Source: Verrucomicrobiota bacterium (GTDB taxonomy: Bacteria > Verrucomicrobiota > Verrucomicrobiia > Opitutales > UBA953). Taken from it: a stretch of DNA of 64,000 nt. Below are positions 1 to 64,000 of this stretch, piece by piece (positions within the stretch are counted from its first letter, which is position 1; each line of letters opens with the position of its first letter). The stretch spans positions 1 through 64,000 of the forward strand of contig VHDL01000009.1 of NCBI GenBank assembly GCA_016871415.1, written 5' to 3'. Below the pieces are notes generated by a model, which made no database searches, was not told the DNA's origin, and saw only the letters and a program-made list of their open reading frames with translations. A program made the translations under genes and the position numbers.

Positions 1-714
1 CACATCCGTGACGGACACGCCGACATCATGCTCTCCGGCGGCTCGGAGGCCGCCATCACGCGCCTCGGCTACGCCGGGTTCTGCAACATGAAGGCGATGT
101 CGACCGACTTCAATGACACCCCCGAGAAGGCCTCGCGTCCTTTTGACAAGCTGCGCGACGGCTTCGTCATGGGCGAGGGCGCCGGCGTCCTGGTCATCGA
201 GACCCTTGAGCACGCCCAGGCGCGCGGGGCGAGGATCTACTGCGAGCTGGCCGGCTACGGCGCCACTTGCGACGCCTATCACATCACCGGCCAGGATCAG
301 GAGGGCAGGGGTCTGGCGCTCTGCCTGGACCGCGCCCTTTCCGAGGCGGGCGTGAAGAAGGAGGAAGTCGGTTACATCAACGCGCACGGCACCTCGACCC
401 CGATCAACGACCGTTGCGAGACCCTCGCCATCAAGCGCACCTTCGGCGACCACGCCCGCGCCCTCTCCATCTCCTCCACCAAGTCGATGACCGGACACCT
501 GCTCGGCGCCGCCGGCGGCGTCGAGGCCGCGGTCTGCTGCCTCGCCATCCACCACGGGGTCATCCCGCCGACCATCAATTACGAGAACCCCGACCCCGAC
601 TGCGACCTGGACTATACGCCCAACGCCGCACGTCAGCGCAAGGTCGACGTGGCGGTCTCCAACAACCTGGGCTTCGGCGGACACAACGCCTCCCTGGTGT
701 TCCGCCGCCTTTGA
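1..714 (+). CDS. fabF: Beta-ketoacyl-ACP synthase II, C-terminal part (5' end outside window)
   Basis: Condensing enzyme of fatty acid elongation, joining malonyl-ACP to acyl-ACP in the cytoplasm. The frame is open from base 1, so the start and the active-site cysteine half lie upstream. Visible family signatures are [10 protein letters not shown], the first catalytic histidine in [11 protein letters not shown], the lysine and second histidine in [13 protein letters not shown], and the terminal glycine-rich [12 protein letters not shown]. The ending VFRRL is at the usual place for FabF, so the 3' end is intact. KAS II is preferred over KAS I because of the NAHGTSTP and GFGGHN forms; that choice is inference from motifs only. 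Confidence 0.93.
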
Positions 715-735
715 GCTGAAACCTGGGGCGTTCCT

Positions 736-759
736 CGGGGTATAAGCACTGACACCCCG
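736..759 (+). promoter_or_regulatory. Hairpin with -10-like TATAAG directly before the 760 start codon
   Basis: CGGGGT at 736-741 can pair with ACCCCG at 754-759, with a 12-base loop, and the ATG follows immediately at 760. TATAAG at 741-746 sits inside it and could be a -10 box. Either the hairpin ends fabF transcription or a short-leader promoter starts the next gene. No T-run follows, so a classical terminator is unlikely. Confidence 0.25.
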
Positions 760-1533
760 ATGAGCCTTCGCGCCGTTCCTGCCTTATTCCTTTGCCTGGC
801 GGCCGCGCTCCCCGCCCAGGAGACTCTGGAGGCCGCCCCTGCCGCCCCTGTGCCGGTGGTGCCCGTGAAGGTCGCTGCGCCCGCTCCCCCGGCCCAGATA
901 CGCCTGCGTGCGACCATCAGTCACCCTGACAAGAGCGGCAAGACCGAGGTGCTTTCGACGCCCTCCATAACGGCCGTCTCGGGCACGGAGGCCCGGGTCC
1001 AGATCCAAGCCAACGGCGGCAGGCCCGGTCCGGACGGAAAGCCGGCCGAGAACGCCCTGGAGATGTCGGCCACGCCGACTTACAACCCTGCGACGAACGA
1101 GATCACGGTATCGATGCGCGTGGTCCTGAACAGCGCGACGAAGCAGCCGGTCGATGAGAAGGAGGCCAAGAAGGAAGCCAAGCTCGCCTCCAAGGGCGGC
1201 ACCTCTTCCGGACGCAAGGACGGCATCCCCTCGTTCTATTCGGCGCTGCCCAAGGAGAAGCTGTTTTCGCTGAGTGACTCCACCGGGACGCGCCGCTGGG
1301 TGCCGCTCGGTCGGGCCATCAACGGTTGGAAGCTCGAGTCCTACGACCCGGCGACCCAGATCCTGGTCATCACGCAGGGCGCAGCCCGGCATGAGCTCTC
1401 GCTCAACAAGTCCCTCATCTCCGCCAGCGCCACCGAGGTGAACACGACCGTGACCCTCAATCCCGGTCAGACCGTGCGCGTCGGCGGAATGGGCGGAATG
1501 GAAGTGTCGGTGTCCGCCGATCTTTCGCGCTGA
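760..1533 (+). CDS. Exported protein with a secretin-core-like segment
   Basis: A 257-residue protein. Residues 1-20 look like a cleavable signal peptide ending near LPAQ, followed by an Ala/Pro-rich linker to about residue 45. The segment around residues 65-125 (LSTPSITAVSGTEARVQIQ, later ATPTYNPATNEITVSMRVVL) resembles the strand pattern of the bacterial secretin core (list of P-x-I-T, then T-P-x-x and alternating hydrophobic strands). A full secretin is several times longer and no N-domains or pilotin region are present, so this is a fragment-like or stand-alone relative, not a working pore. The 3' end overlaps the convergent gene by 67 bases. Function unknown. Confidence 0.75.
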   Translation: MSLRAVPALFLCLAAALPAQETLEAAPAAPVPVVPVKVAAPAPPAQIRLRATISHPDKSGKTEVLSTPSITAVSGTEARVQIQANGGRPGPDGKPAENALEMSATPTYNPATNEITVSMRVVLNSATKQPVDEKEAKKEAKLASKGGTSSGRKDGIPSFYSALPKEKLFSLSDSTGTRRWVPLGRAINGWKLESYDPATQILVITQGAARHELSLNKSLISASATEVNTTVTLNPGQTVRVGGMGGMEVSVSADLSR

Positions 1534-2042
1534 TCCGAGAGGGCGATCCGCCACTCGGCGGCCTCTCCGCTCACGCCGTGGGCCGTCAGACCGAGTTCGA
1601 TTTCGTCAGACATCGGCTCCCGCACGGCGTGCCTCGGATCGGCCGGCAGGTCGGGCCGCGCCGCCCTGACGACGGCCCAGGCCGCCCAGGCGCGCCACTT
1701 CTTGATTTCAGCCCGCTCGCCTTTCACGCGGTCGGCCAGATGCTGGTAATGGACCCTGGCGTTGCCGGTGAAGGCTTCGCTGGGCTGGGCGACCATCCAT
1801 CCGACCGTCCGGTAGGGCATCGGGTAGTCGCGCAGCGCCTCATCGCCCGAGGGCACGTCGCAATACAGCGCACGGTCGACGGCCAACATGGCGCGGGCGG
1901 GGAGGCCGTCCAGCCAGAGCTGCTGGGCGTATTCCAAGCATAGGCGGTAGAGCTCCGGGCCTTGGTCATCCCTCAGCGCATTCAGGTCACGCCAGGAGAG
2001 GGGGCGGCCGCACGAGGGCAGGAAGGGGCAGGGCGTCGACAC
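1467..2042 (-). CDS. Conserved-looking hypothetical protein
   Basis: A 191-residue soluble protein starting with GTG five bases after the MBL hydrolase stop, so it reads as the last gene of a three-gene minus-strand unit. It begins CPFLPSC, is rich in Trp and Arg in the middle (KKWRAWAAWAVV near residue 115), and shows no signal peptide, membrane segment or known motif. The last ~22 residues (SADTDTSIPPIPPTRTV) are coded antisense to the end of the 760-1533 gene and look like an unconstrained tail. I do not recognise the family. Confidence 0.65.
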   Translation of the reverse strand: MSTPCPFLPSCGRPLSWRDLNALRDDQGPELYRLCLEYAQQLWLDGLPARAMLAVDRALYCDVPSGDEALRDYPMPYRTVGWMVAQPSEAFTGNARVHYQHLADRVKGERAEIKKWRAWAAWAVVRAARPDLPADPRHAVREPMSDEIELGLTAHGVSGEAAEWRIALSDQRERSADTDTSIPPIPPTRTV

Positions 2043-2047
2043 GCGGC

Positions 2048-2698
2048 TCAGGGCTTGGCGTAGGGATTGGTCTGCTTCTCCGTGCCGACGCTGGTCCGTC
2101 CGCCATGACCCGGCATCAGCGTCACGTCATCGGGCAGGGAGTAGATGCGGGTGCGGATTGAGGCCAGCAGCTGGTTCCAGTCACCGTTGGGCAGGTCGGT
2201 GCGGCCGACCGAACCTTTGAAGATGGCGTCGCCGACGAAGGCCAGTTTCCGGTCAGCCTCGTAGAAGAGAATGCTGCCCGGGCAGTGCCCGGGTACGTGA
2301 CGGACCTCGAAGCGATGGCCGCAGGTCTCGACCCGGTCGCCCTCATCGACCCAGCGGTCCACTTTGACCGAACGGAAATCGTCATCGGTCAGGGTGGGAA
2401 TCATCGAGCGATAGCGGTTGCGATAGGCCTCGATGTTTTCGAGCAGTTCGCGATCATCCCGATGGGCGATGACCTTGGCGCCCGCGGCCGCGAAGCGATG
2501 CGCGTCGCACATGTGATCCCAGTGCCCGTGCGTGATCAGCAGGTGGGTGAGCCTTAACCTGCGCCGTCCGATCTCCTCCAGCAGCAGCCGTCCCGAGTCC
2601 TTGGGCGCGTCCACCACGCAGCAGTCGGGCCCTTCCTCGGCCATGACGAGGTAGGCGTTAGTCTCGAAGGGGCCCAGGGCCGCGGAGGCGAGCTTCAT
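2048..2698 (-). CDS. MBL-fold metallohydrolase, glyoxalase II-like
   Basis: A 216-residue metallo-beta-lactamase-fold hydrolase. The metal-binding signature THGHWDH is at about residues 56-62, further ligands are H in VPGHCPGS (about 135), D in FVGDAIF (about 155) and H in MPGHGG (about 197). The compact length and VGRTDLP motif fit the YcbL/glyoxalase II-like group that hydrolyses thioesters such as S-lactoylglutathione; the true substrate cannot be told. It lies 5 bases after a hot-dog thioesterase, so two hydrolases are probably co-transcribed. Confidence 0.88.
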   Translation of the reverse strand: MKLASAALGPFETNAYLVMAEEGPDCCVVDAPKDSGRLLLEEIGRRRLRLTHLLITHGHWDHMCDAHRFAAAGAKVIAHRDDRELLENIEAYRNRYRSMIPTLTDDDFRSVKVDRWVDEGDRVETCGHRFEVRHVPGHCPGSILFYEADRKLAFVGDAIFKGSVGRTDLPNGDWNQLLASIRTRIYSLPDDVTLMPGHGGRTSVGTEKQTNPYAKP

Positions 2699-2703
2699 GC
2701 GGT

Positions 2704-3108
2704 TCAGGCGCTGAAGGCGCTTCGCATGGCCTCCTCCGCGCGATTGGGAGGGCGCACGGGCTTGAATTCGCGGTTCACGAAGGCGTGCACGGTGAAGCCC
2801 TCGACCAGCAGCTCACCCTCACGCTCGACCCGGTAGGTGAGCCGAAGGCGAGCCTTGGGCTTCTCAGCCAAGATCACGGTGATGCGGACGCGGTCGTCGA
2901 ATCGGGAGGGGCGGTGGTAGGTGAGGCCCGTCTCCAGCACGGGCAGCAGGAATCCCTCTTGTTCGAGTTCCCGGTAGGGGATGCCCAGCTGGTCGAGGAG
3001 GGCCACGCGCGCCATTTCAAACCAAGGCAGGTAATTGCCGTGGTAGGTCACGCCCATGGCGTCCGTTTCGGCGAAACGCACTCGGGTCTCCACGCTGGCT
3101 TCCGGCAT
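2704..3108 (-). CDS. YbgC/4HBT-type acyl-CoA thioesterase
   Basis: A 134-residue hot-dog-fold thioesterase of the 4-hydroxybenzoyl-CoA/YbgC family, normal in length. The signature RVRFAETDAMGVTYHGNYL near residues 9-27 holds the catalytic Asp (D in ETDAMG) and the following H-x-N-Y-L-x-W-F-E helix start. Such enzymes cleave short acyl-CoA or acyl-ACP thioesters and often associate with the envelope Tol-Pal system, but no tol genes are here. It is first in the minus-strand unit with the MBL hydrolase. Confidence 0.88.
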   Translation of the reverse strand: MPEASVETRVRFAETDAMGVTYHGNYLPWFEMARVALLDQLGIPYRELEQEGFLLPVLETGLTYHRPSRFDDRVRITVILAEKPKARLRLTYRVEREGELLVEGFTVHAFVNREFKPVRPPNRAEEAMRSAFSA

Positions 3109-3201
3109 GGCGTCTTTCTGGTCCCGATGGGCCTGGTTTCCAATGCCAAACCCTCGGCTTTTGACGGCTTGCCCCGGCCTCGGTCCGGGGGAAGATGCGG
3201 C

Positions 3202-3849
3202 ATGGGTCAGCGTGAGCGGTTCATTCTCTTCCTAGTCGGCGTCCTCCTCGGCGTGGGCCTGCTCTTCGGCATCAATTCCCGCTCGCAGCCGGAACGTGAC
3301 CGGCGCCGCCAGGTCCGTGACGCGCTCAATCTTCCGGGGATGATGTACGATTATGCGGCGACCTCGCGCGGGTTCTACGGTCATTACGTGAAGCATGAGT
3401 CCGTCGAGACCCGTGCCGACGGCTCGAAGGTTCGTTCCATCGTGACCGGTGGCCGTCGTCGATATGACGCCCAGGGCAGGGAGCTTCCTGAGGAATATCT
3501 GCTGGTCCGTGAGACCTACGCCGCCGGTGTCGCCCTGGCCGAGGACGGCCCGGTCTCCGACTACGCCTTCCTCTTCGCGGACCGGATCGTCGTCACGCTC
3601 CGCCCCGGCCATAAGGCCGAGGAGGTCGTCCTGCCTTCGGGCGAAGTCGCGTCGTCCGTCGAAGGGCGTGCCGACCAAGCCTTGCTGCGCCTCGGTCGTT
3701 GGGTCGCCGCCTCGTCCGGACCGGACTGGTCCCGTCTTCCCGGTTTGCTCGCCCAAGTCAGGGCCATGCCCGCCGTGGCCTCGGCTGATTTCCTGATTAT
3801 CGACTGGCGTGCGGAGTCGGACCTCATCCGCGCCGAATCCACGCGATGA
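3202..3849 (+). CDS. Membrane-anchored hypothetical protein
   Basis: A 215-residue protein with one hydrophobic N-terminal segment (about residues 7-24, FILFLVGVLLGVGLLFGIN) and a soluble, probably periplasmic, remainder. The chosen ATG follows a GGGGGA stretch; the frame extends further upstream but that part is antisense to the thioesterase. The stop overlaps the ATG of the CDF gene in the ATGA form, so the two were translationally coupled. No known domain is recognised. Confidence 0.75.
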   Translation: MGQRERFILFLVGVLLGVGLLFGINSRSQPERDRRRQVRDALNLPGMMYDYAATSRGFYGHYVKHESVETRADGSKVRSIVTGGRRRYDAQGRELPEEYLLVRETYAAGVALAEDGPVSDYAFLFADRIVVTLRPGHKAEEVVLPSGEVASSVEGRADQALLRLGRWVAASSGPDWSRLPGLLAQVRAMPAVASADFLIIDWRAESDLIRAESTR

Positions 3850-4766
3850 GCCGCCCGTCCGTCAGTGACGGCGTCATCACCACGTTCCTTAGCTTAGGCG
3901 TCAACGTCGTGCTGGCCGCGGCCAAGTTCAGCGTCGGCTTCATCGCCTCCTCACAGGCGCTGATCGCCGACGGCGTCCATTCGCTCGTCGACCTCGTGAC
4001 CGACGTGGCCGCCTACGTCGGGCTCAAGTACTCGGACCTTCCGAAGGATTAGGACCATCCCCTACGGCCATCATCGTATCTCCACCCTCGCCGCGCTCCT
4101 GATATCGGCCGTCGTGGTGGCCCTCTGCGTCGGCCTGACTTGGCAATCGGGCCTCGGTCTGGTCGACGGCGGCAAGCTAGTCGTCTCGGGCGTGGCCGCT
4201 GCTTGGGTCCCAGGCGTCGCGTTGGTCGTGAAGGAGGGGTTCTACCGCTACGCCCGCCGTCAGCTCGAAAGGCTGGGCTCCAGACTCCTCATGGCCAACG
4301 CCGCCGACCATCGGGCTGACGCGGTCGCCTCGCTCATGGCCCTTGTCACGGTGCTGGTCGCCAATCTCAGTGAGGACTTGGCCGGCGCCGACACCTGGTG
4401 GGGCTGGTGCTGGCCGGTTGGCTCGGTTCCGAAGGGGCGAGGATCTTCCTTGGCGCCTGCTCCGACCTCATGGACCGCGCTCCGGCTGAATCGGTACTCA
4501 AGGACCTCAGCGAGCACATCCTCGCCACTCCGGGCGCTAAAGGATTCCACGCTTTCCGCGCCCGTCGTCTCGGTGACCGCTTCGAGGTCGATTTCCACCT
4601 GCAGGTGGCCGAGACCGCCACGGTGGCGGAAGGCCATGCCATCGCTGGACGCATCAAGGCGGACATCCTCCGCTCCCACCCCGAGGTCGTTTCCGTGCTC
4701 GTGCACGTCGAGCCTGACATGTCCCAGCACTGTAAGCGCGAAGGGCACCACGGAGGCACTTGCTGA
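3846..4766 (+). pseudogene. Broken cation diffusion facilitator (CDF) metal transporter
   Basis: The reading parts are homologous to CDF-family Zn/Co/Fe efflux transporters but split in three. Part one (3846-4049) gives the start with TM1-2 and ALIADGVHSLVDLVTD, the metal-site helix. An in-frame TAG at 4050-4052 stands where the family has Glu in DEDHPYGH, followed by DHP in the same frame. A CCCC run at 4059-4062 then shifts the frame to YGHHRISTLAALL. A second shift near 4394-4395 returns to the first frame at LVGLVLAGWLGSEGA and runs through the cytoplasmic ferredoxin-like domain to a His/Cys-rich end (SQHCKREGHHGGTC). One nonsense and two compensating indels indicate decay, or assembly error for the indels. 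Confidence 0.85.
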
Positions 4767-4767
4767 G

Positions 4768-5886
4768 TCAGCCCGGGGTCGAGTAGGTCCTGCGTCCGAA
4801 ACGACCTGCGAGCCAGGCCTGCAGGTCGAGGAAGTCCTTGGGAGGTTCGGCGACGATCGTGACAGGCTTCCCCGTCTGCGGGTGCGTGAGCGTCAGGCGG
4901 TGGGCGTGCAGCATCACGCGGGGCATGGGCCATCCGGTGAAGGCGGGGACGTCGAATTTACCGTAGGTTCGGTCGCCCAAGATCGGGTGCCCTAGGTGCG
5001 CGAGATGGACGCGGATCTGGTGCGTGCGGCCGGTGTGAGGGCAGGCGCGGATCAATGCGGCCTGCTCGCCATATTTCTCCTCCACCCGCCAGTCCGTGAC
5101 GGCTTCGCGGCCGTCTTCGCGGACCGCCATGCGCACCCGTACCGTACGGTGACGGTCGATGGCGGCGTCGATTACGCCGGACAGCAGCCGGGGCGCCTTG
5201 TCGACGAGGGCGAGGTATTCCTTCTGCGCGGTGCGCTCGGTGAACTGCGTCACCAGAGCATGGTAGGCCTTGTCGGTCTTGGCGAGCGCGATCACGCCGG
5301 AGGTCTCGCGGTCGAGACGGTGCACGACGCCGGGCCGGGGGGCGCCGCCGGCCGGTGCGAGCTTGCCCTTGGTGTGGTGAAGCAGGCCGTGCACCACCGA
5401 GACTTCGTCGGAGCCCTGGACCGGGTGCGTCAGGAGTCCCGCCGGCTTGTTGATGGCGATGAGGTGGGCGTCCTCGAGGAGCACCTCGAGGCGCAGCTTC
5501 ACGGGGCGGGCCGTGGGCTCGCCGGGCGAGGGCAGGGCGACCTCGACGGCGTCGCCGGGGTTGAGCACCGTGCGGCAGTCCGCCGGCTGGCCGTTGACCT
5601 TCACCATGCCGAGGTCGAGGGCCTTCTGCACGCGTGAGCGGCTGACGCCGTCGAGCAGCGTGGCGATGATCTTGTCCGCGCGGGCGGGCTCGAACTCGCC
5701 CGGGATGCGGGTCTTGAAGATCTCATCCGGGCGCACCTCCTCGGTCGGTACCTTGGCCGGGCGGGAAGAGTAGGGCACGCGCGGGGCGGGCCTGGACTTT
5801 CGTCCGAGCGCCCTGGCCGTGCGGGCCTGCGGCCGGGAGCCAATGCGCTTCAGCTGGGTCTTGGCGCGCTTGCGAGGCGGCGCCAT
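4768..5886 (-). CDS. RluA/RluD-family 23S rRNA pseudouridine synthase with S4 domain
   Basis: A 372-residue enzyme converting uridine to pseudouridine in rRNA. After a basic, disordered N-terminus (residues 1-45) comes an S4 RNA-binding domain (about 60-120, SRSRVQKALDLGMVKVNG) and then the catalytic domain. The hallmark PGVVHRLDRETSG (about residues 187-199) contains the catalytic Asp; TGRTHQIRVHLAHLGHPILGD follows near 285. It starts one base after the aminopeptidase stop (TAA-G-ATG), so the two form an operon. RluD is the closest subtype by the S4 domain, but the exact target uridines cannot be read from sequence. Confidence 0.92.
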   Translation of the reverse strand: MAPPRKRAKTQLKRIGSRPQARTARALGRKSRPAPRVPYSSRPAKVPTEEVRPDEIFKTRIPGEFEPARADKIIATLLDGVSRSRVQKALDLGMVKVNGQPADCRTVLNPGDAVEVALPSPGEPTARPVKLRLEVLLEDAHLIAINKPAGLLTHPVQGSDEVSVVHGLLHHTKGKLAPAGGAPRPGVVHRLDRETSGVIALAKTDKAYHALVTQFTERTAQKEYLALVDKAPRLLSGVIDAAIDRHRTVRVRMAVREDGREAVTDWRVEEKYGEQAALIRACPHTGRTHQIRVHLAHLGHPILGDRTYGKFDVPAFTGWPMPRVMLHAHRLTLTHPQTGKPVTIVAEPPKDFLDLQAWLAGRFGRRTYSTPG

Positions 5887-5887
5887 C

Positions 5888-7006
5888 TTACTTGGACTTG
5901 CCCAGCAGGTAGGCGGGATTGAGCTTCTGGAGCTCCTTGGCGACGAAGAGCCCGTCCTTGCGGATCACCTTGCCGTCGAAGCGGATCTCCCCGCCGCCGA
6001 ATTCGGGACGCTGGATGCAGACCATGTCCCAGTGCACCGAGGAGTGATTGCCGTTGTCCGTCGTCTCGTAGCACTTACCCGGCGTGAAGTGGAAGGACCC
6101 CGCGATTTTCTCGTCGAAGAGGATGTCCTGCATCGGGCTGAGGATGTGCGGGTTGAAGGCGATGGCGAACTCCCCGATGAACCGCGCGCCCTCGTCGGTG
6201 TCGAGGATCTCGTTGAGGCGCTTGGTGTTGTTCGCGGTGGCCTCGACGATCCTGCCCTTGCGGAAGACCAGGCGGATGTTTTCGAAGGAGACGCCCTGAT
6301 AGATCGTCGCGCAGTTGTACTGCAGCGTGCCATTGACGGAATCCTTGATCGGCGCGGTGAAGACCTCGCCGTCGGGGATGTTGTATTCGCCGCCGCAGGG
6401 CACGGCGTTCATGCCCTTGATGCTGAACCTGAGGTCAGTACCCGGGCCGGTGATGCGGACCTCGTCGGTCTTCATCATGGCCCGTTTCAGCGCCTCCATG
6501 CCCGGAATCATGCGGGAGTAGTCGAGCGTGCAGACCCGAAAGTAGAAGTCGGCGAAGCCCTCGGTGCTCATCTTGGCCTGCTGGGCCATGGACGAAGTCG
6601 GCCAGCGGAGCACGACCCACTTGGTCTTGTTGACGCGGTGGTCGAGGACCGGGCGCATGATTTCGGAGTTCAGCCTGGCGTGGCCGGCGGGCACGTCACT
6701 GCCCTCGAAGATGTTGTCGGAGCCGCGCACGGCGATGAAGGCCTGCATCTTCCTCATGCGGGCGAGCTCGTGAGCGGCGGTCAGCTTGAACTGTGCCTTG
6801 GTGCCGTCCTTGACCATCTCGCGGCCGACGCGGGCACGGTGCAGGTTCACCATCGGGGTGGCGCCGCGGGCCCGGGCTGCGCGGATGAGCGCGATTACGA
6901 AGTCGTCCGGCACTTCATGCGCATCGATCAGTACGTTCTCACCCCTCTTCAGCCGGGTCGAGAAGCCGCAAAGCACGTCGGCCAGTTTTCCGTATCGAGG
7001 GTCCAT
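5888..7006 (-). CDS. M29-family (thermophilic-type) leucyl aminopeptidase
   Basis: A 372-residue metal-dependent aminopeptidase of family M29 (aminopeptidase T/AmpS), removing N-terminal residues from peptides in the cytoplasm. Typical segments are [15 protein letters not shown] near residue 22, [13 protein letters not shown] (about 205), [15 protein letters not shown] (about 222) with metal-ligand glutamates, and [11 protein letters not shown] (about 325) with ligand His and Asp. The start at 7006 (MDPRYG) is preferred over an in-frame upstream ATG at 7090, whose extra 28 residues are low-complexity and run into the divergent TPR gene. First gene of the unit with the pseudouridine synthase. 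Confidence 0.92.
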
Positions 7007-7088
7007 GCCGGAGGTTTGCCCCGGGGCGGGGCGTTTCCAAGGCGAAAGGAGCGCTTGCGAAGGACGCTCTTCGGTGGAGCATGCAGGC

Positions 7089-7457
7089 ATGAGCGACTCG
7101 GCCGGAGATGCGAGACGGCTGGCCGATGAGGCCGCGTTCTACTTCGCCGTCGGCGATGAGAAGGCCGCGCTCGCCTGTCTGGAGTCGGCGGTGGGGGCCG
7201 ACCCGGCTTGCTTCGAAGCATGGCTGGCCGCCGCGGAGATTCACTTCGCCTCCCGTCGGTTGGACGAGGCCTTGGCCGCCGCCGAGCGTGCGCTGGGCTT
7301 GCGTCCCAAGGACGTGCATGTGCACACCTCGCTCTCACGCATCTGGATGGAGCGGGGCGACAAGACCAAGGCCGAGCATCACGGGGCCCAGGCCCGCATC
7401 TTCGGCTGGGGTCAGCAGCTCAAGGAGCCGGACGCAGGGCAGGGCGATCTGGTTTGA
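7089..7457 (+). CDS. Small TPR-repeat protein
   Basis: A 122-residue protein made of about three tetratricopeptide repeats: residues 10-40 ([20 protein letters not shown]), 44-75 ([22 protein letters not shown]) and 78-108 ([21 protein letters not shown]). TPR proteins act as protein-protein adaptors. It has no signal peptide. It is divergent from the aminopeptidase with an 82-base gap and stands alone before the groES control region. The partner is unknown. Confidence 0.8.
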
Positions 7458-7513
7458 GCGGTGTGACACACCCCAGCCGGCGGCTTGGGACAGCCTGTCC
7501 CGTAATAACGACC

Positions 7514-7557
7514 TTTTAGGGGCTCCAATCGGGTCGGAGCCCGCCCCAACCCTAAAA
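7514..7557. promoter_or_regulatory. Nested inverted repeat upstream of groES
   Basis: An outer pair TTTTAGGG (7514-7521) / CCCTAAAA (7550-7557) encloses an inner pair GGGCTCC (7520-7526) / GGAGCCC (7536-7542) separated by exactly 9 bases. The 9-base spacer recalls the geometry of the CIRCE operator of heat-shock genes, but the arm sequence is unrelated to CIRCE. No T-run follows on either strand, so it is not a standard terminator. It lies about 105-150 bases before the groES ATG and could be an operator or activator site. Confidence 0.5.
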
Positions 7558-7597
7558 AAACCCCGTAATCGGTTGCCAATCCCAGCTGGAACGGTTT

Positions 7598-7613
7598 TGG
7601 CATCCCTTCTGCA
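7598..7613 (+). promoter_or_regulatory. Sigma-54-type -24/-12 promoter candidate for groES-groEL
   Basis: TGGCA at 7598-7602 and TGCA at 7610-7613 have the exact spacing of the sigma-54 consensus (GG and GC dinucleotides 12 bases apart). Predicted start of transcription is near 7624, leaving about 38 bases of leader before the groES ATG at 7662. No convincing sigma-70 -10 box is seen in the same interval. A motif this short can occur by chance. Confidence 0.42.
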
Positions 7614-7661
7614 CCTGTGCGGAAGTCCATCCGGACGTATCTCTACCCAAACCCAACCAAC

Positions 7662-7967
7662 ATGGCCAAGAACACCAAACCCTCCGTCAAGCCCCTCGGT
7701 GACCGCGTCCTCCTGCAGCGCATCGAGGAGTCCGAAGAAATCAAGGGCGGCATCATCATCCCCGACACCGCCAAGGAGAAGCCCCAGGAAGCTAAGGTCA
7801 TTGCCCTTGGCACCGGCGGTCTCGACAAGGACGGCAAGAAGCTACCCTTCAACGTCAAGGTCGGTGACAAGGTCCTCGTCGGCAAGTACGCCGGCCAGGA
7901 GGTCAAGCTCGACGACGTCACCTTCCTCCTCCTCTCCGAGTCCGAGATCCTCGCCGTAATCGAGTAA
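7662..7967 (+). CDS. groES: Co-chaperonin GroES
   Basis: A 101-residue Cpn10 that caps GroEL during ATP-dependent folding. It starts [23 protein letters not shown] (family N-terminus), has the mobile loop region [19 protein letters not shown] at about residues 26-44, and ends with the roof-strand pattern [16 protein letters not shown]. The leader before the ATG (positions 7646-7661) is CCAAACCCAACCAAC-like and carries no Shine-Dalgarno sequence. groEL follows after 35 bases, so the pair is one operon. Confidence 0.97.
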
Positions 7968-8002
7968 TCCGGTCCCACTGAAAACCTTCAACCCACACCA
8001 AC

Positions 8003-9628
<1,626 letters not shown>

Positions 9629-9650
9629 TTCCGCCCGGCAGCACTGAGCA

Positions 9651-9678
9651 CGGCGCCCGCAAGGGCGCCGTTTTTTTT
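9651..9678 (+). terminator. Rho-independent terminator of groES-groEL
   Basis: CGGCGCCC (9651-9658), loop GCAA, GGGCGCCG (9663-9670), then eight Ts (9671-9678). An eight-pair GC-rich stem with a clean T-run, 22 bases after the groEL stop. Confidence 0.93.
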
Positions 9679-9792
9679 ACCCCGGGTTTCATCTTTGCGA
9701 CACTGGGGGCCGGGCAGGGCGGCCGGGTCGTATCTTTATGGGGCTTCATCCGTTGCGTGATTGGTGTCCCACGCTTTATCTGTGCTCACCCC

Positions 9793-12651
9793 ATGAGAAG
9801 CCTGTCAGCCCTGTTTTTAATCCTCATCGCCTCGGTCCAGGCCGCTCCGCTCAGGGTGCTGTACTTGGACGTCGCCGGCGCCGAGCAGGCCGCCAAGGGC
9901 CCCCTACACGACCTGATGGCCGCCCACGGACGTGACGCCATCTGGTTCGATTACCACCGCGAGGCCCCCTCGGCCGATGACCTCCGCCGCTACGACGCCG
10001 TCGTCGTGGTCGGCGGAGCGCTAAGTTCCGGCCTCCCCGACCTCTCCGCCCAGGCCAAGGACCCCGCCGCCTTCCGCACGGCCCTCGAGCAGGCTCTGCC
10101 CGCCGGCCGCAAGGCCGCCTGGCAGGCCTTCCTCGCGCAGCGCGAGGCCGAGGTGCGCGAGAAGAATCCCAACGTCGCGAATTATGAGAAGCGCCCCGAG
10201 CCGCTGACTTTCCAGAAGCCCTACTCGGTCAAGGGCAGCATGGAGCGCACGCAGGTCCCGGCCGACATGCGTCTGGTGCTCTTCGCCGCCGAGCCGGACA
10301 TCGCTAAGCCCGTCGCCCTCGCCTGGGACGAACGCGGCCGCCTCTGGGTCGCCGAGACCCGCGACTACCCCCACGGGGTGATGGAGGACCAGCGGATGGG
10401 CAATGACTCCATCAAGATCTGCGAGGACACCGATGGCGACGGCCGGGCCGACAAGTTCACAGTCTTCGCCGACAAGCTCAATATCCCGACGAGCTTCGTC
10501 TTCGCCCGGGGCGGCATCATCGTCTCGCAGTCGCCGACCTTCGTGTTCCTCAAGGACACGGACGGCGACGACCGTGCCGACGTGCGTGAGGTCATCATGA
10601 CCGGCTTCGGCATCCGTGACACGCACGCCCAGGCCAGCAGCCTCTCCTACGGTTACGACAACTGGCTCCGCGGGGCGGTGGGCTACAGCGGCTTCGACGG
10701 CGAGGTCGGCGGCAAGAAGCTCGGCTTCGCCATGGGCAGCTACCGATTCAAGTCCGACGGCTCGTCCGTGGAGTTCCTCCATCAGTTCACCAACAATACC
10801 TGGGGCCAGGGCGCTAACGCCGCGGGCGACGCCTTCGGCGGCACGGCCAACAATGCACCGATCTTCTTCGGCGGCATCCCGGCCTCGGCCTGGAGCCGGG
10901 GCGGCAGCGGGCTCACTGCCAGGCCCATCAATCTCGTCGGCGAAGCCCACACCATCACCCCCAACTTCCGCCAGGTCGACGTGATGGGCGGCTACACGGC
11001 CGCCGCCGGCTCGACCTTCGTCTACTCCAAGGCCCTTCCTTCCCGTCTGCAGGGACGCGTCCTCGTCTGCGAGCCGACCATGAAGCTCGTCGCCGCCATG
11101 GACGTCAGGCCGGCCGGTGCAGGCTATGAGGCCCGTGACGGCTTCAACGTCCTCGCCAGCTCCGACGAGTGGCTGTCTCCGGTCTTCGCCGAGGTCGGCC
11201 CCGACGGCGCCATCTGGGTCGCCGACTTCCAGAACTTCATCATCCAGCACAATCCCACGCCTTCGCCTGAACGCGGCGGCTACAAAGCCGTCACCGGGGT
11301 CGGCGGCGCCCACGAGAACCCGCTGCGCGACCATTCCCGCGGCCGCATCTACCGCATCGTCTGTGACCGTCCCGGCGCCGTCGAGAACCCCGCGCAGGGA
11401 CTTTCTGACGTCGAGCTGGTCAAGGGACTCTCCGGCTCGACGCAGTATGGACGCCTCCGCGCGCAGCGACTGCTCGTCGAGGGACGCCGCGTCGCTGCCG
11501 TCCCTGCGCTGCGCGAACTCCTCGGCGCGACCGACGGAATCGCCGGACTGCACGCGCTCTGGACATTGCACGGTCTCGGCGCGCTGTCCGAGGACGACCA
11601 CCGTAAGGCCCTCCTTTCCCCCTCGGCCGAGCTGCGCCGCAACGCCGTTCGCGCCTTGGGCTCGGATGACGCTGCCCGCCGCCTCTTCTTCGGTTCCGGA
11701 CTCGTGGCCGACAAGGATCCCGCGGTGCGACTGGCCGCCCTGGTGAAGCTTTCCGAGTTCCCCACGACCCCTGAGATCCAGACGCTCGTGCGCGGTCTCG
11801 CCGCGGACTCTGCGGTGAAGTCCGACGAATGGCTTGCGGGCGCGGTCAAGGCCCTCGGACGCCGCCATCAGGCGCTCGTCTACCGCGAAGGTCCGAACCT
11901 CCTGCCCAATCCGGGCTTCGAGGAGCTCGATGACAAGAAGCTGCCCGTGGGCTGGAAGCGGCGCGACTACGGCCGTCGGCCGGGCAACGCGACCGCCCAG
12001 TGGGGCATCGTCATCGACCCCAAGATGGTGCATTCAGGCAAGCATGCCGTGCGGGGCATCACCCGTGAGGACGGCGACACGAGCTTCTTCGCCGACGTCG
12101 CGATCAAGCCCAATACCGAGTACCGCCTGAGCGCCTGGATCAAGACCCATGCCTTCCGCGGCAAGGCCAGCCTCAACGATCACATCGGGCGCGCCGAGAC
12201 CAACACGATCTCCCGCAACCAGGACTGGACCGAGGTCGAGGTCGTCTTCAACTCCGGTACCCGTACCAAGGCCAGCATCAACCTGCTCCACGTCGGCAAG
12301 GGCGACATCTACTTCGACGACGTGAAGCTCTGCGAGCTGCTGCCTTTGGACGAGGCGCCCCTTGCCGCCGGCGACGCTAAGCGCGGCGAGGGTCTCTTCT
12401 GGAGCCACCCCACCGCCGCCTGCGCCACCTGCCACATGGTGGGAGGGAAGGGCAGCGCCATCGGTCCGGCCCTCGACAATCTCGCCGTCCGCGTCACGCC
12501 GGCTTACATCCAGGAGTCGCTGCTCGAGCCGAACAAGGTCCTGGCCAAGGGATACGAGGCGCTCGGCGTTTCGCCCATGCCGCCCATGGGGCTCATCCTC
12601 AAGCCCCAGGAGCTCGAGGACGTGAAGGTCTACCTCCAGACCTTGCGCTGA
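9793..12651 (+). CDS. PVC-type exported dehydrogenase with HEAT, CBM-like and cytochrome c domains
   Basis: A 952-residue exported protein. Residues 1-18 are a signal peptide (start at 9793 chosen for that reason). Residues 20-75 (LRVLYLDVAGAEQA...YDAVVVVGG) look like the first part of a ThuA domain that is cut short. About 120-520 form a glucose/sorbosone-dehydrogenase-like propeller of the membrane-bound dehydrogenase family, with two Ca-binding-type D-x-D-x-D-G loops (DTDGDGRAD, DTDGDDRAD). HEAT-like helices follow (about 545-700), then a carbohydrate-binding-like sandwich (about 715-860) starting NLLPNPGFEEL, and a C-terminal cytochrome c with CATCH (877-881) and the axial-Met candidate in SPMPPMG (about 930). 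Such proteins are typical of Planctomycetes and Verrucomicrobia and are linked to sugar oxidation in the periplasm; substrate unknown. Confidence 0.88.
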   Translation: MRSLSALFLILIASVQAAPLRVLYLDVAGAEQAAKGPLHDLMAAHGRDAIWFDYHREAPSADDLRRYDAVVVVGGALSSGLPDLSAQAKDPAAFRTALEQALPAGRKAAWQAFLAQREAEVREKNPNVANYEKRPEPLTFQKPYSVKGSMERTQVPADMRLVLFAAEPDIAKPVALAWDERGRLWVAETRDYPHGVMEDQRMGNDSIKICEDTDGDGRADKFTVFADKLNIPTSFVFARGGIIVSQSPTFVFLKDTDGDDRADVREVIMTGFGIRDTHAQASSLSYGYDNWLRGAVGYSGFDGEVGGKKLGFAMGSYRFKSDGSSVEFLHQFTNNTWGQGANAAGDAFGGTANNAPIFFGGIPASAWSRGGSGLTARPINLVGEAHTITPNFRQVDVMGGYTAAAGSTFVYSKALPSRLQGRVLVCEPTMKLVAAMDVRPAGAGYEARDGFNVLASSDEWLSPVFAEVGPDGAIWVADFQNFIIQHNPTPSPERGGYKAVTGVGGAHENPLRDHSRGRIYRIVCDRPGAVENPAQGLSDVELVKGLSGSTQYGRLRAQRLLVEGRRVAAVPALRELLGATDGIAGLHALWTLHGLGALSEDDHRKALLSPSAELRRNAVRALGSDDAARRLFFGSGLVADKDPAVRLAALVKLSEFPTTPEIQTLVRGLAADSAVKSDEWLAGAVKALGRRHQALVYREGPNLLPNPGFEELDDKKLPVGWKRRDYGRRPGNATAQWGIVIDPKMVHSGKHAVRGITREDGDTSFFADVAIKPNTEYRLSAWIKTHAFRGKASLNDHIGRAETNTISRNQDWTEVEVVFNSGTRTKASINLLHVGKGDIYFDDVKLCELLPLDEAPLAAGDAKRGEGLFWSHPTAACATCHMVGGKGSAIGPALDNLAVRVTPAYIQESLLEPNKVLAKGYEALGVSPMPPMGLILKPQELEDVKVYLQTLR

Positions 12652-12696
12652 CAGCATTCGGATTGCCTCCTTCTCGGATGGAGCAAGGCTCCGTCC

Positions 12697-13194
12697 ATGG
12701 CCGTCGAGCTTGAGAAGGAGCGTAGTCCGATCTTCGGGATCATCCTGTTCCTGCTGATTCCCGTCGTCGCGGGATTCATCCTCTGGAACGGGATACCCGG
12801 TTCCAAGTTCAACGGCGTTCGACCGGGCATCTTCTTTCCCCTGCAGACTCAGCTGCCGGAGGACGCGCGCTTCATGGACAACCGCATCAAGTGCGACTCC
12901 AAGGAGGCTCTCACGGCCGTGCAGGCCGCTCTCCGCAAGGTCCAGCCCGACTTCCCGGTCCAGTTCGTCTCGGTGCAGCTCGAGAATTTCCAGTCCGGTT
13001 ACAAGTTCCGCGTCAGCTACCCCACCTACTACGCCCAGAGGATGGACTTCAGCGCCGGCTGGCCGACCTTCCGCAAGGGCGCCATCGTGGGCGACGCCGA
13101 CCTCGAGGCCCAGGTGAAGGCCAAGGACGACCAGCTCGAGAAGGTCATCCGCGAGGCCTTGGAGGCCTATTTCAAGTCCAAGGGAGCGCACTAA
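12697..13194 (+). CDS. Hypothetical single-pass membrane protein
   Basis: A 165-residue protein with one strong membrane segment (about residues 12-31, IFGIILFLLIPVVAGFIL) after a short charged N-terminus, and a soluble part with a Lys/Glu-rich C-terminal helix (residues 125-162). It follows the dehydrogenase by 45 bases but has its own spacing and could be separate. No known domain is recognised. Confidence 0.75.
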   Translation: MAVELEKERSPIFGIILFLLIPVVAGFILWNGIPGSKFNGVRPGIFFPLQTQLPEDARFMDNRIKCDSKEALTAVQAALRKVQPDFPVQFVSVQLENFQSGYKFRVSYPTYYAQRMDFSAGWPTFRKGAIVGDADLEAQVKAKDDQLEKVIREALEAYFKSKGAH

Positions 13195-13198
13195 GGTG

Positions 13199-13226
13199 AG
13201 GAGCCCCGGATCGCTCCGGGACTCCT
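13199..13226. terminator. Stem-loop between convergent gene and tRNA-His
   Basis: AGGAG (13199-13203) and CCCGGA (13205-13210) pair with TCCGGG (13215-13220) and CTCCT (13222-13226), with one mismatch and loop TCGC. It lies between the end of the 12697 gene and the 3' end of the tRNA on the other strand, so it may end transcripts from both sides. The T-run is weak in both directions. Confidence 0.5.
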
Positions 13227-13234
13227 GCACAAAG

Positions 13235-13312
13235 TGGGGTGATTGAGGGGACTTGAACCCCCGACCCCTGGTACCACAAACCAGTGCTCTAACCAACTGA
13301 GCTACAACCACC
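13235..13312 (-). tRNA. tRNA-His (anticodon GTG)
   Basis: Reading the minus strand, a full cloverleaf is seen. The acceptor stem GTGGTTG pairs with CAATCAC, the anticodon stem CTGGT/ACCAG carries loop TTGTGGT with anticodon GTG, and the T-arm is GGGGGTTCAAGTCCCC. The extra 5' G (base 13312) faces C73, the identity element of tRNA-His. The 3' CCA is encoded. Confidence 0.97.
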
Positions 13313-13475
13313 GTGCGCCCTCCCCTTGGGAAAAGGGAGGTAAATACAGATTGTCCGGGGCCGGATTGTCAAACTCTGACGCAAGGGCAGGGGACACTTG
13401 CATCGTCTCGGCGGATGTGCTGGTCTGTCTGCTTTCCGCGCCCCCATGGGGCCGGGTTTCCATCCAAACCACTCA

Positions 13476-14663
13476 ATGTCCACGTTCTCCGACCTCGGCC
13501 TGCCCGAGCCCGTGCTCCGCGCCCTGACCGAAAGCGGATACGTCAACCCCACGCCAATCCAGGCCGCCGCCATCCCCGCCGTACTGGCCAAGCGCGACAT
13601 CATCGGCTCCGCCCAGACGGGCACCGGCAAGACCGCCGCCTTCGCCCTCCCGACGTTGGCCCGACTTGGACCGGCCGGAGGCAAGCCCCGCTGCCTCGTC
13701 CTGGTTCCCACCCGCGAGCTGGCCATCCAGGTCGACGAGAATTTCCGCAAGTACGGCAAGCACCTCGGCACGCGCACTGCGCTCCTCTACGGAGGAGTCG
13801 GCTACGGCGCCCAAGTCAAGGCGCTGGAGGAGGGGGTGGATGTCGTCATCGCCACGCCCGGACGCCTCCTCGACCTGCATGAGCAGAAGATCCTGGACCT
13901 GCGTTCAATTCAGGTGCTCATCCTCGACGAGGTCGACCGCATGCTGGACATGGGCTTCATCGAGGACGTGTCCCGCATCGTCAACTACTGCCCCAAGGAC
14001 CGCCAGACGCTGCTTTTCTCCGCCACGGTCAGCGACGCCATCGGCCGCATCGCCGGCTGGGCCCTGCGCGACCCCGTCACGGTCGACGTGCGTACGGGCA
14101 CGACCGCAGCCGACACGGTCGAGCACGCGATTTACCCGGTCGACGTCTTCCAGAAGTACGACCTGCTGCTGGACCTGCTCAAACGCAGCGGTTACAAGTC
14201 GGTCATTGTCTTCACCCGCACCAAACGCGACGCCGACCGCATCGCCGAATGGATCGAAGGCCACGGTACGCCCGTGGCTACGATGCACGCCGACCGTTCG
14301 CAGACCGAGCGCGCGGAGGCCCTCGCGGGCTTCAAGTCGGGTAAATACGCCGTGATGGTCGCGACCGACATCGCCTCGCGCGGCCTCGACATCCGCGGCG
14401 TGACGCACGTCATCAACTACAACGTGCCGGAGCATGCCGAGGACTACGTCCACCGCATCGGCCGCACGGGCCGCGCTTCCGCCGAGGGCGAGGCCTTCAC
14501 GCTCTTCTCACCCGACGAGATGCACCACTTGCAGCAGATCGAGCTCCTGCTGGGCAGGCCGATCGAGCGCCGCAAGCTCGAGGGCTTCCGCTATTATTCT
14601 GAGCCGCAGCTGACCCCGGGAGGCTCCAAGGCCGCCGCGGGCCCGCGCAAGCGCAACCGCTGA
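13476..14663 (+). CDS. DEAD-box-family RNA helicase (RhlE-like), DEVD in motif II
   Basis: A 395-residue ATP-dependent RNA helicase with both RecA-like domains. Seen in order: Q motif (NPTPIQAAAIPAVL, about residue 25), Walker A AQTGTGKT (about 48), PTRELA (about 78), TPGRLLD (about 127), motif II DEVD (about 150), SAT (about 183), ATDIASRGLDI (about 298) and HRIGRTGR (about 327). Motif II is DEVD, not DEAD, so the family name does not hold literally, though D and E needed for Mg-ATP are kept. The start at 13476 (MSTFSDLGL) is preferred over upstream in-frame ATGs because it is the family N-terminus. Short C-terminal tail. ribD follows after 2 bases. Confidence 0.93.
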   Translation: MSTFSDLGLPEPVLRALTESGYVNPTPIQAAAIPAVLAKRDIIGSAQTGTGKTAAFALPTLARLGPAGGKPRCLVLVPTRELAIQVDENFRKYGKHLGTRTALLYGGVGYGAQVKALEEGVDVVIATPGRLLDLHEQKILDLRSIQVLILDEVDRMLDMGFIEDVSRIVNYCPKDRQTLLFSATVSDAIGRIAGWALRDPVTVDVRTGTTAADTVEHAIYPVDVFQKYDLLLDLLKRSGYKSVIVFTRTKRDADRIAEWIEGHGTPVATMHADRSQTERAEALAGFKSGKYAVMVATDIASRGLDIRGVTHVINYNVPEHAEDYVHRIGRTGRASAEGEAFTLFSPDEMHHLQQIELLLGRPIERRKLEGFRYYSEPQLTPGGSKAAAGPRKRNR

Positions 14664-14665
14664 AG

Positions 14666-15757
14666 GTGCCCGCGTCCGCCGCCGAGCCTCCGATGCTCCG
14701 CGCACTGGAGCTGGCCCGGCGGGCCTGGGGCGCCACGCACCCCAACCCGATGGTGGGCGCGGTGATCACCGAGGAGGGAAGGGCGGTCGCCGAGGGCTGG
14801 CACGAGGCCGCTGGCGGACCGCATGCCGAAGTGGCCGCCTTGCGCGCCCTGGGGCGTCGCCCGGCCCCCAGCGCCGTGCTGCACGTCACGCTGGAGCCCT
14901 GCTGCACACACGGACGTACGCCGCCTTGCGTGGAGGCCATCCTCGCCTCCGGCATCCGAACGGTCGTCGTGGGCGCCCGTGACCCCAACCCGGCGCATGC
15001 CGGCAAGGGCCTCGATCTGCTGCGCAAAGCGGGCGTGGCGGTGGTGGAGGGCGTGCTCGAGGAGGCCTGCAGGGACCTTAACTTCATCTTCAACCATTGG
15101 ATTGTCCGTCGCCGTCCGCTGCTGGCCCTCAAGGTCGCGGCCACGCTGGACGGACTGCTGGTGCCGTCGGCTGGCGCTCCGCGCGAGCTCACGGGTCCGC
15201 AGGCCCGTGCCGACGTGCATCGGTGGCGCAGGCTGTTCCCGGCCGTGGCGGTCAGCGCCGACACCCTGCTGGCCGACAACCCCCGTCTGACCGCCCGCGA
15301 CGACGGCCCGGAGCGCTGCCCAATCCGTTTCGTGCTCGATCGGCGTTTCCGGTCCGCAGGTCGCTCTGGACTCTATCTTTTCAGCGACCATCATCGCGAC
15401 CGTACGGTCGTCGTGGGGCTCGCCTCAGAAGTCCGTCCTGCCGACGCCGCATGGTATGAGGCCGAGGGCGTCCGCACCTGGGCCCTTCCGGGCGATTCCG
15501 ACGGCTTCATCGCTGCGTGGTCGGAGCGCTGCGCCTCCGAGGGCGTCACTGGAGTGATGATCGAGGGCGGCCCCGGGCTTTCTTCGGCGCTGCTGGACGA
15601 CCACGCCGTCGACATGCTCTTCGCCTACGTCGCACCGAAGCTGGGAGGCGACCCGTCCCACGGGCCTTGGTTCGGCTCCCAACCTCCGATTCTGAACGCG
15701 GTGAGGGTTGAACAACTGGGGGATGATGTGCTTTTCCGTGGCGTGATAGGTCGTTGA
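14666..15757 (+). CDS. ribD: Bifunctional riboflavin deaminase/reductase RibD
   Basis: Catalyses the deaminase and reductase steps of riboflavin synthesis. The 363 residues hold an N-terminal cytidine-deaminase-fold domain with the zinc site H53-A-E55 (GGPHAEVAAL) and C79/C88 (EPCCTHGRTPPC), and a C-terminal reductase domain (from about 148, RPLLALKVAATLDG, with GLLVPS and IEGGPGLSSALL). The GTG at 14666 lies 2 bases after the helicase stop; an ATG at 14693 (MLRALELARRAW) is an equally plausible start nine codons in. No other rib genes are in the window. Confidence 0.94.
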   Translation: MPASAAEPPMLRALELARRAWGATHPNPMVGAVITEEGRAVAEGWHEAAGGPHAEVAALRALGRRPAPSAVLHVTLEPCCTHGRTPPCVEAILASGIRTVVVGARDPNPAHAGKGLDLLRKAGVAVVEGVLEEACRDLNFIFNHWIVRRRPLLALKVAATLDGLLVPSAGAPRELTGPQARADVHRWRRLFPAVAVSADTLLADNPRLTARDDGPERCPIRFVLDRRFRSAGRSGLYLFSDHHRDRTVVVGLASEVRPADAAWYEAEGVRTWALPGDSDGFIAAWSERCASEGVTGVMIEGGPGLSSALLDDHAVDMLFAYVAPKLGGDPSHGPWFGSQPPILNAVRVEQLGDDVLFRGVIGR

Positions 15758-15848
15758 TTTGGGGGATTTTCACGTCGGCCGAGCCCACAAAAGGCCTCTT
15801 TTCACCGTATGGTGCTGACCCGGTCGGGCGGCTGCCGCTTTTATCTCG

Positions 15849-15865
15849 ACTTTTCAAGGAAAAGT
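15849..15865. promoter_or_regulatory. Inverted repeat before the thymidine phosphorylase gene
   Basis: ACTTTTC (15849-15855), three bases, GAAAAGT (15859-15865): a perfect 7-base inverted repeat in the 178-base gap between ribD and the next gene. It sits 71 bases before the ATG and could be an operator; no clear -35/-10 pair was found around it. Confidence 0.3.
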
Positions 15866-15935
15866 TTCATATTTGCGTGTTCGCCGCCTCTGCATTCTAG
15901 CAGGCCGGACCTAACCTTCTAAATCCAAAGCACTT

Positions 15936-17270
15936 ATGGCTGAAAAAATCTTGGACTTCAGGAAGAGGGAGAAGCCCACTTTCGCTGCGCTCATCGAGAA
16001 GAAGCGCGACGGTGGTGAGTTCACCGCTGATGAAATCAGGCAGATCGTGGACTCGGTCATGGACGCCGAGATGCCCGAGGCCCAGCAGGCCGCCCTGGCC
16101 ATGGCCATCTACTTCAAGCAGATGTCCGCCCAGGAAATTGCGCTGCTCGCCGAGGAGCTTCGTCTCTCCGGTGACGTGATCGACATGGACCGTCTCACCC
16201 AGCCCAAAATCGCCAAGGTCTCGACGGGCGGCGTGGGCGACAAGACCTCCCTGGTGCTCGGCCCCCTCGGAGCCGCGGCCGGCGTGGTCATGCCGGGCAT
16301 GAACGGCAAGGACGAGGAGTTCTGCATCTCCAGCGTCGAGAAGCTCTCTTCGATCCCCGGCTTCAAGGGCAAGGCCACGATGGACCAATTCCGTCAGCAG
16401 CTCGAGCGCACTGGCTGCGCCGTGACGGAGCAGTGCAGTGAAATCGCCCCCGCCGACGACATCCTCTACACCCTGCGCCAGAAGACGGGCACAATCCCGT
16501 CCCTGCCGCTCATCACGGGAAGCATCCTTTCCAAGAAGCTCGCCGAAGGCTGCGAGGGCCTAGTAATCGACGTGAAGTGGGGCAACGGCTCCTTCATCCG
16601 CGATCTCGAGCAGGCCAAGCAGCTCGCTCGTATCGTCACCCGCGTCGCCCGCTCGGTCAACCGCAAGTGCGTAGCCCTCGTGACCGACATCAACCAGCCC
16701 CTCGGCGACTCCGTCGGCACGGGTCTCGAAGTCCTCGAGGCCGTCCGCTTGCTCAAGGGCGAAGGTCCCGAAGACCTGCAGGATCTCGTCCTCAAACTGG
16801 GCATGGAAGTCGTGCGCCTCGCCGGCGTTGCCGGTTCGACCCTCTCCGCCAAGCAGACCGTCGAGAAGCACCTCAAGGACGGCTCCGCCCTCGAGAAATT
16901 CAAAGCCATGGTCCGCGCCCAAGGCGGCAAGACCGACTGGATAGACGATCCCTCGAAGTTCCCTAAGGCGAAGTTCATCCGCAAGCTGCCCGCCCCGAAG
17001 CGCGGCTACGTACACACCATCGACGCCGGCAAAATCGCCCAGGGCGTGCGCCTCCTCGCCACCCTCAAGGACGGCACGCTCGACCCGTCGGTCGGCGTCA
17101 CTGAAATCCGCAAGGTCGGCACGCAGGTCAAGCAGGGCGAGCCGCTAATCATGATCCATTACAACGACGAGGCCAAGGTCGACACCGCGCTGCCTTACTT
17201 CCGCGACGCCTACCGTCTCGCTCCCAAGCGCCCGAACATGCCCCCGCTCGTCGTCGAGCGTGTGGCCTGA
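15936..17270 (+). CDS. Thymidine/pyrimidine-nucleoside phosphorylase-like protein, diverged phosphate loop
   Basis: A 444-residue protein of the nucleoside phosphorylase/anthranilate phosphoribosyltransferase superfamily; true enzymes split thymidine with phosphate into thymine and deoxyribose-1-phosphate. Family parts are clear: the KVSTGGVGDKTS phosphate loop (about residue 90), LPLITGSILSKKLAEG (about 190) with the conserved Ser and Lys, DVKWGNGSF, and the C-terminal hammerhead domain (KRGYVHTIDAGKIAQ). However the canonical SGRGLGHTGGTLDK stretch is replaced by MPGMNGKDEEFCISSVEK (about 121-138). The enzyme may use another substrate or be altered in activity. A strong terminator follows. 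Confidence 0.85.
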   Translation: MAEKILDFRKREKPTFAALIEKKRDGGEFTADEIRQIVDSVMDAEMPEAQQAALAMAIYFKQMSAQEIALLAEELRLSGDVIDMDRLTQPKIAKVSTGGVGDKTSLVLGPLGAAAGVVMPGMNGKDEEFCISSVEKLSSIPGFKGKATMDQFRQQLERTGCAVTEQCSEIAPADDILYTLRQKTGTIPSLPLITGSILSKKLAEGCEGLVIDVKWGNGSFIRDLEQAKQLARIVTRVARSVNRKCVALVTDINQPLGDSVGTGLEVLEAVRLLKGEGPEDLQDLVLKLGMEVVRLAGVAGSTLSAKQTVEKHLKDGSALEKFKAMVRAQGGKTDWIDDPSKFPKAKFIRKLPAPKRGYVHTIDAGKIAQGVRLLATLKDGTLDPSVGVTEIRKVGTQVKQGEPLIMIHYNDEAKVDTALPYFRDAYRLAPKRPNMPPLVVERVA

Positions 17271-17290
17271 GCGGTTCCACTGGAGAAGAA

Positions 17291-17322
17291 GGGCCGCGGA
17301 ACAATCCGCGGCCCTTTTGTTT
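17291..17322 (+). terminator. Rho-independent terminator
   Basis: GGGCCGCGGA (17291-17300), loop ACAA, TCCGCGGCCC (17305-17314), then TTTTGTTTT. A ten-pair GC-rich stem, 20 bases after the phosphorylase stop. Confidence 0.93.
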
Positions 17323-17359
17323 TCAGCCCGCTATGTTCAGCGGCCGAGGCCTTCAGGAA

Positions 17360-17704
17360 CTACTCCAGCTGGAACCAGGAGTCGCGGTCGGCCTTGAATC
17401 TGCCGGCTTCCTTGCCGGCGGCGGGGGGCTAAGGTCGGACGTCCTTGCGGTAGATGTCGGCGACGAGCACGTTGCAACCCAGGCCAACTGGCTTGCGCGC
17501 GGCCTCCTTCTCGTGGTCGCTGATGCCGGTCCACCGGTGGATGCTGGGCACACCGGGGCGCCGGCCGGTCGCGGCGTCGTCGTAGGCGTGCCAGCCGGCA
17601 AAGGACCACGCCGCCTTGTATCTGAGGGGCCGTTCGACGACGGCCGCGGTCAGTGATACCAGCGTTCCCACCATGGCCGTGACGAGAGTGCGGCGACACT
17701 TCAT
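17360..17704 (-). pseudogene. Truncated dienelactone hydrolase-family gene
   Basis: From ATG 17704 the frame codes a signal-peptide-like start (MKCRRTLVTAMVGTLVSL) and then the N-terminal quarter of an exported dienelactone hydrolase: GWHAYDDAATG, IHRWTGISDHEKEAA and ADIYRKDVRP. An in-frame TAG at 17429-17431 interrupts where the family normally has a residue after DVRP. The same frame then continues in register (AAGKEAGRFKADRDS), but stops again at TAG 17360-17362. The parts with the catalytic Cys/Ser, Asp and His are absent before the terminator at 17291-17322. It follows lpxA by 45 bases on the same strand. Call rests on motif memory, not on alignment. Confidence 0.7.
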
Positions 17705-17748
17705 GGCCTCCCGCAGGACCCGTGTCCGTCGGAGCAAGCGCTCAGGCC

Positions 17749-18525
17749 TCAGGCCAGGCCACGCTTGCTGGCCGCCGCGAAATCCAGGAAGTCCTTGACG
17801 ATGCGGCTGGACGATTCCGGCAGCGTGTGCGCCTTCTCCATGGCCTGCGAGGTGTTCAGTCCGTCCCGGTAGAAGATCCGGTGCATCATCTTGGCTGTGG
17901 CGATCTCGTCCTCGGAGAAGCCGGAACGCTTGAGGCCAACCGCGTTGACCATCTTGGTCTCGCAGGGGTTGCCGTCGGCGATGACGAAGGGAGGTACGTC
18001 CTGGACGCATTTGGAGCAAGCGGCGACCATCGCATGGTCGCCGATGCGGCAGAACTGATGGATGCCCGCGTTCCAGCCGATGTTCACGTGGTCGCCCACG
18101 TGCACGTGACCGGCCAAGGCGGAGTGGCTGGACATGACCAGATGGCTGCCGATGACGCAGTCGTGGGCGACGTGGGAGTAGGCGAGGAGCACGTTGTCAT
18201 CGCCCAGCACGGTCCATTCGCCCTCCTGGGTGCCGAGGTGGACGCTCACATACTCACGGAACACGTTGCGGGCGCCGATGCGCAGGCCCGGACGTCCCGG
18301 GCGGGCCTTGAGGTCCTGGGTGCGGCCGCCGATGAGGGCGTAGGGGTGGACCTCACAGTCGGGACCGGTCTCCGTGCGACCCTCGACGGTCGCGTGATGC
18401 AGGACCTTAGTGCGGTCGCCCAGGGTCACGTCGGCTCCGATGAAGGCGTAGGCTCCCACCTCGACGTCGGCGCCCAGCCGGGCGCCCGGCTCGACGATCG
18501 CGGTCGGGTGGATGCGGGCGGCCAT
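17749..18525 (-). CDS. lpxA: UDP-N-acetylglucosamine acyltransferase
   Basis: First enzyme of lipid A synthesis, adding a 3-hydroxyacyl chain from ACP to UDP-GlcNAc in the cytoplasm. The 258 residues show the left-handed beta-helix hexapeptide repeats (IHPTAIVEPGARLGADVEVG onward), the catalytic-His region YSHVAHDCVIG (about residue 120), and the C-terminal helical cap (RSGFSEDEIATAKMMHRIFY). It starts 3 bases after the lpxC-fabZ stop, an order also seen in other PVC and Bacteroidota genomes. Confidence 0.96.
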   Translation of the reverse strand: MAARIHPTAIVEPGARLGADVEVGAYAFIGADVTLGDRTKVLHHATVEGRTETGPDCEVHPYALIGGRTQDLKARPGRPGLRIGARNVFREYVSVHLGTQEGEWTVLGDDNVLLAYSHVAHDCVIGSHLVMSSHSALAGHVHVGDHVNIGWNAGIHQFCRIGDHAMVAACSKCVQDVPPFVIADGNPCETKMVNAVGLKRSGFSEDEIATAKMMHRIFYRDGLNTSQAMEKAHTLPESSSRIVKDFLDFAAASKRGLA

Positions 18526-18528
18526 CCT

Positions 18529-19875
18529 TCAGTCCTGGTTGACAGAGTCGGCGATGGTGAAGAGCAGCTCGGCCGAGGAGACCGACTCTCCGTTCACGAA
18601 GCACTCGCACTCGGCCGCGGCGATCCGTCCGCGCACCTTGGTCAGCTTGGCCCGGATCTCCAGCACGTCTCCCGGCACCACGGCCTTGCGGAATTTCACC
18701 TTGTCCGCGCTCATGAAGAAGACGACCTTTGGCGCGTCATCGGCCTGATCTCGGCGCAGCATGATCAGGCCGGAGGCCTGAGCCATGGCTTCGACCTGCA
18801 GGACGCCGGGCATGATGGGCTGGCCCGGGAAGTGGCCCTGGAAGTAGGGCTCGTTGATGGTGACGTTCTTGATGGCCACCAGGGAGTCGTCGGTCAGCTC
18901 CACCACGCGGTCGACCATGACGAAGGGGTAGCGGTGGGGCAGGGCGTTCAAGATCTGCCGGATGTCGAGGGCGTTGCCGAGGGGGGAGATGGGGGCTTCG
19001 ACCTTCGGCTTCTTAGCGGCCGCACGGGGTTTCGCCGCCGTCTTGGAGTCCTGCCACTGCTGGCGGATCGCGGCGGCCAGACGGGCGTTCAGGGCGTGCC
19101 CCGGGCGGACGGCGATGATGTGCGCCTTGACGCGCACGCCGGCGAGCACGATGTCGCCGATGATGTCGAGAATCTTGTGCCTGACCAGCTCGTCGCTGAA
19201 GCGCAGGGGCTCCTTGCTGACGATTTTGTCACCCTTGAGGAGGATGGCGGAGTCGAGCGAGCCGCCCTGGATGAGACCCTTCTTGAGGAGGTTCTCGATG
19301 TCCTCGTAGACGGTGAAGGTGCGCGCGGGCGCAATCTCCGAGGCGTAGGTCTCGGGGTCGATGTCAATCGTGAGGTGCTGGGTGTGGATGCCGCGGTCAT
19401 CCGTCGAGGTGCAGGTGATGCGCAGGCCGTCGAAGGGCAGGGCGATGATGGACCGGCTGCCCTCGTTGATGGTGATGGGGTGGGTGAGCGTGAAGGTCTC
19501 GCGGTCCTGGTCCTGGTTCACCAGGCCGCACTGATGCACGAGGGTAGTGAAGGGCCTCGCCGATCCGTCCACGATTGGCGGTTCGGAGGCGTCGAGCTCG
19601 ACGACGGCGTTGTCCACGCCCATGCCGATGAGGGCCGAGAGGACGTGCTCGATGGTGTGCAGCTTGACCGACTCCGAAGACACCGTGGTCTTCCTTTCCA
19701 ATTCGGTGACCATCTCCGAGACCGGGCGTACCTCGGGCTTGCCGATGAGGTCGACGCGGCGGAAGACGATGCCGGTGTCAGGGGCGCCGGGACACAGGGT
19801 GAGGGTCACCTCCTGGCCAGTGTGCAGGGCCTTGCCCTTGACCGAGGCGGCTTTGCCGAGGGTGCGCTGTTTCAT
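18529..19875 (-). CDS. lpxC-fabZ: LpxC-FabZ fusion: UDP-3-O-acyl-GlcNAc deacetylase / 3-hydroxyacyl-ACP dehydratase
   Basis: A 448-residue fusion. Residues 1-275 are LpxC, the zinc deacetylase that commits to lipid A; zinc ligands are H73 and H77-region (HTIEHVLSA), H233 and D237 (HKILDIIGD), and H260 (RPGHALN). An Ala/Lys/Pro linker (about 277-295) leads to FabZ, the dehydratase of fatty acid elongation, with [13 protein letters not shown], catalytic H348 ([11 protein letters not shown]) and E362 (VEAMAQ). Both compete for 3-hydroxyacyl-ACP flow between lipid A and phospholipid, so fusion ties the two. All catalytic residues are present. Fusion is known from Bacteroidota and Verrucomicrobiota. 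Confidence 0.97.
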
Positions 19876-19886
19876 GCCTTCATTTA

Positions 19887-19914
19887 GTTATTCACAGGGT
19901 AAACTCTCTGTAAA
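19887..19914 (-). promoter_or_regulatory. Possible promoter of lpxC-fabZ with very short leader
   Basis: On the minus strand TTTACA (19914-19909) and AATAAC (19892-19887) are separated by 16 bases. Transcription would start near 19880, five or so bases before the ATG at 19875. Each box matches four to five of six consensus positions. Confidence 0.3.
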
Positions 19915-19948
19915 GGCATAGTTTTGAGGGGTTTGGGGCAGAATTCAC

Positions 19949-19965
19949 GGGGAAGGGAGGGAGGG
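19949..19965 (+). other. G-quadruplex-type tract
   Basis: Four runs of at least three Gs (19949-19952, 19955-19957, 19959-19961, 19963-19965) with loops of 2, 1 and 1 bases satisfy the usual intramolecular G-quadruplex pattern. It lies about 75-90 bases before the lpxC start, on its template strand. Confidence 0.5.
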
Positions 19966-20241
19966 AGGTTGTCGGGGGTGGCCGCGGAAAGGGGTGGCGC
20001 CGGGACCGGGGAGGGCGATGCCGATGTACGATGGATGATGGAAGATCAGGGATGAAGGCTGGACCCAAATCCTATCCTGCAACGTCCATCATTCATCGGC
20101 TGTTTCCATCTGCCTCTCGCCGTTCCAGCCCTAGCGCTGGCGATAGCTCTGGCTCTCGCGGCGACGTTCATCGCTGCGATCACTTGTTCACAAGCTCGTC
20201 CGTTCCTTGACAGTGCAGGAGCGTGAAAAGAAGGTTTCCGC
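19966..20241. other. Intergenic stretch with imperfect inverted repeat; no gene seen
   Basis: The 366-base gap between lpxC-fabZ and the amidotransferase (19876-20241) holds no credible gene. Besides the G-tract it contains GATGGATGATGGA (20030-20042) facing TCCATCATTCATC (20085-20097), 12 of 13 matching, separated by 42 bases. A near-palindrome CTTGTTCACAAG lies at 20183-20194 and a perfect TTGACA at 20207-20212, which could be the -35 box for the downstream gene although no good -10 box follows. The repeat may be a dispersed intergenic element. Confidence 0.4.
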
Positions 20242-20805
20242 GTGCTGCTGGTCATCGATAATTACGACTCCTTCACCTACAATCTGGTGCAGTATTTCGG
20301 CCAGCTGGGAGTCGAACAGAAGGTCTTTCGCAATGACCAGATCACGGTCAAGGAAGCCCTTGCGCTGAACCCTGACCGGGTGATGATCTCCCCTGGCCCC
20401 TGCTCACCCTCCGAGGCGGGCGTCTCCTGCGACATAATCCGCGCGTTCGCAGGCAGGAAGCCCGTGCTCGGGGTCTGCCTCGGTCATCAGGCCGTCGGTC
20501 AGGTGTACGGCGGTAAGGTCGTGCGCGCGCCTTCGCTCATGCACGGTAAGACGTCGCCGGTCTTCCACCTCGGCACGGACCTTTTCCGCGACATCCCGAG
20601 CCCTTTCAACGCAACCCGCTACCATTCGCTTGTGGTCGAGCGTGATTCGTTCCCCTCCTGCCTCGAGATCACGGCATGGACCGAGGACGGGCTCGTCATG
20701 GGGCTCCGCCATCGCGAGCTGCCGGTCTGGGGAGTGCAGTTCCATCCCGAGTCCTTCGCGACGGAGCACGGCCTGCGCCTGCTGGGCAACTTCCTGCGTC
20801 ACTGA
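20242..20805 (+). CDS. Glutamine amidotransferase of anthranilate/aminodeoxychorismate synthase (TrpG/PabA type)
   Basis: A 187-residue class I glutamine amidotransferase that supplies ammonia to chorismate for tryptophan or folate. Signatures: [20 protein letters not shown] at the N-terminus, [12 protein letters not shown], catalytic Cys in [10 protein letters not shown] (about residue 78), and His-Glu in [13 protein letters not shown] (about 167). It starts with GTG after a purine-rich GAAAAGAAGG. No trpE/pabB partner is in the window, so TrpG and PabA roles cannot be separated; the protein may serve both. The nrdR gene follows after 2 bases. Confidence 0.92.
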
Positions 20806-20807
20806 GC

Positions 20808-21272
20808 ATGCAGTGCCCGCGTTGCAGACACGAGGACACCAAGGTGCTGGAGACGCGTCTGGGCAAGGGCGGCCAGTCCATCCGCCGCCGCCGTGAGTGC
20901 CTGGCTTGTGCCCACCGTTTCAGCACGGTCGAGGAGATCCTCCGTGACGGGCTGGTGGTCGTGAAGCGCGATGGTACGCGCGAGGATTTCGATATCGCCA
21001 AGATTGCCTTGGGCATCCGCAAGGCCACCGACAAGCGGCCGGTGGAGGTCGAGCGCATCAATCTGCTCATCTCTGAGGTCGTCGAGGGGCTGCAGGCCAA
21101 GTTTGAGGATGAGATCCCCTCCAGCGCCATCGGCGAGGAGATCATGGGTCGCCTCCAGACGGTCGACCAGATCGCCTACGTGCGCTTCGCCAGCGTCTAC
21201 CGGGAGTTCCGGGACATCGACGAGCTGGCCAAGGCGATCGACCAGCTGCGCAACGGAGGGAAGGGCAAGTGA
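20808..21272 (+). CDS. nrdR: Transcriptional repressor of ribonucleotide reductase, NrdR
   Basis: A 154-residue repressor that binds NrdR boxes and, through its ATP-cone, senses ATP/dATP to control ribonucleotide reductase genes. The N-terminal zinc ribbon MQCPRCRHEDTKV...CLACAHRFST (Cys at 3, 6, 31, 34) and the ATP-cone from about residue 46 (VVVKRDGTREDFDIAKIALGI) are complete, ending VYREFRDIDEL. Length is standard. It overlaps the next gene by 4 bases (GTGA). No nrd genes lie in the window. Confidence 0.96.
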   Translation: MQCPRCRHEDTKVLETRLGKGGQSIRRRRECLACAHRFSTVEEILRDGLVVVKRDGTREDFDIAKIALGIRKATDKRPVEVERINLLISEVVEGLQAKFEDEIPSSAIGEEIMGRLQTVDQIAYVRFASVYREFRDIDELAKAIDQLRNGGKGK

Positions 21273-21742
21273 CCGCCGCGCTGCCCAAGACGGTCCGTCT
21301 GCGCACGCTCAACGCGCTGATCGCCTCCATGGTGGGCTCGCCGCACCAGCTGCGTCACGACGTCGACGCGGTGCTGCGGGTCTTCGAGAGCGATGACACG
21401 ACGGATCCCGGCCTCGACGCCCGCGGTCTCGCCGCGGCGGTGAGCCAGATTTTCCGCTTGCTCTCTCCCGACGCTCCCGCGCCGGCGGTGGCGGTGTTGG
21501 ACCACCGGCAGGTGCCTTTTGACCCGCTCTGGGCGGAGGAAAGGGTGGGCGAGGCGCTCGCTTCCGCCGGTGACGCCCCGAACGTGCTGTTCTGGACGGT
21601 CGGGCTGCAGGAGCAGTATCTGGCCGGACCCAGGGGTCGTTCCTCCCGCCAACGCACGGCCTACGAGGAGGCGGTCGGCTGCATCGAGGCCCTTGTCGCC
21701 CGCAGGGCCGGCCGACGCCGGGTCACGGTGGTCGTGCTATAA
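21269..21742 (+). CDS. Hypothetical protein between nrdR and HIT gene
   Basis: A 157-residue soluble protein, GTG start overlapping the nrdR stop. It has an Arg/Leu-rich helical first third, a VAVLDHRQVPFDPLWAEERVGEAL segment in the middle and a basic end (RRAGRRRVTVVVL). No signal peptide, membrane segment or known motif is visible. Tight coupling to nrdR suggests co-expression but gives no function. Its TAA stop lies inside a perfect -10 box for the next gene. Confidence 0.7.
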   Translation: MTAALPKTVRLRTLNALIASMVGSPHQLRHDVDAVLRVFESDDTTDPGLDARGLAAAVSQIFRLLSPDAPAPAVAVLDHRQVPFDPLWAEERVGEALASAGDAPNVLFWTVGLQEQYLAGPRGRSSRQRTAYEEAVGCIEALVARRAGRRRVTVVVL

Positions 21743-21743
21743 T
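21735..21743 (+). promoter_or_regulatory. Extended -10 promoter for a leaderless HIT mRNA
   Basis: TGCTATAAT (21735-21743) is a perfect extended -10 element. The ATG of the HIT gene follows six bases later, at the usual transcription start, so the transcript should begin at or next to the start codon. The -35 region is not conserved, as expected for extended -10 promoters. Confidence 0.55.
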
Positions 21744-21749
21744 CAATCC

Positions 21750-22097
21750 ATGTCAGCCCCGAAGACGCTCTTCCAGCGGATCGCGGACCGCGAGATTCCG
21801 GCCAAGCTCATCCACGAGGATGAGTTCTGCGTGGCCTTCCACGACATCGCTCCGCAGGCGCCGGTGCACGTGCTCATCGTGCCGCGCAAGGCGGTCCCTC
21901 GTCTGGCCGAGGCCTCGGCCGAGGATCGTGAACTGCTCGGTCACCTTCTGCTGGTCGCCGGACGTCTCGCCGCTTCGCTGAACCTCGCCAAGGGCTTCCG
22001 TCTGACGATCAACAACGGTCCTGACGGCGGCGAATCGGTGCCCCACCTGCACGTCCACCTGCTCGGCGGAAGGGCGCTCGGCTGGCCTCCGGGCTGA
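21750..22097 (+). CDS. HIT-family nucleotide-binding hydrolase (HinT-like)
   Basis: A 115-residue histidine-triad protein of HinT type, normal in length. The triad motif HLHVHLLGG is at about residues 99-107; LIHEDEFCVAFHDIAPQAPVHVLIVPR (start about 21) is the matching N-terminal half. Such enzymes hydrolyse adenosine phosphoramidates and related nucleotides. The ATG at 21750 is chosen because it begins at the family N-terminus and sits right after a strong -10 box; in-frame codons upstream are antisense-like extension. Confidence 0.93.
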   Translation: MSAPKTLFQRIADREIPAKLIHEDEFCVAFHDIAPQAPVHVLIVPRKAVPRLAEASAEDRELLGHLLLVAGRLAASLNLAKGFRLTINNGPDGGESVPHLHVHLLGGRALGWPPG

Positions 22098-22103
22098 AGA
22101 CCC

Positions 22104-22745
22104 ATGAAGCCCGCCTTCCCCTGCCTGGTCCTCGACGGCTCCGCGCGAGAAGGGGTCCGGGTCGGCGTGTCCGTGGACGGACGGTGGCGCTCCGAGGCGT
22201 CCTCCGAGAAGGGTCCGCTCGAAGCCGCGGCGGACTGCGCGCAGTCTGCCCTGGTTTCAGCCGGCATCTCGGTCGACGATGTTCGTTCGTTCGCGGTGTG
22301 CGCGGGACCGGGCTCGATTCTCGGCGTGCGGCTCACCGCGATGATGGTCCGGACATGGACGGCCCTCTCCGACCGTCCCTGCTTCGTCTGGAACGCGCTC
22401 GAGGCCGTCGGTCTAGCCACGGCCCGTGCCGGCATCAGTCCGCCTTTCGCCGTGGTCTCGGAATCCCGCATGAAGCGCTGGAATGTGATACCTTTCTCCT
22501 TGGACGGCGTTCCCGGCGATTGCGTCGAGCTCGAGGCCGCGCAGGTCGGTGCGCTGGGCCTGCCGCTGGTGGGTCTCACCGAAGGCGCGCCGTTCGCGAC
22601 GCTCAAGGCGGCGGTCGCCTGGCCGCAGCTACCCGCTTTCTTCGCGCAGGGGCTGCTGCTCAAGGCCGAAGCCCGGCCGGACGCGCTCAACCCGGCTTCC
22701 GAATTCGCGGTGTGGTCCGGTGAGCGGCATCGCGGATCCAAATGA
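22104..22745 (+). CDS. tsaB: tRNA threonylcarbamoyladenosine synthesis protein TsaB-like
   Basis: A 213-residue ASKHA-fold protein of the TsaB type, partner of TsaD in making t6A37 on ANN-decoding tRNAs. Seen: CLVLDGSAREGVRVGV at the N-terminus (nucleotide-fold start), and the characteristic AVCAGPGSILGVRLTAMMVRTW (about residues 67-88) matching the G-P-G-S-x-T-G-x-R motif, here with ILG. Sequence beyond residue 100 is poorly conserved in this family. It overlaps alr by 4 bases (ATGA). Somewhat diverged, so confidence is moderate. Confidence 0.8.
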   Translation: MKPAFPCLVLDGSAREGVRVGVSVDGRWRSEASSEKGPLEAAADCAQSALVSAGISVDDVRSFAVCAGPGSILGVRLTAMMVRTWTALSDRPCFVWNALEAVGLATARAGISPPFAVVSESRMKRWNVIPFSLDGVPGDCVELEAAQVGALGLPLVGLTEGAPFATLKAAVAWPQLPAFFAQGLLLKAEARPDALNPASEFAVWSGERHRGSK

Positions 22746-23890
22746 GAAGGGACGCATCAGGATTCGCCGCCCGCTCCTGGGCCGAGATCGACCTGCCCGC
22801 GATCGACCGCAATGTCGGTCGGATCAAGCAGGCGCTGCCGGCCCGCATCCGTTACGTGGCGGTGGTCAAGGCCGACGCCTACGGCCATGGGATGCCGGAG
22901 GTGGCCTCGCGGCTCCTTCAGGCGGGCGTCGACTGCTTCGCGGTCGCCAATGTCTCCGAGGCCGCCCGTCTCCGCGAGGTCGGGCACGACGGTGACATCC
23001 TGGTGCTCAGTCCCTCCCTGCCTGAGGAGCATGACCGAGCGGTCCACATGGGGCTGGACCTCACGCTCAATTCGCCGGACGAAGCCCGCTCGCTCGCCGC
23101 GGCCGCCGCCCGCGCCGGACGGCGCGCTCGGGCCCACATCAAGGTCGACACGGGCATGGGACGCGCCGGGATCTGGCATGAGAAGGCCCTCGCGCTCATC
23201 CGCCTGGTCCGTGAATCCCAGGATCTGGAATGGCGCGGCTTCTACACGCACTTCTCCGAGGCGGAATCGGATCATGGTTTCACGGCGGAGCAGCGCCGCA
23301 TCTTCCTGTCCCTGCTCACCGCGGTGCCGGAATCCGAACGCACGCGGCTGATGATTCACGCCGACAACAGCGCAGGCCTCGAGACGTTCTCCCGGGAGAC
23401 GCCCTTCAACGCCGTGCGCATCGGGCTGATGCAGTACGGGCTGCCTCCGGCGGAGGGCTCGTTTCTGCAGAGTCTCAGGCCGGAGCCGGTGCTGTCCTTC
23501 CATGCGCGCGTGGTGCTGGTCAAGCGGCTCCCCGCGGGCACGGCCGTCAGCTACGGGCGCACCAAGGTGCTGGAGCGTGAATCCCGCGTGGCCGTCGTCG
23601 CGGTTGGCTACGGCGACGGGGTGCCCACCGCCGCCAGCAACCGCGGACGTTTCCTCATCCGGGGACGTCGCTGCCCAGTCCTCGGGCGCGTGACGATGGA
23701 CCAGACGGTGGTGGACGTGACCGACGTCCCGGAGGCCGCGGTCGGCGACGTGGCCACGATGCTCGGAGCCCAAGGGGCCGACCGCATCACGGTGGCCGAA
23801 TTCTGCGCGTGGTCGGACTGCATTCCCTGGGAGGCCCTCTGCACGCTGACGCAGAGGGTGCAGCGCGTCTACCGGTCCGATCGCACCTGA
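22742..23890 (+). CDS. alr: Alanine racemase
   Basis: A 382-residue PLP enzyme making D-alanine for peptidoglycan. The PLP lysine K43 is in VVKADAYGHG; the substrate region HADNSAGLETF and VRIGLMQYGLPP follow near 200-235; the second catalytic base Tyr is in VAVGYGDGVPTAASNRG (about 285), and LGRVTMDQTVVDVTD is the C-terminal domain signature. It is coupled to tsaB upstream and followed after one base by a glutamate racemase gene, so D-Ala and D-Glu supply are in one unit. Confidence 0.96.
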   Translation: MRRDASGFAARSWAEIDLPAIDRNVGRIKQALPARIRYVAVVKADAYGHGMPEVASRLLQAGVDCFAVANVSEAARLREVGHDGDILVLSPSLPEEHDRAVHMGLDLTLNSPDEARSLAAAAARAGRRARAHIKVDTGMGRAGIWHEKALALIRLVRESQDLEWRGFYTHFSEAESDHGFTAEQRRIFLSLLTAVPESERTRLMIHADNSAGLETFSRETPFNAVRIGLMQYGLPPAEGSFLQSLRPEPVLSFHARVVLVKRLPAGTAVSYGRTKVLERESRVAVVAVGYGDGVPTAASNRGRFLIRGRRCPVLGRVTMDQTVVDVTDVPEAAVGDVATMLGAQGADRITVAEFCAWSDCIPWEALCTLTQRVQRVYRSDRT

Positions 23891-23891
23891 G

Positions 23892-25151
23892 ATGAGGACG
23901 CCGCTTGCATGCCTTCTGGCCTGTCTGGCCGCCTTGGGCGCGCCGGCGGACGAACTGGTCGACCGCGTGGTGAATCACGCGCGCGCGCATCCGGAAGGGG
24001 ACGCCCCCGCGAGCTTTCGTGCCTCGGATTATCGAGGTGACCTCCGCGACCTGCCGATTGGCGTGTTCGACTCGGGGGTCGGAGGGCTGACGGTGCTCGA
24101 GGCCATCAAGGCGCATGACCGTCACGACAATCGCACGGGGGCCGAAGGCCCGGACGGCATCCCGGACTTCCAAGGCGAGAGGTTCATCTATCTCGGCGAC
24201 CAGGCCAACATGCCCTACGGGAATTACGCCGCCGCAGGTCGCACGGACTTCCTGCGCGAACTCATCCTGCGCGACGCAGTCTTTCTCCTCGGCCGGCGTC
24301 ACCTCCACGGGGAGAAGCCGCCGGTGAAGGCGGTCGTGATCGCCTGCAACACGGCCACGGCCTACGGGCTCGAGGACCTGCGCGCCGCCTTCAAGGCGTG
24401 GGGGCTTCCGGTCATCCTGGTCGGCGTGGTCGAGGCCGGCGCCAAGGGACTTCAAGAGACGGCCAAGGGCGCTCAAGGGGGCGTGGCCGTGATGGCCACG
24501 GTGGGCACGTGCGCTTCCGAAGCCTACCCTCGCGCAATCTCCAAGGTGACCGACCGTCCGGTGCGTCAGCTGGGATCCGCCACGCTGGCCGCCGCCATCG
24601 AGGGCGACCCGTCGGTGAAGGCTTCCGTGAGGGACATCATCCGGGCCGATGTCGGCGACTTCCTGAAGGCTGCGGCCGCCTCCGCCCCGGACCGGCCCTT
24701 CGACACGGTCGTGCTCGGCTGCACGCACTACCCTCTGGTGGCTGAAGAGATCCACGCGGCCTTCGCCCACTGGCGCGATCACCGTGCTTCGGACGGCTCA
24801 AGGCCTTATGAGCGCCTCGTCGCGCCGACGCTCAGGCAGGTGGATCCCGCCGCGTGGACGGCCGAAGCGCTCTGGCGCTCCTTGCAGGGCGCCAACCTCA
24901 TGGCGACGAAGCCGTCTTCAGCCGGCGATCTGTTCTATCTCTCCGTCCCGAATCCGGCCTGGCCGGGCGTCGGCCTCGCCGCCGACGGCTCGCTGAGCTA
25001 CGAGTACAAGTACGGACGTCAGCCTAGTCAGGTCGGCCGGGAGGATACGCTCAACGTGCCGATGACGCCGGAGAAGCTTCCCGGCGCGACCGCGAAGCTT
25101 GTCCGGGAGAAGCTCCCGTTGACCTGGCGCAGCCTGCAGTCGGCCCGCTGA
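23892..25151 (+). CDS. Glutamate racemase-like protein with signal peptide and C-terminal extension
   Basis: A 419-residue protein whose core is glutamate racemase (MurI), which makes D-Glu for peptidoglycan without a cofactor. Core motifs: IGVFDSGVGGLTVLEA (56-71), FIYLGDQANMPYG (98-110), first catalytic Cys C152 in ACNTATAYGL and second C277 in GCTHYPLVAEE. Unlike cytosolic MurI (about 260-290 residues), it has an N-terminal signal-like segment (residues 1-19, cleavage near GAPA) and about 100 extra C-terminal residues. No alternative start lies between the signal and the core. It directly follows alr. It may act outside the cytoplasm, or on another amino acid; the usual cytosolic MurI may be elsewhere. 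Confidence 0.85.
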   Translation: MRTPLACLLACLAALGAPADELVDRVVNHARAHPEGDAPASFRASDYRGDLRDLPIGVFDSGVGGLTVLEAIKAHDRHDNRTGAEGPDGIPDFQGERFIYLGDQANMPYGNYAAAGRTDFLRELILRDAVFLLGRRHLHGEKPPVKAVVIACNTATAYGLEDLRAAFKAWGLPVILVGVVEAGAKGLQETAKGAQGGVAVMATVGTCASEAYPRAISKVTDRPVRQLGSATLAAAIEGDPSVKASVRDIIRADVGDFLKAAAASAPDRPFDTVVLGCTHYPLVAEEIHAAFAHWRDHRASDGSRPYERLVAPTLRQVDPAAWTAEALWRSLQGANLMATKPSSAGDLFYLSVPNPAWPGVGLAADGSLSYEYKYGRQPSQVGREDTLNVPMTPEKLPGATAKLVREKLPLTWRSLQSAR

Positions 25152-25162
25152 AGCCTTTCGCC

Positions 25163-25603
25163 TCAGGGCTGCGTTTCGGACTCCCGGCGAACGGCGACGA
25201 AGGTCGCGATCGCCAGGCCCGCCAGGGAAAGGCCGGCGGACAGGAGCTGGGTCTCCGCCATGACCGTCTGGTAGACATGCGGGAGCAGCGTAGCGAGCCC
25301 GGTGCCGACCGAGGTACGGTCCAGCGGATGACGCGGGGCGAGGAGCATGCCGGCGCTCCAGAGCAGGGCGGGGGCCATGCTCCAAGGGGCGTCAGGAGCG
25401 GTGAGCCATGGCCGCCAATCCAGGAAGATCTCGGCCGTCATCACCAGGCAGACGAAGCACACGAGGCCGAGGATAAGCTTCTCCGCCAGGTGCTGCGGGC
25501 GGTCCGCGCCGGCCAGCAGGGCGTCATTGCGCGTGGCCAAGTGGCGAACATAGACCGTCGCTCCCAGCGCGATGAGGACTACCAGATAGACGATGGTCTC
25601 CAT
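25163..25603 (-). CDS. Hypothetical multi-pass membrane protein
   Basis: A 146-residue protein with about four membrane segments: residues 2-19, 43-60, 78-90 and 120-138. No charged functional motif is conserved to the eye. It lies at the 3' end of the minus-strand sugar-acid gene run, 34 bases after uxaC, and converges on the racemase gene. I do not recognise the family. Confidence 0.7.
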   Translation of the reverse strand: METIVYLVVLIALGATVYVRHLATRNDALLAGADRPQHLAEKLILGLVCFVCLVMTAEIFLDWRPWLTAPDAPWSMAPALLWSAGMLLAPRHPLDRTSVGTGLATLLPHVYQTVMAETQLLSAGLSLAGLAIATFVAVRRESETQP

Positions 25604-25637
25604 GCGTGGGTGCGGGGTCGCGTGCGCCGACCTTCGG

Positions 25638-27044
25638 TCAGGACTTGAAGCCGAAATACTGGCTGGCGTTGCCGTAGCAGACGTCGGCGATCAGGCGTTC
25701 GTTCCAGTCCTTACGGTCCGGGATGCGGCCCGACTCGACGTCCTGGCCGACGAGGTCGCAAAGGATGCGGCGGAAGTATTCGTGGCGCGGATACGACAGG
25801 AATGAGCGCGAGTCGGTGATCATGCCGATGAAACGGCTGAGCAGGCCGAGGTCGGACAGCGCGTTCATCTGGTCGCGCATGCCGCGTTCCTGGTCGAGGA
25901 ACCACCAGCCCGAGCCATACTGGATCTTGCCCGGGACCGTGCCGTCCTGGAAGGAGCCGGGCATGCAGGCGAAGAGGGCGGTGTCGGCCGGGTTCAGGTT
26001 GTAAAGGATCACCTTGCCGAGGGTGTTCTCGCCCGAGAGCGCGCCGAACCAGCGGATGAGGCCAGGGCCCTGACGGAAGTCGCCGATTGTATCGCATCCG
26101 GCGTCGGAGCCGAGGCGCTTGAGCAAGCCTAGGTTCGGGTCGCGGACGGCGCCGAGGTGGAGCTGGGTGGCCCAGCCCTTGGCGTGGTTGAGGCGGCCGA
26201 CGTGCAGCATGATGAAGGCCGTGAACTTCTCGGCCTCCTCGAGCGTGGCGGCCTTGCCGGCCATGGCGTGCTCCCAGATGGCCTTGGCTTCGGCTTCGGT
26301 GCAGGCGGCGTCCGGAAGGTGGTCAAGGCCGTGGTCGGTGGCGCGGCAGCCGGCCGCGGCGAAATCGTCGTGCCGGCGATTGAGTCCGTCGATGAGTCCG
26401 GCGAAGGTGTCGGCTCCCTTGCCCGTGGCCTCGGCGAGGCGCTTGGCCCAAGCCTGCACGCGCTCGGGCTGACGCACCTTCAGGCAGGCGTCAGGGCGAT
26501 AGGTCGGGACGACCTTGGTGGCGAAGCCCGACTTCGCGATCTTGTGGTGCAGGTCGAGGGAGTCGGCGGGGTCGTCGGTGGTGCCGACGACGCGGACCTT
26601 CATCAGCTTCAGGATGCCGCGGACGGTGAGGTCGCCGTGCTTGAGCTGCCGGTTGGCCTCGTCCCAGACCTTCTGGGCCGTGGCTCCCTCGAGCAAGTCC
26701 TGGATGCCGAAGTGCCTGCGCAGTTCGAGATGCGTCCAGTGGAAGAGGGGGTTGCGCAGGGTGTTGGGTACCGTCTCGGCCCACGCCTGGAACTTCTCGC
26801 GGGACGTCGACTTGTCGCCCGTGATCATGTCCTCCGGCACGCCGTTGGCCCGCATCGCGCGCCACTTGTAGTGGTCGCCCGCCAGCCAGATCGCGGTCAG
26901 GTCCTCGAAGCGACGGTCCTCGGCGATATCCTTGGGGCTGAGGTGGCAGTGGTAGTCGACGATCGGCTGGTCCTTCGCCACGCCGTGGTACAGCTTCTGG
27001 GCCGTGCCGGTCGAGAGGATGAAGTGGTCGTCCATGAAGGCCAT
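25638..27044 (-). CDS. uxaC: Uronate (glucuronate) isomerase
   Basis: A 468-residue enzyme of the amidohydrolase superfamily that converts D-glucuronate to D-fructuronate (and galacturonate to tagaturonate). Length matches UxaC. The metal-site motif IVDYHCHLSPKDIAEDRRF is at about residues 29-47; WKWRAMR-type motif DHYKWRAMRANGVPE follows; VRGILKLMKVRVVGTTDDP (near 150), ARDPNLG-like VRDPNLGLLKRLGSD and the C-terminal MITDSRSFLSYPRHEYFRRILC are classic. It is preceded by an SDR oxidoreductase at 15 bases and is part of the uronate-type operon. Confidence 0.96.
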   Translation of the reverse strand: MAFMDDHFILSTGTAQKLYHGVAKDQPIVDYHCHLSPKDIAEDRRFEDLTAIWLAGDHYKWRAMRANGVPEDMITGDKSTSREKFQAWAETVPNTLRNPLFHWTHLELRRHFGIQDLLEGATAQKVWDEANRQLKHGDLTVRGILKLMKVRVVGTTDDPADSLDLHHKIAKSGFATKVVPTYRPDACLKVRQPERVQAWAKRLAEATGKGADTFAGLIDGLNRRHDDFAAAGCRATDHGLDHLPDAACTEAEAKAIWEHAMAGKAATLEEAEKFTAFIMLHVGRLNHAKGWATQLHLGAVRDPNLGLLKRLGSDAGCDTIGDFRQGPGLIRWFGALSGENTLGKVILYNLNPADTALFACMPGSFQDGTVPGKIQYGSGWWFLDQERGMRDQMNALSDLGLLSRFIGMITDSRSFLSYPRHEYFRRILCDLVGQDVESGRIPDRKDWNERLIADVCYGNASQYFGFKS

Positions 27045-27059
27045 CGTCGTCGGTCTCGC

Positions 27060-27830
27060 TCAGATGGACATCGCGGCGAAGCCGCCGTCGACAACGAGCT
27101 CCGCGCCGGTGATGAAACTGCCAGCATCGGAGGCCAGCAGCAGCGAGGCGCCGATGAGCTCCTTGGCCTCGCCGAAGCGGTTCATCGGGGTCTTGCCCAG
27201 GATCGTGGCCACGCGCTCGGGCGTGAGCACCTTGCGGTTCTGCTCGGCCGGGAAGAAGCCTGGGACGAGCGTGTTGACGCGCACGCCCTTGGCGGCCCAT
27301 TCGCGGGCGAGGTTCTTGGAAAGGTTATGCACCGCGGCCTTGGAGGCCGAGTAGGTGAAGACGCGGGAGAGCGGCAGGATGCCGGACTCCGACCCGAGGT
27401 TGATGATCGAGCCCTTGCCGGCCTTGACCATCGCCTCGCCGAACACCTGGCAGCCGAAGACTACGCCCTTGACGTTCACCGTGAGGATCTTGTCCAGCTG
27501 GGCTTCGTCGATCTCCAGGAACGGGGTGGGGGAGTTGACGCCCGCGCCGTTGACGAGGACGTCGACCTTGCCGTGCTTGGCGAGGATGCCGTCGCGGAGC
27601 TTGATCAGGTCGGCCTTGTTCGTCGCTTCGCAGGACAGGAACTCGCCGGAGCCGCCCGCGGCCTTGATCTTGGCCAGACGCGCCTCGGCCTTGGCCGGGT
27701 CGCGCCCGACGAGGATGACGTGCGCGCCCGCGGAGGCAAAGCCTTCGGCCATGGCGCCGCAGAGCTCGCCCGTGCCGCCGATGACGACGGCCGTGCGGCC
27801 CTTGAGTGAGAAGAGGTCGAGGGTGGACAT
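27060..27830 (-). CDS. SDR-family oxidoreductase, probable D-mannonate (fructuronate) oxidoreductase
   Basis: A 256-residue short-chain dehydrogenase. The NAD(P)-binding [11 protein letters not shown] is at about residues 18-28, NGAGVNSP (NNAG-type) near 91, catalytic Ser in [11 protein letters not shown] (about 147), and Y-x-x-x-K as YSASKAAVH (about 160). Its close relatives next to UxaC reduce fructuronate to mannonate, replacing the classic UxuB family. The genome context (uxaC downstream, kdgK-like upstream) supports that role; sequence alone shows only SDR. Confidence 0.88.
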
Positions 27831-27874
27831 GTGAGTTATAGGGGCAGGGACAGGGACAGGGGCGGACGGGGCGT

Positions 27875-28972
27875 TCAGCGGACGACGCGGGCACCGCCGC
27901 CGGCGAGCTGCTTCTCGACCTCCTTGCGGGTCACCATGGAGGTGTCACCGGGGGTCGTGGACGCGAGGGCGCCGTGGGCGGCGCCGTAGTTGACCGCCTT
28001 CTGGGCGTCGTTGTGCTCGAGGAAGCCGAAGATCAGGCCCGAGGCGAAGCTGTCGCCGCCGCCGACGCGGTCGAGGATCTCCAGCTCGGGGAACTTGATG
28101 CTGTCGTGGAACTTGCCGTCATGCCAGCAGATCGCGCTCCAGTCGTTCTTCGTGGCGGTGATCACGCGGCGCAGGGTGGTCGCGGCCACCTTGAAGTTCG
28201 GGAACTGCTTCACCGCCTCGGCGATCATGTCCTTGAAGGCCTGCGTCTCGATGTTGGAGATGTTGTGGTCCACGCCCTTGACCTCGAAGCCGAGCGAGGC
28301 CGTGAAGTCCTCCTCGTTCCCAATCATAACGTCGACGTACTTGGCGATCTCGCGGTTGACCTCCTGCGCCTTCTTCAGACCGCCGATGGTCTTCCAGAGC
28401 GAGGGCCGGTAGTTGAGGTCGTAAGAGACGACCGTGCCGTGCTTCTTGGCGGCCTTGACGGCCTCGATGGTCGCCTGGGCGGTGGTCTCGGAGAGGGCGG
28501 CGAAGATACCGCCAGTGTGCAGCCAGCGCACGCCGAGCTTACCGAAGAGGTGCTCCCAGTCGAAGTCGCCGGGCTTGATCTGCGAGGCGGCGGTGTTGCC
28601 GCGGTCAGGCACGCCGACGGCGCCGCGGATGCCGAAGCCGCGCTCGGTGAAGTTGAGGCCGTTGCGGACCGTGCGGCCGATGCCGTCATCCTCGCGCCAC
28701 TTGATGAAGTCGGTGTTCACGCCGCCCTGCATCACGAAATCCTCGAGCAGACGTCCGACCTCGTTGTCGACGAAGGCGGTGCAGACGGCGGTGCGCAGGC
28801 CGAAGCACTTGCGCAGGCCGCGGGCGACGTTGTATTCGCCGCCGCCCTCCCAGGCCGTGAAGTGGCGGGCGGTGCGGACGCGGCCCTCGCCGGGGTCGAG
28901 GCGAAGCATGATCTCGCCCAGCGACAGCTGGTCGAAGGCGCATTCCTTGGCGGACTTGATTTGGAGGGACAT
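27875..28972 (-). CDS. PfkB-family sugar kinase, probable 2-keto-3-deoxygluconate kinase
   Basis: A 365-residue ribokinase-fold kinase. N-terminal [19 protein letters not shown] and [16 protein letters not shown] (about residues 43-58) are typical of KDG kinase; the C-terminal anion-hole/catalytic motif is [14 protein letters not shown] (about 305-318) with the base Asp. The usual GAGD reads GGGD. The role would be KDG to KDPG in the uronate pathway. No KDPG aldolase is in the window. Confidence 0.87.
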
Positions 28973-28990
28973 GGCGGGGATGGGAAGGGG

Positions 28991-30085
28991 TCAGGCAACG
29001 GGCAGGGACGCGAGGTCGAAGGGCCTGTGACCGCTGTGCGCGGCGATGCGGTTGAACTCCTCGATTTCGGCCTTGGAGAAGAGGAGCCCGCCGGCCTTGC
29101 GGCTGCGCTCGGCGGCCGCGGCCTCGAGCTGGCCGGGCAGCATGCACTTCTCGTTGCCGTGCCCGAGGATGTCCGTGACGACGGCCTTCACGTTCTGCGC
29201 CTGGCTGCGCCCCTGGGCAAAGACGCCGGAGCTCAGGGCCTCGGGATGGATGACCTGGAAGAAGAAGGCGCAGGCCTGTTTCTCCCCGGGCACGTGCGTG
29301 CGGCTGCGGATGGTTGGAAGGGAGCCGCCGATAAACGCGGCGACAATCTCATTGATGAGCGAGAGTCCGTAGCCCTTGTGGGCGCCGAAGGGGATGAGGG
29401 ACACGGCCTCGTTGGGGTCGAGGGTCGCCTTGCCGTCCTTGTCGACCGCGGCGTCGGGCGGCAGGGGCTTGCCCTCGCGCTTGAGGACCTGCACGCGTCC
29501 CATGGCGATGACGGAGGTGGCCCAGTCAATCACGATGGGGAAGCCGAGGGACTCGGTCGTCGGGAAGCCCCACGAGTGGGGATTGGTGCCGAGGGTCGGG
29601 AACTTGCCCTGGAAGGGTACGACCTCGGCCAGGGTGGCGGTGCAGTTGGTGTAGGCGATGTAACCGCGCTTGGCCGCTTCCATGACGTAGCCGCCGCCCC
29701 AGAGGTAGTGGAAGGCGTTGTCGACGGAGACCGTGCCCACGCCGTACTTGTCGGCGAGCTGGATGCAGCGCTCGATGGCGTCGACGGCCACGGCCTGGCC
29801 GAGCTTCTGGTGCGCGTCCCACACTTCGGCCGCCTCAAAGCGGGAGGGCTTGCGGGTGACGATAGCGTTCGGCGTGCAGCCGGGTACCTTGGCGCCGGAA
29901 CCGAAGAGCTCGTCCAGGTGCAGGGCCTTGAGGGCGTTGTGGGTGCGGATGCCGTGATGGGTGGCCATGCTCGCCATCTGGGCGGCCTGGGCCGATTCCC
30001 TGGCCCCGAAGCCGCGCCTCACGTAGGCGGCGGTGACGAGGGCCTCGTGGGTCTCGCGTGAGATGACGTGGAAGGTCTCGCTCAT
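28991..30085 (-). CDS. Ldh2-family (malate/L-lactate/ureidoglycolate type) dehydrogenase
   Basis: A 364-residue NAD(P)-dependent oxidoreductase of the Ldh2 family, which is unrelated to classical LDH. Signatures: MATHHGIRTHNALKALHL (about residues 42-59, with the catalytic His region), VSVDNAFHYLWGGGYV (about 119), GTNPHSWGFP (about 171) and SLIPFGAHKGYGLSLINE (about 233). Members reduce 2-oxo acids including 2,3-diketogulonate. In this operon it may handle a sugar-derived 2-oxo acid; substrate not determinable. Confidence 0.9.
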   Translation of the reverse strand: MSETFHVISRETHEALVTAAYVRRGFGARESAQAAQMASMATHHGIRTHNALKALHLDELFGSGAKVPGCTPNAIVTRKPSRFEAAEVWDAHQKLGQAVAVDAIERCIQLADKYGVGTVSVDNAFHYLWGGGYVMEAAKRGYIAYTNCTATLAEVVPFQGKFPTLGTNPHSWGFPTTESLGFPIVIDWATSVIAMGRVQVLKREGKPLPPDAAVDKDGKATLDPNEAVSLIPFGAHKGYGLSLINEIVAAFIGGSLPTIRSRTHVPGEKQACAFFFQVIHPEALSSGVFAQGRSQAQNVKAVVTDILGHGNEKCMLPGQLEAAAAERSRKAGGLLFSKAEIEEFNRIAAHSGHRPFDLASLPVA

Positions 30086-30103
30086 GGGATGGGAAGGCGC
30101 GGA

Positions 30104-31090
30104 TCAGACGACTTTCTTCACGGGCACCTCGGGGTTAATCTGCGCGAGGGGCTTCTCGCCGTGCATGGCGCGGATGAGGTTGGTCACGGCGGCGACGGCC
30201 TGGCGCTGCACGCTCTCCGCGGTGCGCGAGCCGATGTGCGGGGTGACGACGCAGTTGGGCAGCTTGGTCAGGGGATGGTCGGCCCGCGGGGGCTCCTCGT
30301 CGAGCACGTCGGTGCCGTAGCCGCCCACGCGGCCCGACTTCAGGGCCTCGGCGATGTCGGCCGTGTGCACGATCTCGCCGCGCGCGCAGTTGAGGATGAG
30401 CACGCCGGGCTTCATTCTGGCGATGGTCTCGGCGCGCACCAGGTCGCGGGTCTCGGGGGTGAGGTTGGTGTGCAGGGAGAGGTAGTCGGCGGCCGCGAAG
30501 GCCTCGTCCATCGTGGCGGCGCGCTTCACTTCGTGCTGGGCGGCGAACTTGTCGTCCCAGTAGAGGTCGTAGCCCACGACCTTCATGCCGAAGGCGCGCG
30601 CCCGGACGGCGACCTCCTTGCCGATGCGACCCATGCCGATGATGCCGATGGTCTTTTCCAGCAGCTCATGGCCGGTCTTGCGCTTCCAGCCGCCGGAGCG
30701 CGTGGAGTCCGTGTGGAAGTGAAAATTCTTCTCCAGGGCGAGCAGGAGCAGGAAGGTGTGCTCGGCGACGGTCGTGTGATTGACGCCGGGGGTGAAGAGG
30801 AGAGGGATGCCCTTGGCGGTGAGGGTCTTGACGTCGATCTTGTCGACACCGATGCCATATTTAGACACGACCTTGAGGCGGGGCAGGGCCTTCTCGATGA
30901 CGGCCGCGGTGATCATGTCGTCGCCGCAGATGTAGCCGTCGAAGCCGCCCATCAGGGCGAGGGTGTCCGCCTCGCTCAGCGGCCCGCGCGCGGTGACCAC
31001 TTCCCATCCGGTCTCCTTCAGCATCCGATGGTGTTCGCCGGGAGTGTCCTGGAATGAGGTGGTGGTGAGCAGGATGCGCGTCTTGGCCAT
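30104..31090 (-). CDS. D-2-hydroxyacid dehydrogenase (phosphoglycerate dehydrogenase-like)
   Basis: A 328-residue NAD-dependent dehydrogenase. The Rossmann motif GIIGMGRIGKEVA is at about residues 146-158; catalytic Arg in ILNCARGEIVHTADI (about 235), Glu in VLDEEPPR (about 265) and His in VVTPHIGSRTAES (about 285) are all present. There is no ACT or ASB domain, so this is not a full SerA. The start at 31090 (MAKTRILL) is chosen over an in-frame ATG seven codons upstream. It is the first gene of the minus-strand catabolic operon, divergent from the ExuT-like transporter. Confidence 0.9.
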   Translation of the reverse strand: MAKTRILLTTTSFQDTPGEHHRMLKETGWEVVTARGPLSEADTLALMGGFDGYICGDDMITAAVIEKALPRLKVVSKYGIGVDKIDVKTLTAKGIPLLFTPGVNHTTVAEHTFLLLLALEKNFHFHTDSTRSGGWKRKTGHELLEKTIGIIGMGRIGKEVAVRARAFGMKVVGYDLYWDDKFAAQHEVKRAATMDEAFAAADYLSLHTNLTPETRDLVRAETIARMKPGVLILNCARGEIVHTADIAEALKSGRVGGYGTDVLDEEPPRADHPLTKLPNCVVTPHIGSRTAESVQRQAVAAVTNLIRAMHGEKPLAQINPEVPVKKVV

Positions 31091-31196
31091 GGGCGTATGC
31101 GTCCGAATCAAATGCTTTCCCCGTCCGCCGCGTCAACAGGACAACGGGGTTGGACTTGTGTTCGGGAGGGTTTTGGCTGGAAATACATTCACCCCC

Positions 31197-32555
31197 ATGA
31201 GCGATTCACCTACGAAAATCGGCTATCAGCGTTGGATCGTGTGCGCGTTGCTGTTCTTTGCCGCAACCATCAATTACATCGACCGTCAGGTCATTGGTCT
31301 ACTCAAGCCGGAGCTGGAGAAGGCTTTCCAGTGGGATGAACGCACCTACGCGGGCATCGTGTTCAGCTTCCAGTTCGCCTACGCCATCGGCATGCTGCTC
31401 TCGGGCCGCATCATCGACCGGATCGGCATCAAGAAGGGCTTCATCATCTTCGTCGGGCTCTGGAGCCTGGCCGCCATCGGTCATGGTTTCGCCCACAGGC
31501 TCCCCGACTTCAGCCTGCCCTGGATGCAGATCGACGCCAAGACGGGCTTCGCCTTCGTCACCCTGACCGGAACCGCAGCCGGCTTCGCGCTCATGCGCTT
31601 CCTGCTCGGCCTCGGCGAGGCGGGTAACTTCCCCGCCTCCATCAAGGCCACCGCTGAATGGTTCCCCAAGAAGGAGCGTGCGTTGGCCACGGGCATCTTC
31701 AATTCGGGCACCAACGTCGGCGCCCTCGGCGCGCCGCTCCTCGTGCCCTGGATTGCCGTCACCTTGGGCTGGGAGTGGGCCTTCATCATCACCGGCGCGG
31801 TCGGCTTCCTCTGGATGGCTTGGTGGGCGGTCGCCTACTATGCCCCGCGTCAGCATCCGCGCATCACGCCCGCCGAAGTGGCCCACATCGAGTCCGACCC
31901 GCCGGACGAGCAGGGCTCGGTCTCCTGGCTCAGTCTGCTGCGCTTCCGCCAGACCTGGGCGGTCGCGGTCGGCAAGTTCCTCACCGACCCGGTCTGGTGG
32001 CTCTACCTCTTCTGGATTCCCGGCTTCCTGAACAAGCAGCACGGCGTCGACCTCAAAAACATCGGCCTCCCGCTGGTCACCATCTACCTCATCGCCGACG
32101 TGGGCAGCATCGGCGGCGGCTGGATCTCCTCGCGTCTGATCAAGGCGGGATGGACGGTGAACGCCGCCCGTAAGACGGCGATGGGCGTCTGCGCGGTCTC
32201 AGTCATCCCAATCGTCTTCGTCAACGACGTGGGCATGTGGCCCTCGGTCTTGCTGGTCTCGCTGGCCGCCGCCGCCCACCAGGGCTGGTCCTGCAACATG
32301 TTCACGCTGGCCTCCGACATGTTCCCCCGCAAGGCGGTCGGCTCGGTGGTCGGCATCGGCGGCATGTCCGGAGCGGTCGGCGGCATGGTGCTCGCCTTCG
32401 TGGTCGGCGAGGTGCTGCAGCGCACGGGCTCCTACGCAATCCTCTGGTTCATCGCGGGTTCGGCCTACCTCATCGGGCTCGCCATCATCCACCTGCTCGT
32501 GCCTCGGATGGAGCCGGTGAGGATGGACGAGATCGCGGCCGCCGAGGCCCGCTAA
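31197..32555 (+). CDS. MFS transporter, ExuT/hexuronate-type
   Basis: A 452-residue major facilitator with 12 predicted membrane segments. The N-terminus RWIVCALLFFAATINYIDRQVIGLL (TM1, about 10-34) with N-Y-x-D-R is typical of the anion:cation symporter group (ExuT, hexuronates). Further marks: GRIIDRIGIKKGF loop 2-3, RFLLGLGEAGNFPASIKATAEWFPKKERALATGIFNSG (TM4-5). It is divergent from the uronate-type operon with a 106-base gap, so import and breakdown are probably controlled together. The ATG is immediately downstream of TACATT (31184-31189), hinting at a leaderless start. Confidence 0.9.
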   Translation: MSDSPTKIGYQRWIVCALLFFAATINYIDRQVIGLLKPELEKAFQWDERTYAGIVFSFQFAYAIGMLLSGRIIDRIGIKKGFIIFVGLWSLAAIGHGFAHRLPDFSLPWMQIDAKTGFAFVTLTGTAAGFALMRFLLGLGEAGNFPASIKATAEWFPKKERALATGIFNSGTNVGALGAPLLVPWIAVTLGWEWAFIITGAVGFLWMAWWAVAYYAPRQHPRITPAEVAHIESDPPDEQGSVSWLSLLRFRQTWAVAVGKFLTDPVWWLYLFWIPGFLNKQHGVDLKNIGLPLVTIYLIADVGSIGGGWISSRLIKAGWTVNAARKTAMGVCAVSVIPIVFVNDVGMWPSVLLVSLAAAAHQGWSCNMFTLASDMFPRKAVGSVVGIGGMSGAVGGMVLAFVVGEVLQRTGSYAILWFIAGSAYLIGLAIIHLLVPRMEPVRMDEIAAAEAR

Positions 32556-32577
32556 AGTTCTCCCTGAGGACGTGAAA

Positions 32578-32597
32578 AGGGCCCCGTGCGGGGCCCT
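32578..32597. terminator. Terminator between ExuT-like gene and leuS
   Basis: AGGGCCCC (32578-32585), loop GTGC, GGGGCCCT (32590-32597). On the minus strand it is followed by TTTT, fitting the end of leuS; on the plus strand a CTCTCT follows. Probably used from both sides. Confidence 0.75.
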
Positions 32598-32621
32598 CTC
32601 TGTTGGCGCGTGTCCGGTCGC

Positions 32622-35222
<2,601 letters not shown>

Positions 35223-35231
35223 GGGCGTCTG

Positions 35232-35261
35232 GAGATAGGCGGCTGCGGCCCGCGCTGGCAA
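35232..35261 (-). promoter_or_regulatory. Probable leuS promoter with near-leaderless start
   Basis: On the minus strand TTGCCA (35261-35256) and TATCTC (35237-35232) are 18 bases apart. The expected start is 2-3 bases before the leuS ATG at 35222. Confidence 0.4.
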
Positions 35262-35322
35262 GGTTTGGATGGCCGCCTGTCCCCGCTTGCCCCCATCGGG
35301 GGGCGGGCCCATCCTCGGCCCG

Positions 35323-36300
35323 ATGAACGTGCTCGTGGTGGGCGGCGCCGGCTACATTGGCTCCCATTGCGTCCGCCGCCTGCTGGCCGCGGGGCACCGA
35401 CCGGTCGTGCTCGACGACCTGTCGCTGGGGCATGCGGAATCGGTGCCCGCCGGTACGCCGCTCATCCGCGCCGACATGGCCGATGCGGAGGCGCTCCGCT
35501 CCGCGGTCCGCGAGCATCGGATCGACGCGGCCTTCCACCTGGCCGCGCTGGCTGACGTCGGTGAGTCGGTCCGCGAGCCGGAGCGCTATCGGCTGCACAA
35601 CGTGGTCAAGGCCGCGGCAATGCTCGACGTGCTCGAGGCGGCCGGGGTGCGACGATTCGTCTTTTCCAGCAGCTGTGCGGTGTACGGCGTCCCGCCCAGG
35701 GTTCCGATCACGGAGGACATGCCGCTCATGCCGGTCAATCCCTATGGCCGCACGAAGCTCGAGGCCGAACGCAGGCTGGAGATCGCCGCCGGGGCGGGAA
35801 GGGCTTCCTACGTTGCCCTCCGCTATTTCAACGCGGCCGGGGCCGCCAGCGACGGCTCGACGGGTGAGGACCATGAGCCGGAGACGCACCTGATCCCGCT
35901 CGCCATCGGCGCCGCGCTCGGCCGTCGGCCTCCGCTCACGGTGTTCGGCACGGATTACCCGACGCCCGACGGCACCTGCCAGCGCGACTACGTGCATGTC
36001 GAGGACCTGGCCGACGCGCATGTGGCCGCGCTGACGCGGCTCGACCGGCCGGGGACCGCCCTCGCGCTCAACCTCGGCACGGGCCGTCCGCACTCAGTGC
36101 GCGAGGTCATCGCCTCGGTCGAGAGGGCGGGCGGCCGCCCGGTGCCCCATGCGTTCGGGCCGAGACGCGAAGGGGACCCGCCCGCGCTCTACGCCGACGC
36201 CTCGCGCGCCCGCGCCGAGCTGGGCTGGTCGCCCCGGTTCACGGACATCGAAGCGATCGTCGGCTCCGCCTGGCGCTGGCACGTCTCCCGCAGCCGCTGA
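35323..36300 (+). CDS. galE: UDP-glucose 4-epimerase
   Basis: A 325-residue extended SDR epimerase interconverting UDP-glucose and UDP-galactose. NAD-binding GGAGYIGSHCVRRLL is at residues 7-21; VVLDDLSLGHAESVP (family loop) near 32; catalytic SSSCAVYG (about 112) and YGRTK (about 140, Tyr and Lys) are present; YFNAAGAA and QRDYVHVEDLADAHV follow. Start at 35323 is the Rossmann start, divergent from leuS with a 100-base gap. It leads a run with the HIT, phoH, ybeY and queC genes. Confidence 0.95.
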   Translation: MNVLVVGGAGYIGSHCVRRLLAAGHRPVVLDDLSLGHAESVPAGTPLIRADMADAEALRSAVREHRIDAAFHLAALADVGESVREPERYRLHNVVKAAAMLDVLEAAGVRRFVFSSSCAVYGVPPRVPITEDMPLMPVNPYGRTKLEAERRLEIAAGAGRASYVALRYFNAAGAASDGSTGEDHEPETHLIPLAIGAALGRRPPLTVFGTDYPTPDGTCQRDYVHVEDLADAHVAALTRLDRPGTALALNLGTGRPHSVREVIASVERAGGRPVPHAFGPRREGDPPALYADASRARAELGWSPRFTDIEAIVGSAWRWHVSRSR

Positions 36301-36306
36301 TTTCCC

Positions 36307-36795
36307 ATGTCTGAACGCCTCCATCCTCACTGGCGCATGCGCTACGTCACGGCGCCCAAGGCCGCGTCCGAGGGCAGTCCCTTCGCGTCGCTGCTCGCCT
36401 CCGGAGACGACCGCGCCTCGCACATCGTGCATCGCGGTCCCGCCTGCTTCGTCATCATGAACGCCTACCCCTACGCGCCTGGCCACCTCATGGTGCTGCC
36501 CAATCGCGAGGTCGGCGAGCTTTCCGAGCTCACGGCCGCCGAGCGCGCCGAGATCATGGACCTGCTGGTCCGCTGTCAGGCCGTGTTGACCGCCGTCATG
36601 AAGCCGGCTGGCTTCAACGTCGGGCTCAACGTCGGTCGCGTCGCTGGAGCCGGTCTGCCCGGCCACCTGCATTTCCACGTCGTCCCGCGATGGGAGGGCG
36701 ACCATAACTTCATGCCGGTCGTAGCGGACACCCGCCTGCTCCCCCAGAGTCTGTCAGAGCTTTGGGAGACGCTCTCCGCCGCCTTCAAGGCCTAG
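36307..36795 (+). CDS. HIT-domain protein, Ap4A-hydrolase/phosphorylase-like branch
   Basis: A 162-residue histidine-triad protein longer than HinT. The triad HLHFHVVPRWEGDHNFMPV (about residues 118-136) and NAYPYAPGHLMVLPNREV (about 56-73) match the HIT branch often annotated as Ap4A phosphorylase-like. The role would be turnover of dinucleoside polyphosphates. Six bases after galE. It ends with TAG, one of few genes here that do. Confidence 0.9.
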   Translation: MSERLHPHWRMRYVTAPKAASEGSPFASLLASGDDRASHIVHRGPACFVIMNAYPYAPGHLMVLPNREVGELSELTAAERAEIMDLLVRCQAVLTAVMKPAGFNVGLNVGRVAGAGLPGHLHFHVVPRWEGDHNFMPVVADTRLLPQSLSELWETLSAAFKA

Positions 36796-36833
36796 CGCTT
36801 GTCCTCCGCGTCAGCCTCGCCACCCTCCGACCT

Positions 36834-37793
36834 ATGCCCGAGCTCACGCTCACCTTCGCCGAAGGCCGTCACCGGTCCGCGCTCCACTGCGGCTCCGATT
36901 CGCTGCTGGCGGAGGCTGAGGCTGCGCTGGCGGTGAAGATTGTCGCCCGCGACGCCTGGATGGATTGCAAGGGCGCGAAGGCCGCCCTTGCCCGCACCGA
37001 GGCCCTCTTCCAGGTCATGGAGGCCGCCCGTGCGCAGGGCATGCTCATCCGCGCCGATGACTTCCGACGCGCCCTACACGCCGCCGCGGAGGACCGCCTG
37101 GAGCCCTGGCGCGACCTAGTGACGCAGCCGGTGGTGCTCGCGCTCCGCCGCATGAGCGTGGTACCACGGACGTTCTCGCAGAAGCGCTACCTGCAGTCGG
37201 TGCTGCGCTCCGACATCACGTTCGGGGTTGGTCCGGCCGGCACGGGCAAGACCTACCTGGCCATGGCCGCCGCGGTCAACGCGCTCACGCAGGGGCACGT
37301 CCGCCGGATTATCCTGACCCGCCCCGCGGTCGAGGCGGGCGAGGCGCTGGGGTTCCTCCCCGGCGACCTGCGCGAAAAGATCCTGCCCTACCTAGTACCG
37401 CTCTACGACGCCCTCCATGACATGCTCGGCAAGGACGAGACGGCCCGCTTGATTGAGCGCAACGTGATCGAAGTGGCCCCGCTCGCCTACATGCGCGGCC
37501 GCACGCTCTCTGAGGCCTTTGTGGTCCTCGATGAGGCCCAGAACGCCACGACCGAGCAGATGATGATGTTCCTGACGCGCCTGGGCGAAAAGAGCCGCAT
37601 GGTCGTCACGGGTGATCCGACGCAGGTTGACCTACCGCGCTCATGTCTTTCGGGCTTGCACGAGGCGCTCGCCGCACTCGAACGGGTCCAAGGGGTGGAG
37701 ATCTGCCGCTTCGACGAATCCGACGTGGTCCGTCACTCGCTGGTGGAGCGCATCGTCCGCGCCTACGCGCGCCACCGGAGGTCGCAGGGCTGA
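36834..37793 (+). CDS. PhoH-like ATPase
   Basis: A 319-residue P-loop ATPase of the PhoH/YbeZ type, found with YbeY in RNA metabolism. Walker A GPAGTGKTYLAMA (about residues 130-142), TRPAVEAGEALGFLPGDL (about 162), Walker B FVVLDEAQNAT (about 225) and the sensor VVTGDPTQVDLP (about 254) are complete. An N-terminal KH-like/loop region (1-110) precedes the ATPase core. Its stop overlaps the ybeY ATG by one base (TGATG), the standard phoH-ybeY arrangement. Confidence 0.94.
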   Translation: MPELTLTFAEGRHRSALHCGSDSLLAEAEAALAVKIVARDAWMDCKGAKAALARTEALFQVMEAARAQGMLIRADDFRRALHAAAEDRLEPWRDLVTQPVVLALRRMSVVPRTFSQKRYLQSVLRSDITFGVGPAGTGKTYLAMAAAVNALTQGHVRRIILTRPAVEAGEALGFLPGDLREKILPYLVPLYDALHDMLGKDETARLIERNVIEVAPLAYMRGRTLSEAFVVLDEAQNATTEQMMMFLTRLGEKSRMVVTGDPTQVDLPRSCLSGLHEALAALERVQGVEICRFDESDVVRHSLVERIVRAYARHRRSQG

Positions 37794-38254
37794 TGGCGAG
37801 GGAGGTCCAGGTCGGCCAGCGTCGGCGGGGCGTCTCGGTGTCCCCGGCCTCGGTGGAACGTGTCGTGCACGCGCTGGACCGCAGCCGTCTGCGGCGTTGT
37901 CCCGCGGGATCGCTTTCGGTGGCGTTCATCGGGGATCGCGAGATTGCCCGGTTGCATGCGGACTTCCTCGATGACCCCTCGGTCACGGATGTCATCACGT
38001 TCCCCGGTGAGCCGCACCCGGCGGAGCCCTTCGCGGGCGAGATCTGCATCAACGTCGATCAGGCCCGCCGCGCCGCCCGTGAGCACGGCCAGTCGCTGGC
38101 CGAGGAGCTGCGTCTCTACCTGGTGCACGGCTGGCTCCACCTTGCGGGACTCGACGACGGCACGCCCCGGCAGGTGGCCGCCATGCGCGCCGCTGAACGC
38201 AAGGCCCTCACCTCGCTTGACCGCAAGGGGCTGTGGCTGCGCGTGAAGGAATAG
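37793..38254 (+). CDS. ybeY: Endoribonuclease YbeY (rRNA maturation factor), third ligand changed
   Basis: A 153-residue UPF0054/YbeY protein involved in 16S rRNA 3' end maturation and ribosome quality control. Family parts: [30 protein letters not shown] (about residues 43-72) and [11 protein letters not shown]. The zinc motif, normally HGxLHLxGxDH, reads [12 protein letters not shown] (about 115-126): two His are kept, the third is Asp. The C-terminal helix MRAAERKAL is present. Coupled to phoH upstream. Confidence 0.92.
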
Positions 38255-38291
38255 GTTGGCCCGCCGCGACCGACCCGTTCCATCATCCGCT

Positions 38292-38948
38292 ATGGCCAGG
38301 ACGGCGCTCATCTACTCAGGCGGGGTTGATTCGACCGTGCTGCTCGCCCATCTCCGGGCGGAGGGCAGGGAGTTGCACTGTCTGTCGGTGGACTACGGGC
38401 AGAGGCATCGTCGCGAACTCGAGGCCGCCCGCGCGATCTGCGCCCATTACGGCGTCAGCCACCGCCTCGCCGACCTCCGGGCGCTGGCCCCGCTCTTCGG
38501 CTCCAACGCCCTCACGGGGGGTGTCAAGGTGCCCGAGGGGCATTATGAGGAGGAGAGTATGAAGGCGACGGTCGTTCCGAACCGCAACATGCTGCTCATC
38601 TCGGTCGCCACGGCCTGGGCGGTCTCACTGCGCGCGGAATCCGTCGCCTACGGCGCACACAGCGGCGACCACGCCATCTATCCGGACTGCCGTCCGGAGT
38701 TCGCGGAGGCCCTTGACCGCGCGGTCCGTCTGGCCGACTGGCATGAGGTGCGCCTGGAGCGTCCTTTCGTGAAGATGGACAAGGCGGCCATCGTGCGGAG
38801 GGGCGCTGAGCTGGGCGTCCCGTTCGGTCTGACCTGGTCGTGCTACGTGGGCGGTGAACGTCACTGCGGCAAGTGCGGCACCTGCGTGGAACGCAAGGAG
38901 GCCTTCCGTCTCGCCGGAGTCGCTGACCCCACGGACTACGCCGCCTGA
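38292..38948 (+). CDS. queC: 7-cyano-7-deazaguanine synthase QueC
   Basis: A 218-residue ATP-dependent enzyme turning 7-carboxy-7-deazaguanine into preQ0. The PP-loop [11 protein letters not shown] is at residues 8-18; [16 protein letters not shown] near 108; the zinc site in [25 protein letters not shown] (about 180-204). The ATG at 38292 starts at the family N-terminus; a TTG at 38256 would add 12 residues. It is separated from queD and queE by two exported-protein genes. Confidence 0.95.
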
Positions 38949-39012
38949 CCTTATACGTCCCTGAAGCGGGGCTGAAAGGTCATGCTCTCGAGGTCAATGG
39001 GATTGATGGCCC

Positions 39013-39441
39013 GTGGTCCGCCGCGATTCTGACGTCGTGTCGCAGGTAATCCGCAGGTCGATCGCATGGGCCGCTCTCGTGGCCTGGCTCGGCGCGTCCG
39101 GTCTTTCCTGGGACCTGCTGCAGGTGGTGGCGTGGGTGAAGATGTCCGCCGAAAACGCCCGTTCGATGGACGTCGCGACGGCGGTCTCCAAGACGCTCAA
39201 GGACGAGCCCTGTTCGCTCTGCTGCGTCGTCAAGGCCGGTCGGGAGTCCTCTGAGACGGCCGCTCCCGCCGGTCCGACGGGGCAGTCCAAGTCCAAGGAG
39301 AAGGTGCAAGGCGCCCTCTGGACCGCCGGTGAGTCGCTCTCGCCTCGTCAAGAATTTGCCGACCTGGTCCCGATCGCGGTCAGGTCGCATGAAGGTCCTC
39401 TGCTGGAAGTGCCGGTGCCGCCTCCGAAGTCCGCGGCCTGA
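39013..39441 (+). CDS. Small exported/membrane protein with PCSLCC motif
   Basis: A 142-residue protein of a type I associate with Verrucomicrobia and similar bacteria: one hydrophobic N-terminal segment (about residues 17-34), then LLQVVAWVKMSAENA and DEPCSLCCVVKAG (about 65-77), with a Cys cluster C-x-x-C-C, and a Ser/Pro-rich tail. GTG start at 39013 or 39037 is uncertain. The Cys cluster suggests metal or thiol chemistry outside the cytoplasm. It is 132 bases before a barrel protein with a CPCGC start, and they may work together. Function unknown. Confidence 0.65.
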   Translation: MVRRDSDVVSQVIRRSIAWAALVAWLGASGLSWDLLQVVAWVKMSAENARSMDVATAVSKTLKDEPCSLCCVVKAGRESSETAAPAGPTGQSKSKEKVQGALWTAGESLSPRQEFADLVPIAVRSHEGPLLEVPVPPPKSAA

Positions 39442-39573
39442 ACCACCCGCCGGGGTGTTCCCGGCACGCGGCTTCCTTCTACCTGATCAAAAACGGGCCC
39501 CGACGGGCTCGGACGCGTCCATGGGCGGCTTCGCCGCACCGCCCTTCGAGACGTCACCAGTCATCCCAAAACC

Positions 39574-40509
39574 ATGAAAACCTTCCCGACCTCACTCCCT
39601 GGAATCCGTCGCGCCTTCCTTCTCGGCGCCCTCGGCCTGGGGCTTCTCACTCCCGACGCCTCCGCCTGCCCTTGCGGTTGCGTGCGCGTCTGCGTCGACA
39701 ACCTCGCCGACCGCGCCGCTCCCGTCGCCGGCGCCTACACCCTGGACGTGCGTTTTGACGCCATCGACCAGGACGAACGCAACAACGGGGCCCACGCTCA
39801 CTTCACCGCCAGGCACCGCAACGTCACGGCCACGGTCGAGACCAGTCTCGGCGGCCTGGACTGGTATCTCGTCGTCCCGCGCATCGACCGGACCATCGCC
39901 ACCGCCGCCGCCAGCGGCAAGGTCGTCGGGCTCGGGGACGTTTCCCTGGGCGCGCGCCTCAAGGTGGCCGACCACCTCCTGATCGCCGGAGTTAAGCTGC
40001 CGACCGGTGCCGATGACCTCACGCTCGTCGCCCCGCGTCGCTACTTGCAGCCGGGCACGGGTTCCACCGACGTCCTGCTCGGGGTCAGGCGCGACCATGC
40101 GGCGACCGGTGACACGCCGGCTTTCTTCTGGCAGGTGCTCGCGCAGGCCCCGGTGGCCTACGATGACCACTTCCGGCCGGGCTCCTCCGTCAGCGCCACG
40201 TTGGGCGTCAAGTTCCCGGTCACCGGGCCGCTGTCGTTCTCAGTCCAAGGCACGGCCATCCGTCAGTTCAGGGACCGCAACGAGATGGCCTCCGTGAACG
40301 CCGCCTATGCGGAGGACCGCGAGAGCGCGGTGTTCTCCTCGCATCTCGCCGGCGGACTCACCTGGAAGATCGATGGGCGCAGCAGCGTCTACCTGTACTA
40401 CAGCACTTCGCTGCAGGTCGTGAACAAGGCTTATCGGAGCAATGGAGCGGTCGTGAATCCGGTGCATGTGACCGACGTCCTGTCGGTCGGGTTCAATCAC
40501 AGGTTCTGA
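39574..40509 (+). CDS. Outer-membrane beta-barrel, channel-like, with N-terminal CPCGC
   Basis: A 311-residue exported protein. Signal peptide residues 1-31 ends near TPDASA; the mature end begins CPCGCVRVCVDNL, with four Cys. The rest alternates in amphipathic strands (LDVRFDAIDQDERNN, ATVETSLGGLDWYLVVPRI, LSFSVQGTAIRQF) and ends with aromatic-terminated FNHRF, the outer-membrane assembly signal. It resembles MetA/phenol-pathway-type outer-membrane transporter families. Cargo unknown; the Cys cluster suggests a metal. Leader is C/A-rich without Shine-Dalgarno. Confidence 0.75.
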   Translation: MKTFPTSLPGIRRAFLLGALGLGLLTPDASACPCGCVRVCVDNLADRAAPVAGAYTLDVRFDAIDQDERNNGAHAHFTARHRNVTATVETSLGGLDWYLVVPRIDRTIATAAASGKVVGLGDVSLGARLKVADHLLIAGVKLPTGADDLTLVAPRRYLQPGTGSTDVLLGVRRDHAATGDTPAFFWQVLAQAPVAYDDHFRPGSSVSATLGVKFPVTGPLSFSVQGTAIRQFRDRNEMASVNAAYAEDRESAVFSSHLAGGLTWKIDGRSSVYLYYSTSLQVVNKAYRSNGAVVNPVHVTDVLSVGFNHRF

Positions 40510-40526
40510 CCTTCACGCTCGGACAC

Positions 40527-40556
40527 GGGGTCCGCCGCAAGTCGGCGGCGGGCCCC
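40527..40556 (+). terminator. GC-rich hairpin after the barrel gene
   Basis: CCGCCG (40532-40537) pairs with CGGCGG (40543-40548) and GGGG (40527-40530) with CCCC (40553-40556), with small bulges. Only TT follows, so termination is likely but not certain. Confidence 0.45.
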
Positions 40557-40626
40557 TTCGTCGGCTGACTGGGTCCGAAGTGCCTTGCCGCCTCCGCCCG
40601 GCGGGCTCTAATCGTTTCCACGCCGC

Positions 40627-41064
40627 ATGATCACCTGCAGCAAGACCTACAAGGACATCCCGTTCGCCCATCGGCAGCACCGCCATGAGGGGCACTGCTC
40701 ATTCCTGCACGGGCACAACTGGTCGATCGAGATCGAGTTCGCCTGCTCCAGTCTGGACGAGCGGGGCTTCGTGGTCGATTTCGGCGGGCTCGGCTATCTA
40801 AAGGACTGGATTGCCGGCCATCTCGACCATGCCTGCGTCTTTTCCGCCGACGACCCGGTGCGCGACGAAGTCCTGGAGGCTTTCCCGAAGCTCTTCCATC
40901 CGCTCATCGTCCCGTATTCCGCCTCTGCGGAGGGCATCGCCCGTTTCCTCTTCGAAACCTTTGATCCGATGGTGCGCGAGCACGCCCGCGGCCGCGCCTG
41001 GATTCATCAGCTGATCCTGCACGAGGACGGCAAGAATTCCGTCCGTTACCGGCCGGACGCCTGA
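40627..41064 (+). CDS. queD: 6-carboxy-5,6,7,8-tetrahydropterin synthase QueD
   Basis: A 145-residue PTPS-family enzyme that makes 6-carboxytetrahydropterin from 7,8-dihydroneopterin triphosphate for queuosine. Zinc ligands H15 and H28/H30 are in FAHRQHRHEGHCSFLHGHNW with the catalytic Cys C24; GFVVDFGGLGYLKDW (about 48) and LDHACVF (about 67) are family parts. It begins the queD-queE pair, spaced by one base. Confidence 0.93.
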   Translation: MITCSKTYKDIPFAHRQHRHEGHCSFLHGHNWSIEIEFACSSLDERGFVVDFGGLGYLKDWIAGHLDHACVFSADDPVRDEVLEAFPKLFHPLIVPYSASAEGIARFLFETFDPMVREHARGRAWIHQLILHEDGKNSVRYRPDA

Positions 41065-41065
41065 C

Positions 41066-41749
41066 ATGCCCGCGGTCTATCCGGTGAACGAGACCTTCCT
41101 CAGCTGGCAGGGGGAGGGCGTCCACATGGGTCGCAAGGCCTTCTTCATCCGGCTGCAAGGCTGCCCGGTGCGTTGCGAATGGTGCGATTCCGCCTCCACC
41201 TGGCACCCCTCCCACGTGCCCACCAAAATACGCAAGGCCGACCCGGATGAGCTCGCCCGGGAGGCGGCCGAAGCCCGTCCTGAATTTGTCGTATTGACCG
41301 GCGGGGAGCCCTGCGTCCACGACCTGGCTCCGCTGGTCGCATCCCTGAGGTCGGCTGGCCTGCCCGTTCATCTGGAGACCTGCGGAGCTTTCGCCATCCC
41401 CGAGGGGTTGGGTTGGGTCACAGTCAGTCCCAAATGGGCCAAGTTGCCGACGCAGGAGGCCTTGGCGCGGGCCGATGAAATCAAGCTGATCATGGAAGGC
41501 TCGGATTCCGCGGACCGATGGACCCAGGCCGTTGGCGGCCATTGGCATGCCCGTCATGTCTGGCTGCATCCTGAGTGGTCCCGCCGGGAGGATGCCGCCG
41601 TCCTTTCGGCCATCACCGACCGGGTCAAGCGTCTGGGCGCCCCTTACCGGGCGGGCTGGCAGGTCCATAAGCCCTATTCGGCCGATTTCGCCGACCCTCG
41701 GGCCCGTCCTCCGAGTCCCCTCGGGGGCGACCCGGCCAAGGGTTACTGA
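41066..41749 (+). CDS. queE: 7-carboxy-7-deazaguanine synthase QueE (radical SAM)
   Basis: A 227-residue radical SAM enzyme converting carboxytetrahydropterin to 7-carboxy-7-deazaguanine. The 4Fe-4S motif C33-x3-C37-x2-C40 ([11 protein letters not shown]) is preceded by [22 protein letters not shown], the QueE hallmark; [10 protein letters not shown] (about 75) and HLETCGAF (about 105) are SAM-binding parts. With QueC and QueD this gives preQ0; the GTP cyclohydrolase that begins the route is not in the window. Confidence 0.95.
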
Positions 41750-41754
41750 GGGGT

Positions 41755-41777
41755 GCCCGGAGGAGCCCGAGCCGGGC
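41755..41777 (+). terminator. Weak hairpin between queE and carA
   Basis: GCCCGG (41755-41760) pairs with CCGGGC (41772-41777) around an 11-base loop; a CTCTTTTTG lies some 15 bases beyond. Could be a weak terminator of queE or part of carA control. Confidence 0.3.
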
Positions 41778-41838
41778 GTTCAATCTTCCCGCTCTTTTTG
41801 CTTCACACCTTCGGCGAACCCTCATTCATCACGGATTC

Positions 41839-42996
41839 ATGACCCGCCACGCAGTCCTCGCCCTGGAAGACGGAACGATTCTGAGGGGGAGGGCTTTCGG
41901 AGCCTCGGTCACCGTGTGCGGCGAGGCCGTGTTCAACACAAGCATGAGCGGCTATCAGGAGATCCTCACCGACCCCTCCTACTACGGACAGATCGTGACC
42001 ATGACCGTGCCGCAGATCGGCAACTACGGCGTCAACGAGGAGGACCTCGAGTCTTCCAAGCCGCATGCTGCGGGGTTCGTCGTGCGCGAACTCTCGCCCG
42101 TCGTCTCGAACTGGCGCGCCACGTCCGACCTGGGCTCGTGGCTCGCCAAGCACGGCATCCCCGGCATCGAGGGCGTCGACACGCGTGCGCTCACCAAGAA
42201 GCTCCGCGTCGCGGGCGTGATGAAGTCCTGCCTCTCCGCCGAGGGAATCTCCGATGACGAGGCGCTGCGCCGCGCCCGCTCCTGGTGCGGCACGGTCGGC
42301 GCCGACTTCGTGAAGGAGGTCACCTGCAAGGCGCCCTATCACTTCAACGCCAAGGCTGGGTCCTGCGAGGCCTTCACCGTCCCCGGCACCGCCCTCTACA
42401 AGGCCAAGGACCGTCCGGCGCGCTACCGCATCGCGGCCTATGACTTCGGGGCCAAGACCTCCATCTTCCGGCGCCTCGTCGCGGCCGGCTTCGACGTGCA
42501 CGTCTTCCCGGCCACGACCCCCGCAGCCGAGATCCGCAAGTTCAACCCGGACGGCGTCTTCCTCTCCAACGGCCCCGGCGATCCCGCCGCGCTCAAGTAC
42601 GCCCACGAGGCGGTCGCCGACCTCATCAAGTCCTACCCGGTCTTCGGTATCTGCCTCGGCCATCAGATCATCACCCACGCCATCGGCGCCTCGACCTACA
42701 AGCTGAAGTTCGGCCATCGCGGAGGCAATCAGCCCGTCAAGAACGTCGAGGAGGGTAGGGTGGCCATCACCGCCCAGAACCACGGGTTCGCCTCCAAGGC
42801 CGAGGAGCTGGAGCGCTGCGGCGCGGTCGTCACCGAGGTTAACCTCAACGACGGCACGGTGTCCGGACTCCGCCTCAAGGACCGCCCGGTCTTCTCCGTG
42901 CAGTATCACCCGGAGGCAGGCCCTGGCCCCAACGACGCCGACGTCCTTTTCGACCGCTTCTACGAGCAGGTCGCCAAGGTCAAGGGCGCCCGCTGA
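41839..42996 (+). CDS. carA: Carbamoyl-phosphate synthase small chain
   Basis: A 385-residue glutaminase subunit feeding ammonia to CarB for arginine and pyrimidine synthesis. N-terminal domain: [36 protein letters not shown] (about residues 35-56), [13 protein letters not shown]-terminal amidotransferase: [13 protein letters not shown] (about 237), catalytic Cys in [15 protein letters not shown] (about 270) and His/Glu in [13 protein letters not shown] (about 355). All catalytic residues are present. carB is not adjacent in the window. Confidence 0.96.
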
Positions 42997-43004
42997 AGGC
43001 CGCC

Positions 43005-43508
43005 ATGATCGGCAGGGCCGCTTTCCTCGTCTTCCTGCTCCTGGGCTGCGCCGCGTCTCCGCCGCTGGGCGGTCCCGCGGCGCTGGAGTCATTGATCGAC
43101 GCGGCCGCAGACGGGCGTCGGCCCGCCGTTGAATATCACGGCGTCTCCCCCGGCGACCCCGCCGCCAGCGCGGCCTTCGTCTACGTCGAGGAATGGCTCA
43201 ACGTGAACGGTGAGTCCGTCCATGACGTCCGGACGCACGCCACCGCCCGCGAGGGCACCTTCCGCTTCACGGAGTCCAAGGACGGCCGTCATGTCTACTT
43301 AATCTCACGCGGCTGGCCCGGCCCGCAGGTGCGCACCGCCGCCCTCCGTCCCGTCCCCGGCATGAAGGTGGTCTTCCTCGGCTGGCCGGATGAGCTCGCC
43401 TGGGAGCACTTGGGCTCCGTGCTCGTCGTGCGCACGCCCCGCGAGATGGCCGATGAGGAGAACCACCCCTGCCGTCAGGCCTTCGTCTTCCGTTTCACCT
43501 TCCCGTGA
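43005..43508 (+). CDS. Orphan alpha-L-fucosidase C-terminal-like domain on a lipoprotein
   Basis: A 167-residue protein. A lipoprotein signal with lipobox LLLGC ends near residue 15. The rest matches the C-terminal beta-sandwich pattern of GH29 fucosidases: WLNVNGESVHDVR (about 67-79; compare the WLxVNGEAIYxTR pattern), REGTFRFTESKDGRHVYLISRGWPG (about 85-109) and PCRQAFVFRFTFP at the end. No catalytic barrel is coded here or next to it. It may be a stand-alone carbohydrate-binding lipoprotein or a remnant. It lies 8 bases after carA, so may be co-transcribed. Family call is from pattern recall. Confidence 0.65.
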   Translation: MIGRAAFLVFLLLGCAASPPLGGPAALESLIDAAADGRRPAVEYHGVSPGDPAASAAFVYVEEWLNVNGESVHDVRTHATAREGTFRFTESKDGRHVYLISRGWPGPQVRTAALRPVPGMKVVFLGWPDELAWEHLGSVLVVRTPREMADEENHPCRQAFVFRFTFP

Positions 43509-43511
43509 CCG

Positions 43512-45575
43512 TCACAGCTCGACCTGCATGCCGAGTTCGACCACGCGTCCCGGGGGGAGGTTGAAGTAGGCCGTGGCTGAGAGGGCGTTGCGGTTCAGGA
43601 TTTCGAAAATCTTCTCCTGGGGTCCATTGAGGGAGATGAGCGTCGTGGCGCGGACGATGGTCTCGCGGCTCAGGAAGTAGGTCGTCTCGAGCGGATTGGG
43701 GCTGATACCCAGTCCGCGGTAGGCGGCCTCGAGCACCGGGAATGCGTCCTGCTTCTCGCGGAAGCCGAACTTGCCTATCACGCTCAACACCGAGGGGAAC
43801 TCCTCGTGGCTGTCCACCTTGCAGAACTTCGGTCCGCGCGTCTGGAAGCTCACGCGTTCTCCCGCCGGCACGATCGCCCGGTCCTCGTCCACGGTCAGCG
43901 TCACCACGATGATGTGGTCATGCAGCACACGGTTGTGCTTGAGGTTGTGGGCGAGCGCCATCGGCACCGACTTCGTGGAGCCAGCCATGTAGACCGCGGT
44001 GCCCTTCACCCGGGCCAGCTTGCCAGCCACGAAGCGGTCCTCGACGCTGTCCAGAAAGTTTTCGAAGTCGCCCGTGCTCTCCGACTCGCTCATCTTTTCC
44101 TTCATCGCGATGCGGCCCTTATTCCAGATCGACATCAGGAGGTATACGAGCACGCCGATTGCTAGGGGGAACCAGCCGTTGGGCCAGATCTTGTGCGCGT
44201 TGCCGGTGACGAAGAGGAGCTCGAGGACGATGAAGGGCGAGAGCATCGCGTAAGCCGCCGCGGCCGAGATGCGCATCTTGCGCCTCACGTACTGGCCGAA
44301 GAGCACCGTGGTGACCAGCATCGTCAGGCTGACCGCGATGCCGTACGCGTTGGCCAGCAACTCGGAGGTGCCGTAGTGCAGCACGAGGTAGATGGAGCCG
44401 AGCATCAGCAGCCAGTTCACCGTCGCGATGTAGATCTGTCCCGATTCGACGTCCGAGGTGCGATCGATACGCATGCGGGGCAGGAAGTTAAGCTGGATCG
44501 CCTGCATGGTGATCGAGAAGGCCCCCGAGATCAGCGCCTGGGAGGCGATGATGGCCGCGAGGGTCGCGATGATGACCAGCGGGATCTGCATCCAGGCGGG
44601 CGCCATGTTGAAGAAGGGACTGAAGCCGGGGCGCGAGAGTTCGGCCGCGTTGGCGGGGTCTAGGGCCCACGCGCCCTGTCCGAAGTAGTTCAGGACGAGG
44701 GCGGGGAAGACGATGAAATACCAGCCCGCCCGGATCGGCTTCTGGCCGAAGTGCCCCATGTCGGCATAGAGGGCCTCCGCGCCGGTCACGGCGAGGAAGA
44801 CCGCGCCGAGGACCAGCGCACCCGTCCCCGGATTCTCGACCAGGAAGAGCACGCCCTGCAGGGGGTTGAGGGCCGACACGAGCTGGCCGGAGGTCGACGC
44901 ATGCGCCCAGAGCGACCAGCAGCCGGTCAGAGCGATGGTGGCGAACCAGACAAGGGTCACGGGCCCGAAGTACATGCCGACTCGGCCCGTCCCGACCCGC
45001 TGGACGCGGAAAAGGATGAATAAGATCACGACGGCGGCGGCCGGGATGAACCAGGAGAAGAACTGGTGCGAGATGCCCCCGCCCAGTTTCTCGTTGGCCT
45101 CCCGCAGTCCCTCGAGTGCGGACAGCACCGAAATCGCAGGGGTGATGACGCCGTCCCCGTAAAGGAGGGCCGCGCCGAAGACGCCGAGCATGATGATCAG
45201 GCTGCGGTGCTCCCGCTTGGAACGTCCCTTGGCGTTCCTTTCGGGCGGGGCCGCGCTCTCGGACTGTTTTTCATGCGCTGAGGCCAGGGACACCAGGGTC
45301 ATCACCCCGCCTTCCCCGTCGTCATTGGCTTCCATGACCAACAGCACGTACTTGATGGTCACCACGAAGATCAGGCACCAGAGAATGAGGGAGAGCAAGG
45401 GGATCACCGCCGACGGTCCCAGGCCCGCCCCGGTTGGTCCGGTCGCCCGGATGCACTCCTTGAAGGCGTAGAGGGGGCTGGTCCCGATGTCCCCGAACAC
45501 CACCCCCAAGGCGGCCAGAACCGCCGCGAAAGTCAGGGGCTTGGCGGCGTTTGAACCCTCGGAGGCGTCACTCAT
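43512..45575 (-). CDS. kup: KUP-family potassium uptake permease
   Basis: A 687-residue low-affinity K+:H+ symporter. TM1 holds the signature VVFGDIGTSPLYAFKE (about residues 25-40); twelve membrane segments follow, including PAISVLSALEGL and GGAEALYADMGHFG-like TGAEALYADMGHFGQKPIR; the cytoplasmic C-terminal domain starts near 480. An inserted hydrophilic stretch near residues 85-105 (KQSESAAPPERNAKGRSKRE) lies between TM2 and TM3. Convergent with the fucosidase-C-like gene, 3 bases apart; divergent from yajC. Confidence 0.95.
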   Translation of the reverse strand: MSDASEGSNAAKPLTFAAVLAALGVVFGDIGTSPLYAFKECIRATGPTGAGLGPSAVIPLLSLILWCLIFVVTIKYVLLVMEANDDGEGGVMTLVSLASAHEKQSESAAPPERNAKGRSKREHRSLIIMLGVFGAALLYGDGVITPAISVLSALEGLREANEKLGGGISHQFFSWFIPAAAVVILFILFRVQRVGTGRVGMYFGPVTLVWFATIALTGCWSLWAHASTSGQLVSALNPLQGVLFLVENPGTGALVLGAVFLAVTGAEALYADMGHFGQKPIRAGWYFIVFPALVLNYFGQGAWALDPANAAELSRPGFSPFFNMAPAWMQIPLVIIATLAAIIASQALISGAFSITMQAIQLNFLPRMRIDRTSDVESGQIYIATVNWLLMLGSIYLVLHYGTSELLANAYGIAVSLTMLVTTVLFGQYVRRKMRISAAAAYAMLSPFIVLELLFVTGNAHKIWPNGWFPLAIGVLVYLLMSIWNKGRIAMKEKMSESESTGDFENFLDSVEDRFVAGKLARVKGTAVYMAGSTKSVPMALAHNLKHNRVLHDHIIVVTLTVDEDRAIVPAGERVSFQTRGPKFCKVDSHEEFPSVLSVIGKFGFREKQDAFPVLEAAYRGLGISPNPLETTYFLSRETIVRATTLISLNGPQEKIFEILNRNALSATAYFNLPPGRVVELGMQVEL

Positions 45576-45703
45576 GAAGAGTTGTTCACAATGCCCCCGT
45601 CAGCCCGTTTATCAAAGCCAAAGCAGCCAAGCGGGGCTTGCCTTTTCGTCCCACCGCAGCATTTGAAGGCATTCGGCTCCAAGACTTTCCAACAACAACA
45701 ACC

Positions 45704-46057
45704 ATGAACCTAATCCAAAGCATTGGCTTCCAATGGCTAGCGCAGGCCGCTCCGGCCGGCGCCCCGGCTCAGGAAGGTCCTGGGGGGATGTCCATCCTCC
45801 TGATGTACGGGCTCCTGCTCGCCGGCATGTACTTCCTGCTCTTCGCCCCCCAGCGCAAGCGCCAGAAGGAACTCGAGAAGTTACAGTCTTCGCTCGCGGT
45901 CGGGGATCAGGTCCTCGCCGCCGGCGGCATTTACGCCAAGGTCGTCTCCGTCAAGGAGGACCGCATCACCCTTGAGATCGATTCCGGCCGAATGACTGTC
46001 CACAAGTCCGCCGTCATGGGCAAGGCCGAGGACGCCGCCAAGGCGGTCCGGTCCTGA
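45704..46057 (+). CDS. yajC: Preprotein translocase accessory subunit YajC
   Basis: A 117-residue single-span membrane protein that binds SecDF-YidC. After a short N-terminus, the membrane segment is at about residues 30-50 (SILLMYGLLLAGMYFLLFAPQRKRQKE), then the typical LQSSLAVGDQVLAAGGIYAKVV and ITLEIDSGRMTVHKSAV. The leader AACAACAACAACC before the ATG has no Shine-Dalgarno. secDF follows after 23 bases, as usual. Confidence 0.96.
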   Translation: MNLIQSIGFQWLAQAAPAGAPAQEGPGGMSILLMYGLLLAGMYFLLFAPQRKRQKELEKLQSSLAVGDQVLAAGGIYAKVVSVKEDRITLEIDSGRMTVHKSAVMGKAEDAAKAVRS

Positions 46058-46080
46058 ACTCAGCCTGATTTCCGACAGTC

Positions 46081-48792
46081 ATGAAGACAGGGACCTGGCT
46101 CTGGAAGGTCGTCCTCTCGCTCATCGTGCTCGCGGTGTCGTGGGTCGAGTTCTATCCGCTCGCCCCGATTCCGTTCGAACAGTTCGTGCCCGCCCAGGTC
46201 ATCGAACGCGCCGACGAGTTCACCAAGCTCCATCAGGAGGCCCTCGCGCGCGTCAAGGCCGCAACGGACGCCTCCGCGCCCGCCGACCGCAAGTCGGTCT
46301 CCTACTTCCAGGCCCTCCGCGACATCGGCGAAGGGAAGGGGCGGGACAAGGGCGTCGACCTCCGTCCGTTCTTCTTCCGGGAGGACCAGGTGGTGCGCGA
46401 GCCCGAGCAGGGCAAGCGTAACGCGATGGTGCTCAAGGAGCTCCTCCGCCGTTCGCAGGGCCGTCTCCGCCTCGGTCTCGACCTCCAGGGCGGCGTGGCC
46501 TTCACGCTCAAGGTCGACCCGACCGGCGCGGAGTCCGGCGGAGCCGGCGACACCGCGCGTGCCAACGTGCCTCCGTCCGAGATGGTCGCCCAGGCCGTCA
46601 AGGTCATGGAGCAGCGCATCAACTCCTTCGGCGTGGCTGAACCAGTGATCCGCCCGGTCGGAGAACTCTCGCTCGAGGTCCAGCTGCCCGGTGAAGACGC
46701 CGCTAACAATCCTGACGTCATTGACGCCCTCAAGAAGCCCGCCAAGCTCGAGTTCCGCCAGGTGCACCGCTTCGAGCGGCCAGCCGAGACGGACCGCGAA
46801 CATTCGCTCAAGGCCCTGCCCGAAGGCGGAGGCTCCTCCGCCATCGCCACATACGAGGTGCTCACCCAGCGCGACGTCGACGCCCGCACGGGCGAGGCCT
46901 CGCTGAGCCGCTACTACGTGCGCAGGCGGGCCGACGCCACGGGCGCCATCATCCGCCAGGCCTCCGGACGTTCCGACGACGGGCTCTCTTTCTACGTGGA
47001 CATGCGCTTCACGGACGAGGGCTCGAAGAAGTTCGGTGACCTCACCGCACGCATCGCCGAGGGCAACGTCAGCGGCGCCATCGGGCAGCTCGCCATCGTG
47101 TTGGACGGCAAGCTGCAGTCCGCGCCCACCGTGCGCGAGGCCATCCGCAGATCCGGCGCCACCATCACGGGCTCCTTCACCCGCGACGAGGCCGTTGAGC
47201 TCGCCAACGTACTCAACAATCCCCTCGAGTTCCCCCTCATCACCGAGGACGTCACCTCCGTCGGACCCTCGCTGGCAAGGGACGCGCAGGCCAAGTCGGT
47301 CCTCGCTTCGTCCGTCGCGGTGGGGCTGGTCGTGCTCTTTATGGTGGGCTTCTACCTTTGGGGCGGCTTCATCGCCGTACTCGGCATGGTGCTCAACCTG
47401 CTGATGATCCTCGGAGCCCTCGCCTACTTCGACGCCACCATCACTCTGCCCGGCGTGGCCGCGCTGGTGCTCACGCTCGGCATGGCTGTCGACGCCAACA
47501 TCCTCATCTTCGAGCGCGTGCGCGAGGAGGCCGCGCTCGGCAAGGACCGCGCGGTGTCCCTCCGGGAGGGCTACGAGCGCGCCACGCTCACCATCGTCGA
47601 CGCCAACCTCACGACGCTGCTCACCGCCCTCATCCTGGTCTTCATGGGCACGGGCGCCGTCCGCGGCTTCGGCATCACGCTCGCCATCGGCATCTTCACC
47701 ACGCTCTTCACCTCGCTGGTGACCTGCCGCGGTCTGCAGGAGGTGGCCATCGCGCGCGGGGTCATGACCAAGGTCTTCGGCCTGCCGGTCTTCCGTTCCG
47801 ACGCCGCTATCCCCTTCCTTCGCTACGCCAAGGGCGCCTTCGCCGCATCCTGGCTGCTTATCGTCGCCGGCCTTGTCACGCTTGGGGTCCGCGGCAAGGA
47901 GGCCTTCGGCAAGGACTTCCGCGGCGGCGAATCCACGGTCGTGGCCCTCGTGCCCGGCGCCCAGGTCGACACGGGCAGGGTGCTGGCGACCGCCAACGCG
48001 GCCGGCCTGCCCGACACCACGGTCACCGTCCAGACGCCGGTCGGCGGCGGCGACCGCACGCTCCGCATCGAGACCTCCCTCACGGAGGACCGCGCCAAGG
48101 GCGACTTCGCCAACGTCCGCAGGATCGTCGAGGCACTCTCGGCCAAGTATCCCGAGATTCTTCGCGACCGAGGTCAGGCGCCTGAGAAGGTCATGCTCTC
48201 CCGTGAGGCCGTCGGCGGTTCGGTCAGCTCAGCCATGCGCACGGAGGCGGCCTGGGCGGTCGCGCTCGCCCTGCTGGGCATCGGCGTGTACGTCGCGCTC
48301 CGCTTCGAGGCCGGCTTCGGCTTCGCGGCCATGGTCGCCACGCTGCACGACGTGCTCCTGACAATCGGTCTCTTCGTTCTCTTCGGCGGGCAGTTCAGCG
48401 CCACGATGATCGCCACGGTGCTGCTCATCATCGGCTATTCGATCAACGACACGATTGTCGTCTTCGACCGCATCCGCGAAGAGCTCGAGGCCAACCCGAG
48501 CCGCACGCTCTCCGACTGCGTGCACTTCGCCATCAACCGCACCCTGTCCCGCACGGTGCTCACCGCCGCCACGGTCTTCCTCTGCTCCGTCGCCCTCTGG
48601 GCCTTTGGAGCCGGCGACGTCCGCCTCTACGGCGAGGTCTTCACCTATGGCGTCCTCATCGGCACGTTTTCGTCCATCTTCATCGCGAGCCCCGTCTTCT
48701 ACTGGTGGCACCGCGGTGAGCGCAGGGGGGTCGAGGCCGCCGAACTGCCCCGCACCTATGCGTGGCAGGCGGGCTCCGACAAGGAATCCTGA
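46081..48792 (+). CDS. secDF: Fused protein-export protein SecD-SecF
   Basis: A 903-residue fusion of SecD (about 1-580) and SecF (about 590-903). SecD parts: N-terminal TM at about 9-30, RLRLGLDLQGGVAFTLKVD (about 137), large periplasmic domain, SGAIGQLAIVLDGKLQSAPTV, and GVAALVLTLGMAVDANILIFERVREE. SecF parts: GKDFRGGESTVVAL (about 618), AVGGSVSSAMRTEA and SINDTIVVFDRIREEL, RTLSRTVLTAATVFL. Uses proton flow to pull exported proteins into the periplasm. Fusion is common outside Proteobacteria. Confidence 0.96.
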   Translation: MKTGTWLWKVVLSLIVLAVSWVEFYPLAPIPFEQFVPAQVIERADEFTKLHQEALARVKAATDASAPADRKSVSYFQALRDIGEGKGRDKGVDLRPFFFREDQVVREPEQGKRNAMVLKELLRRSQGRLRLGLDLQGGVAFTLKVDPTGAESGGAGDTARANVPPSEMVAQAVKVMEQRINSFGVAEPVIRPVGELSLEVQLPGEDAANNPDVIDALKKPAKLEFRQVHRFERPAETDREHSLKALPEGGGSSAIATYEVLTQRDVDARTGEASLSRYYVRRRADATGAIIRQASGRSDDGLSFYVDMRFTDEGSKKFGDLTARIAEGNVSGAIGQLAIVLDGKLQSAPTVREAIRRSGATITGSFTRDEAVELANVLNNPLEFPLITEDVTSVGPSLARDAQAKSVLASSVAVGLVVLFMVGFYLWGGFIAVLGMVLNLLMILGALAYFDATITLPGVAALVLTLGMAVDANILIFERVREEAALGKDRAVSLREGYERATLTIVDANLTTLLTALILVFMGTGAVRGFGITLAIGIFTTLFTSLVTCRGLQEVAIARGVMTKVFGLPVFRSDAAIPFLRYAKGAFAASWLLIVAGLVTLGVRGKEAFGKDFRGGESTVVALVPGAQVDTGRVLATANAAGLPDTTVTVQTPVGGGDRTLRIETSLTEDRAKGDFANVRRIVEALSAKYPEILRDRGQAPEKVMLSREAVGGSVSSAMRTEAAWAVALALLGIGVYVALRFEAGFGFAAMVATLHDVLLTIGLFVLFGGQFSATMIATVLLIIGYSINDTIVVFDRIREELEANPSRTLSDCVHFAINRTLSRTVLTAATVFLCSVALWAFGAGDVRLYGEVFTYGVLIGTFSSIFIASPVFYWWHRGERRGVEAAELPRTYAWQAGSDKES

Positions 48793-48803
48793 GGCCCGAC
48801 CCG

Positions 48804-50513
48804 ATGTCCGCCTGGTCGCACCGGGCCGCCGATGACGGCCTCGCCCGCCGCATCGCGGCCGCCCTGGGGGTGAGCGAACCGCTCGCCCACGCCCTCGCGC
48901 GTGCGTTCTCCGACGAAGCCGAGGCCGAACGGCATCTCCGGCCGCAGCTGGCCCATGTCTCCGATCCGTTCGCGGTCGGAGGGCTGCGCGACGCCGCGGA
49001 GCGTCTGGTGCGTGCCTGCCGTGACGGCGAGCGCATCGCGGTGCTCGGCGACTACGACGTCGACGGCGTCTCCAGCACGGCGATGCTTGTGCACTTTCTG
49101 CGCCGGCTCGGTGCCACGCCGGAGGCCTTCGTGCCCCGGCGCATGGAGGAGGGCTACGGGCTCTCGATGGCCGCGCTCGAGCGCGCTCTCGCCGAGGCCC
49201 GCCCCTCGCTTTTCGTCGCGCTGGACTGCGGCACGAACTCGGCCGCCGAGGTCGGCCGGCTCCGCGCGGCCGGCGTCGACGTGCTGGTGGTCGACCACCA
49301 CGTGGCCAAGGAGACCCGCGCCTCCTGCACGCTGGTCAACCCGCGCGTGAATGATCCCGCGGACGCGCCCTGGCAGTCACTCTGCACGGCCGGACTGGTC
49401 TTCAAGCTCATCCACGGCGTGCTCAAGGTGCTCCGTCTGGAGGGCGATTCCCGCGGTTCGGTCATCGCGGTGCGCGACTACCTCGACCTCGCTGCGCTGG
49501 GCACGATTGCCGACCTGGTGCCGCTGCGCTCCGAGAACCGCATTCTCGCCGCCCACGGGCTCCGCGCCCTCGGCGAAGCCCGCCGTCCGGGTGTACGTGC
49601 GCTCATCTCGGTGAGCGGTATGGAACCGGGCGGGGTTCTCACCTCGGTCGACGTTTCCTACCGTCTCGGTCCGCGCATCAACGCCAGCGGGCGTCTCGCC
49701 GACGCCGCGCTGCCGCTCCGGCTGCTGCTTTCGGAGTCCCATGACGACTGCCTGCGCGACGCCGCCGAACTCGACGGTCTCAACCGCGAACGTCAGGAAA
49801 TCGACCGCAAGGTCACGGAGGAGGCGGCCCTCCAGGCCGCCCAGCACGGAGGCGCCGGCTGCGTGGTCTTCGGGGACTGGCATCCGGGCGTGGTCGGAAT
49901 CGCGGCGGGCAAGCTCTGCCGTTCACTCAACCGCCCGGTGATTGTGCTCGGCCGCGAGGGAGACGGCGCCAAGGGGTCGGGACGCAGCGTGCCGGGCGTC
50001 AACCTCGTCGAGGTCCTCGCGGCCTGTTCCGACCTGCTCCGCACCCACGGAGGCCATCCGATGGCCGTCGGCGTGTCCCTTGAGGCGGACAAGGTGCCTG
50101 CCTTCCGCGAACGTTTCGCCGCCGCCGTCGAGGCCCAGCGCGCGGCCTCGGGAGGCGATGAGGCCTCGTTGCGCGACATTGAGATCGCCCACTGGATCTC
50201 GCCGGCCGACGTGACGGACCGTCTCTTCGATGATCTCGAGCTGCTCCAGCCTTTCGGCGAAGGAAATCCGGAGCCGGTCTTCGGCCTGAAGGGCGTGACG
50301 TTCGATCGCGCGCCCACGGTCTTCGGCGAGGGCAACTTCCGTCACCAGCTCTCCCTCGGCGGGGGCCGCCGGCTCAGTTTTGTCGCCTGGCGCATGGCCG
50401 ACCGTCAGCCGCCGGTCTCACGTCCGGTCGAGCTTGCGGTGCGGCTGCAGTGGAACCGCTGGCAGGGGCGCCGGATACCGCAGGCGGAGGTCCTCGACTG
50501 GCGTCTGGCCTGA
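48804..50513 (+). CDS. recJ: Single-strand DNA exonuclease RecJ
   Basis: A 569-residue 5'-3' ssDNA exonuclease of recombination and mismatch repair. DHH-domain motifs: AVLGDYDVDGVSSTAM (about residues 80-95), FVALDCGTNS (about 140), VLVVDHHVAKE (about 158) and VNPRVND (about 175). DHHA1 domain: SGRSVPGVNLVEVLAAC (about 392), HGGHPMAVGVSL (about 415). The OB-like C-terminus (GEGNFRHQLSLGGGRRLSFVAWRM) is present. The ATG at 48804 fits the family N-terminus, 11 bases after secDF. Confidence 0.95.
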   Translation: MSAWSHRAADDGLARRIAAALGVSEPLAHALARAFSDEAEAERHLRPQLAHVSDPFAVGGLRDAAERLVRACRDGERIAVLGDYDVDGVSSTAMLVHFLRRLGATPEAFVPRRMEEGYGLSMAALERALAEARPSLFVALDCGTNSAAEVGRLRAAGVDVLVVDHHVAKETRASCTLVNPRVNDPADAPWQSLCTAGLVFKLIHGVLKVLRLEGDSRGSVIAVRDYLDLAALGTIADLVPLRSENRILAAHGLRALGEARRPGVRALISVSGMEPGGVLTSVDVSYRLGPRINASGRLADAALPLRLLLSESHDDCLRDAAELDGLNRERQEIDRKVTEEAALQAAQHGGAGCVVFGDWHPGVVGIAAGKLCRSLNRPVIVLGREGDGAKGSGRSVPGVNLVEVLAACSDLLRTHGGHPMAVGVSLEADKVPAFRERFAAAVEAQRAASGGDEASLRDIEIAHWISPADVTDRLFDDLELLQPFGEGNPEPVFGLKGVTFDRAPTVFGEGNFRHQLSLGGGRRLSFVAWRMADRQPPVSRPVELAVRLQWNRWQGRRIPQAEVLDWRLA

Positions 50514-50517
50514 GCGC

Positions 50518-51243
50518 TCAGCGCTGCGGTTCGTCGCCGGACTCCTTGGGCGGCCGGGTCACGTTCTTCGGGATGGGGGCCTTGATGGCGCGTTCCTCGA
50601 CCGACTTGATCCTGGCCTGTCCCTCGGGGCCGTCAGGCTCGATGAAGCAGAGCGTGCGCGCGTCCACCATGTGGAAGTGGCGGATATGGAACACGGTCCG
50701 CGGCTCGCCGTCCTGCGTGATGACGTCCAAGTCGAAGTATTGGCCGTCCTTGACGTCCGGCCTGACGACCGTTGAGCCGCGCGCCTTGACGCTGAATCGG
50801 TTCCGCTCGCCCGCCAGCTCCACGGGATAGGGGCAGAGGTTCAGGAATCGGATGGAGCCATAGGGCAGGGCTCCGGGTTCGTCGTTCACGGCGCTGATGC
50901 CCGGCGAGCCGGGCCGAGGATTCACCAGCAGGATGAGGCGGTGGGGCCCAGGGCCGGCCGGTAGGTCATACCAGGCGAGGGGAGGTCCGTCGTCACGCTT
51001 CGAACGCGGGCCTTCGAGGGGTCGGATTTCGAAACGGGCCGGTCCGGAGTAGGCGATGCGCTCGGACAGGAGGTCGGGCGAGATGTCGACGGCCCTCACT
51101 TTGCCCGAGGCGTCGAGGTAGCCGTGGTCGGCGATGTATTCTCCACCGGAAAGGAGCAGCAGGCTGGCCTCGGCCTTGCGCGGGGCCTGTCCGTGGCAGA
51201 CGGCCGCGAGCGCCAGTCCTAGGGTGAGGAGTTCAGATCTCAT
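50518..51243 (-). CDS. Exported hypothetical protein next to Verru_Chthon-type gene
   Basis: A 241-residue protein with a signal peptide (residues 1-19, ending near CHGQA). The mature part is beta-rich (GPARFEIRPL, PHRLILLVNPRPG, YGSIRFLNLCPYPVEL) and ends with a charged tail. It overlaps the giant pseudopilin-like gene by 11 bases, so the pair is translationally linked and probably acts together at the cell surface. Family not recognised with certainty. Confidence 0.75.
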   Translation of the reverse strand: MRSELLTLGLALAAVCHGQAPRKAEASLLLLSGGEYIADHGYLDASGKVRAVDISPDLLSERIAYSGPARFEIRPLEGPRSKRDDGPPLAWYDLPAGPGPHRLILLVNPRPGSPGISAVNDEPGALPYGSIRFLNLCPYPVELAGERNRFSVKARGSTVVRPDVKDGQYFDLDVITQDGEPRTVFHIRHFHMVDARTLCFIEPDGPEGQARIKSVEERAIKAPIPKNVTRPPKESGDEPQR

Positions 51244-54200
51244 CTTGGCGCAGCCAGCGTGTGGAGAGGATGACGAAGCGTCGGCCGAGCAAGCGGTTGA
51301 CGGCGGAGAACGCGGGGTCCTCGGGCCGCACCCCGGGTGCGTTCTCCGGAGAGATCATTTCGGGAATGCGCTGCACGACGGCCTCCATCCAGCGACGCGC
51401 GTAGGAGCCGCGCCCGTCGTCGGCCTCCGCATAAGCGCGGATGGTGAAGGTGTCGGACCTTGTCGCGATGGAACAGCCGAGCGACTGGAGCAGGTCGACC
51501 TGGATTAGGTTGCCCGCGGAGCCCATCGCGGCGTGCACCCTGTTGGGAACCGCCCCGGAGGCGGGGCGTTCGCCGGCCTCGACGTTCTGCGGCTGGCTCA
51601 GCGGAGCCGAGTTCACAGCGGTGAGGGTGGCCTGGCTGACCATGACGGAGGAGGGGAAGCGGGCGCCCGCGACGGCGGTCACCCGGTCGCTGAGCTCCGC
51701 ATTCCCCGCGGCGTCGGCGCGGAAAATCGCCGACTGCAGGGCCCCGCAGCGCGCCGCCCACGCGTCGGAGCAGAGGAACCGGTTCACGAACTCAGAAAGG
51801 CTCAGGTAGGGCGTGCACGCCGCGGTCTGCCCAGAGAAGACGCGGGGACCGGGCGGCGCGGCCTGCTCCCTCTCGGTCCGGTTCTGCAACTGGAAGCGCG
51901 CCTTGTTCTCGGCCACGATCGCCACGGCGAGGGCTCTGATCTGGTTCTCTCCGAGATTGGCGAAGCCGTGCCAGTTGGTGCGCCCCGTGTCGTTCATCGC
52001 GCCCCTCGCGGGGGAGGATGCGCCCGCCTGCAGCGCACGCGGCATGCGCACGTTTGTCCGGTTGCCCGCGGCCGCATTGGGCTGGCTTTCGGTGAGGTTG
52101 GCGTAGGCGATTCGGTTGGCCGACCCGAGGAAGGCGGCCCATGCGTCCACGGAGACGCTGTTCACGTTGAAGGCGCCGTCGTTCAGCAGCACGGCCGCCG
52201 CGGTGCGATGCGAGGCGAGGGCGTCACGCGCCACGGCCTCGCCGGCAGCGAGTCGCATGCGTGGGTTGAGGAGACGACGGCGTCCGGAGACGAAATCTTC
52301 GATGACCTGCTGGGTCGTGCGGGACTCAAGGAAGGGGTTGCTGTCCGTCGCGGCTATGGGGTCCGGCGGCACGGGCGCGGAAGCCGCGGTCAAACGCGCC
52401 ATTTCCGGCCCCGTGGAGGACAGGAAAAAGCCGTCCCAGAGGGTCGTGTTCAGCAGGTAGGCCTGGTCGAAATCCGTCCAGTCGGCGGAAGTGAGGTCGT
52501 AGGCCCTCTGCATCGGCACCTGAAGGCTGGCGAAGCTGTTGCCCACGCCATAAAGGGGTTGCTGGTCGCGCAGCCCGAAATTGGCGTGGGCGTATTGTCC
52601 GAGTGAGGTCGGCGGTGCCAACGGTATCTCAACGTGCACGGCCTTGGTCGTGCCGGTCGTTTCCTTGCTGTAGCCGCCGTAGGCCATGGCGCCGCCGCTC
52701 AGCTGCGTGGGGATCAGGGTGCTCCAGGGCGCCGAACCGGATCCAGTCGGGCGGAAGGAGCGCATCCGGTAGCTGGGTGACGGGCCGTTGAAGCCCGGAT
52801 TGGCGCCCGAAGCGAGACGTCCAGCCCCGTCGGAACGGATGACGGGCGCGGTCGGATTGGTGTGAGTGTATGTCGGGACCGGGGCGGCCGTTCTGTAAAC
52901 AGCGGCCGCAGCGCTGTAAGGCGGGTACGCTGACGCCGTCGTGCTGACTGCGCTGAGCCAGGAGGTTGTGGGTGCGCGCTCGATGACCGACCGTGTCGAT
53001 AGTTCTAGGGCTGCGATGATCTGGCCGGGCGCGGGCTGGCCGGTTGAGGTACGGTTGTAAGGAATGTAAAAGGCGTTCGGGAAGGTGATCGGCCCCGGAT
53101 GTCCTATGACCGCCGGGTCGATGACCCGCTGCGTGATTTCGTTGAGCTCACTGCTCCGGTTGTAGAGCTCGAAGCTGGTGCTGGTGTCGGTCAGCCCGTC
53201 ACCGGGCCAGCAGACCAGTCCGTGCCTCGAACGGAACACGCCGCCCGGCGTGATGCGGTTTGCCGTGGGTACCGAGCGGGGAATCCCGTTCGAGTCGGGC
53301 ATGGACCTTCCCGTCGGCACAATCTCGAACTGCAGCCGGTCGGTGGTGTAGATGTTGAAGCCGGGCCAGAGCACGGCCCAGTCCAGTCCCGTGTCGCCGC
53401 CGTCCGTGTAGCCTCCGGTGAAGTTGAAGCTGTTGGTGAGCCGCACGACCTGGCCCCAGACGGACGGGTAAGGCGACGCCGGCGAGTAGACGCGGTATTC
53501 CCCGGGCTGGAGGGTCACGTTGCCGAGATAAAGCCGGAACATGTCAGGCGTCGTCGAGGCCCGCATGCCCATCCGCTTGTAGTAGTCGCCGAGCGGGTGC
53601 TCGTAATTGTAGGTCACGCCGCTGCGGATGACCCGGATGATCAGTTTCCAGTCATCCCAGTCGCTGTAGCTGAAGACGTGGCTCGCTCCCGTGGAGGTCG
53701 CCGGGCATTCCATTGCGACGTTGTAGGGGTTGTGGAGCACGACGAACGGCGTGAGGTTGAGCGTGATCCAGCCCCCGCCCTGGCTGATGTCGAAGACCAG
53801 CAGCGTGCGGTCCAGGTAAGGCGCAGCCGAGCAGGCGAAGGGACGCGGGATGGGGCGGTAGTCGGTGCCGAGGAAATCACCGATGTCGCGGACGGAAGGA
53901 TTCAGTCCGACGTGGTCCCCGTTGTGGACGCCCGCGTAGAGGTATTGGGTGCGACGCAGGCCTTCGTTGTCGCCGTTGAACGCCATGGTGTGGATGCTGC
54001 CGGCATTGGGGTAGAGGGAGCGGGCCCGCAGGACCGGTGCGCCGGAGGCCGACCACCCGAGCTGCTTGTAGAGACGGTGGTAGTCTCGGAGCGCCCACCA
54101 GGTGGGCCCCCGCAGCTCCCCCTGGGGGGTGCTTCGGTTGAATACGGGCGCGACCTGGATGATCCTTCCAGAAATCGGCGTCTGCATCCGCAAGATGCCC

Positions 54201-55213
54201 ATGCCCGCGGCCACTCCCGTTGCCGGCACGTCGAAGGCTGAGCCGAACTCTGACTGGCTGAAATCCCGGTCCGACATCTCAAAGGCGAGGGAGAGGTCAC
54301 GCCTGAGGCCTCCGTCCCTCGAGTCGGCCAGCACGCCAGCCGAAACGAAGGTCACGTCGTGGAAGAGCCGACGCGAGTTTGGCGAGATCGGGCGGTTAGG
54401 GACGTCCAACGGCGTGCCGTCGGAGAAGCCCGTCACCATGGGAAGGTCGTCGATGTTTCCGCACTGGGCTAGTTCCGCCTGCGCGGCGCCGCCCAGTCCC
54501 GTGAGCAGCTCGTGCGCGAGTCGTCCGGGCGCGCGAAGGCGTGCGACGTGCTCGGGGCTGAGTCCGGTGGCCGCCGCGCGAGGGTCGTCGAGGTTGACGC
54601 GCGCCTTCACCCCTTCGTCGCCGATCCAGTAGGCATAGCCTCCGGATTCGTCGGGCAGACGAAGCTTGGGTATGCCCTCGACGAAGCCGTCGGGATGCGC
54701 CGGGTCCGAGGCCGAGTAGCGGCTCGCGCTGCCCACTCCGACGAGGGTCACCGTCTCGACGTCGGCCGGAGGGTAGGCGGGCAGGGGCGGGAGGTGGTCG
54801 GGTCCGTAGTTGGATTGTCCAGAAAGCGAAACGGACTGCGAGTTAGCGGGACGGTCGTGACGGCCGCTCACCAGCCACGCGGGCGGCTGGTCTGGACGGT
54901 CTGTCCGCCAGACGCCCGTCCACATCGGATTGCGCAAGGCCGAGCTGGCGGCGTTGGGCTGGATGATTTCCGCTCGCGCGGTAGCGCGACGATCGGGCCC
55001 CGCCTCCTGCTGCAGGTGGGCCACCGCGAGGCGTAGCGCGACCAGCGCGTTTAGCCGTGCCCGGGCCCCCAGCTGGCTGTGTGCGGCCAGTCGCGTCTCG
55101 ATGGAGATGAATGATGCGACCACCACCACGGTGGTCACCATCATGGCGGCCACCGTCAGGGACAGGACCAGGGAGAAGCCCCCGCGTCGGGCTGTCTTGC
55201 CGGGCACTGACAT
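51233..55213 (-). CDS. Giant pseudopilin-like protein, Verru_Chthon cassette protein A type
   Basis: A 1326-residue exported protein. The N-terminus (from 55213) has a type IV prepilin-like site RRGGFSLVLSLTVAAMMVTT with G|F cleavage position and a long hydrophobic helix (about residues 12-35), but no Glu at position 5. Then SQLGARARLNALVALRLAVAHLQ (about 44-66), followed by about 1200 residues of beta-rich, Pro/Gly/Asn-rich sequence with no catalytic motif. Architecture and length fit the cassette A family described in Chthoniobacter and Opitutus. Cassette genes B-D (small pseudopilins) are not seen next to it. Start at 55213 chosen over an in-frame ATG at 55249, which lies before the hydrophobic start. 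Confidence 0.8.
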   Translation of the reverse strand: MSVPGKTARRGGFSLVLSLTVAAMMVTTVVVVASFISIETRLAAHSQLGARARLNALVALRLAVAHLQQEAGPDRRATARAEIIQPNAASSALRNPMWTGVWRTDRPDQPPAWLVSGRHDRPANSQSVSLSGQSNYGPDHLPPLPAYPPADVETVTLVGVGSASRYSASDPAHPDGFVEGIPKLRLPDESGGYAYWIGDEGVKARVNLDDPRAAATGLSPEHVARLRAPGRLAHELLTGLGGAAQAELAQCGNIDDLPMVTGFSDGTPLDVPNRPISPNSRRLFHDVTFVSAGVLADSRDGGLRRDLSLAFEMSDRDFSQSEFGSAFDVPATGVAAGMGILRMQTPISGRIIQVAPVFNRSTPQGELRGPTWWALRDYHRLYKQLGWSASGAPVLRARSLYPNAGSIHTMAFNGDNEGLRRTQYLYAGVHNGDHVGLNPSVRDIGDFLGTDYRPIPRPFACSAAPYLDRTLLVFDISQGGGWITLNLTPFVVLHNPYNVAMECPATSTGASHVFSYSDWDDWKLIIRVIRSGVTYNYEHPLGDYYKRMGMRASTTPDMFRLYLGNVTLQPGEYRVYSPASPYPSVWGQVVRLTNSFNFTGGYTDGGDTGLDWAVLWPGFNIYTTDRLQFEIVPTGRSMPDSNGIPRSVPTANRITPGGVFRSRHGLVCWPGDGLTDTSTSFELYNRSSELNEITQRVIDPAVIGHPGPITFPNAFYIPYNRTSTGQPAPGQIIAALELSTRSVIERAPTTSWLSAVSTTASAYPPYSAAAAVYRTAAPVPTYTHTNPTAPVIRSDGAGRLASGANPGFNGPSPSYRMRSFRPTGSGSAPWSTLIPTQLSGGAMAYGGYSKETTGTTKAVHVEIPLAPPTSLGQYAHANFGLRDQQPLYGVGNSFASLQVPMQRAYDLTSADWTDFDQAYLLNTTLWDGFFLSSTGPEMARLTAASAPVPPDPIAATDSNPFLESRTTQQVIEDFVSGRRRLLNPRMRLAAGEAVARDALASHRTAAAVLLNDGAFNVNSVSVDAWAAFLGSANRIAYANLTESQPNAAAGNRTNVRMPRALQAGASSPARGAMNDTGRTNWHGFANLGENQIRALAVAIVAENKARFQLQNRTEREQAAPPGPRVFSGQTAACTPYLSLSEFVNRFLCSDAWAARCGALQSAIFRADAAGNAELSDRVTAVAGARFPSSVMVSQATLTAVNSAPLSQPQNVEAGERPASGAVPNRVHAAMGSAGNLIQVDLLQSLGCSIATRSDTFTIRAYAEADDGRGSYARRWMEAVVQRIPEMISPENAPGVRPEDPAFSAVNRLLGRRFVILSTRWLRQDEI

Positions 55214-55364
55214 GTTTTCTAGGGTGTCTCCGGATGGGAGCAGGGGCAAATATTTTTATATGTCGGAAGTCGGGTCAGGAATCCATGGCCGCATCCGGAC
55301 CGCGCGGCGGATTGTTCCGTTACCGCGGTCCTCTCCGTCGCCAAGCCCGTCCTCATGGCCAAGA

Positions 55365-55403
55365 CCCTCTCTGCTTGCCCGCCCGGGGCGGGCTCTTATG
55401 TTA
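55365..55403 (+). repeat. 39-bp direct repeat, copy 1 (intergenic)
   Basis: Identical over 39 bases to 55633-55671. It contains the palindrome GCCCGCC-CGG-GGCGGGC followed by TCTTATGTTA. This copy lies upstream of the pseudopilin-like gene and of the Cys-rich peptide. It sits in a short open frame (ATG 55355) that reads LSACPPGAGSYV in the same phase as the copy in the methyltransferase signal. Confidence 0.9.
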
Positions 55404-55419
55404 AATTTTACCCGTCGGC

Positions 55420-55449
55420 TTGCCTTTGAGGCGTGGTCCTCCTTATTTT
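55420..55449 (+). promoter_or_regulatory. Promoter of the Cys-rich peptide, leaderless start
   Basis: TTGCCT (55420-55425) and TTATTT/TATTTT (55443-55449) are 17-18 bases apart, in an unusually AT-rich spot. Transcription would begin about at the GTG 55456. Confidence 0.4.
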
Positions 55450-55455
55450 ATCGCT

Positions 55456-55587
55456 GTGAACCCTATCACAATCCCCGCTCTCCTCCTCGCCCCACTGCTC
55501 GCCAACATCGTCAGTAATGACTGCGGCTGCACAGCCGAAATGGTCTGCGCCTGTAATTCCTGTAAGTGCGCCTCCTCTGCCAAGTAA
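55456..55587 (+). CDS. Small Cys-rich exported peptide (metallothionein-like)
   Basis: A 43-residue frame from GTG 55456 to TAA 55587. Residues 1-18 (NPITIPALLLAPLLANIV) look like a short signal or membrane anchor; the rest, DCGCTAEMVCACNSCKCASSAK, has seven Cys in 22 residues as CxC, CxC and CxxCxC, the spacing of metal-thiolate peptides. A -35/-10 pair lies just upstream. It overlaps the start of the methyltransferase gene by 22 bases. I know no named family for it. That it is translated is inference from the Cys spacing and promoter. Confidence 0.5.
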   Translation: MNPITIPALLLAPLLANIVSNDCGCTAEMVCACNSCKCASSAK

Positions 55588-56294
55588 GCGGGTTCCGTCA
55601 CCTGTCCGCCGCCCTTGCGCTCCTGGCGGCGGCCCTCTCTGCTTGCCCGCCCGGGGCGGGCTCTTATGTTACGGGCAAGGCGTCCTCCGACGGGATTGGC
55701 AAGGTCTTCATGGGACGTGAGATTTCCAAGGTGATGGGACATCCCGGCATAGGCTGGTTGGAGCGGACGGAACGTGAACGCGAGGAGGCTCCTTCTAAGG
55801 CGCTCGAGATGCTCAAGCTCGCCCCCGACACCATCGTCGCCGACATCGGCGTGGGCTCGGGCTACTACGCATTTCGTCTGGCGCCCAAGGTACCCAAGGG
55901 AAAGGTGATTGGAGTCGACATTCAGCCGGAGATGCTGGAGTTCCTCTCCGCAAGATCTAAGGAGCTCAAGTTGACCAATGTCGAGGGGCGTCTAGGCGCG
56001 GTCGACGGGGTCGGTCTGCCGGAGGGGTCCATCGACGCCGCCCTGATGGTCGACGCTTACCACGAGTTCTCCCATCCGGCTGAGATGCTTGCCTCGATCC
56101 GCAAGGCGCTGCGTCCGAAGGGGCGCATCTACCTGCTGGAGTTTCGGGCGGAGGATCCGGAGGTCCCCATCCGCGCGCTGCACAAGATGAGCGTCGCCCA
56201 GGCGCGCAAGGAGTTCGAGGCCTGCGGATTCAAGTTCATCGAATCGCGTCCGGGGCTACCCTGGCAGCACCTGCTGGTCTTCGAACGCCCCTGA
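55566..56294 (+). CDS. Exported lipoprotein-type SAM-dependent methyltransferase
   Basis: A 242-residue class I methyltransferase behind an N-terminal signal (residues 1-27) with a lipobox-like ALSAC. The SAM site VADIGVGSGYYAFRLAP (about 90-106), GVDIQPEMLEFL (about 117) and VDAYHEFSHPAEML (about 155-168) are complete, with LLEFRAEDPEVPIRALHKM near the end. Exported methyltransferases of this kind are frequent in Planctomycetes and Verrucomicrobia; what they methylate is unknown. The start is uncertain (GTG 55566 gives the arginine-containing signal). The lipobox is coded by copy 2 of the 39-bp repeat. Confidence 0.82.
   Translation: MRLLCQVSGFRHLSAALALLAAALSACPPGAGSYVTGKASSDGIGKVFMGREISKVMGHPGIGWLERTEREREEAPSKALEMLKLAPDTIVADIGVGSGYYAFRLAPKVPKGKVIGVDIQPEMLEFLSARSKELKLTNVEGRLGAVDGVGLPEGSIDAALMVDAYHEFSHPAEMLASIRKALRPKGRIYLLEFRAEDPEVPIRALHKMSVAQARKEFEACGFKFIESRPGLPWQHLLVFERP
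55633..55671 (+). repeat. 39-bp direct repeat, copy 2 (inside methyltransferase signal)
   Basis: Exact copy of 55365-55403, here coding LSACPPGAGSYV of the lipoprotein signal end. The palindromic core would form a 7-pair stem in mRNA and DNA. Confidence 0.9.
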
Positions 56295-56300
56295 ACGCGC

Positions 56301-57782
56301 TCAGCCGCCGCGCTTAATCTCCTTGAGCCGCTGGAACTCGGGCCTTGCGGTGTAGAACTTGTCGAGGGGGTAGCAGCCGCTCACGAGTCCGTTGCGCGGC
56401 GCGGTGGTGCAGTCGCTGAAGGTCCGGCAGATGAGCCTAGTCTCGAGCGCGCCCTTGTGCGCGGCGTCCGCCAGCATCTCGGGATAGCTGAGGACGGCCC
56501 GGCCGATGCCGATGGCATCGGTCCATCCGCGGTCCAGCAGCTCCTGCGCAACGGCCGGGAGGTGCTCCTGCAGGTAACTCAGGCCTGAGCTGATCACGGA
56601 CAGGCCCGCGGGCAAGCGTTCCTTGAGGGCCTTCACGGCCGCGACCTGCATCGCCACTTCGACGAGGGGGTCGTGCGCGGGCTGGTAGCCGTCGCTCGGC
56701 GGATAGGCCGCGGGACGCTGCAGGTGGGGATTGTAGTAAGGGGAACCGGCGGTGGTGTTTAGGAGCTTGAAACCGAGCCGGCCCAGGAGTTCGACGAACC
56801 GGAAGGTCTCGGTGAGGTCGACGCGGGTGGGATCCGCGGGGTCGCAGCCGAAGGCATATCGGTAAGGAAGGAGATGCCCGTGCACCTCCGGAATCCCGGG
56901 GCCCGGCTTGCCGGGCGCGGACAGCGCGGGGTCCGGCCGGTGAGGCACCATGTCGTAGAGGCTGAGACGGACGGCCAGGTCGATCGGATTGCCGTCCGCC
57001 CGGATACCGGCGACGATGTCGCGAAGGACGCGGGTGCGGTTCTCGAAAGAGCCTCCGAACTTGCCGGGACGGGTGTGCGCGCCGAGGAACTCGTGCAGGA
57101 GGTAGCCGTGGCAGTGCTTGATGTCCACGAAGTCCGCCCCGGCCTCGCGTGCGAGCCGGGCGGCGTCGACGTAGGCGGCGATGAGGGCCTCGACGTCGTC
57201 GTCGGTCAGGACCTGCGCGTCGTCGCTGACGTTGAAGCGCGAATCGAGCACGGGATGGCGGAAGGCGACGCGCGGCTCCCAGCGTTTCTTGTCGTGGGGA
57301 CGGCAGAAGCGGCCGGAGTGGGTGAGCTGGAAGCCGATGACGAGGTCGTCCGCGGAGCCCCAGCGCGCGGCGTGCTCCTCGCGGAGGATGCGCACGAGCT
57401 CGGCGATGCCGGCGAGGTTCTCGCGCACGAGGATGAGCTGGTTGGGGTTGGCGCGCCCGTCGGCCCGCACGGCCATGGCCTCGGCGCCGCAGACGATCTT
57501 GGCCCCGCTCGCACCGAAGCGCCGCCAGCGGCGACGCATCTCGTCGGTGACGTCGCCGGTGGTCGTGCCGTCCCAGCCCTCCATGGGGTGGATGGCGATG
57601 CGGTTCCCGGGCGTGCGTCCGTTGATGCGCACGTCCGTGAGCGGACGGAGCAGAGGGCTGTCTGCGCCGGTGCGCAGGGCGTCGGCCAGGGGGATGTCCG
57701 CGCCGACGGAGGCGCAGTGCGCCCGGAATTCGGAGGGCGTCTTCAGGGAGTTGACGCGGGTGAGCTTGAAGGGGATGGTCAT
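56301..57782 (-). CDS. Old yellow enzyme-family NADH:flavin oxidoreductase
   Basis: A 493-residue FMN-binding TIM barrel of the OYE/2,4-dienoyl-CoA reductase type. Seen: NRIAIHPMEGWDGTTTG (about residues 60-76, FMN and substrate loop), FQLTHSGRFCRP (about 147), DFVDIKHCHGYLLHEFLG (about 215-232, with the His pair), FENRTRVLRDIVAGIRA (about 243) and GIGRAVLSYPEM (about 440). A Cys-containing end, CRTFSDCTTAPRNGLVSGCY, recalls a partial iron-sulfur ligand set but the domain is short. Two bases after the aldolase-superfamily gene, so one operon. Substrate unknown. Confidence 0.88.
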   Translation of the reverse strand: MTIPFKLTRVNSLKTPSEFRAHCASVGADIPLADALRTGADSPLLRPLTDVRINGRTPGNRIAIHPMEGWDGTTTGDVTDEMRRRWRRFGASGAKIVCGAEAMAVRADGRANPNQLILVRENLAGIAELVRILREEHAARWGSADDLVIGFQLTHSGRFCRPHDKKRWEPRVAFRHPVLDSRFNVSDDAQVLTDDDVEALIAAYVDAARLAREAGADFVDIKHCHGYLLHEFLGAHTRPGKFGGSFENRTRVLRDIVAGIRADGNPIDLAVRLSLYDMVPHRPDPALSAPGKPGPGIPEVHGHLLPYRYAFGCDPADPTRVDLTETFRFVELLGRLGFKLLNTTAGSPYYNPHLQRPAAYPPSDGYQPAHDPLVEVAMQVAAVKALKERLPAGLSVISSGLSYLQEHLPAVAQELLDRGWTDAIGIGRAVLSYPEMLADAAHKGALETRLICRTFSDCTTAPRNGLVSGCYPLDKFYTARPEFQRLKEIKRGG

Positions 57783-57784
57783 GG

Positions 57785-58900
57785 TCAGAGTCGGATGCCG
57801 AGTCGCTCGGCGACGCGGCGGGCGCGCAGGAGCGCCTCGGTCATGCGGGCGGCCTCGTCAGGCCCGCGCACGTCCTTGCAGTCGGGATGCGGCTCGGGGG
57901 AGGCAATCACGCCCAGGGCGTGCAGGACGTGGGCGGTGCTGTGCTTGTAGGCCGCGGCGCTGCCGCGGGCGTTGAGGCGGAAGACTTGGTCCTCGAGGGA
58001 CTGGAAGGCCTCGAAGAGTTTGTAGACGCGGGTGTCGAAATGGCCCGGGCCGCGGCCGGTCACGGCGCGCTTGCCCGGGACGTCGTCATGCAGCCACAGA
58101 TCCTTGGCCGCGCAGATGAGCGGCGCGGCGCTGCTGGCCGCCCCGATGAGCAGGGGACGTCCGACGCGGATGGCGGTCGCGATCCCGAAGTCGTCCCCGC
58201 TGTGCGGTGCGAAGTCGGGCCGGAGGTCGCGGCACATCGCGGCCCAGTAGAGGAAGTGGGGCTCATCCAGGGTGCTGATCTTGCCGCCGATGAATTTGGG
58301 GTGGGTGGCCAGCTGCCACAGGAGCCAGGGGCCGTAAGGCGTGGCCCACGGCACGAAGGAGGGCTCGAGGGCGTGCACGATGCCGGGGCGGATCAGCCAC
58401 TCGGCGATGCGGTAGTAGCCGTCACGGCGCCGCTCGGGGTCGAGGGAGTTCAGGCCCTTGGAGGTCATGATCATGACCTCGCAGTCCTCGTGAGCCTGCA
58501 CGATATCCATCAAGACGCGGTAGCGCTCGGGTCTGAACTCGGCGTCGCGCTCGGCGCCCCGCGCGGTCACGCCCGCTACGAATGGCCGTCCCGGAAAGGC
58601 CGCGCGGAAGCGCCGCAGGACCTCCGCGTACAGGGCGTCGTCCAGGTCGAAGATGTATCCGGTGTCGGCGTTCAGCACGGGCACGAGCTCGACGCCGTGC
58701 CGCTTGGCCGCGGCGTAGCTCCAAGCCAGGGCGGCGACGAAGCCGTCCCAGTCGGGCTTGCGGTCGCGGAAGGGCAAAAGGGCGGCGGCGCACAGGCGTG
58801 AGCGCGTGCGGTGGTCGACCATCGCCTCCTCCGGGGTCCAGGCCCAGACGGTCTCGCTCCAGGGGGTGTCGGGACGCAGTTCCTCGGGCCGGGTGATCAT
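57785..58900 (-). CDS. Dihydrodipicolinate-synthase-superfamily protein (DUF993-like)
   Basis: A 371-residue probable TIM-barrel aldolase/lyase. It resembles the DUF993 branch of the DHDPS/N-acetylneuraminate lyase superfamily: FVAALAWSYAAAKRHGVELVPVLNADTGYIFDL (about residues 46-78), FVAGVTARG (about 100), and HPKFIGGKISTLDEPHF (about 185-201), whose Lys would be the Schiff-base residue. ATG 58900 lies seven bases after a TATCAT -10 box. First gene of a two-gene operon with the OYE-type oxidoreductase. Family assignment is from overall pattern; the reaction is unknown. Confidence 0.75.
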   Translation of the reverse strand: MITRPEELRPDTPWSETVWAWTPEEAMVDHRTRSRLCAAALLPFRDRKPDWDGFVAALAWSYAAAKRHGVELVPVLNADTGYIFDLDDALYAEVLRRFRAAFPGRPFVAGVTARGAERDAEFRPERYRVLMDIVQAHEDCEVMIMTSKGLNSLDPERRRDGYYRIAEWLIRPGIVHALEPSFVPWATPYGPWLLWQLATHPKFIGGKISTLDEPHFLYWAAMCRDLRPDFAPHSGDDFGIATAIRVGRPLLIGAASSAAPLICAAKDLWLHDDVPGKRAVTGRGPGHFDTRVYKLFEAFQSLEDQVFRLNARGSAAAYKHSTAHVLHALGVIASPEPHPDCKDVRGPDEAARMTEALLRARRVAERLGIRL

Positions 58901-58907
58901 GGTTATG

Positions 58908-58936
58908 ATGATAGCAGGGAAGTCATCGCTTGAAAA
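58908..58936 (-). promoter_or_regulatory. Promoter of the aldolase/OYE operon
   Basis: On the minus strand TTTTCA (58936-58931), 17 bases, TATCAT (58913-58908). Transcription would begin at about 58901, next to the ATG at 58900: a leaderless mRNA. Its -35 overlaps the -35 of the divergent lysR-type promoter. Confidence 0.5.
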
Positions 58937-58959
58937 ACAGGAGTTTAAGTCGTTATGAT
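58930..58959 (+). promoter_or_regulatory. Promoter of the LysR-type regulator gene
   Basis: TTGAAA (58930-58935), 18 bases, TATGAT (58954-58959); each box matches five of six consensus positions. Start near 58966, about seven bases before ATG 58973. An ATG at 58955 lies inside the -10 box and so cannot be the start from this promoter. Confidence 0.55.
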
Positions 58960-58974
58960 TCGAAAAAAACGAAT
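58958..58974. promoter_or_regulatory. LysR-type palindrome over the regulator's start
   Basis: ATTCG (58958-58962), seven As, CGAAT (58970-58974): a perfect inverted repeat containing the T-N11-A spacing of LysR boxes. It covers the predicted transcription start and start codon of the regulator, so binding would block its own synthesis. Confidence 0.5.
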
Positions 58975-59830
58975 GGACATCTACCAACTGGAATATTTCG
59001 CCGAAGCCTGCCGTCAGCGGAGCTTCGCCCGCGCGGCCGCCCGGCTGCGTTTGGCGCCCGCCGCCCTCAGCGAACAGATGCGTCGGCTGGAGGAAGAGAT
59101 GGGGACGTCGCTCTTCTCCCGCGGGAGACGGGAAACGGTGCCCACTGCCGCGGGCACGCTGCTGCTCCGTCATGCGGAATCGCTCCTGGTCGCCGCCGAG
59201 GGCGCCCGCCGGGCGGTGCGTGATCTGGCGGGCCTGCGCGGCGGCCGGCTGATGGTCGCCTCCATCCCCTCGGCCGCGGCCTGCCTGCTGCCGCGCGCGG
59301 TCGCCGGCTTCCGCCGCGCCCACAGCGAGGTGGACCTCGCGGTCCTCGAAGGCACTTCGGAGCAGTGCGTGGGCTGGGTCGAGTCGGGCTCCGTCGAACT
59401 GGCGCTGGTGCAATCGGCCAACCGGCCCCGCGGTCTGGAGTCCCGCGCGTTGGTCGAGGAGGACTTCGTCGCACTGGTGCCTTGCGCGCACGCCGCGGCG
59501 ACCAAGGGTCAGGTCACTTTGGCCTCGCTCCGAGATGAGGGCTTCGTCACCTACCGCGGCAGGGTGCGGGAGACGGCCTTCGAGGCCTGCCGTCGCGCGG
59601 GCTTCGAGCCGCGCGTCGTGTGTGAGAGCGGCGACCTCGGCACGGTCGGCTCGCTGGTCGCCGCCGGACTCGGGGTGTCGCTGCTGCCCGAGATGGCGGC
59701 GGCCCGCACGGGAACCGGTTGCCGTACGCTCCGAATCTCGGGTCGGCCGGTGCGCCGCACGGTGGTGGTGCTGCGACGGAGAGGGTTGGCTTCAGCTGCG
59801 GCGGAAGCCTTCCTGAGCCTGCTGGGGTGA
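58973..59830 (+). CDS. LysR-family transcriptional regulator
   Basis: A 285-residue LTTR. N-terminal winged helix (MDIYQLEYFAEACRQRSFARAAARLRLAPAALSEQMRRLEEEMG, residues 1-44) with the helix-turn-helix at about 18-37, linker helix to 90, and a periplasmic-binding-type effector domain (from VASIPSAAACLLPRAVAGFR, with GLGVSLLPEM near 240). It is divergent from the aldolase/OYE operon and followed by the transporter and enolase genes, so it very probably controls this cluster, including itself through the palindrome at its start. Effector unknown. Confidence 0.92.
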   Translation: MDIYQLEYFAEACRQRSFARAAARLRLAPAALSEQMRRLEEEMGTSLFSRGRRETVPTAAGTLLLRHAESLLVAAEGARRAVRDLAGLRGGRLMVASIPSAAACLLPRAVAGFRRAHSEVDLAVLEGTSEQCVGWVESGSVELALVQSANRPRGLESRALVEEDFVALVPCAHAAATKGQVTLASLRDEGFVTYRGRVRETAFEACRRAGFEPRVVCESGDLGTVGSLVAAGLGVSLLPEMAAARTGTGCRTLRISGRPVRRTVVVLRRRGLASAAAEAFLSLLG

Positions 59831-59878
59831 ACGCGGGGAAAACGCTCCTTGAAGGGCCTCCGGAATGCCCTCAGAAGA

Positions 59879-61174
59879 ATGGCTCCCAATCCTATGCAGG
59901 CCTCCGATAAGTCCACCGTCACGAGCGCCATGCAGATGACCCTGCTGGCCGGGTTCCTCGGTTGGATGATGGACGGATTCGAGCAGGGAATCTTCCCGAT
60001 GCTGGCCAGCCCAGCGCTCAACAGCATGGTGCCCTCCGACGTCGTCGCCCTCGGCGCCCAGGCGGCCAAGGGCTGGGTCGGAGACTGGATGGGGCTCATC
60101 ACGTCCGCCTACCTGCTGGGCGCCGCGCTGGGTGGTGCCGCATTCGGCTGGCTGGGCGACCGCGTTGGCCGGGTGCGCGCGATGTCGCTCAGCATCCTCT
60201 TCTACTCGCTCTTCAGCGGTCTGTGCTACTTCGCGCACGAGCCGTGGCACTTCCTAGTGCTCCGCTTCCTGGCCTCGCTCGGCATGGGCGGAGAATGGGC
60301 CCTCGGCGTGGCCCTGGTGATGGAGGTCTGGCCGGAGCGTCACCGCTCCAAGATGGCCGGGGCGATCGGCATGGCCGCCAATGCGGGTTTTGTGCTGGTC
60401 GGCGTGGTTGGGCTGCTCTACCCGGCGACGGGCGACACCTGGCGCACGCACTTCCTCATCAGCGCCGCGCCCGCGCTCCTCACGCTGCTGGTGCGTCTGT
60501 TCGTGCCAGAATCGGAACGCTGGAAGCAGGCGGCGCAGGCCGAGGCCGCCGCGCCCACGGGGCGTTCCAAGATCGGCGAGGTCTTCGGCGGCGGACTCCT
60601 CCGCTCCACGCTCGCGGCCATCCTGCTCACATCAATCGTCTTCATCGCCACCTGGGGCGCGGTCCAGTGGGTCAGTCTCTGGGTGGATTCGCTCGCCGGT
60701 CCGTCCAATCCCCGCGCCAAGGCCTACGCGATGGTGGTGCTCTCGGTGGGAGCCTGCATCAGCACCTACCTGGCTCCGGTGCTGCTGGCCCGCTTCTCCC
60801 GACGCACGGGCTATCAGCTGCTCTGCGGTCTCGCGCTGCTGACCTGTCTCTGGCTGTACCGCACGCCGGCCGAGTGGGGCCCGCTGATGCTGCTCAAAAT
60901 CTTCACGCTCGGGCTGACCTCGACGGCCTTCTTCGGCTTCTTCCCGCTCTACCTGCCCGAGCTCTTCCCGACGCGCATCCGCGCGACGGGGCAGGGCATC
61001 TGCTTCAACACGGGCCGCATCGTAGCCATCCCGTTCGTGATCTTCTCGGGTAAGCTGGTCGAGACGCTCGGCGGCTACCAGCAGGCTGCCGCGACGGTGA
61101 CGCTGGTCTACGGGCTCGGGCTCTTCGCGGCGCTCCTCGCCAAGGAGACTTCGGGCCGTCCGCTGGAGGACTGA
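59879..61174 (+). CDS. MFS transporter 1 of the accessory catabolic cluster
   Basis: A 431-residue major facilitator with twelve predicted membrane segments. TM1 LLAGFLGWMMDGFEQGIF, loop 2-3 GWLGDRVGRVRAMS, and RFLASLGMGGEWALGVALVMEVWPERHRSKMAG (TM4-5) mark the sugar-acid/organic anion symporter side of the MFS. Long loop between TM6 and TM7. Starts at 59879 (MAPNPMQ) or 15 bases later. Related to the truncated transporter at 63602, which shares the RFLAxLGxGGEW motif. It is 3 bases before the enolase gene. Confidence 0.88.
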   Translation: MAPNPMQASDKSTVTSAMQMTLLAGFLGWMMDGFEQGIFPMLASPALNSMVPSDVVALGAQAAKGWVGDWMGLITSAYLLGAALGGAAFGWLGDRVGRVRAMSLSILFYSLFSGLCYFAHEPWHFLVLRFLASLGMGGEWALGVALVMEVWPERHRSKMAGAIGMAANAGFVLVGVVGLLYPATGDTWRTHFLISAAPALLTLLVRLFVPESERWKQAAQAEAAAPTGRSKIGEVFGGGLLRSTLAAILLTSIVFIATWGAVQWVSLWVDSLAGPSNPRAKAYAMVVLSVGACISTYLAPVLLARFSRRTGYQLLCGLALLTCLWLYRTPAEWGPLMLLKIFTLGLTSTAFFGFFPLYLPELFPTRIRATGQGICFNTGRIVAIPFVIFSGKLVETLGGYQQAAATVTLVYGLGLFAALLAKETSGRPLED

Positions 61175-61177
61175 GCG

Positions 61178-62590
61178 ATGTCCAATCCGCACGACGTCCG
61201 CATCCGCGCGGTACGCTGGCACGCGCTGCCGGTCCGCACGCGCGTGCCGCTCAAGTTCGGCACGGAGACGGTGACCTCGGTCTCCTGCTGCCGGGTCGCG
61301 CTCACGGTCTCCCGCGCCGACGGCTCCCGCGCCGAAGGTTGGGGCGAGACGCCGCTGAGCGTGCAGTGGGTGTGGCCCTCCGGCACGGTACCCTACGAGG
61401 TGCGCCGTCGCGCGCTGGAGGAGTTCTGCGACATGCTGACGGATGCCTACGCGCAGTTCCCGGGCTCGGGACACGCGATGGAGATTGGCCATGACTTCCT
61501 GGAGGCGGTGTTGCCTAAGCTGCGCGAAGCCTTCAACGCGACGCTGCCTCGCGGGGTGCGCATACCCACGCTCGCCGCCCTGGTCTGCGCCTCGGCCTTC
61601 GACCTAGCTCTGCATGACGCCTACGGACGGGTCAACGGCACGCCGACCTACCTGACCTACCGTACGCCCTGGATGAACCGCGACCTGTCCGCCTACGTGC
61701 AGCCGGCCGCCGACGCCCCGGAGGTGTCGTTCGCCGGACGCCACCCGGCCGACTTCTTCCGTCCGCAGGCCGAGATGCGCCTGCTCGCCTGGCACCTGGT
61801 GGGCGGGCTCGACCATCTGACCGCCGCGGACTCCGCGGGAGCGGATCCGGTCGACGGCTACCCGGTCTCGCTCGACGAGTGGATCCGTCGCGACGGCCTG
61901 CTCGCGCTTAAGGTGAAGCTGCGCGGCGATGACGCGGAATGGGACTTCCAACGTCTGCGCAAGGTCGCCGAGGTGGGCCTGCCGCTCGGGGTCCGGCTCT
62001 TCACGGCGGACTTCAACTGCACGGTGACGGATCCGGCCTACGTCACGGGCGTCCTTGACCGCGTGAAGGCCGACCTGCCCGCGCTCTGGGAACGCCTGAG
62101 CTACGTGGAGCAGCCTTTCCCCTACGAGCTCGAGGACCATCCGATCGACGTCCATACGGTCAGCGCGCGCACGCCGCTTTTCCTCGACGAAAGTGCCCAC
62201 GACTGGCGGCTGGTACGGCTGGGACGCGAGCTGGGCTGGACGGGCGTGGCGCTCAAGACCTGCAAGACGCAGACTGGCGCACTGCTCAGTCTCTGCTGGG
62301 CCCGGGCCCATGGTATGAGCCTGATGGTGCAGGACCTCACGAATCCGATGGTCGCGCAGATGACGCACCTGCTCCTCGCGGCGCACGCGCCGACAATCGC
62401 CGGGGTGGAGACGAATTCGATGCAGTTCTATCCGGAGGCTTCCGCTCCTGAAGCCGCGGTCCACCCGGGGCTCTACCGTCGACGCGAAGGGATGATTGAC
62501 GGCGGCACGCTCGCCGGCCCCGGCTTCGGGCTGCGGGTGGAAGAGGTGAGGCGCGAGCTTCCGCCCGCCCGCCGCTCGTTCCCGGCCTGA
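61178..62590 (+). CDS. Enolase-superfamily (mandelate racemase/muconate lactonizing-type) enzyme
   Basis: A 470-residue enzyme. Capping domain residues 1-130, then a barrel: base pair K-x-K in LLALKVKLRGDD (about 242-250), metal Asp in FTADFNCTV (about 275), Glu in SYVEQPFPYE (about 309), Asp/Glu in LFLDESAHD (about 338) and the second base region VALKTCKTQTG (about 359). These are the acid/base and metal residues of sugar-acid dehydratases and racemases. Length is somewhat above the usual 370-420. The substrate is not determinable; in this cluster a sugar-acid or lactone is likely. Confidence 0.85.
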   Translation: MSNPHDVRIRAVRWHALPVRTRVPLKFGTETVTSVSCCRVALTVSRADGSRAEGWGETPLSVQWVWPSGTVPYEVRRRALEEFCDMLTDAYAQFPGSGHAMEIGHDFLEAVLPKLREAFNATLPRGVRIPTLAALVCASAFDLALHDAYGRVNGTPTYLTYRTPWMNRDLSAYVQPAADAPEVSFAGRHPADFFRPQAEMRLLAWHLVGGLDHLTAADSAGADPVDGYPVSLDEWIRRDGLLALKVKLRGDDAEWDFQRLRKVAEVGLPLGVRLFTADFNCTVTDPAYVTGVLDRVKADLPALWERLSYVEQPFPYELEDHPIDVHTVSARTPLFLDESAHDWRLVRLGRELGWTGVALKTCKTQTGALLSLCWARAHGMSLMVQDLTNPMVAQMTHLLLAAHAPTIAGVETNSMQFYPEASAPEAAVHPGLYRRREGMIDGGTLAGPGFGLRVEEVRRELPPARRSFPA

Positions 62591-62640
62591 CCGAAGGCGC
62601 TTGCCCGTCCGGCGGCGCCGGGGCTCAATCGGTCACCCCC

Positions 62641-63579
62641 ATGATCTCCCGTCTCCTGCCGCTCGCCCTCTGCGCCGTCGCGCTCGCGGCCGAGACCCCC
62701 GCCCGCAAGGTACTCTTCTTCACCAAGTCCTCCGGCTACGAGCACGAGGTCATCTCCTGGAAGAAGGGCCAGCCCAGCTTCGCCGAGAAGCAGCTCACCG
62801 AGCTCGGCGCCGCCAACGGCATCACGTTCGTCTTCTCCAAAGACGGCTCGAAGTTCTCCCCGGAATACCTCGCGCAGTTCGACGCCCTAATGTTCTACAC
62901 TACGGGCAACCTGCTCGAGCCTGGCACGGACGGCAATCCGCCCATGACCGCCTCGGGCAAGCAGGCAATCTTCGACTTCGTGCGCGGCGGCAAGGGCTTC
63001 GTCGGCACGCACTCCGCCTCCGACACGTTCCACACGGGCAACGAGTCGCAGAAGGGGCCCGAGCGCTTCCGCAACCACGGCGACAAAGCCGATCCCTACG
63101 TCTGCTTCCTCGGCGCGGAGTTCATCCGCCACGGCAAGCAGCAGGTCGGGGTCAACCGCATCGTGGATCCGACGTTTCCGGGCTTCGCCGGGCTGGGGGA
63201 TTCGTTCTCGTTCATGGAGGAATGGTACACGCTCAAGGACTTCCGCCCCGACATCCACGTGCTCACGGTCTTCAATGACCCGCCCCTCGAAGGCGATGAC
63301 TACAAGCGCCCGCCGTTCCCCAACTGCTGGGCCCGTCAGGAGGGCAAGGGCAGGGTGTTCTACACCGCCATGGGCCACCGCGACGACGTTTGGACCAACG
63401 CGACGTTCCGTCAGATTCTCACGGGCGGTCTGAAGTGGGCCCTCGGCGACGCCAAGGCCCCCGACCTCTCCCCCAATCTCCTCAAGGTCGCCCCGGGCGC
63501 AATGACCAACCAGCCCTACACGCCCACGCCTCCCCCGAAGGCCAAGGCTGCCGCCAAGAAAAAGGCCGCCAAGCAGTGA
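62641..63579 (+). CDS. Exported ThuA-domain protein
   Basis: A 312-residue protein with a signal peptide (residues 1-17, ending ALAAE). The ThuA domain (type I glutamine-amidotransferase-like trehalose utilisation fold) follows: VLFFTKSSGYEHEVISW (about 23-39), FDALMFYTTGNL, GKGFVGTHSASDTFH (about 118-132), VFYTAMGHRDDVWTN (about 239-253). A Lys/Ala-rich C-tail (PPPKAKAAAKKKAAKQ) ends it. ThuA proteins of Planctomycetes/Verrucomicrobia are tied to sugar use; function unclear. Between the enolase and second transporter genes. Confidence 0.88.
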   Translation: MISRLLPLALCAVALAAETPARKVLFFTKSSGYEHEVISWKKGQPSFAEKQLTELGAANGITFVFSKDGSKFSPEYLAQFDALMFYTTGNLLEPGTDGNPPMTASGKQAIFDFVRGGKGFVGTHSASDTFHTGNESQKGPERFRNHGDKADPYVCFLGAEFIRHGKQQVGVNRIVDPTFPGFAGLGDSFSFMEEWYTLKDFRPDIHVLTVFNDPPLEGDDYKRPPFPNCWARQEGKGRVFYTAMGHRDDVWTNATFRQILTGGLKWALGDAKAPDLSPNLLKVAPGAMTNQPYTPTPPPKAKAAAKKKAAKQ

Positions 63580-63601
63580 GCGCCCTGGCGCGGACTGACC
63601 G

Positions 63602-64000
63602 ATGACGCAGGCATCGTCTGAAGCGACGAAGCTGAGCGAGCTCACTTCGCACCAGCGCAAGTCGGGCCTCGCCGCCTGGCTCGGCTGGTTTTTCGACGGG
63701 CTCGACCTGCACCTTTACACGCTCGTCGCCACGGTCTTCGTGGCCCAGCTGCTGGTGGTGCCGGAAAGCGACCCCTCCGTCGCCCGCTACGGCTCGGTCA
63801 TCCAGGCCGCGTTCCTGCTCGGCTGGGCCCTCGGCGGCGCCTTCTTCGGGGTCATCGGCGACCGGCTCGGCCGCAGCCGCGCGCTGGTCCTCACAATCCT
63901 TACCTACGCGCTCTTCACGGGGCTGTCCTTCTTCGCCCAGAACTGGTGGCACTTAATGGTGTTCCGCTTCCTCGCCGCGCTCGGCATCGGCGGCGAATGG
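63602..64000 (+). CDS. MFS transporter 2, N-terminal part (cut by window end)
   Basis: The open frame from ATG 63602 runs off the window after 133 codons. TM1 GLAAWLGWFFDGLDLHLYTLVATVF, TM2 with GWALGGAFFGVIGDRLGRSRALV and RFLAALGIGGEW match transporter 1 of the cluster closely, so the two are likely paralogues. It begins 22 bases after the ThuA gene. Confidence 0.85.
   Translation, partial: MTQASSEATKLSELTSHQRKSGLAAWLGWFFDGLDLHLYTLVATVFVAQLLVVPESDPSVARYGSVIQAAFLLGWALGGAFFGVIGDRLGRSRALVLTILTYALFTGLSFFAQNWWHLMVFRFLAALGIGGEW

Follow-up and report, generated by a model that had tools for sequence, protein, structure and literature searches.

A predicted exported glutamate racemase beside alr in a verrucomicrobial genome, and its probable role in D-glutamate recycling

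Introduction

The glutamate racemase MurI is commonly counted as a cytosolic enzyme of wall building, and this includes its occurrence in genomes of the PVC superphylum. Among the broad-spectrum racemases that work in the periplasm, the Bsr enzymes belong to the alanine racemase family, which uses pyridoxal phosphate (PLP). BsrV, BsrF and RacK are amino acid racemases exported to the envelope (PMC7890096, PMC12502697), and the D-amino acids made by the periplasmic Bsr racemases enter both peptidoglycan and the medium (PMC7890096). MurI is missing from many PVC members, and the DapF protein of Chlamydia, which shows glutamate racemase activity, is one PVC answer to this gap (PMC5885031). A search of the open-licence literature under the phrases secreted, exported or periplasmic glutamate racemase found no paper.

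Here we describe a MurI-like racemase with a predicted export signal, encoded in a stretch of 64,000 nucleotides from a Verrucomicrobiota genome (contig VHDL01000009.1), referred to below as the window. The protein shares with MurI/RacE (TIGR00067; PDB 1zuw, 2jfo) the fold, the two catalytic cysteines, the catalytic Asp, Glu and His, and the residues that contact glutamate. It differs from these cytosolic enzymes in its predicted export signal, a linker, two inserts (residues 74-95 and 336-395) and an invariant Cys207, and also in forming part of a separate clade, scoring below the TIGR00067 cut-off and having no apparent tie to wall synthesis. Like BsrV, BsrF and RacK it would be an exported envelope racemase, although here export is predicted; unlike the Bsr enzymes it has no alanine racemase domain and is cofactor-independent by family. 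Chlamydial DapF belongs to an unrelated family and serves wall synthesis.

Results

The racemase gene and its surroundings

The features of the gene are listed in Table 1. The racemase ORF is separated by a single base from the stop codon of alr (23888-23890). A sequence-only reading of the window had described a glutamate racemase adjoining alr, with all racemase residues present, both cysteines included, and a typical signal peptide at the N-terminus, and all of this was borne out by the analysis described here.

Table 1. Positions in the window of alr, the racemase gene and parts of the racemase; counts refer to the 61 aligned family sequences
Feature	Position	Strand	Basis
alr, alanine racemase, directly 5' of the racemase	22742..23890	+	TIGR00492, 314 bits (cut-off 168)
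Predicted exported MurI-like glutamate racemase, 419 aa, ATG start	23892..25151	+	TIGR00067, PF01177, AF2 model, RacE match
Residues 1-19, predicted as a Sec signal peptide with cleavage after A-P-A	23892..23948	+	Sequence; 69 homologs against Alr controls
Conserved linker, residues 20-52, H-A-x-A-H-P-x-G ... D-L-x-x-L-P-I-G	23949..24047	+	Alignment A1; missing from ordinary MurI
Catalytic Asp60 and Ser61 (DSGVGG)	24069..24074	+	61/61 invariant
Family-specific insert, residues 74-95	24111..24176	+	Gap when aligned with MurI structures
First catalytic Cys152 with Asn153, Thr154	24345..24353	+	61/61 invariant
Family-specific invariant Cys207 (GTC)	24510..24512	+	61/61; Ile in aligned E. faecalis MurI
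Catalytic Glu237	24600..24602	+	61/61 invariant; aligns to MurI Glu
Second catalytic Cys277 with Thr278, His279 (GCTHYP)	24720..24728	+	61/61 invariant
Family-specific C-terminal insertion, residues ~336-395	24897..25076	+	Model secondary structure and VIA alignment

The adjacency of alr and the racemase is restricted to the genus of the window organism and, being found in this genus alone, was dropped as a clue to function. Convergent with the racemase lies a gene for a small membrane protein that matches no Pfam family (25163-25603, minus strand), a homolog of which adjoins alr in genome G005 (locus L145), where the racemase is missing. Elsewhere in the window, a single ORF on the minus strand (18529-19875) reads by eye as a fusion of an LpxC deacetylase and a following FabZ-type dehydratase domain, so that one protein would serve both lipid A and fatty acid synthesis.

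Family assignment, predicted fold and active site

PF01177 is the only Pfam domain above its cut-off in the protein (51 bits, cut-off 31), and the Pfam search found no PLP alanine racemase domain (PF01168/PF00842). The MurI profile TIGR00067 matches at 112.4 bits, which is under its curated cut-off of 146.65, and when genomes of the genus were searched with the profile, the complete sequences belonging to the exported clade gave 87-105 bits. All the matches in a sequence search of the PDB are glutamate racemases. Aspartate racemase and other Asp/Glu racemases (TIGR00035, CuyB) have the PF01177 superfamily and the general fold in common with the window protein, but match it less well, TIGR00035 giving 24.6 bits against a cut-off of 93.1.

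The AlphaFold2 model is confident (mean pLDDT 93.6), residues 1-20 being its sole low-confidence part, and contains the two-domain MurI fold including the last helices. The best structural match is RacE (1zuw; Z 28.4, 2.3 Å, 255 aligned residues within 52-416). MurI structures give Z scores of 21-28, while aspartate racemases reach at most 18 (best 17.9). The sequence-only reading had seen a 100-residue extension, which turns out not to be a single block. The protein has about 150 extra residues: the signal (1-19), the linker (20-52), which is structured, the insert (~74-95), and two regions of loops or hairpins (~295-310 and ~336-395), after which the final helices match MurI again.

Conservation was assessed in the 61 sequences of alignment A1. 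The catalytic residues (Table 1) and the glutamate-contact residues P108, Y109, G110, T203 and T206 are invariant throughout. The protein is therefore predicted, from sequence and model, to be an active glutamate racemase of the two-cysteine type. Arg376 is a further invariant residue of the exported family. In the insert at 74-95, D76, N80, D88 and D92 are likewise invariant in 61/61, and possibly form a metal site. A copy from the genus that lies outside the alignment (L035:5983-7236) has Glu in place of the catalytic Asp of the DSG motif (ESGVGG).

Export signal

The N-terminus of the racemase, MRTPLACLLACLAALGAPA before the predicted cleavage point and DE after it, shows the n/h/c layout typical of Sec signal peptides. 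Export features were scored across 69 homologs with a readable start, taken from the best 80 of 236 relatives, by a home-made feature score and not by SignalP, with hydrophobicity on the Kyte-Doolittle scale. A hydrophobic stretch above 2.0 was found in 64/69, a net-positive start also in 64/69, and a site of the A-x-A type in 62/69. As a control, the Alr starts at the same loci peak at 1.1. The copy from Latescibacterota (L112) has a lipobox in place of the standard signal. Ordinary MurI proteins of related genomes start just ahead of the DSG motif, and have no hydrophobic stretch where the start is clear. The racemase thus appears to be secreted out of the cytoplasm.

A start further inside the gene, which had been raised as a point against export, is unlikely, because the ATG and the hydrophobic start are kept in the copies from the genus. 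An internal GTG (codons 25/26) was rejected, since a protein begun there would lose part of a helix that is structured and conserved.

Distribution and relation to ordinary MurI

Relatives were collected from the GTDB genomes, the best 80 of 236 being kept. The exported clade has 80 or more loci, spread over Verrucomicrobiota, Planctomycetota, Acidobacteriota and Latescibacterota, and a Prosthecobacter strain is among its cultured carriers; a search of viral contigs found no relative. In a tree built from 36 exported sequences and 11 ordinary ones, the two groups separate with 100/100 support, though the long branches call for caution. Ordinary MurI above the curated cut-off resides together with the exported copy in 12/30 genomes. 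By these sequence comparisons the predicted exported racemases are a family apart from ordinary MurI, and a widespread one.

A search for murD gave no credible Mur ligase match in 5/30 carrier genomes, whose completeness is unstated. These are G061 (an isolate, L050), G062, G063, G077 (L098) and G079 (L103). Most Planctomycetales are reported to have lost peptidoglycan synthesis genes (PMC8567305). As the Mur ligases are missing, the racemase in these carriers cannot serve the usual wall synthesis. Two of them (L098 and L103) own the most telling neighbours and fusion, described in the following section.

Fusions and neighbouring genes

Each telling fusion or neighbour, apart from the GH5 domain, was seen in only one or two loci among the best 80 of 236. 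In L103 the racemase is fused to a domain of the D-aminoacylase type (D-aminoacylase 5e-72; N-acyl-D-glutamate deacylase 3e-65), and in L097 and L106 to a DD-carboxypeptidase. A gamma-glutamyltransferase gene lies directly 3' of the racemase, on the same strand, in L065 and L098 (455 and 443 bits against TIGR00066, cut-off 358). In L098 an M19 dipeptidase comes next and an SDF symporter 5 kb further along, all on the same strand. In L110 an SDF symporter is itself directly 3' of the racemase on the same strand, and in L091 an amidase gene adjoins it, again on the same strand. SDF symporters were present in 8/8 genomes tested. The fusion partners and neighbours, as assigned by sequence, are extracytoplasmic enzymes of peptidoglycan, D-amino acid or gamma-glutamyl metabolism.

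In eight planctomycete loci the racemase is fused to a GH5 domain that has its own hydrophobic, signal-like N-terminus. This partner was set aside as a clue, its model being of modest confidence (pLDDT 74) and resembling beta-mannanases and mannosidases, with no clear target. The GH5-like N-terminal ~370 residues are 60-71% identical among L093, L079, L095, L100, L105 and L108. The L103 fusion gene (4189-7344) has an in-frame stop between two racemase halves, from decay or an assembly error.

The link with gamma-glutamyltransferase, first met in Planctomycetota, was tested independently within the genus of the window organism. An exported gamma-glutamyltransferase was found in 7/12 racemase carriers and 1/25 non-carriers (Fisher p 0.0005). 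When independent evolution of the two genes was simulated on the Alr tree, 6/3214 runs were equally extreme. The test rests on one gene tree and on incomplete MAGs; five carriers have no gamma-glutamyltransferase in their assembly, and one non-carrier has it. In the window genome a gamma-glutamyltransferase with a signal-like start sits on another contig.

Presence in the genus and the source of wall D-glutamate

Whole-genome statements rest on profile searches. These found no other gene for MurI or an Asp/Glu racemase in the window genome, which is 99.5% complete, and no ordinary murI in any of the 37 genomes searched from the genus. The window genome contains murD, and its organism therefore needs D-glutamate. 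It also contains dapF, and by analogy with Chlamydia the wall D-glutamate of the genus may come from DapF. A D-amino acid transaminase as source is unsupported, the sole class-IV transaminase found being ilvE (306 bits against TIGR01122, cut-off 245.6; 196 against TIGR01121, cut-off 277); promiscuity of this enzyme is conceivable.

The sequence-only reading had taken cytosolic MurI to be essential, had suggested that this could be a second racemase, and had counted the absence of another murI, together with evidence of a cytosolic location, against export. No second gene exists in the searches above, but the premise fails in the PVC superphylum, many members being without MurI and Chlamydia DapF racemising glutamate (PMC5885031). 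Since PVC members can do without MurI, the missing second murI is no argument against export.

The alr locus is readable in 37 genomes of the genus. Of these, 12 have the exported racemase, each time after alr (G016 has a partial copy), and 25 do not; one of the 25, G018, stops at a contig edge and is strictly uncertain. In the close relative G005 the site is empty, alr being followed directly by the next gene. On the Alr tree, presence of the racemase requires seven changes, at least four of them forced. Members of the genus can thus do without the gene, whose distribution is patchy, and it cannot be the source of D-glutamate for most of them. It looks like an accessory gene, and differs in this from a house MurI.

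The 3' flank of alr is apparently a variable spot in the genus. Other small genes lie there in racemase-less members (L149, L152, L157, L158, L161 and L170), and several of them read as exported thioredoxin-like proteins.

Discussion

We consider that the protein is probably an exported, periplasmic, cofactor-independent glutamate racemase with a mainly catabolic role, which turns freed D-glutamate into L-glutamate for uptake. D-glutamate in the stem peptides of peptidoglycan is bound through its gamma carboxyl. The racemase would be exported by the Sec route and its signal peptide then removed; exported gamma-glutamyltransferase and peptidases would release D-glutamate from stem peptides or from other gamma-glutamyl compounds. 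The racemase would equilibrate D- and L-glutamate outside the cytoplasm by the two-cysteine mechanism of MurI, without ATP or cofactor, and an SDF-family glutamate/dicarboxylate symporter would import L-glutamate and so pull the racemisation. We infer the substrate, the D-to-L direction and the coupling to the symporter. Recycling of D-glutamate outside the cytoplasm is preferred to wall supply because the family is predicted to be exported and some carriers are without peptidoglycan ligases. The earlier proposal, of an exported racemase acting on D-amino acids released from peptidoglycan, is therefore retained as the best reading, with D-glutamate as the probable substrate, in view of the signals across phyla, the fusions and the neighbours; what has to be given up is that it is a second racemase.

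It is relevant that Vibrio fischeri needed mutations in a different carrier gene, gltS, to grow on low D-glutamate (PMC12502697), which supports the view that glutamate carriers can discriminate against the D-enantiomer. In the same species BsrF gave rescue once its secretion signal had been taken off (PMC12502697). D-glutamate occurs in river water, and bacteria isolated from rivers grow on D-amino acids (PMC6131576).

Some considerations weigh against a salvage role. Racemases are reversible, so that sequence leaves the direction unfixed; an oxidising periplasm could hamper thiol catalysis; and alr, the neighbour in the window, encodes a cytoplasmic enzyme and is not a salvage gene. An alternative is that the enzyme runs from L to D, supplying external D-glutamate for wall editing or regulation, for the dispersal of competitors or for signalling. 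This would resemble the periplasmic Bsr racemases, whose products reach peptidoglycan and medium (PMC7890096), and would suit the fusion to DD-carboxypeptidase in L097 and L106. However, the carriers without Mur ligases own no such wall to edit, and the D-aminoacylase fusion together with the adjoining gamma-glutamyltransferase, dipeptidase and symporter suggests breakdown, which makes the L-to-D direction unlikely.

A MurI-fold protein could also be exported to act on another substrate, such as a gamma-glutamyl or N-blocked form of glutamate or a different acidic amino acid, or to serve in binding. The family inserts with their invariant D76, N80, D88 and D92, the extra invariant Cys207 and Arg376, the TIGR00067 score under its cut-off and the GH5 fusions are all compatible with this. 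We regard it as distinctly improbable, given that every glutamate-contact residue of MurI is invariant and that aspartate racemase profiles and structures match less well.

Least probable of all is that the racemase, with its N-terminus as an uncleaved anchor or skipped, works in or at the cytosol and alone provides the organism with the D-glutamate of its own wall. In favour of this, it is the sole MurI-family gene in a genome that has the D-glutamate-requiring murD, and it follows alr immediately, in the same orientation. Against it, the gene is missing from 25/37 genomes of the genus with a readable alr locus, and the searches of the genus found no ordinary murI; dapF can supply D-glutamate, on the example of Chlamydia (PMC5885031); signals with a cleavage-site pattern recur, along with one lipobox; 12/30 related carrier genomes have ordinary MurI too; and the gene is carried by genomes without Mur ligases.

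Returning to the preferred catabolic reading, we see an even chance that the family marks an undescribed pathway of extracytoplasmic D-glutamate salvage, leading from gamma-glutamyltransferase or D-aminoacylase through the racemase to the symporter, and used even by bacteria that build no peptidoglycan and so consume walls or gamma-glutamyl polymers made by other organisms. A match to the MurI profile in the PVC superphylum may then flag an exported catabolic enzyme and not one of wall building. If this is true, the tally of D-glutamate makers in the PVC superphylum would be corrected, and the case for DapF or another route would become stronger. Envelope racemases would then include a second kind that works without PLP, and lake bacteria would have a concrete way of using D-glutamate from dead cells.
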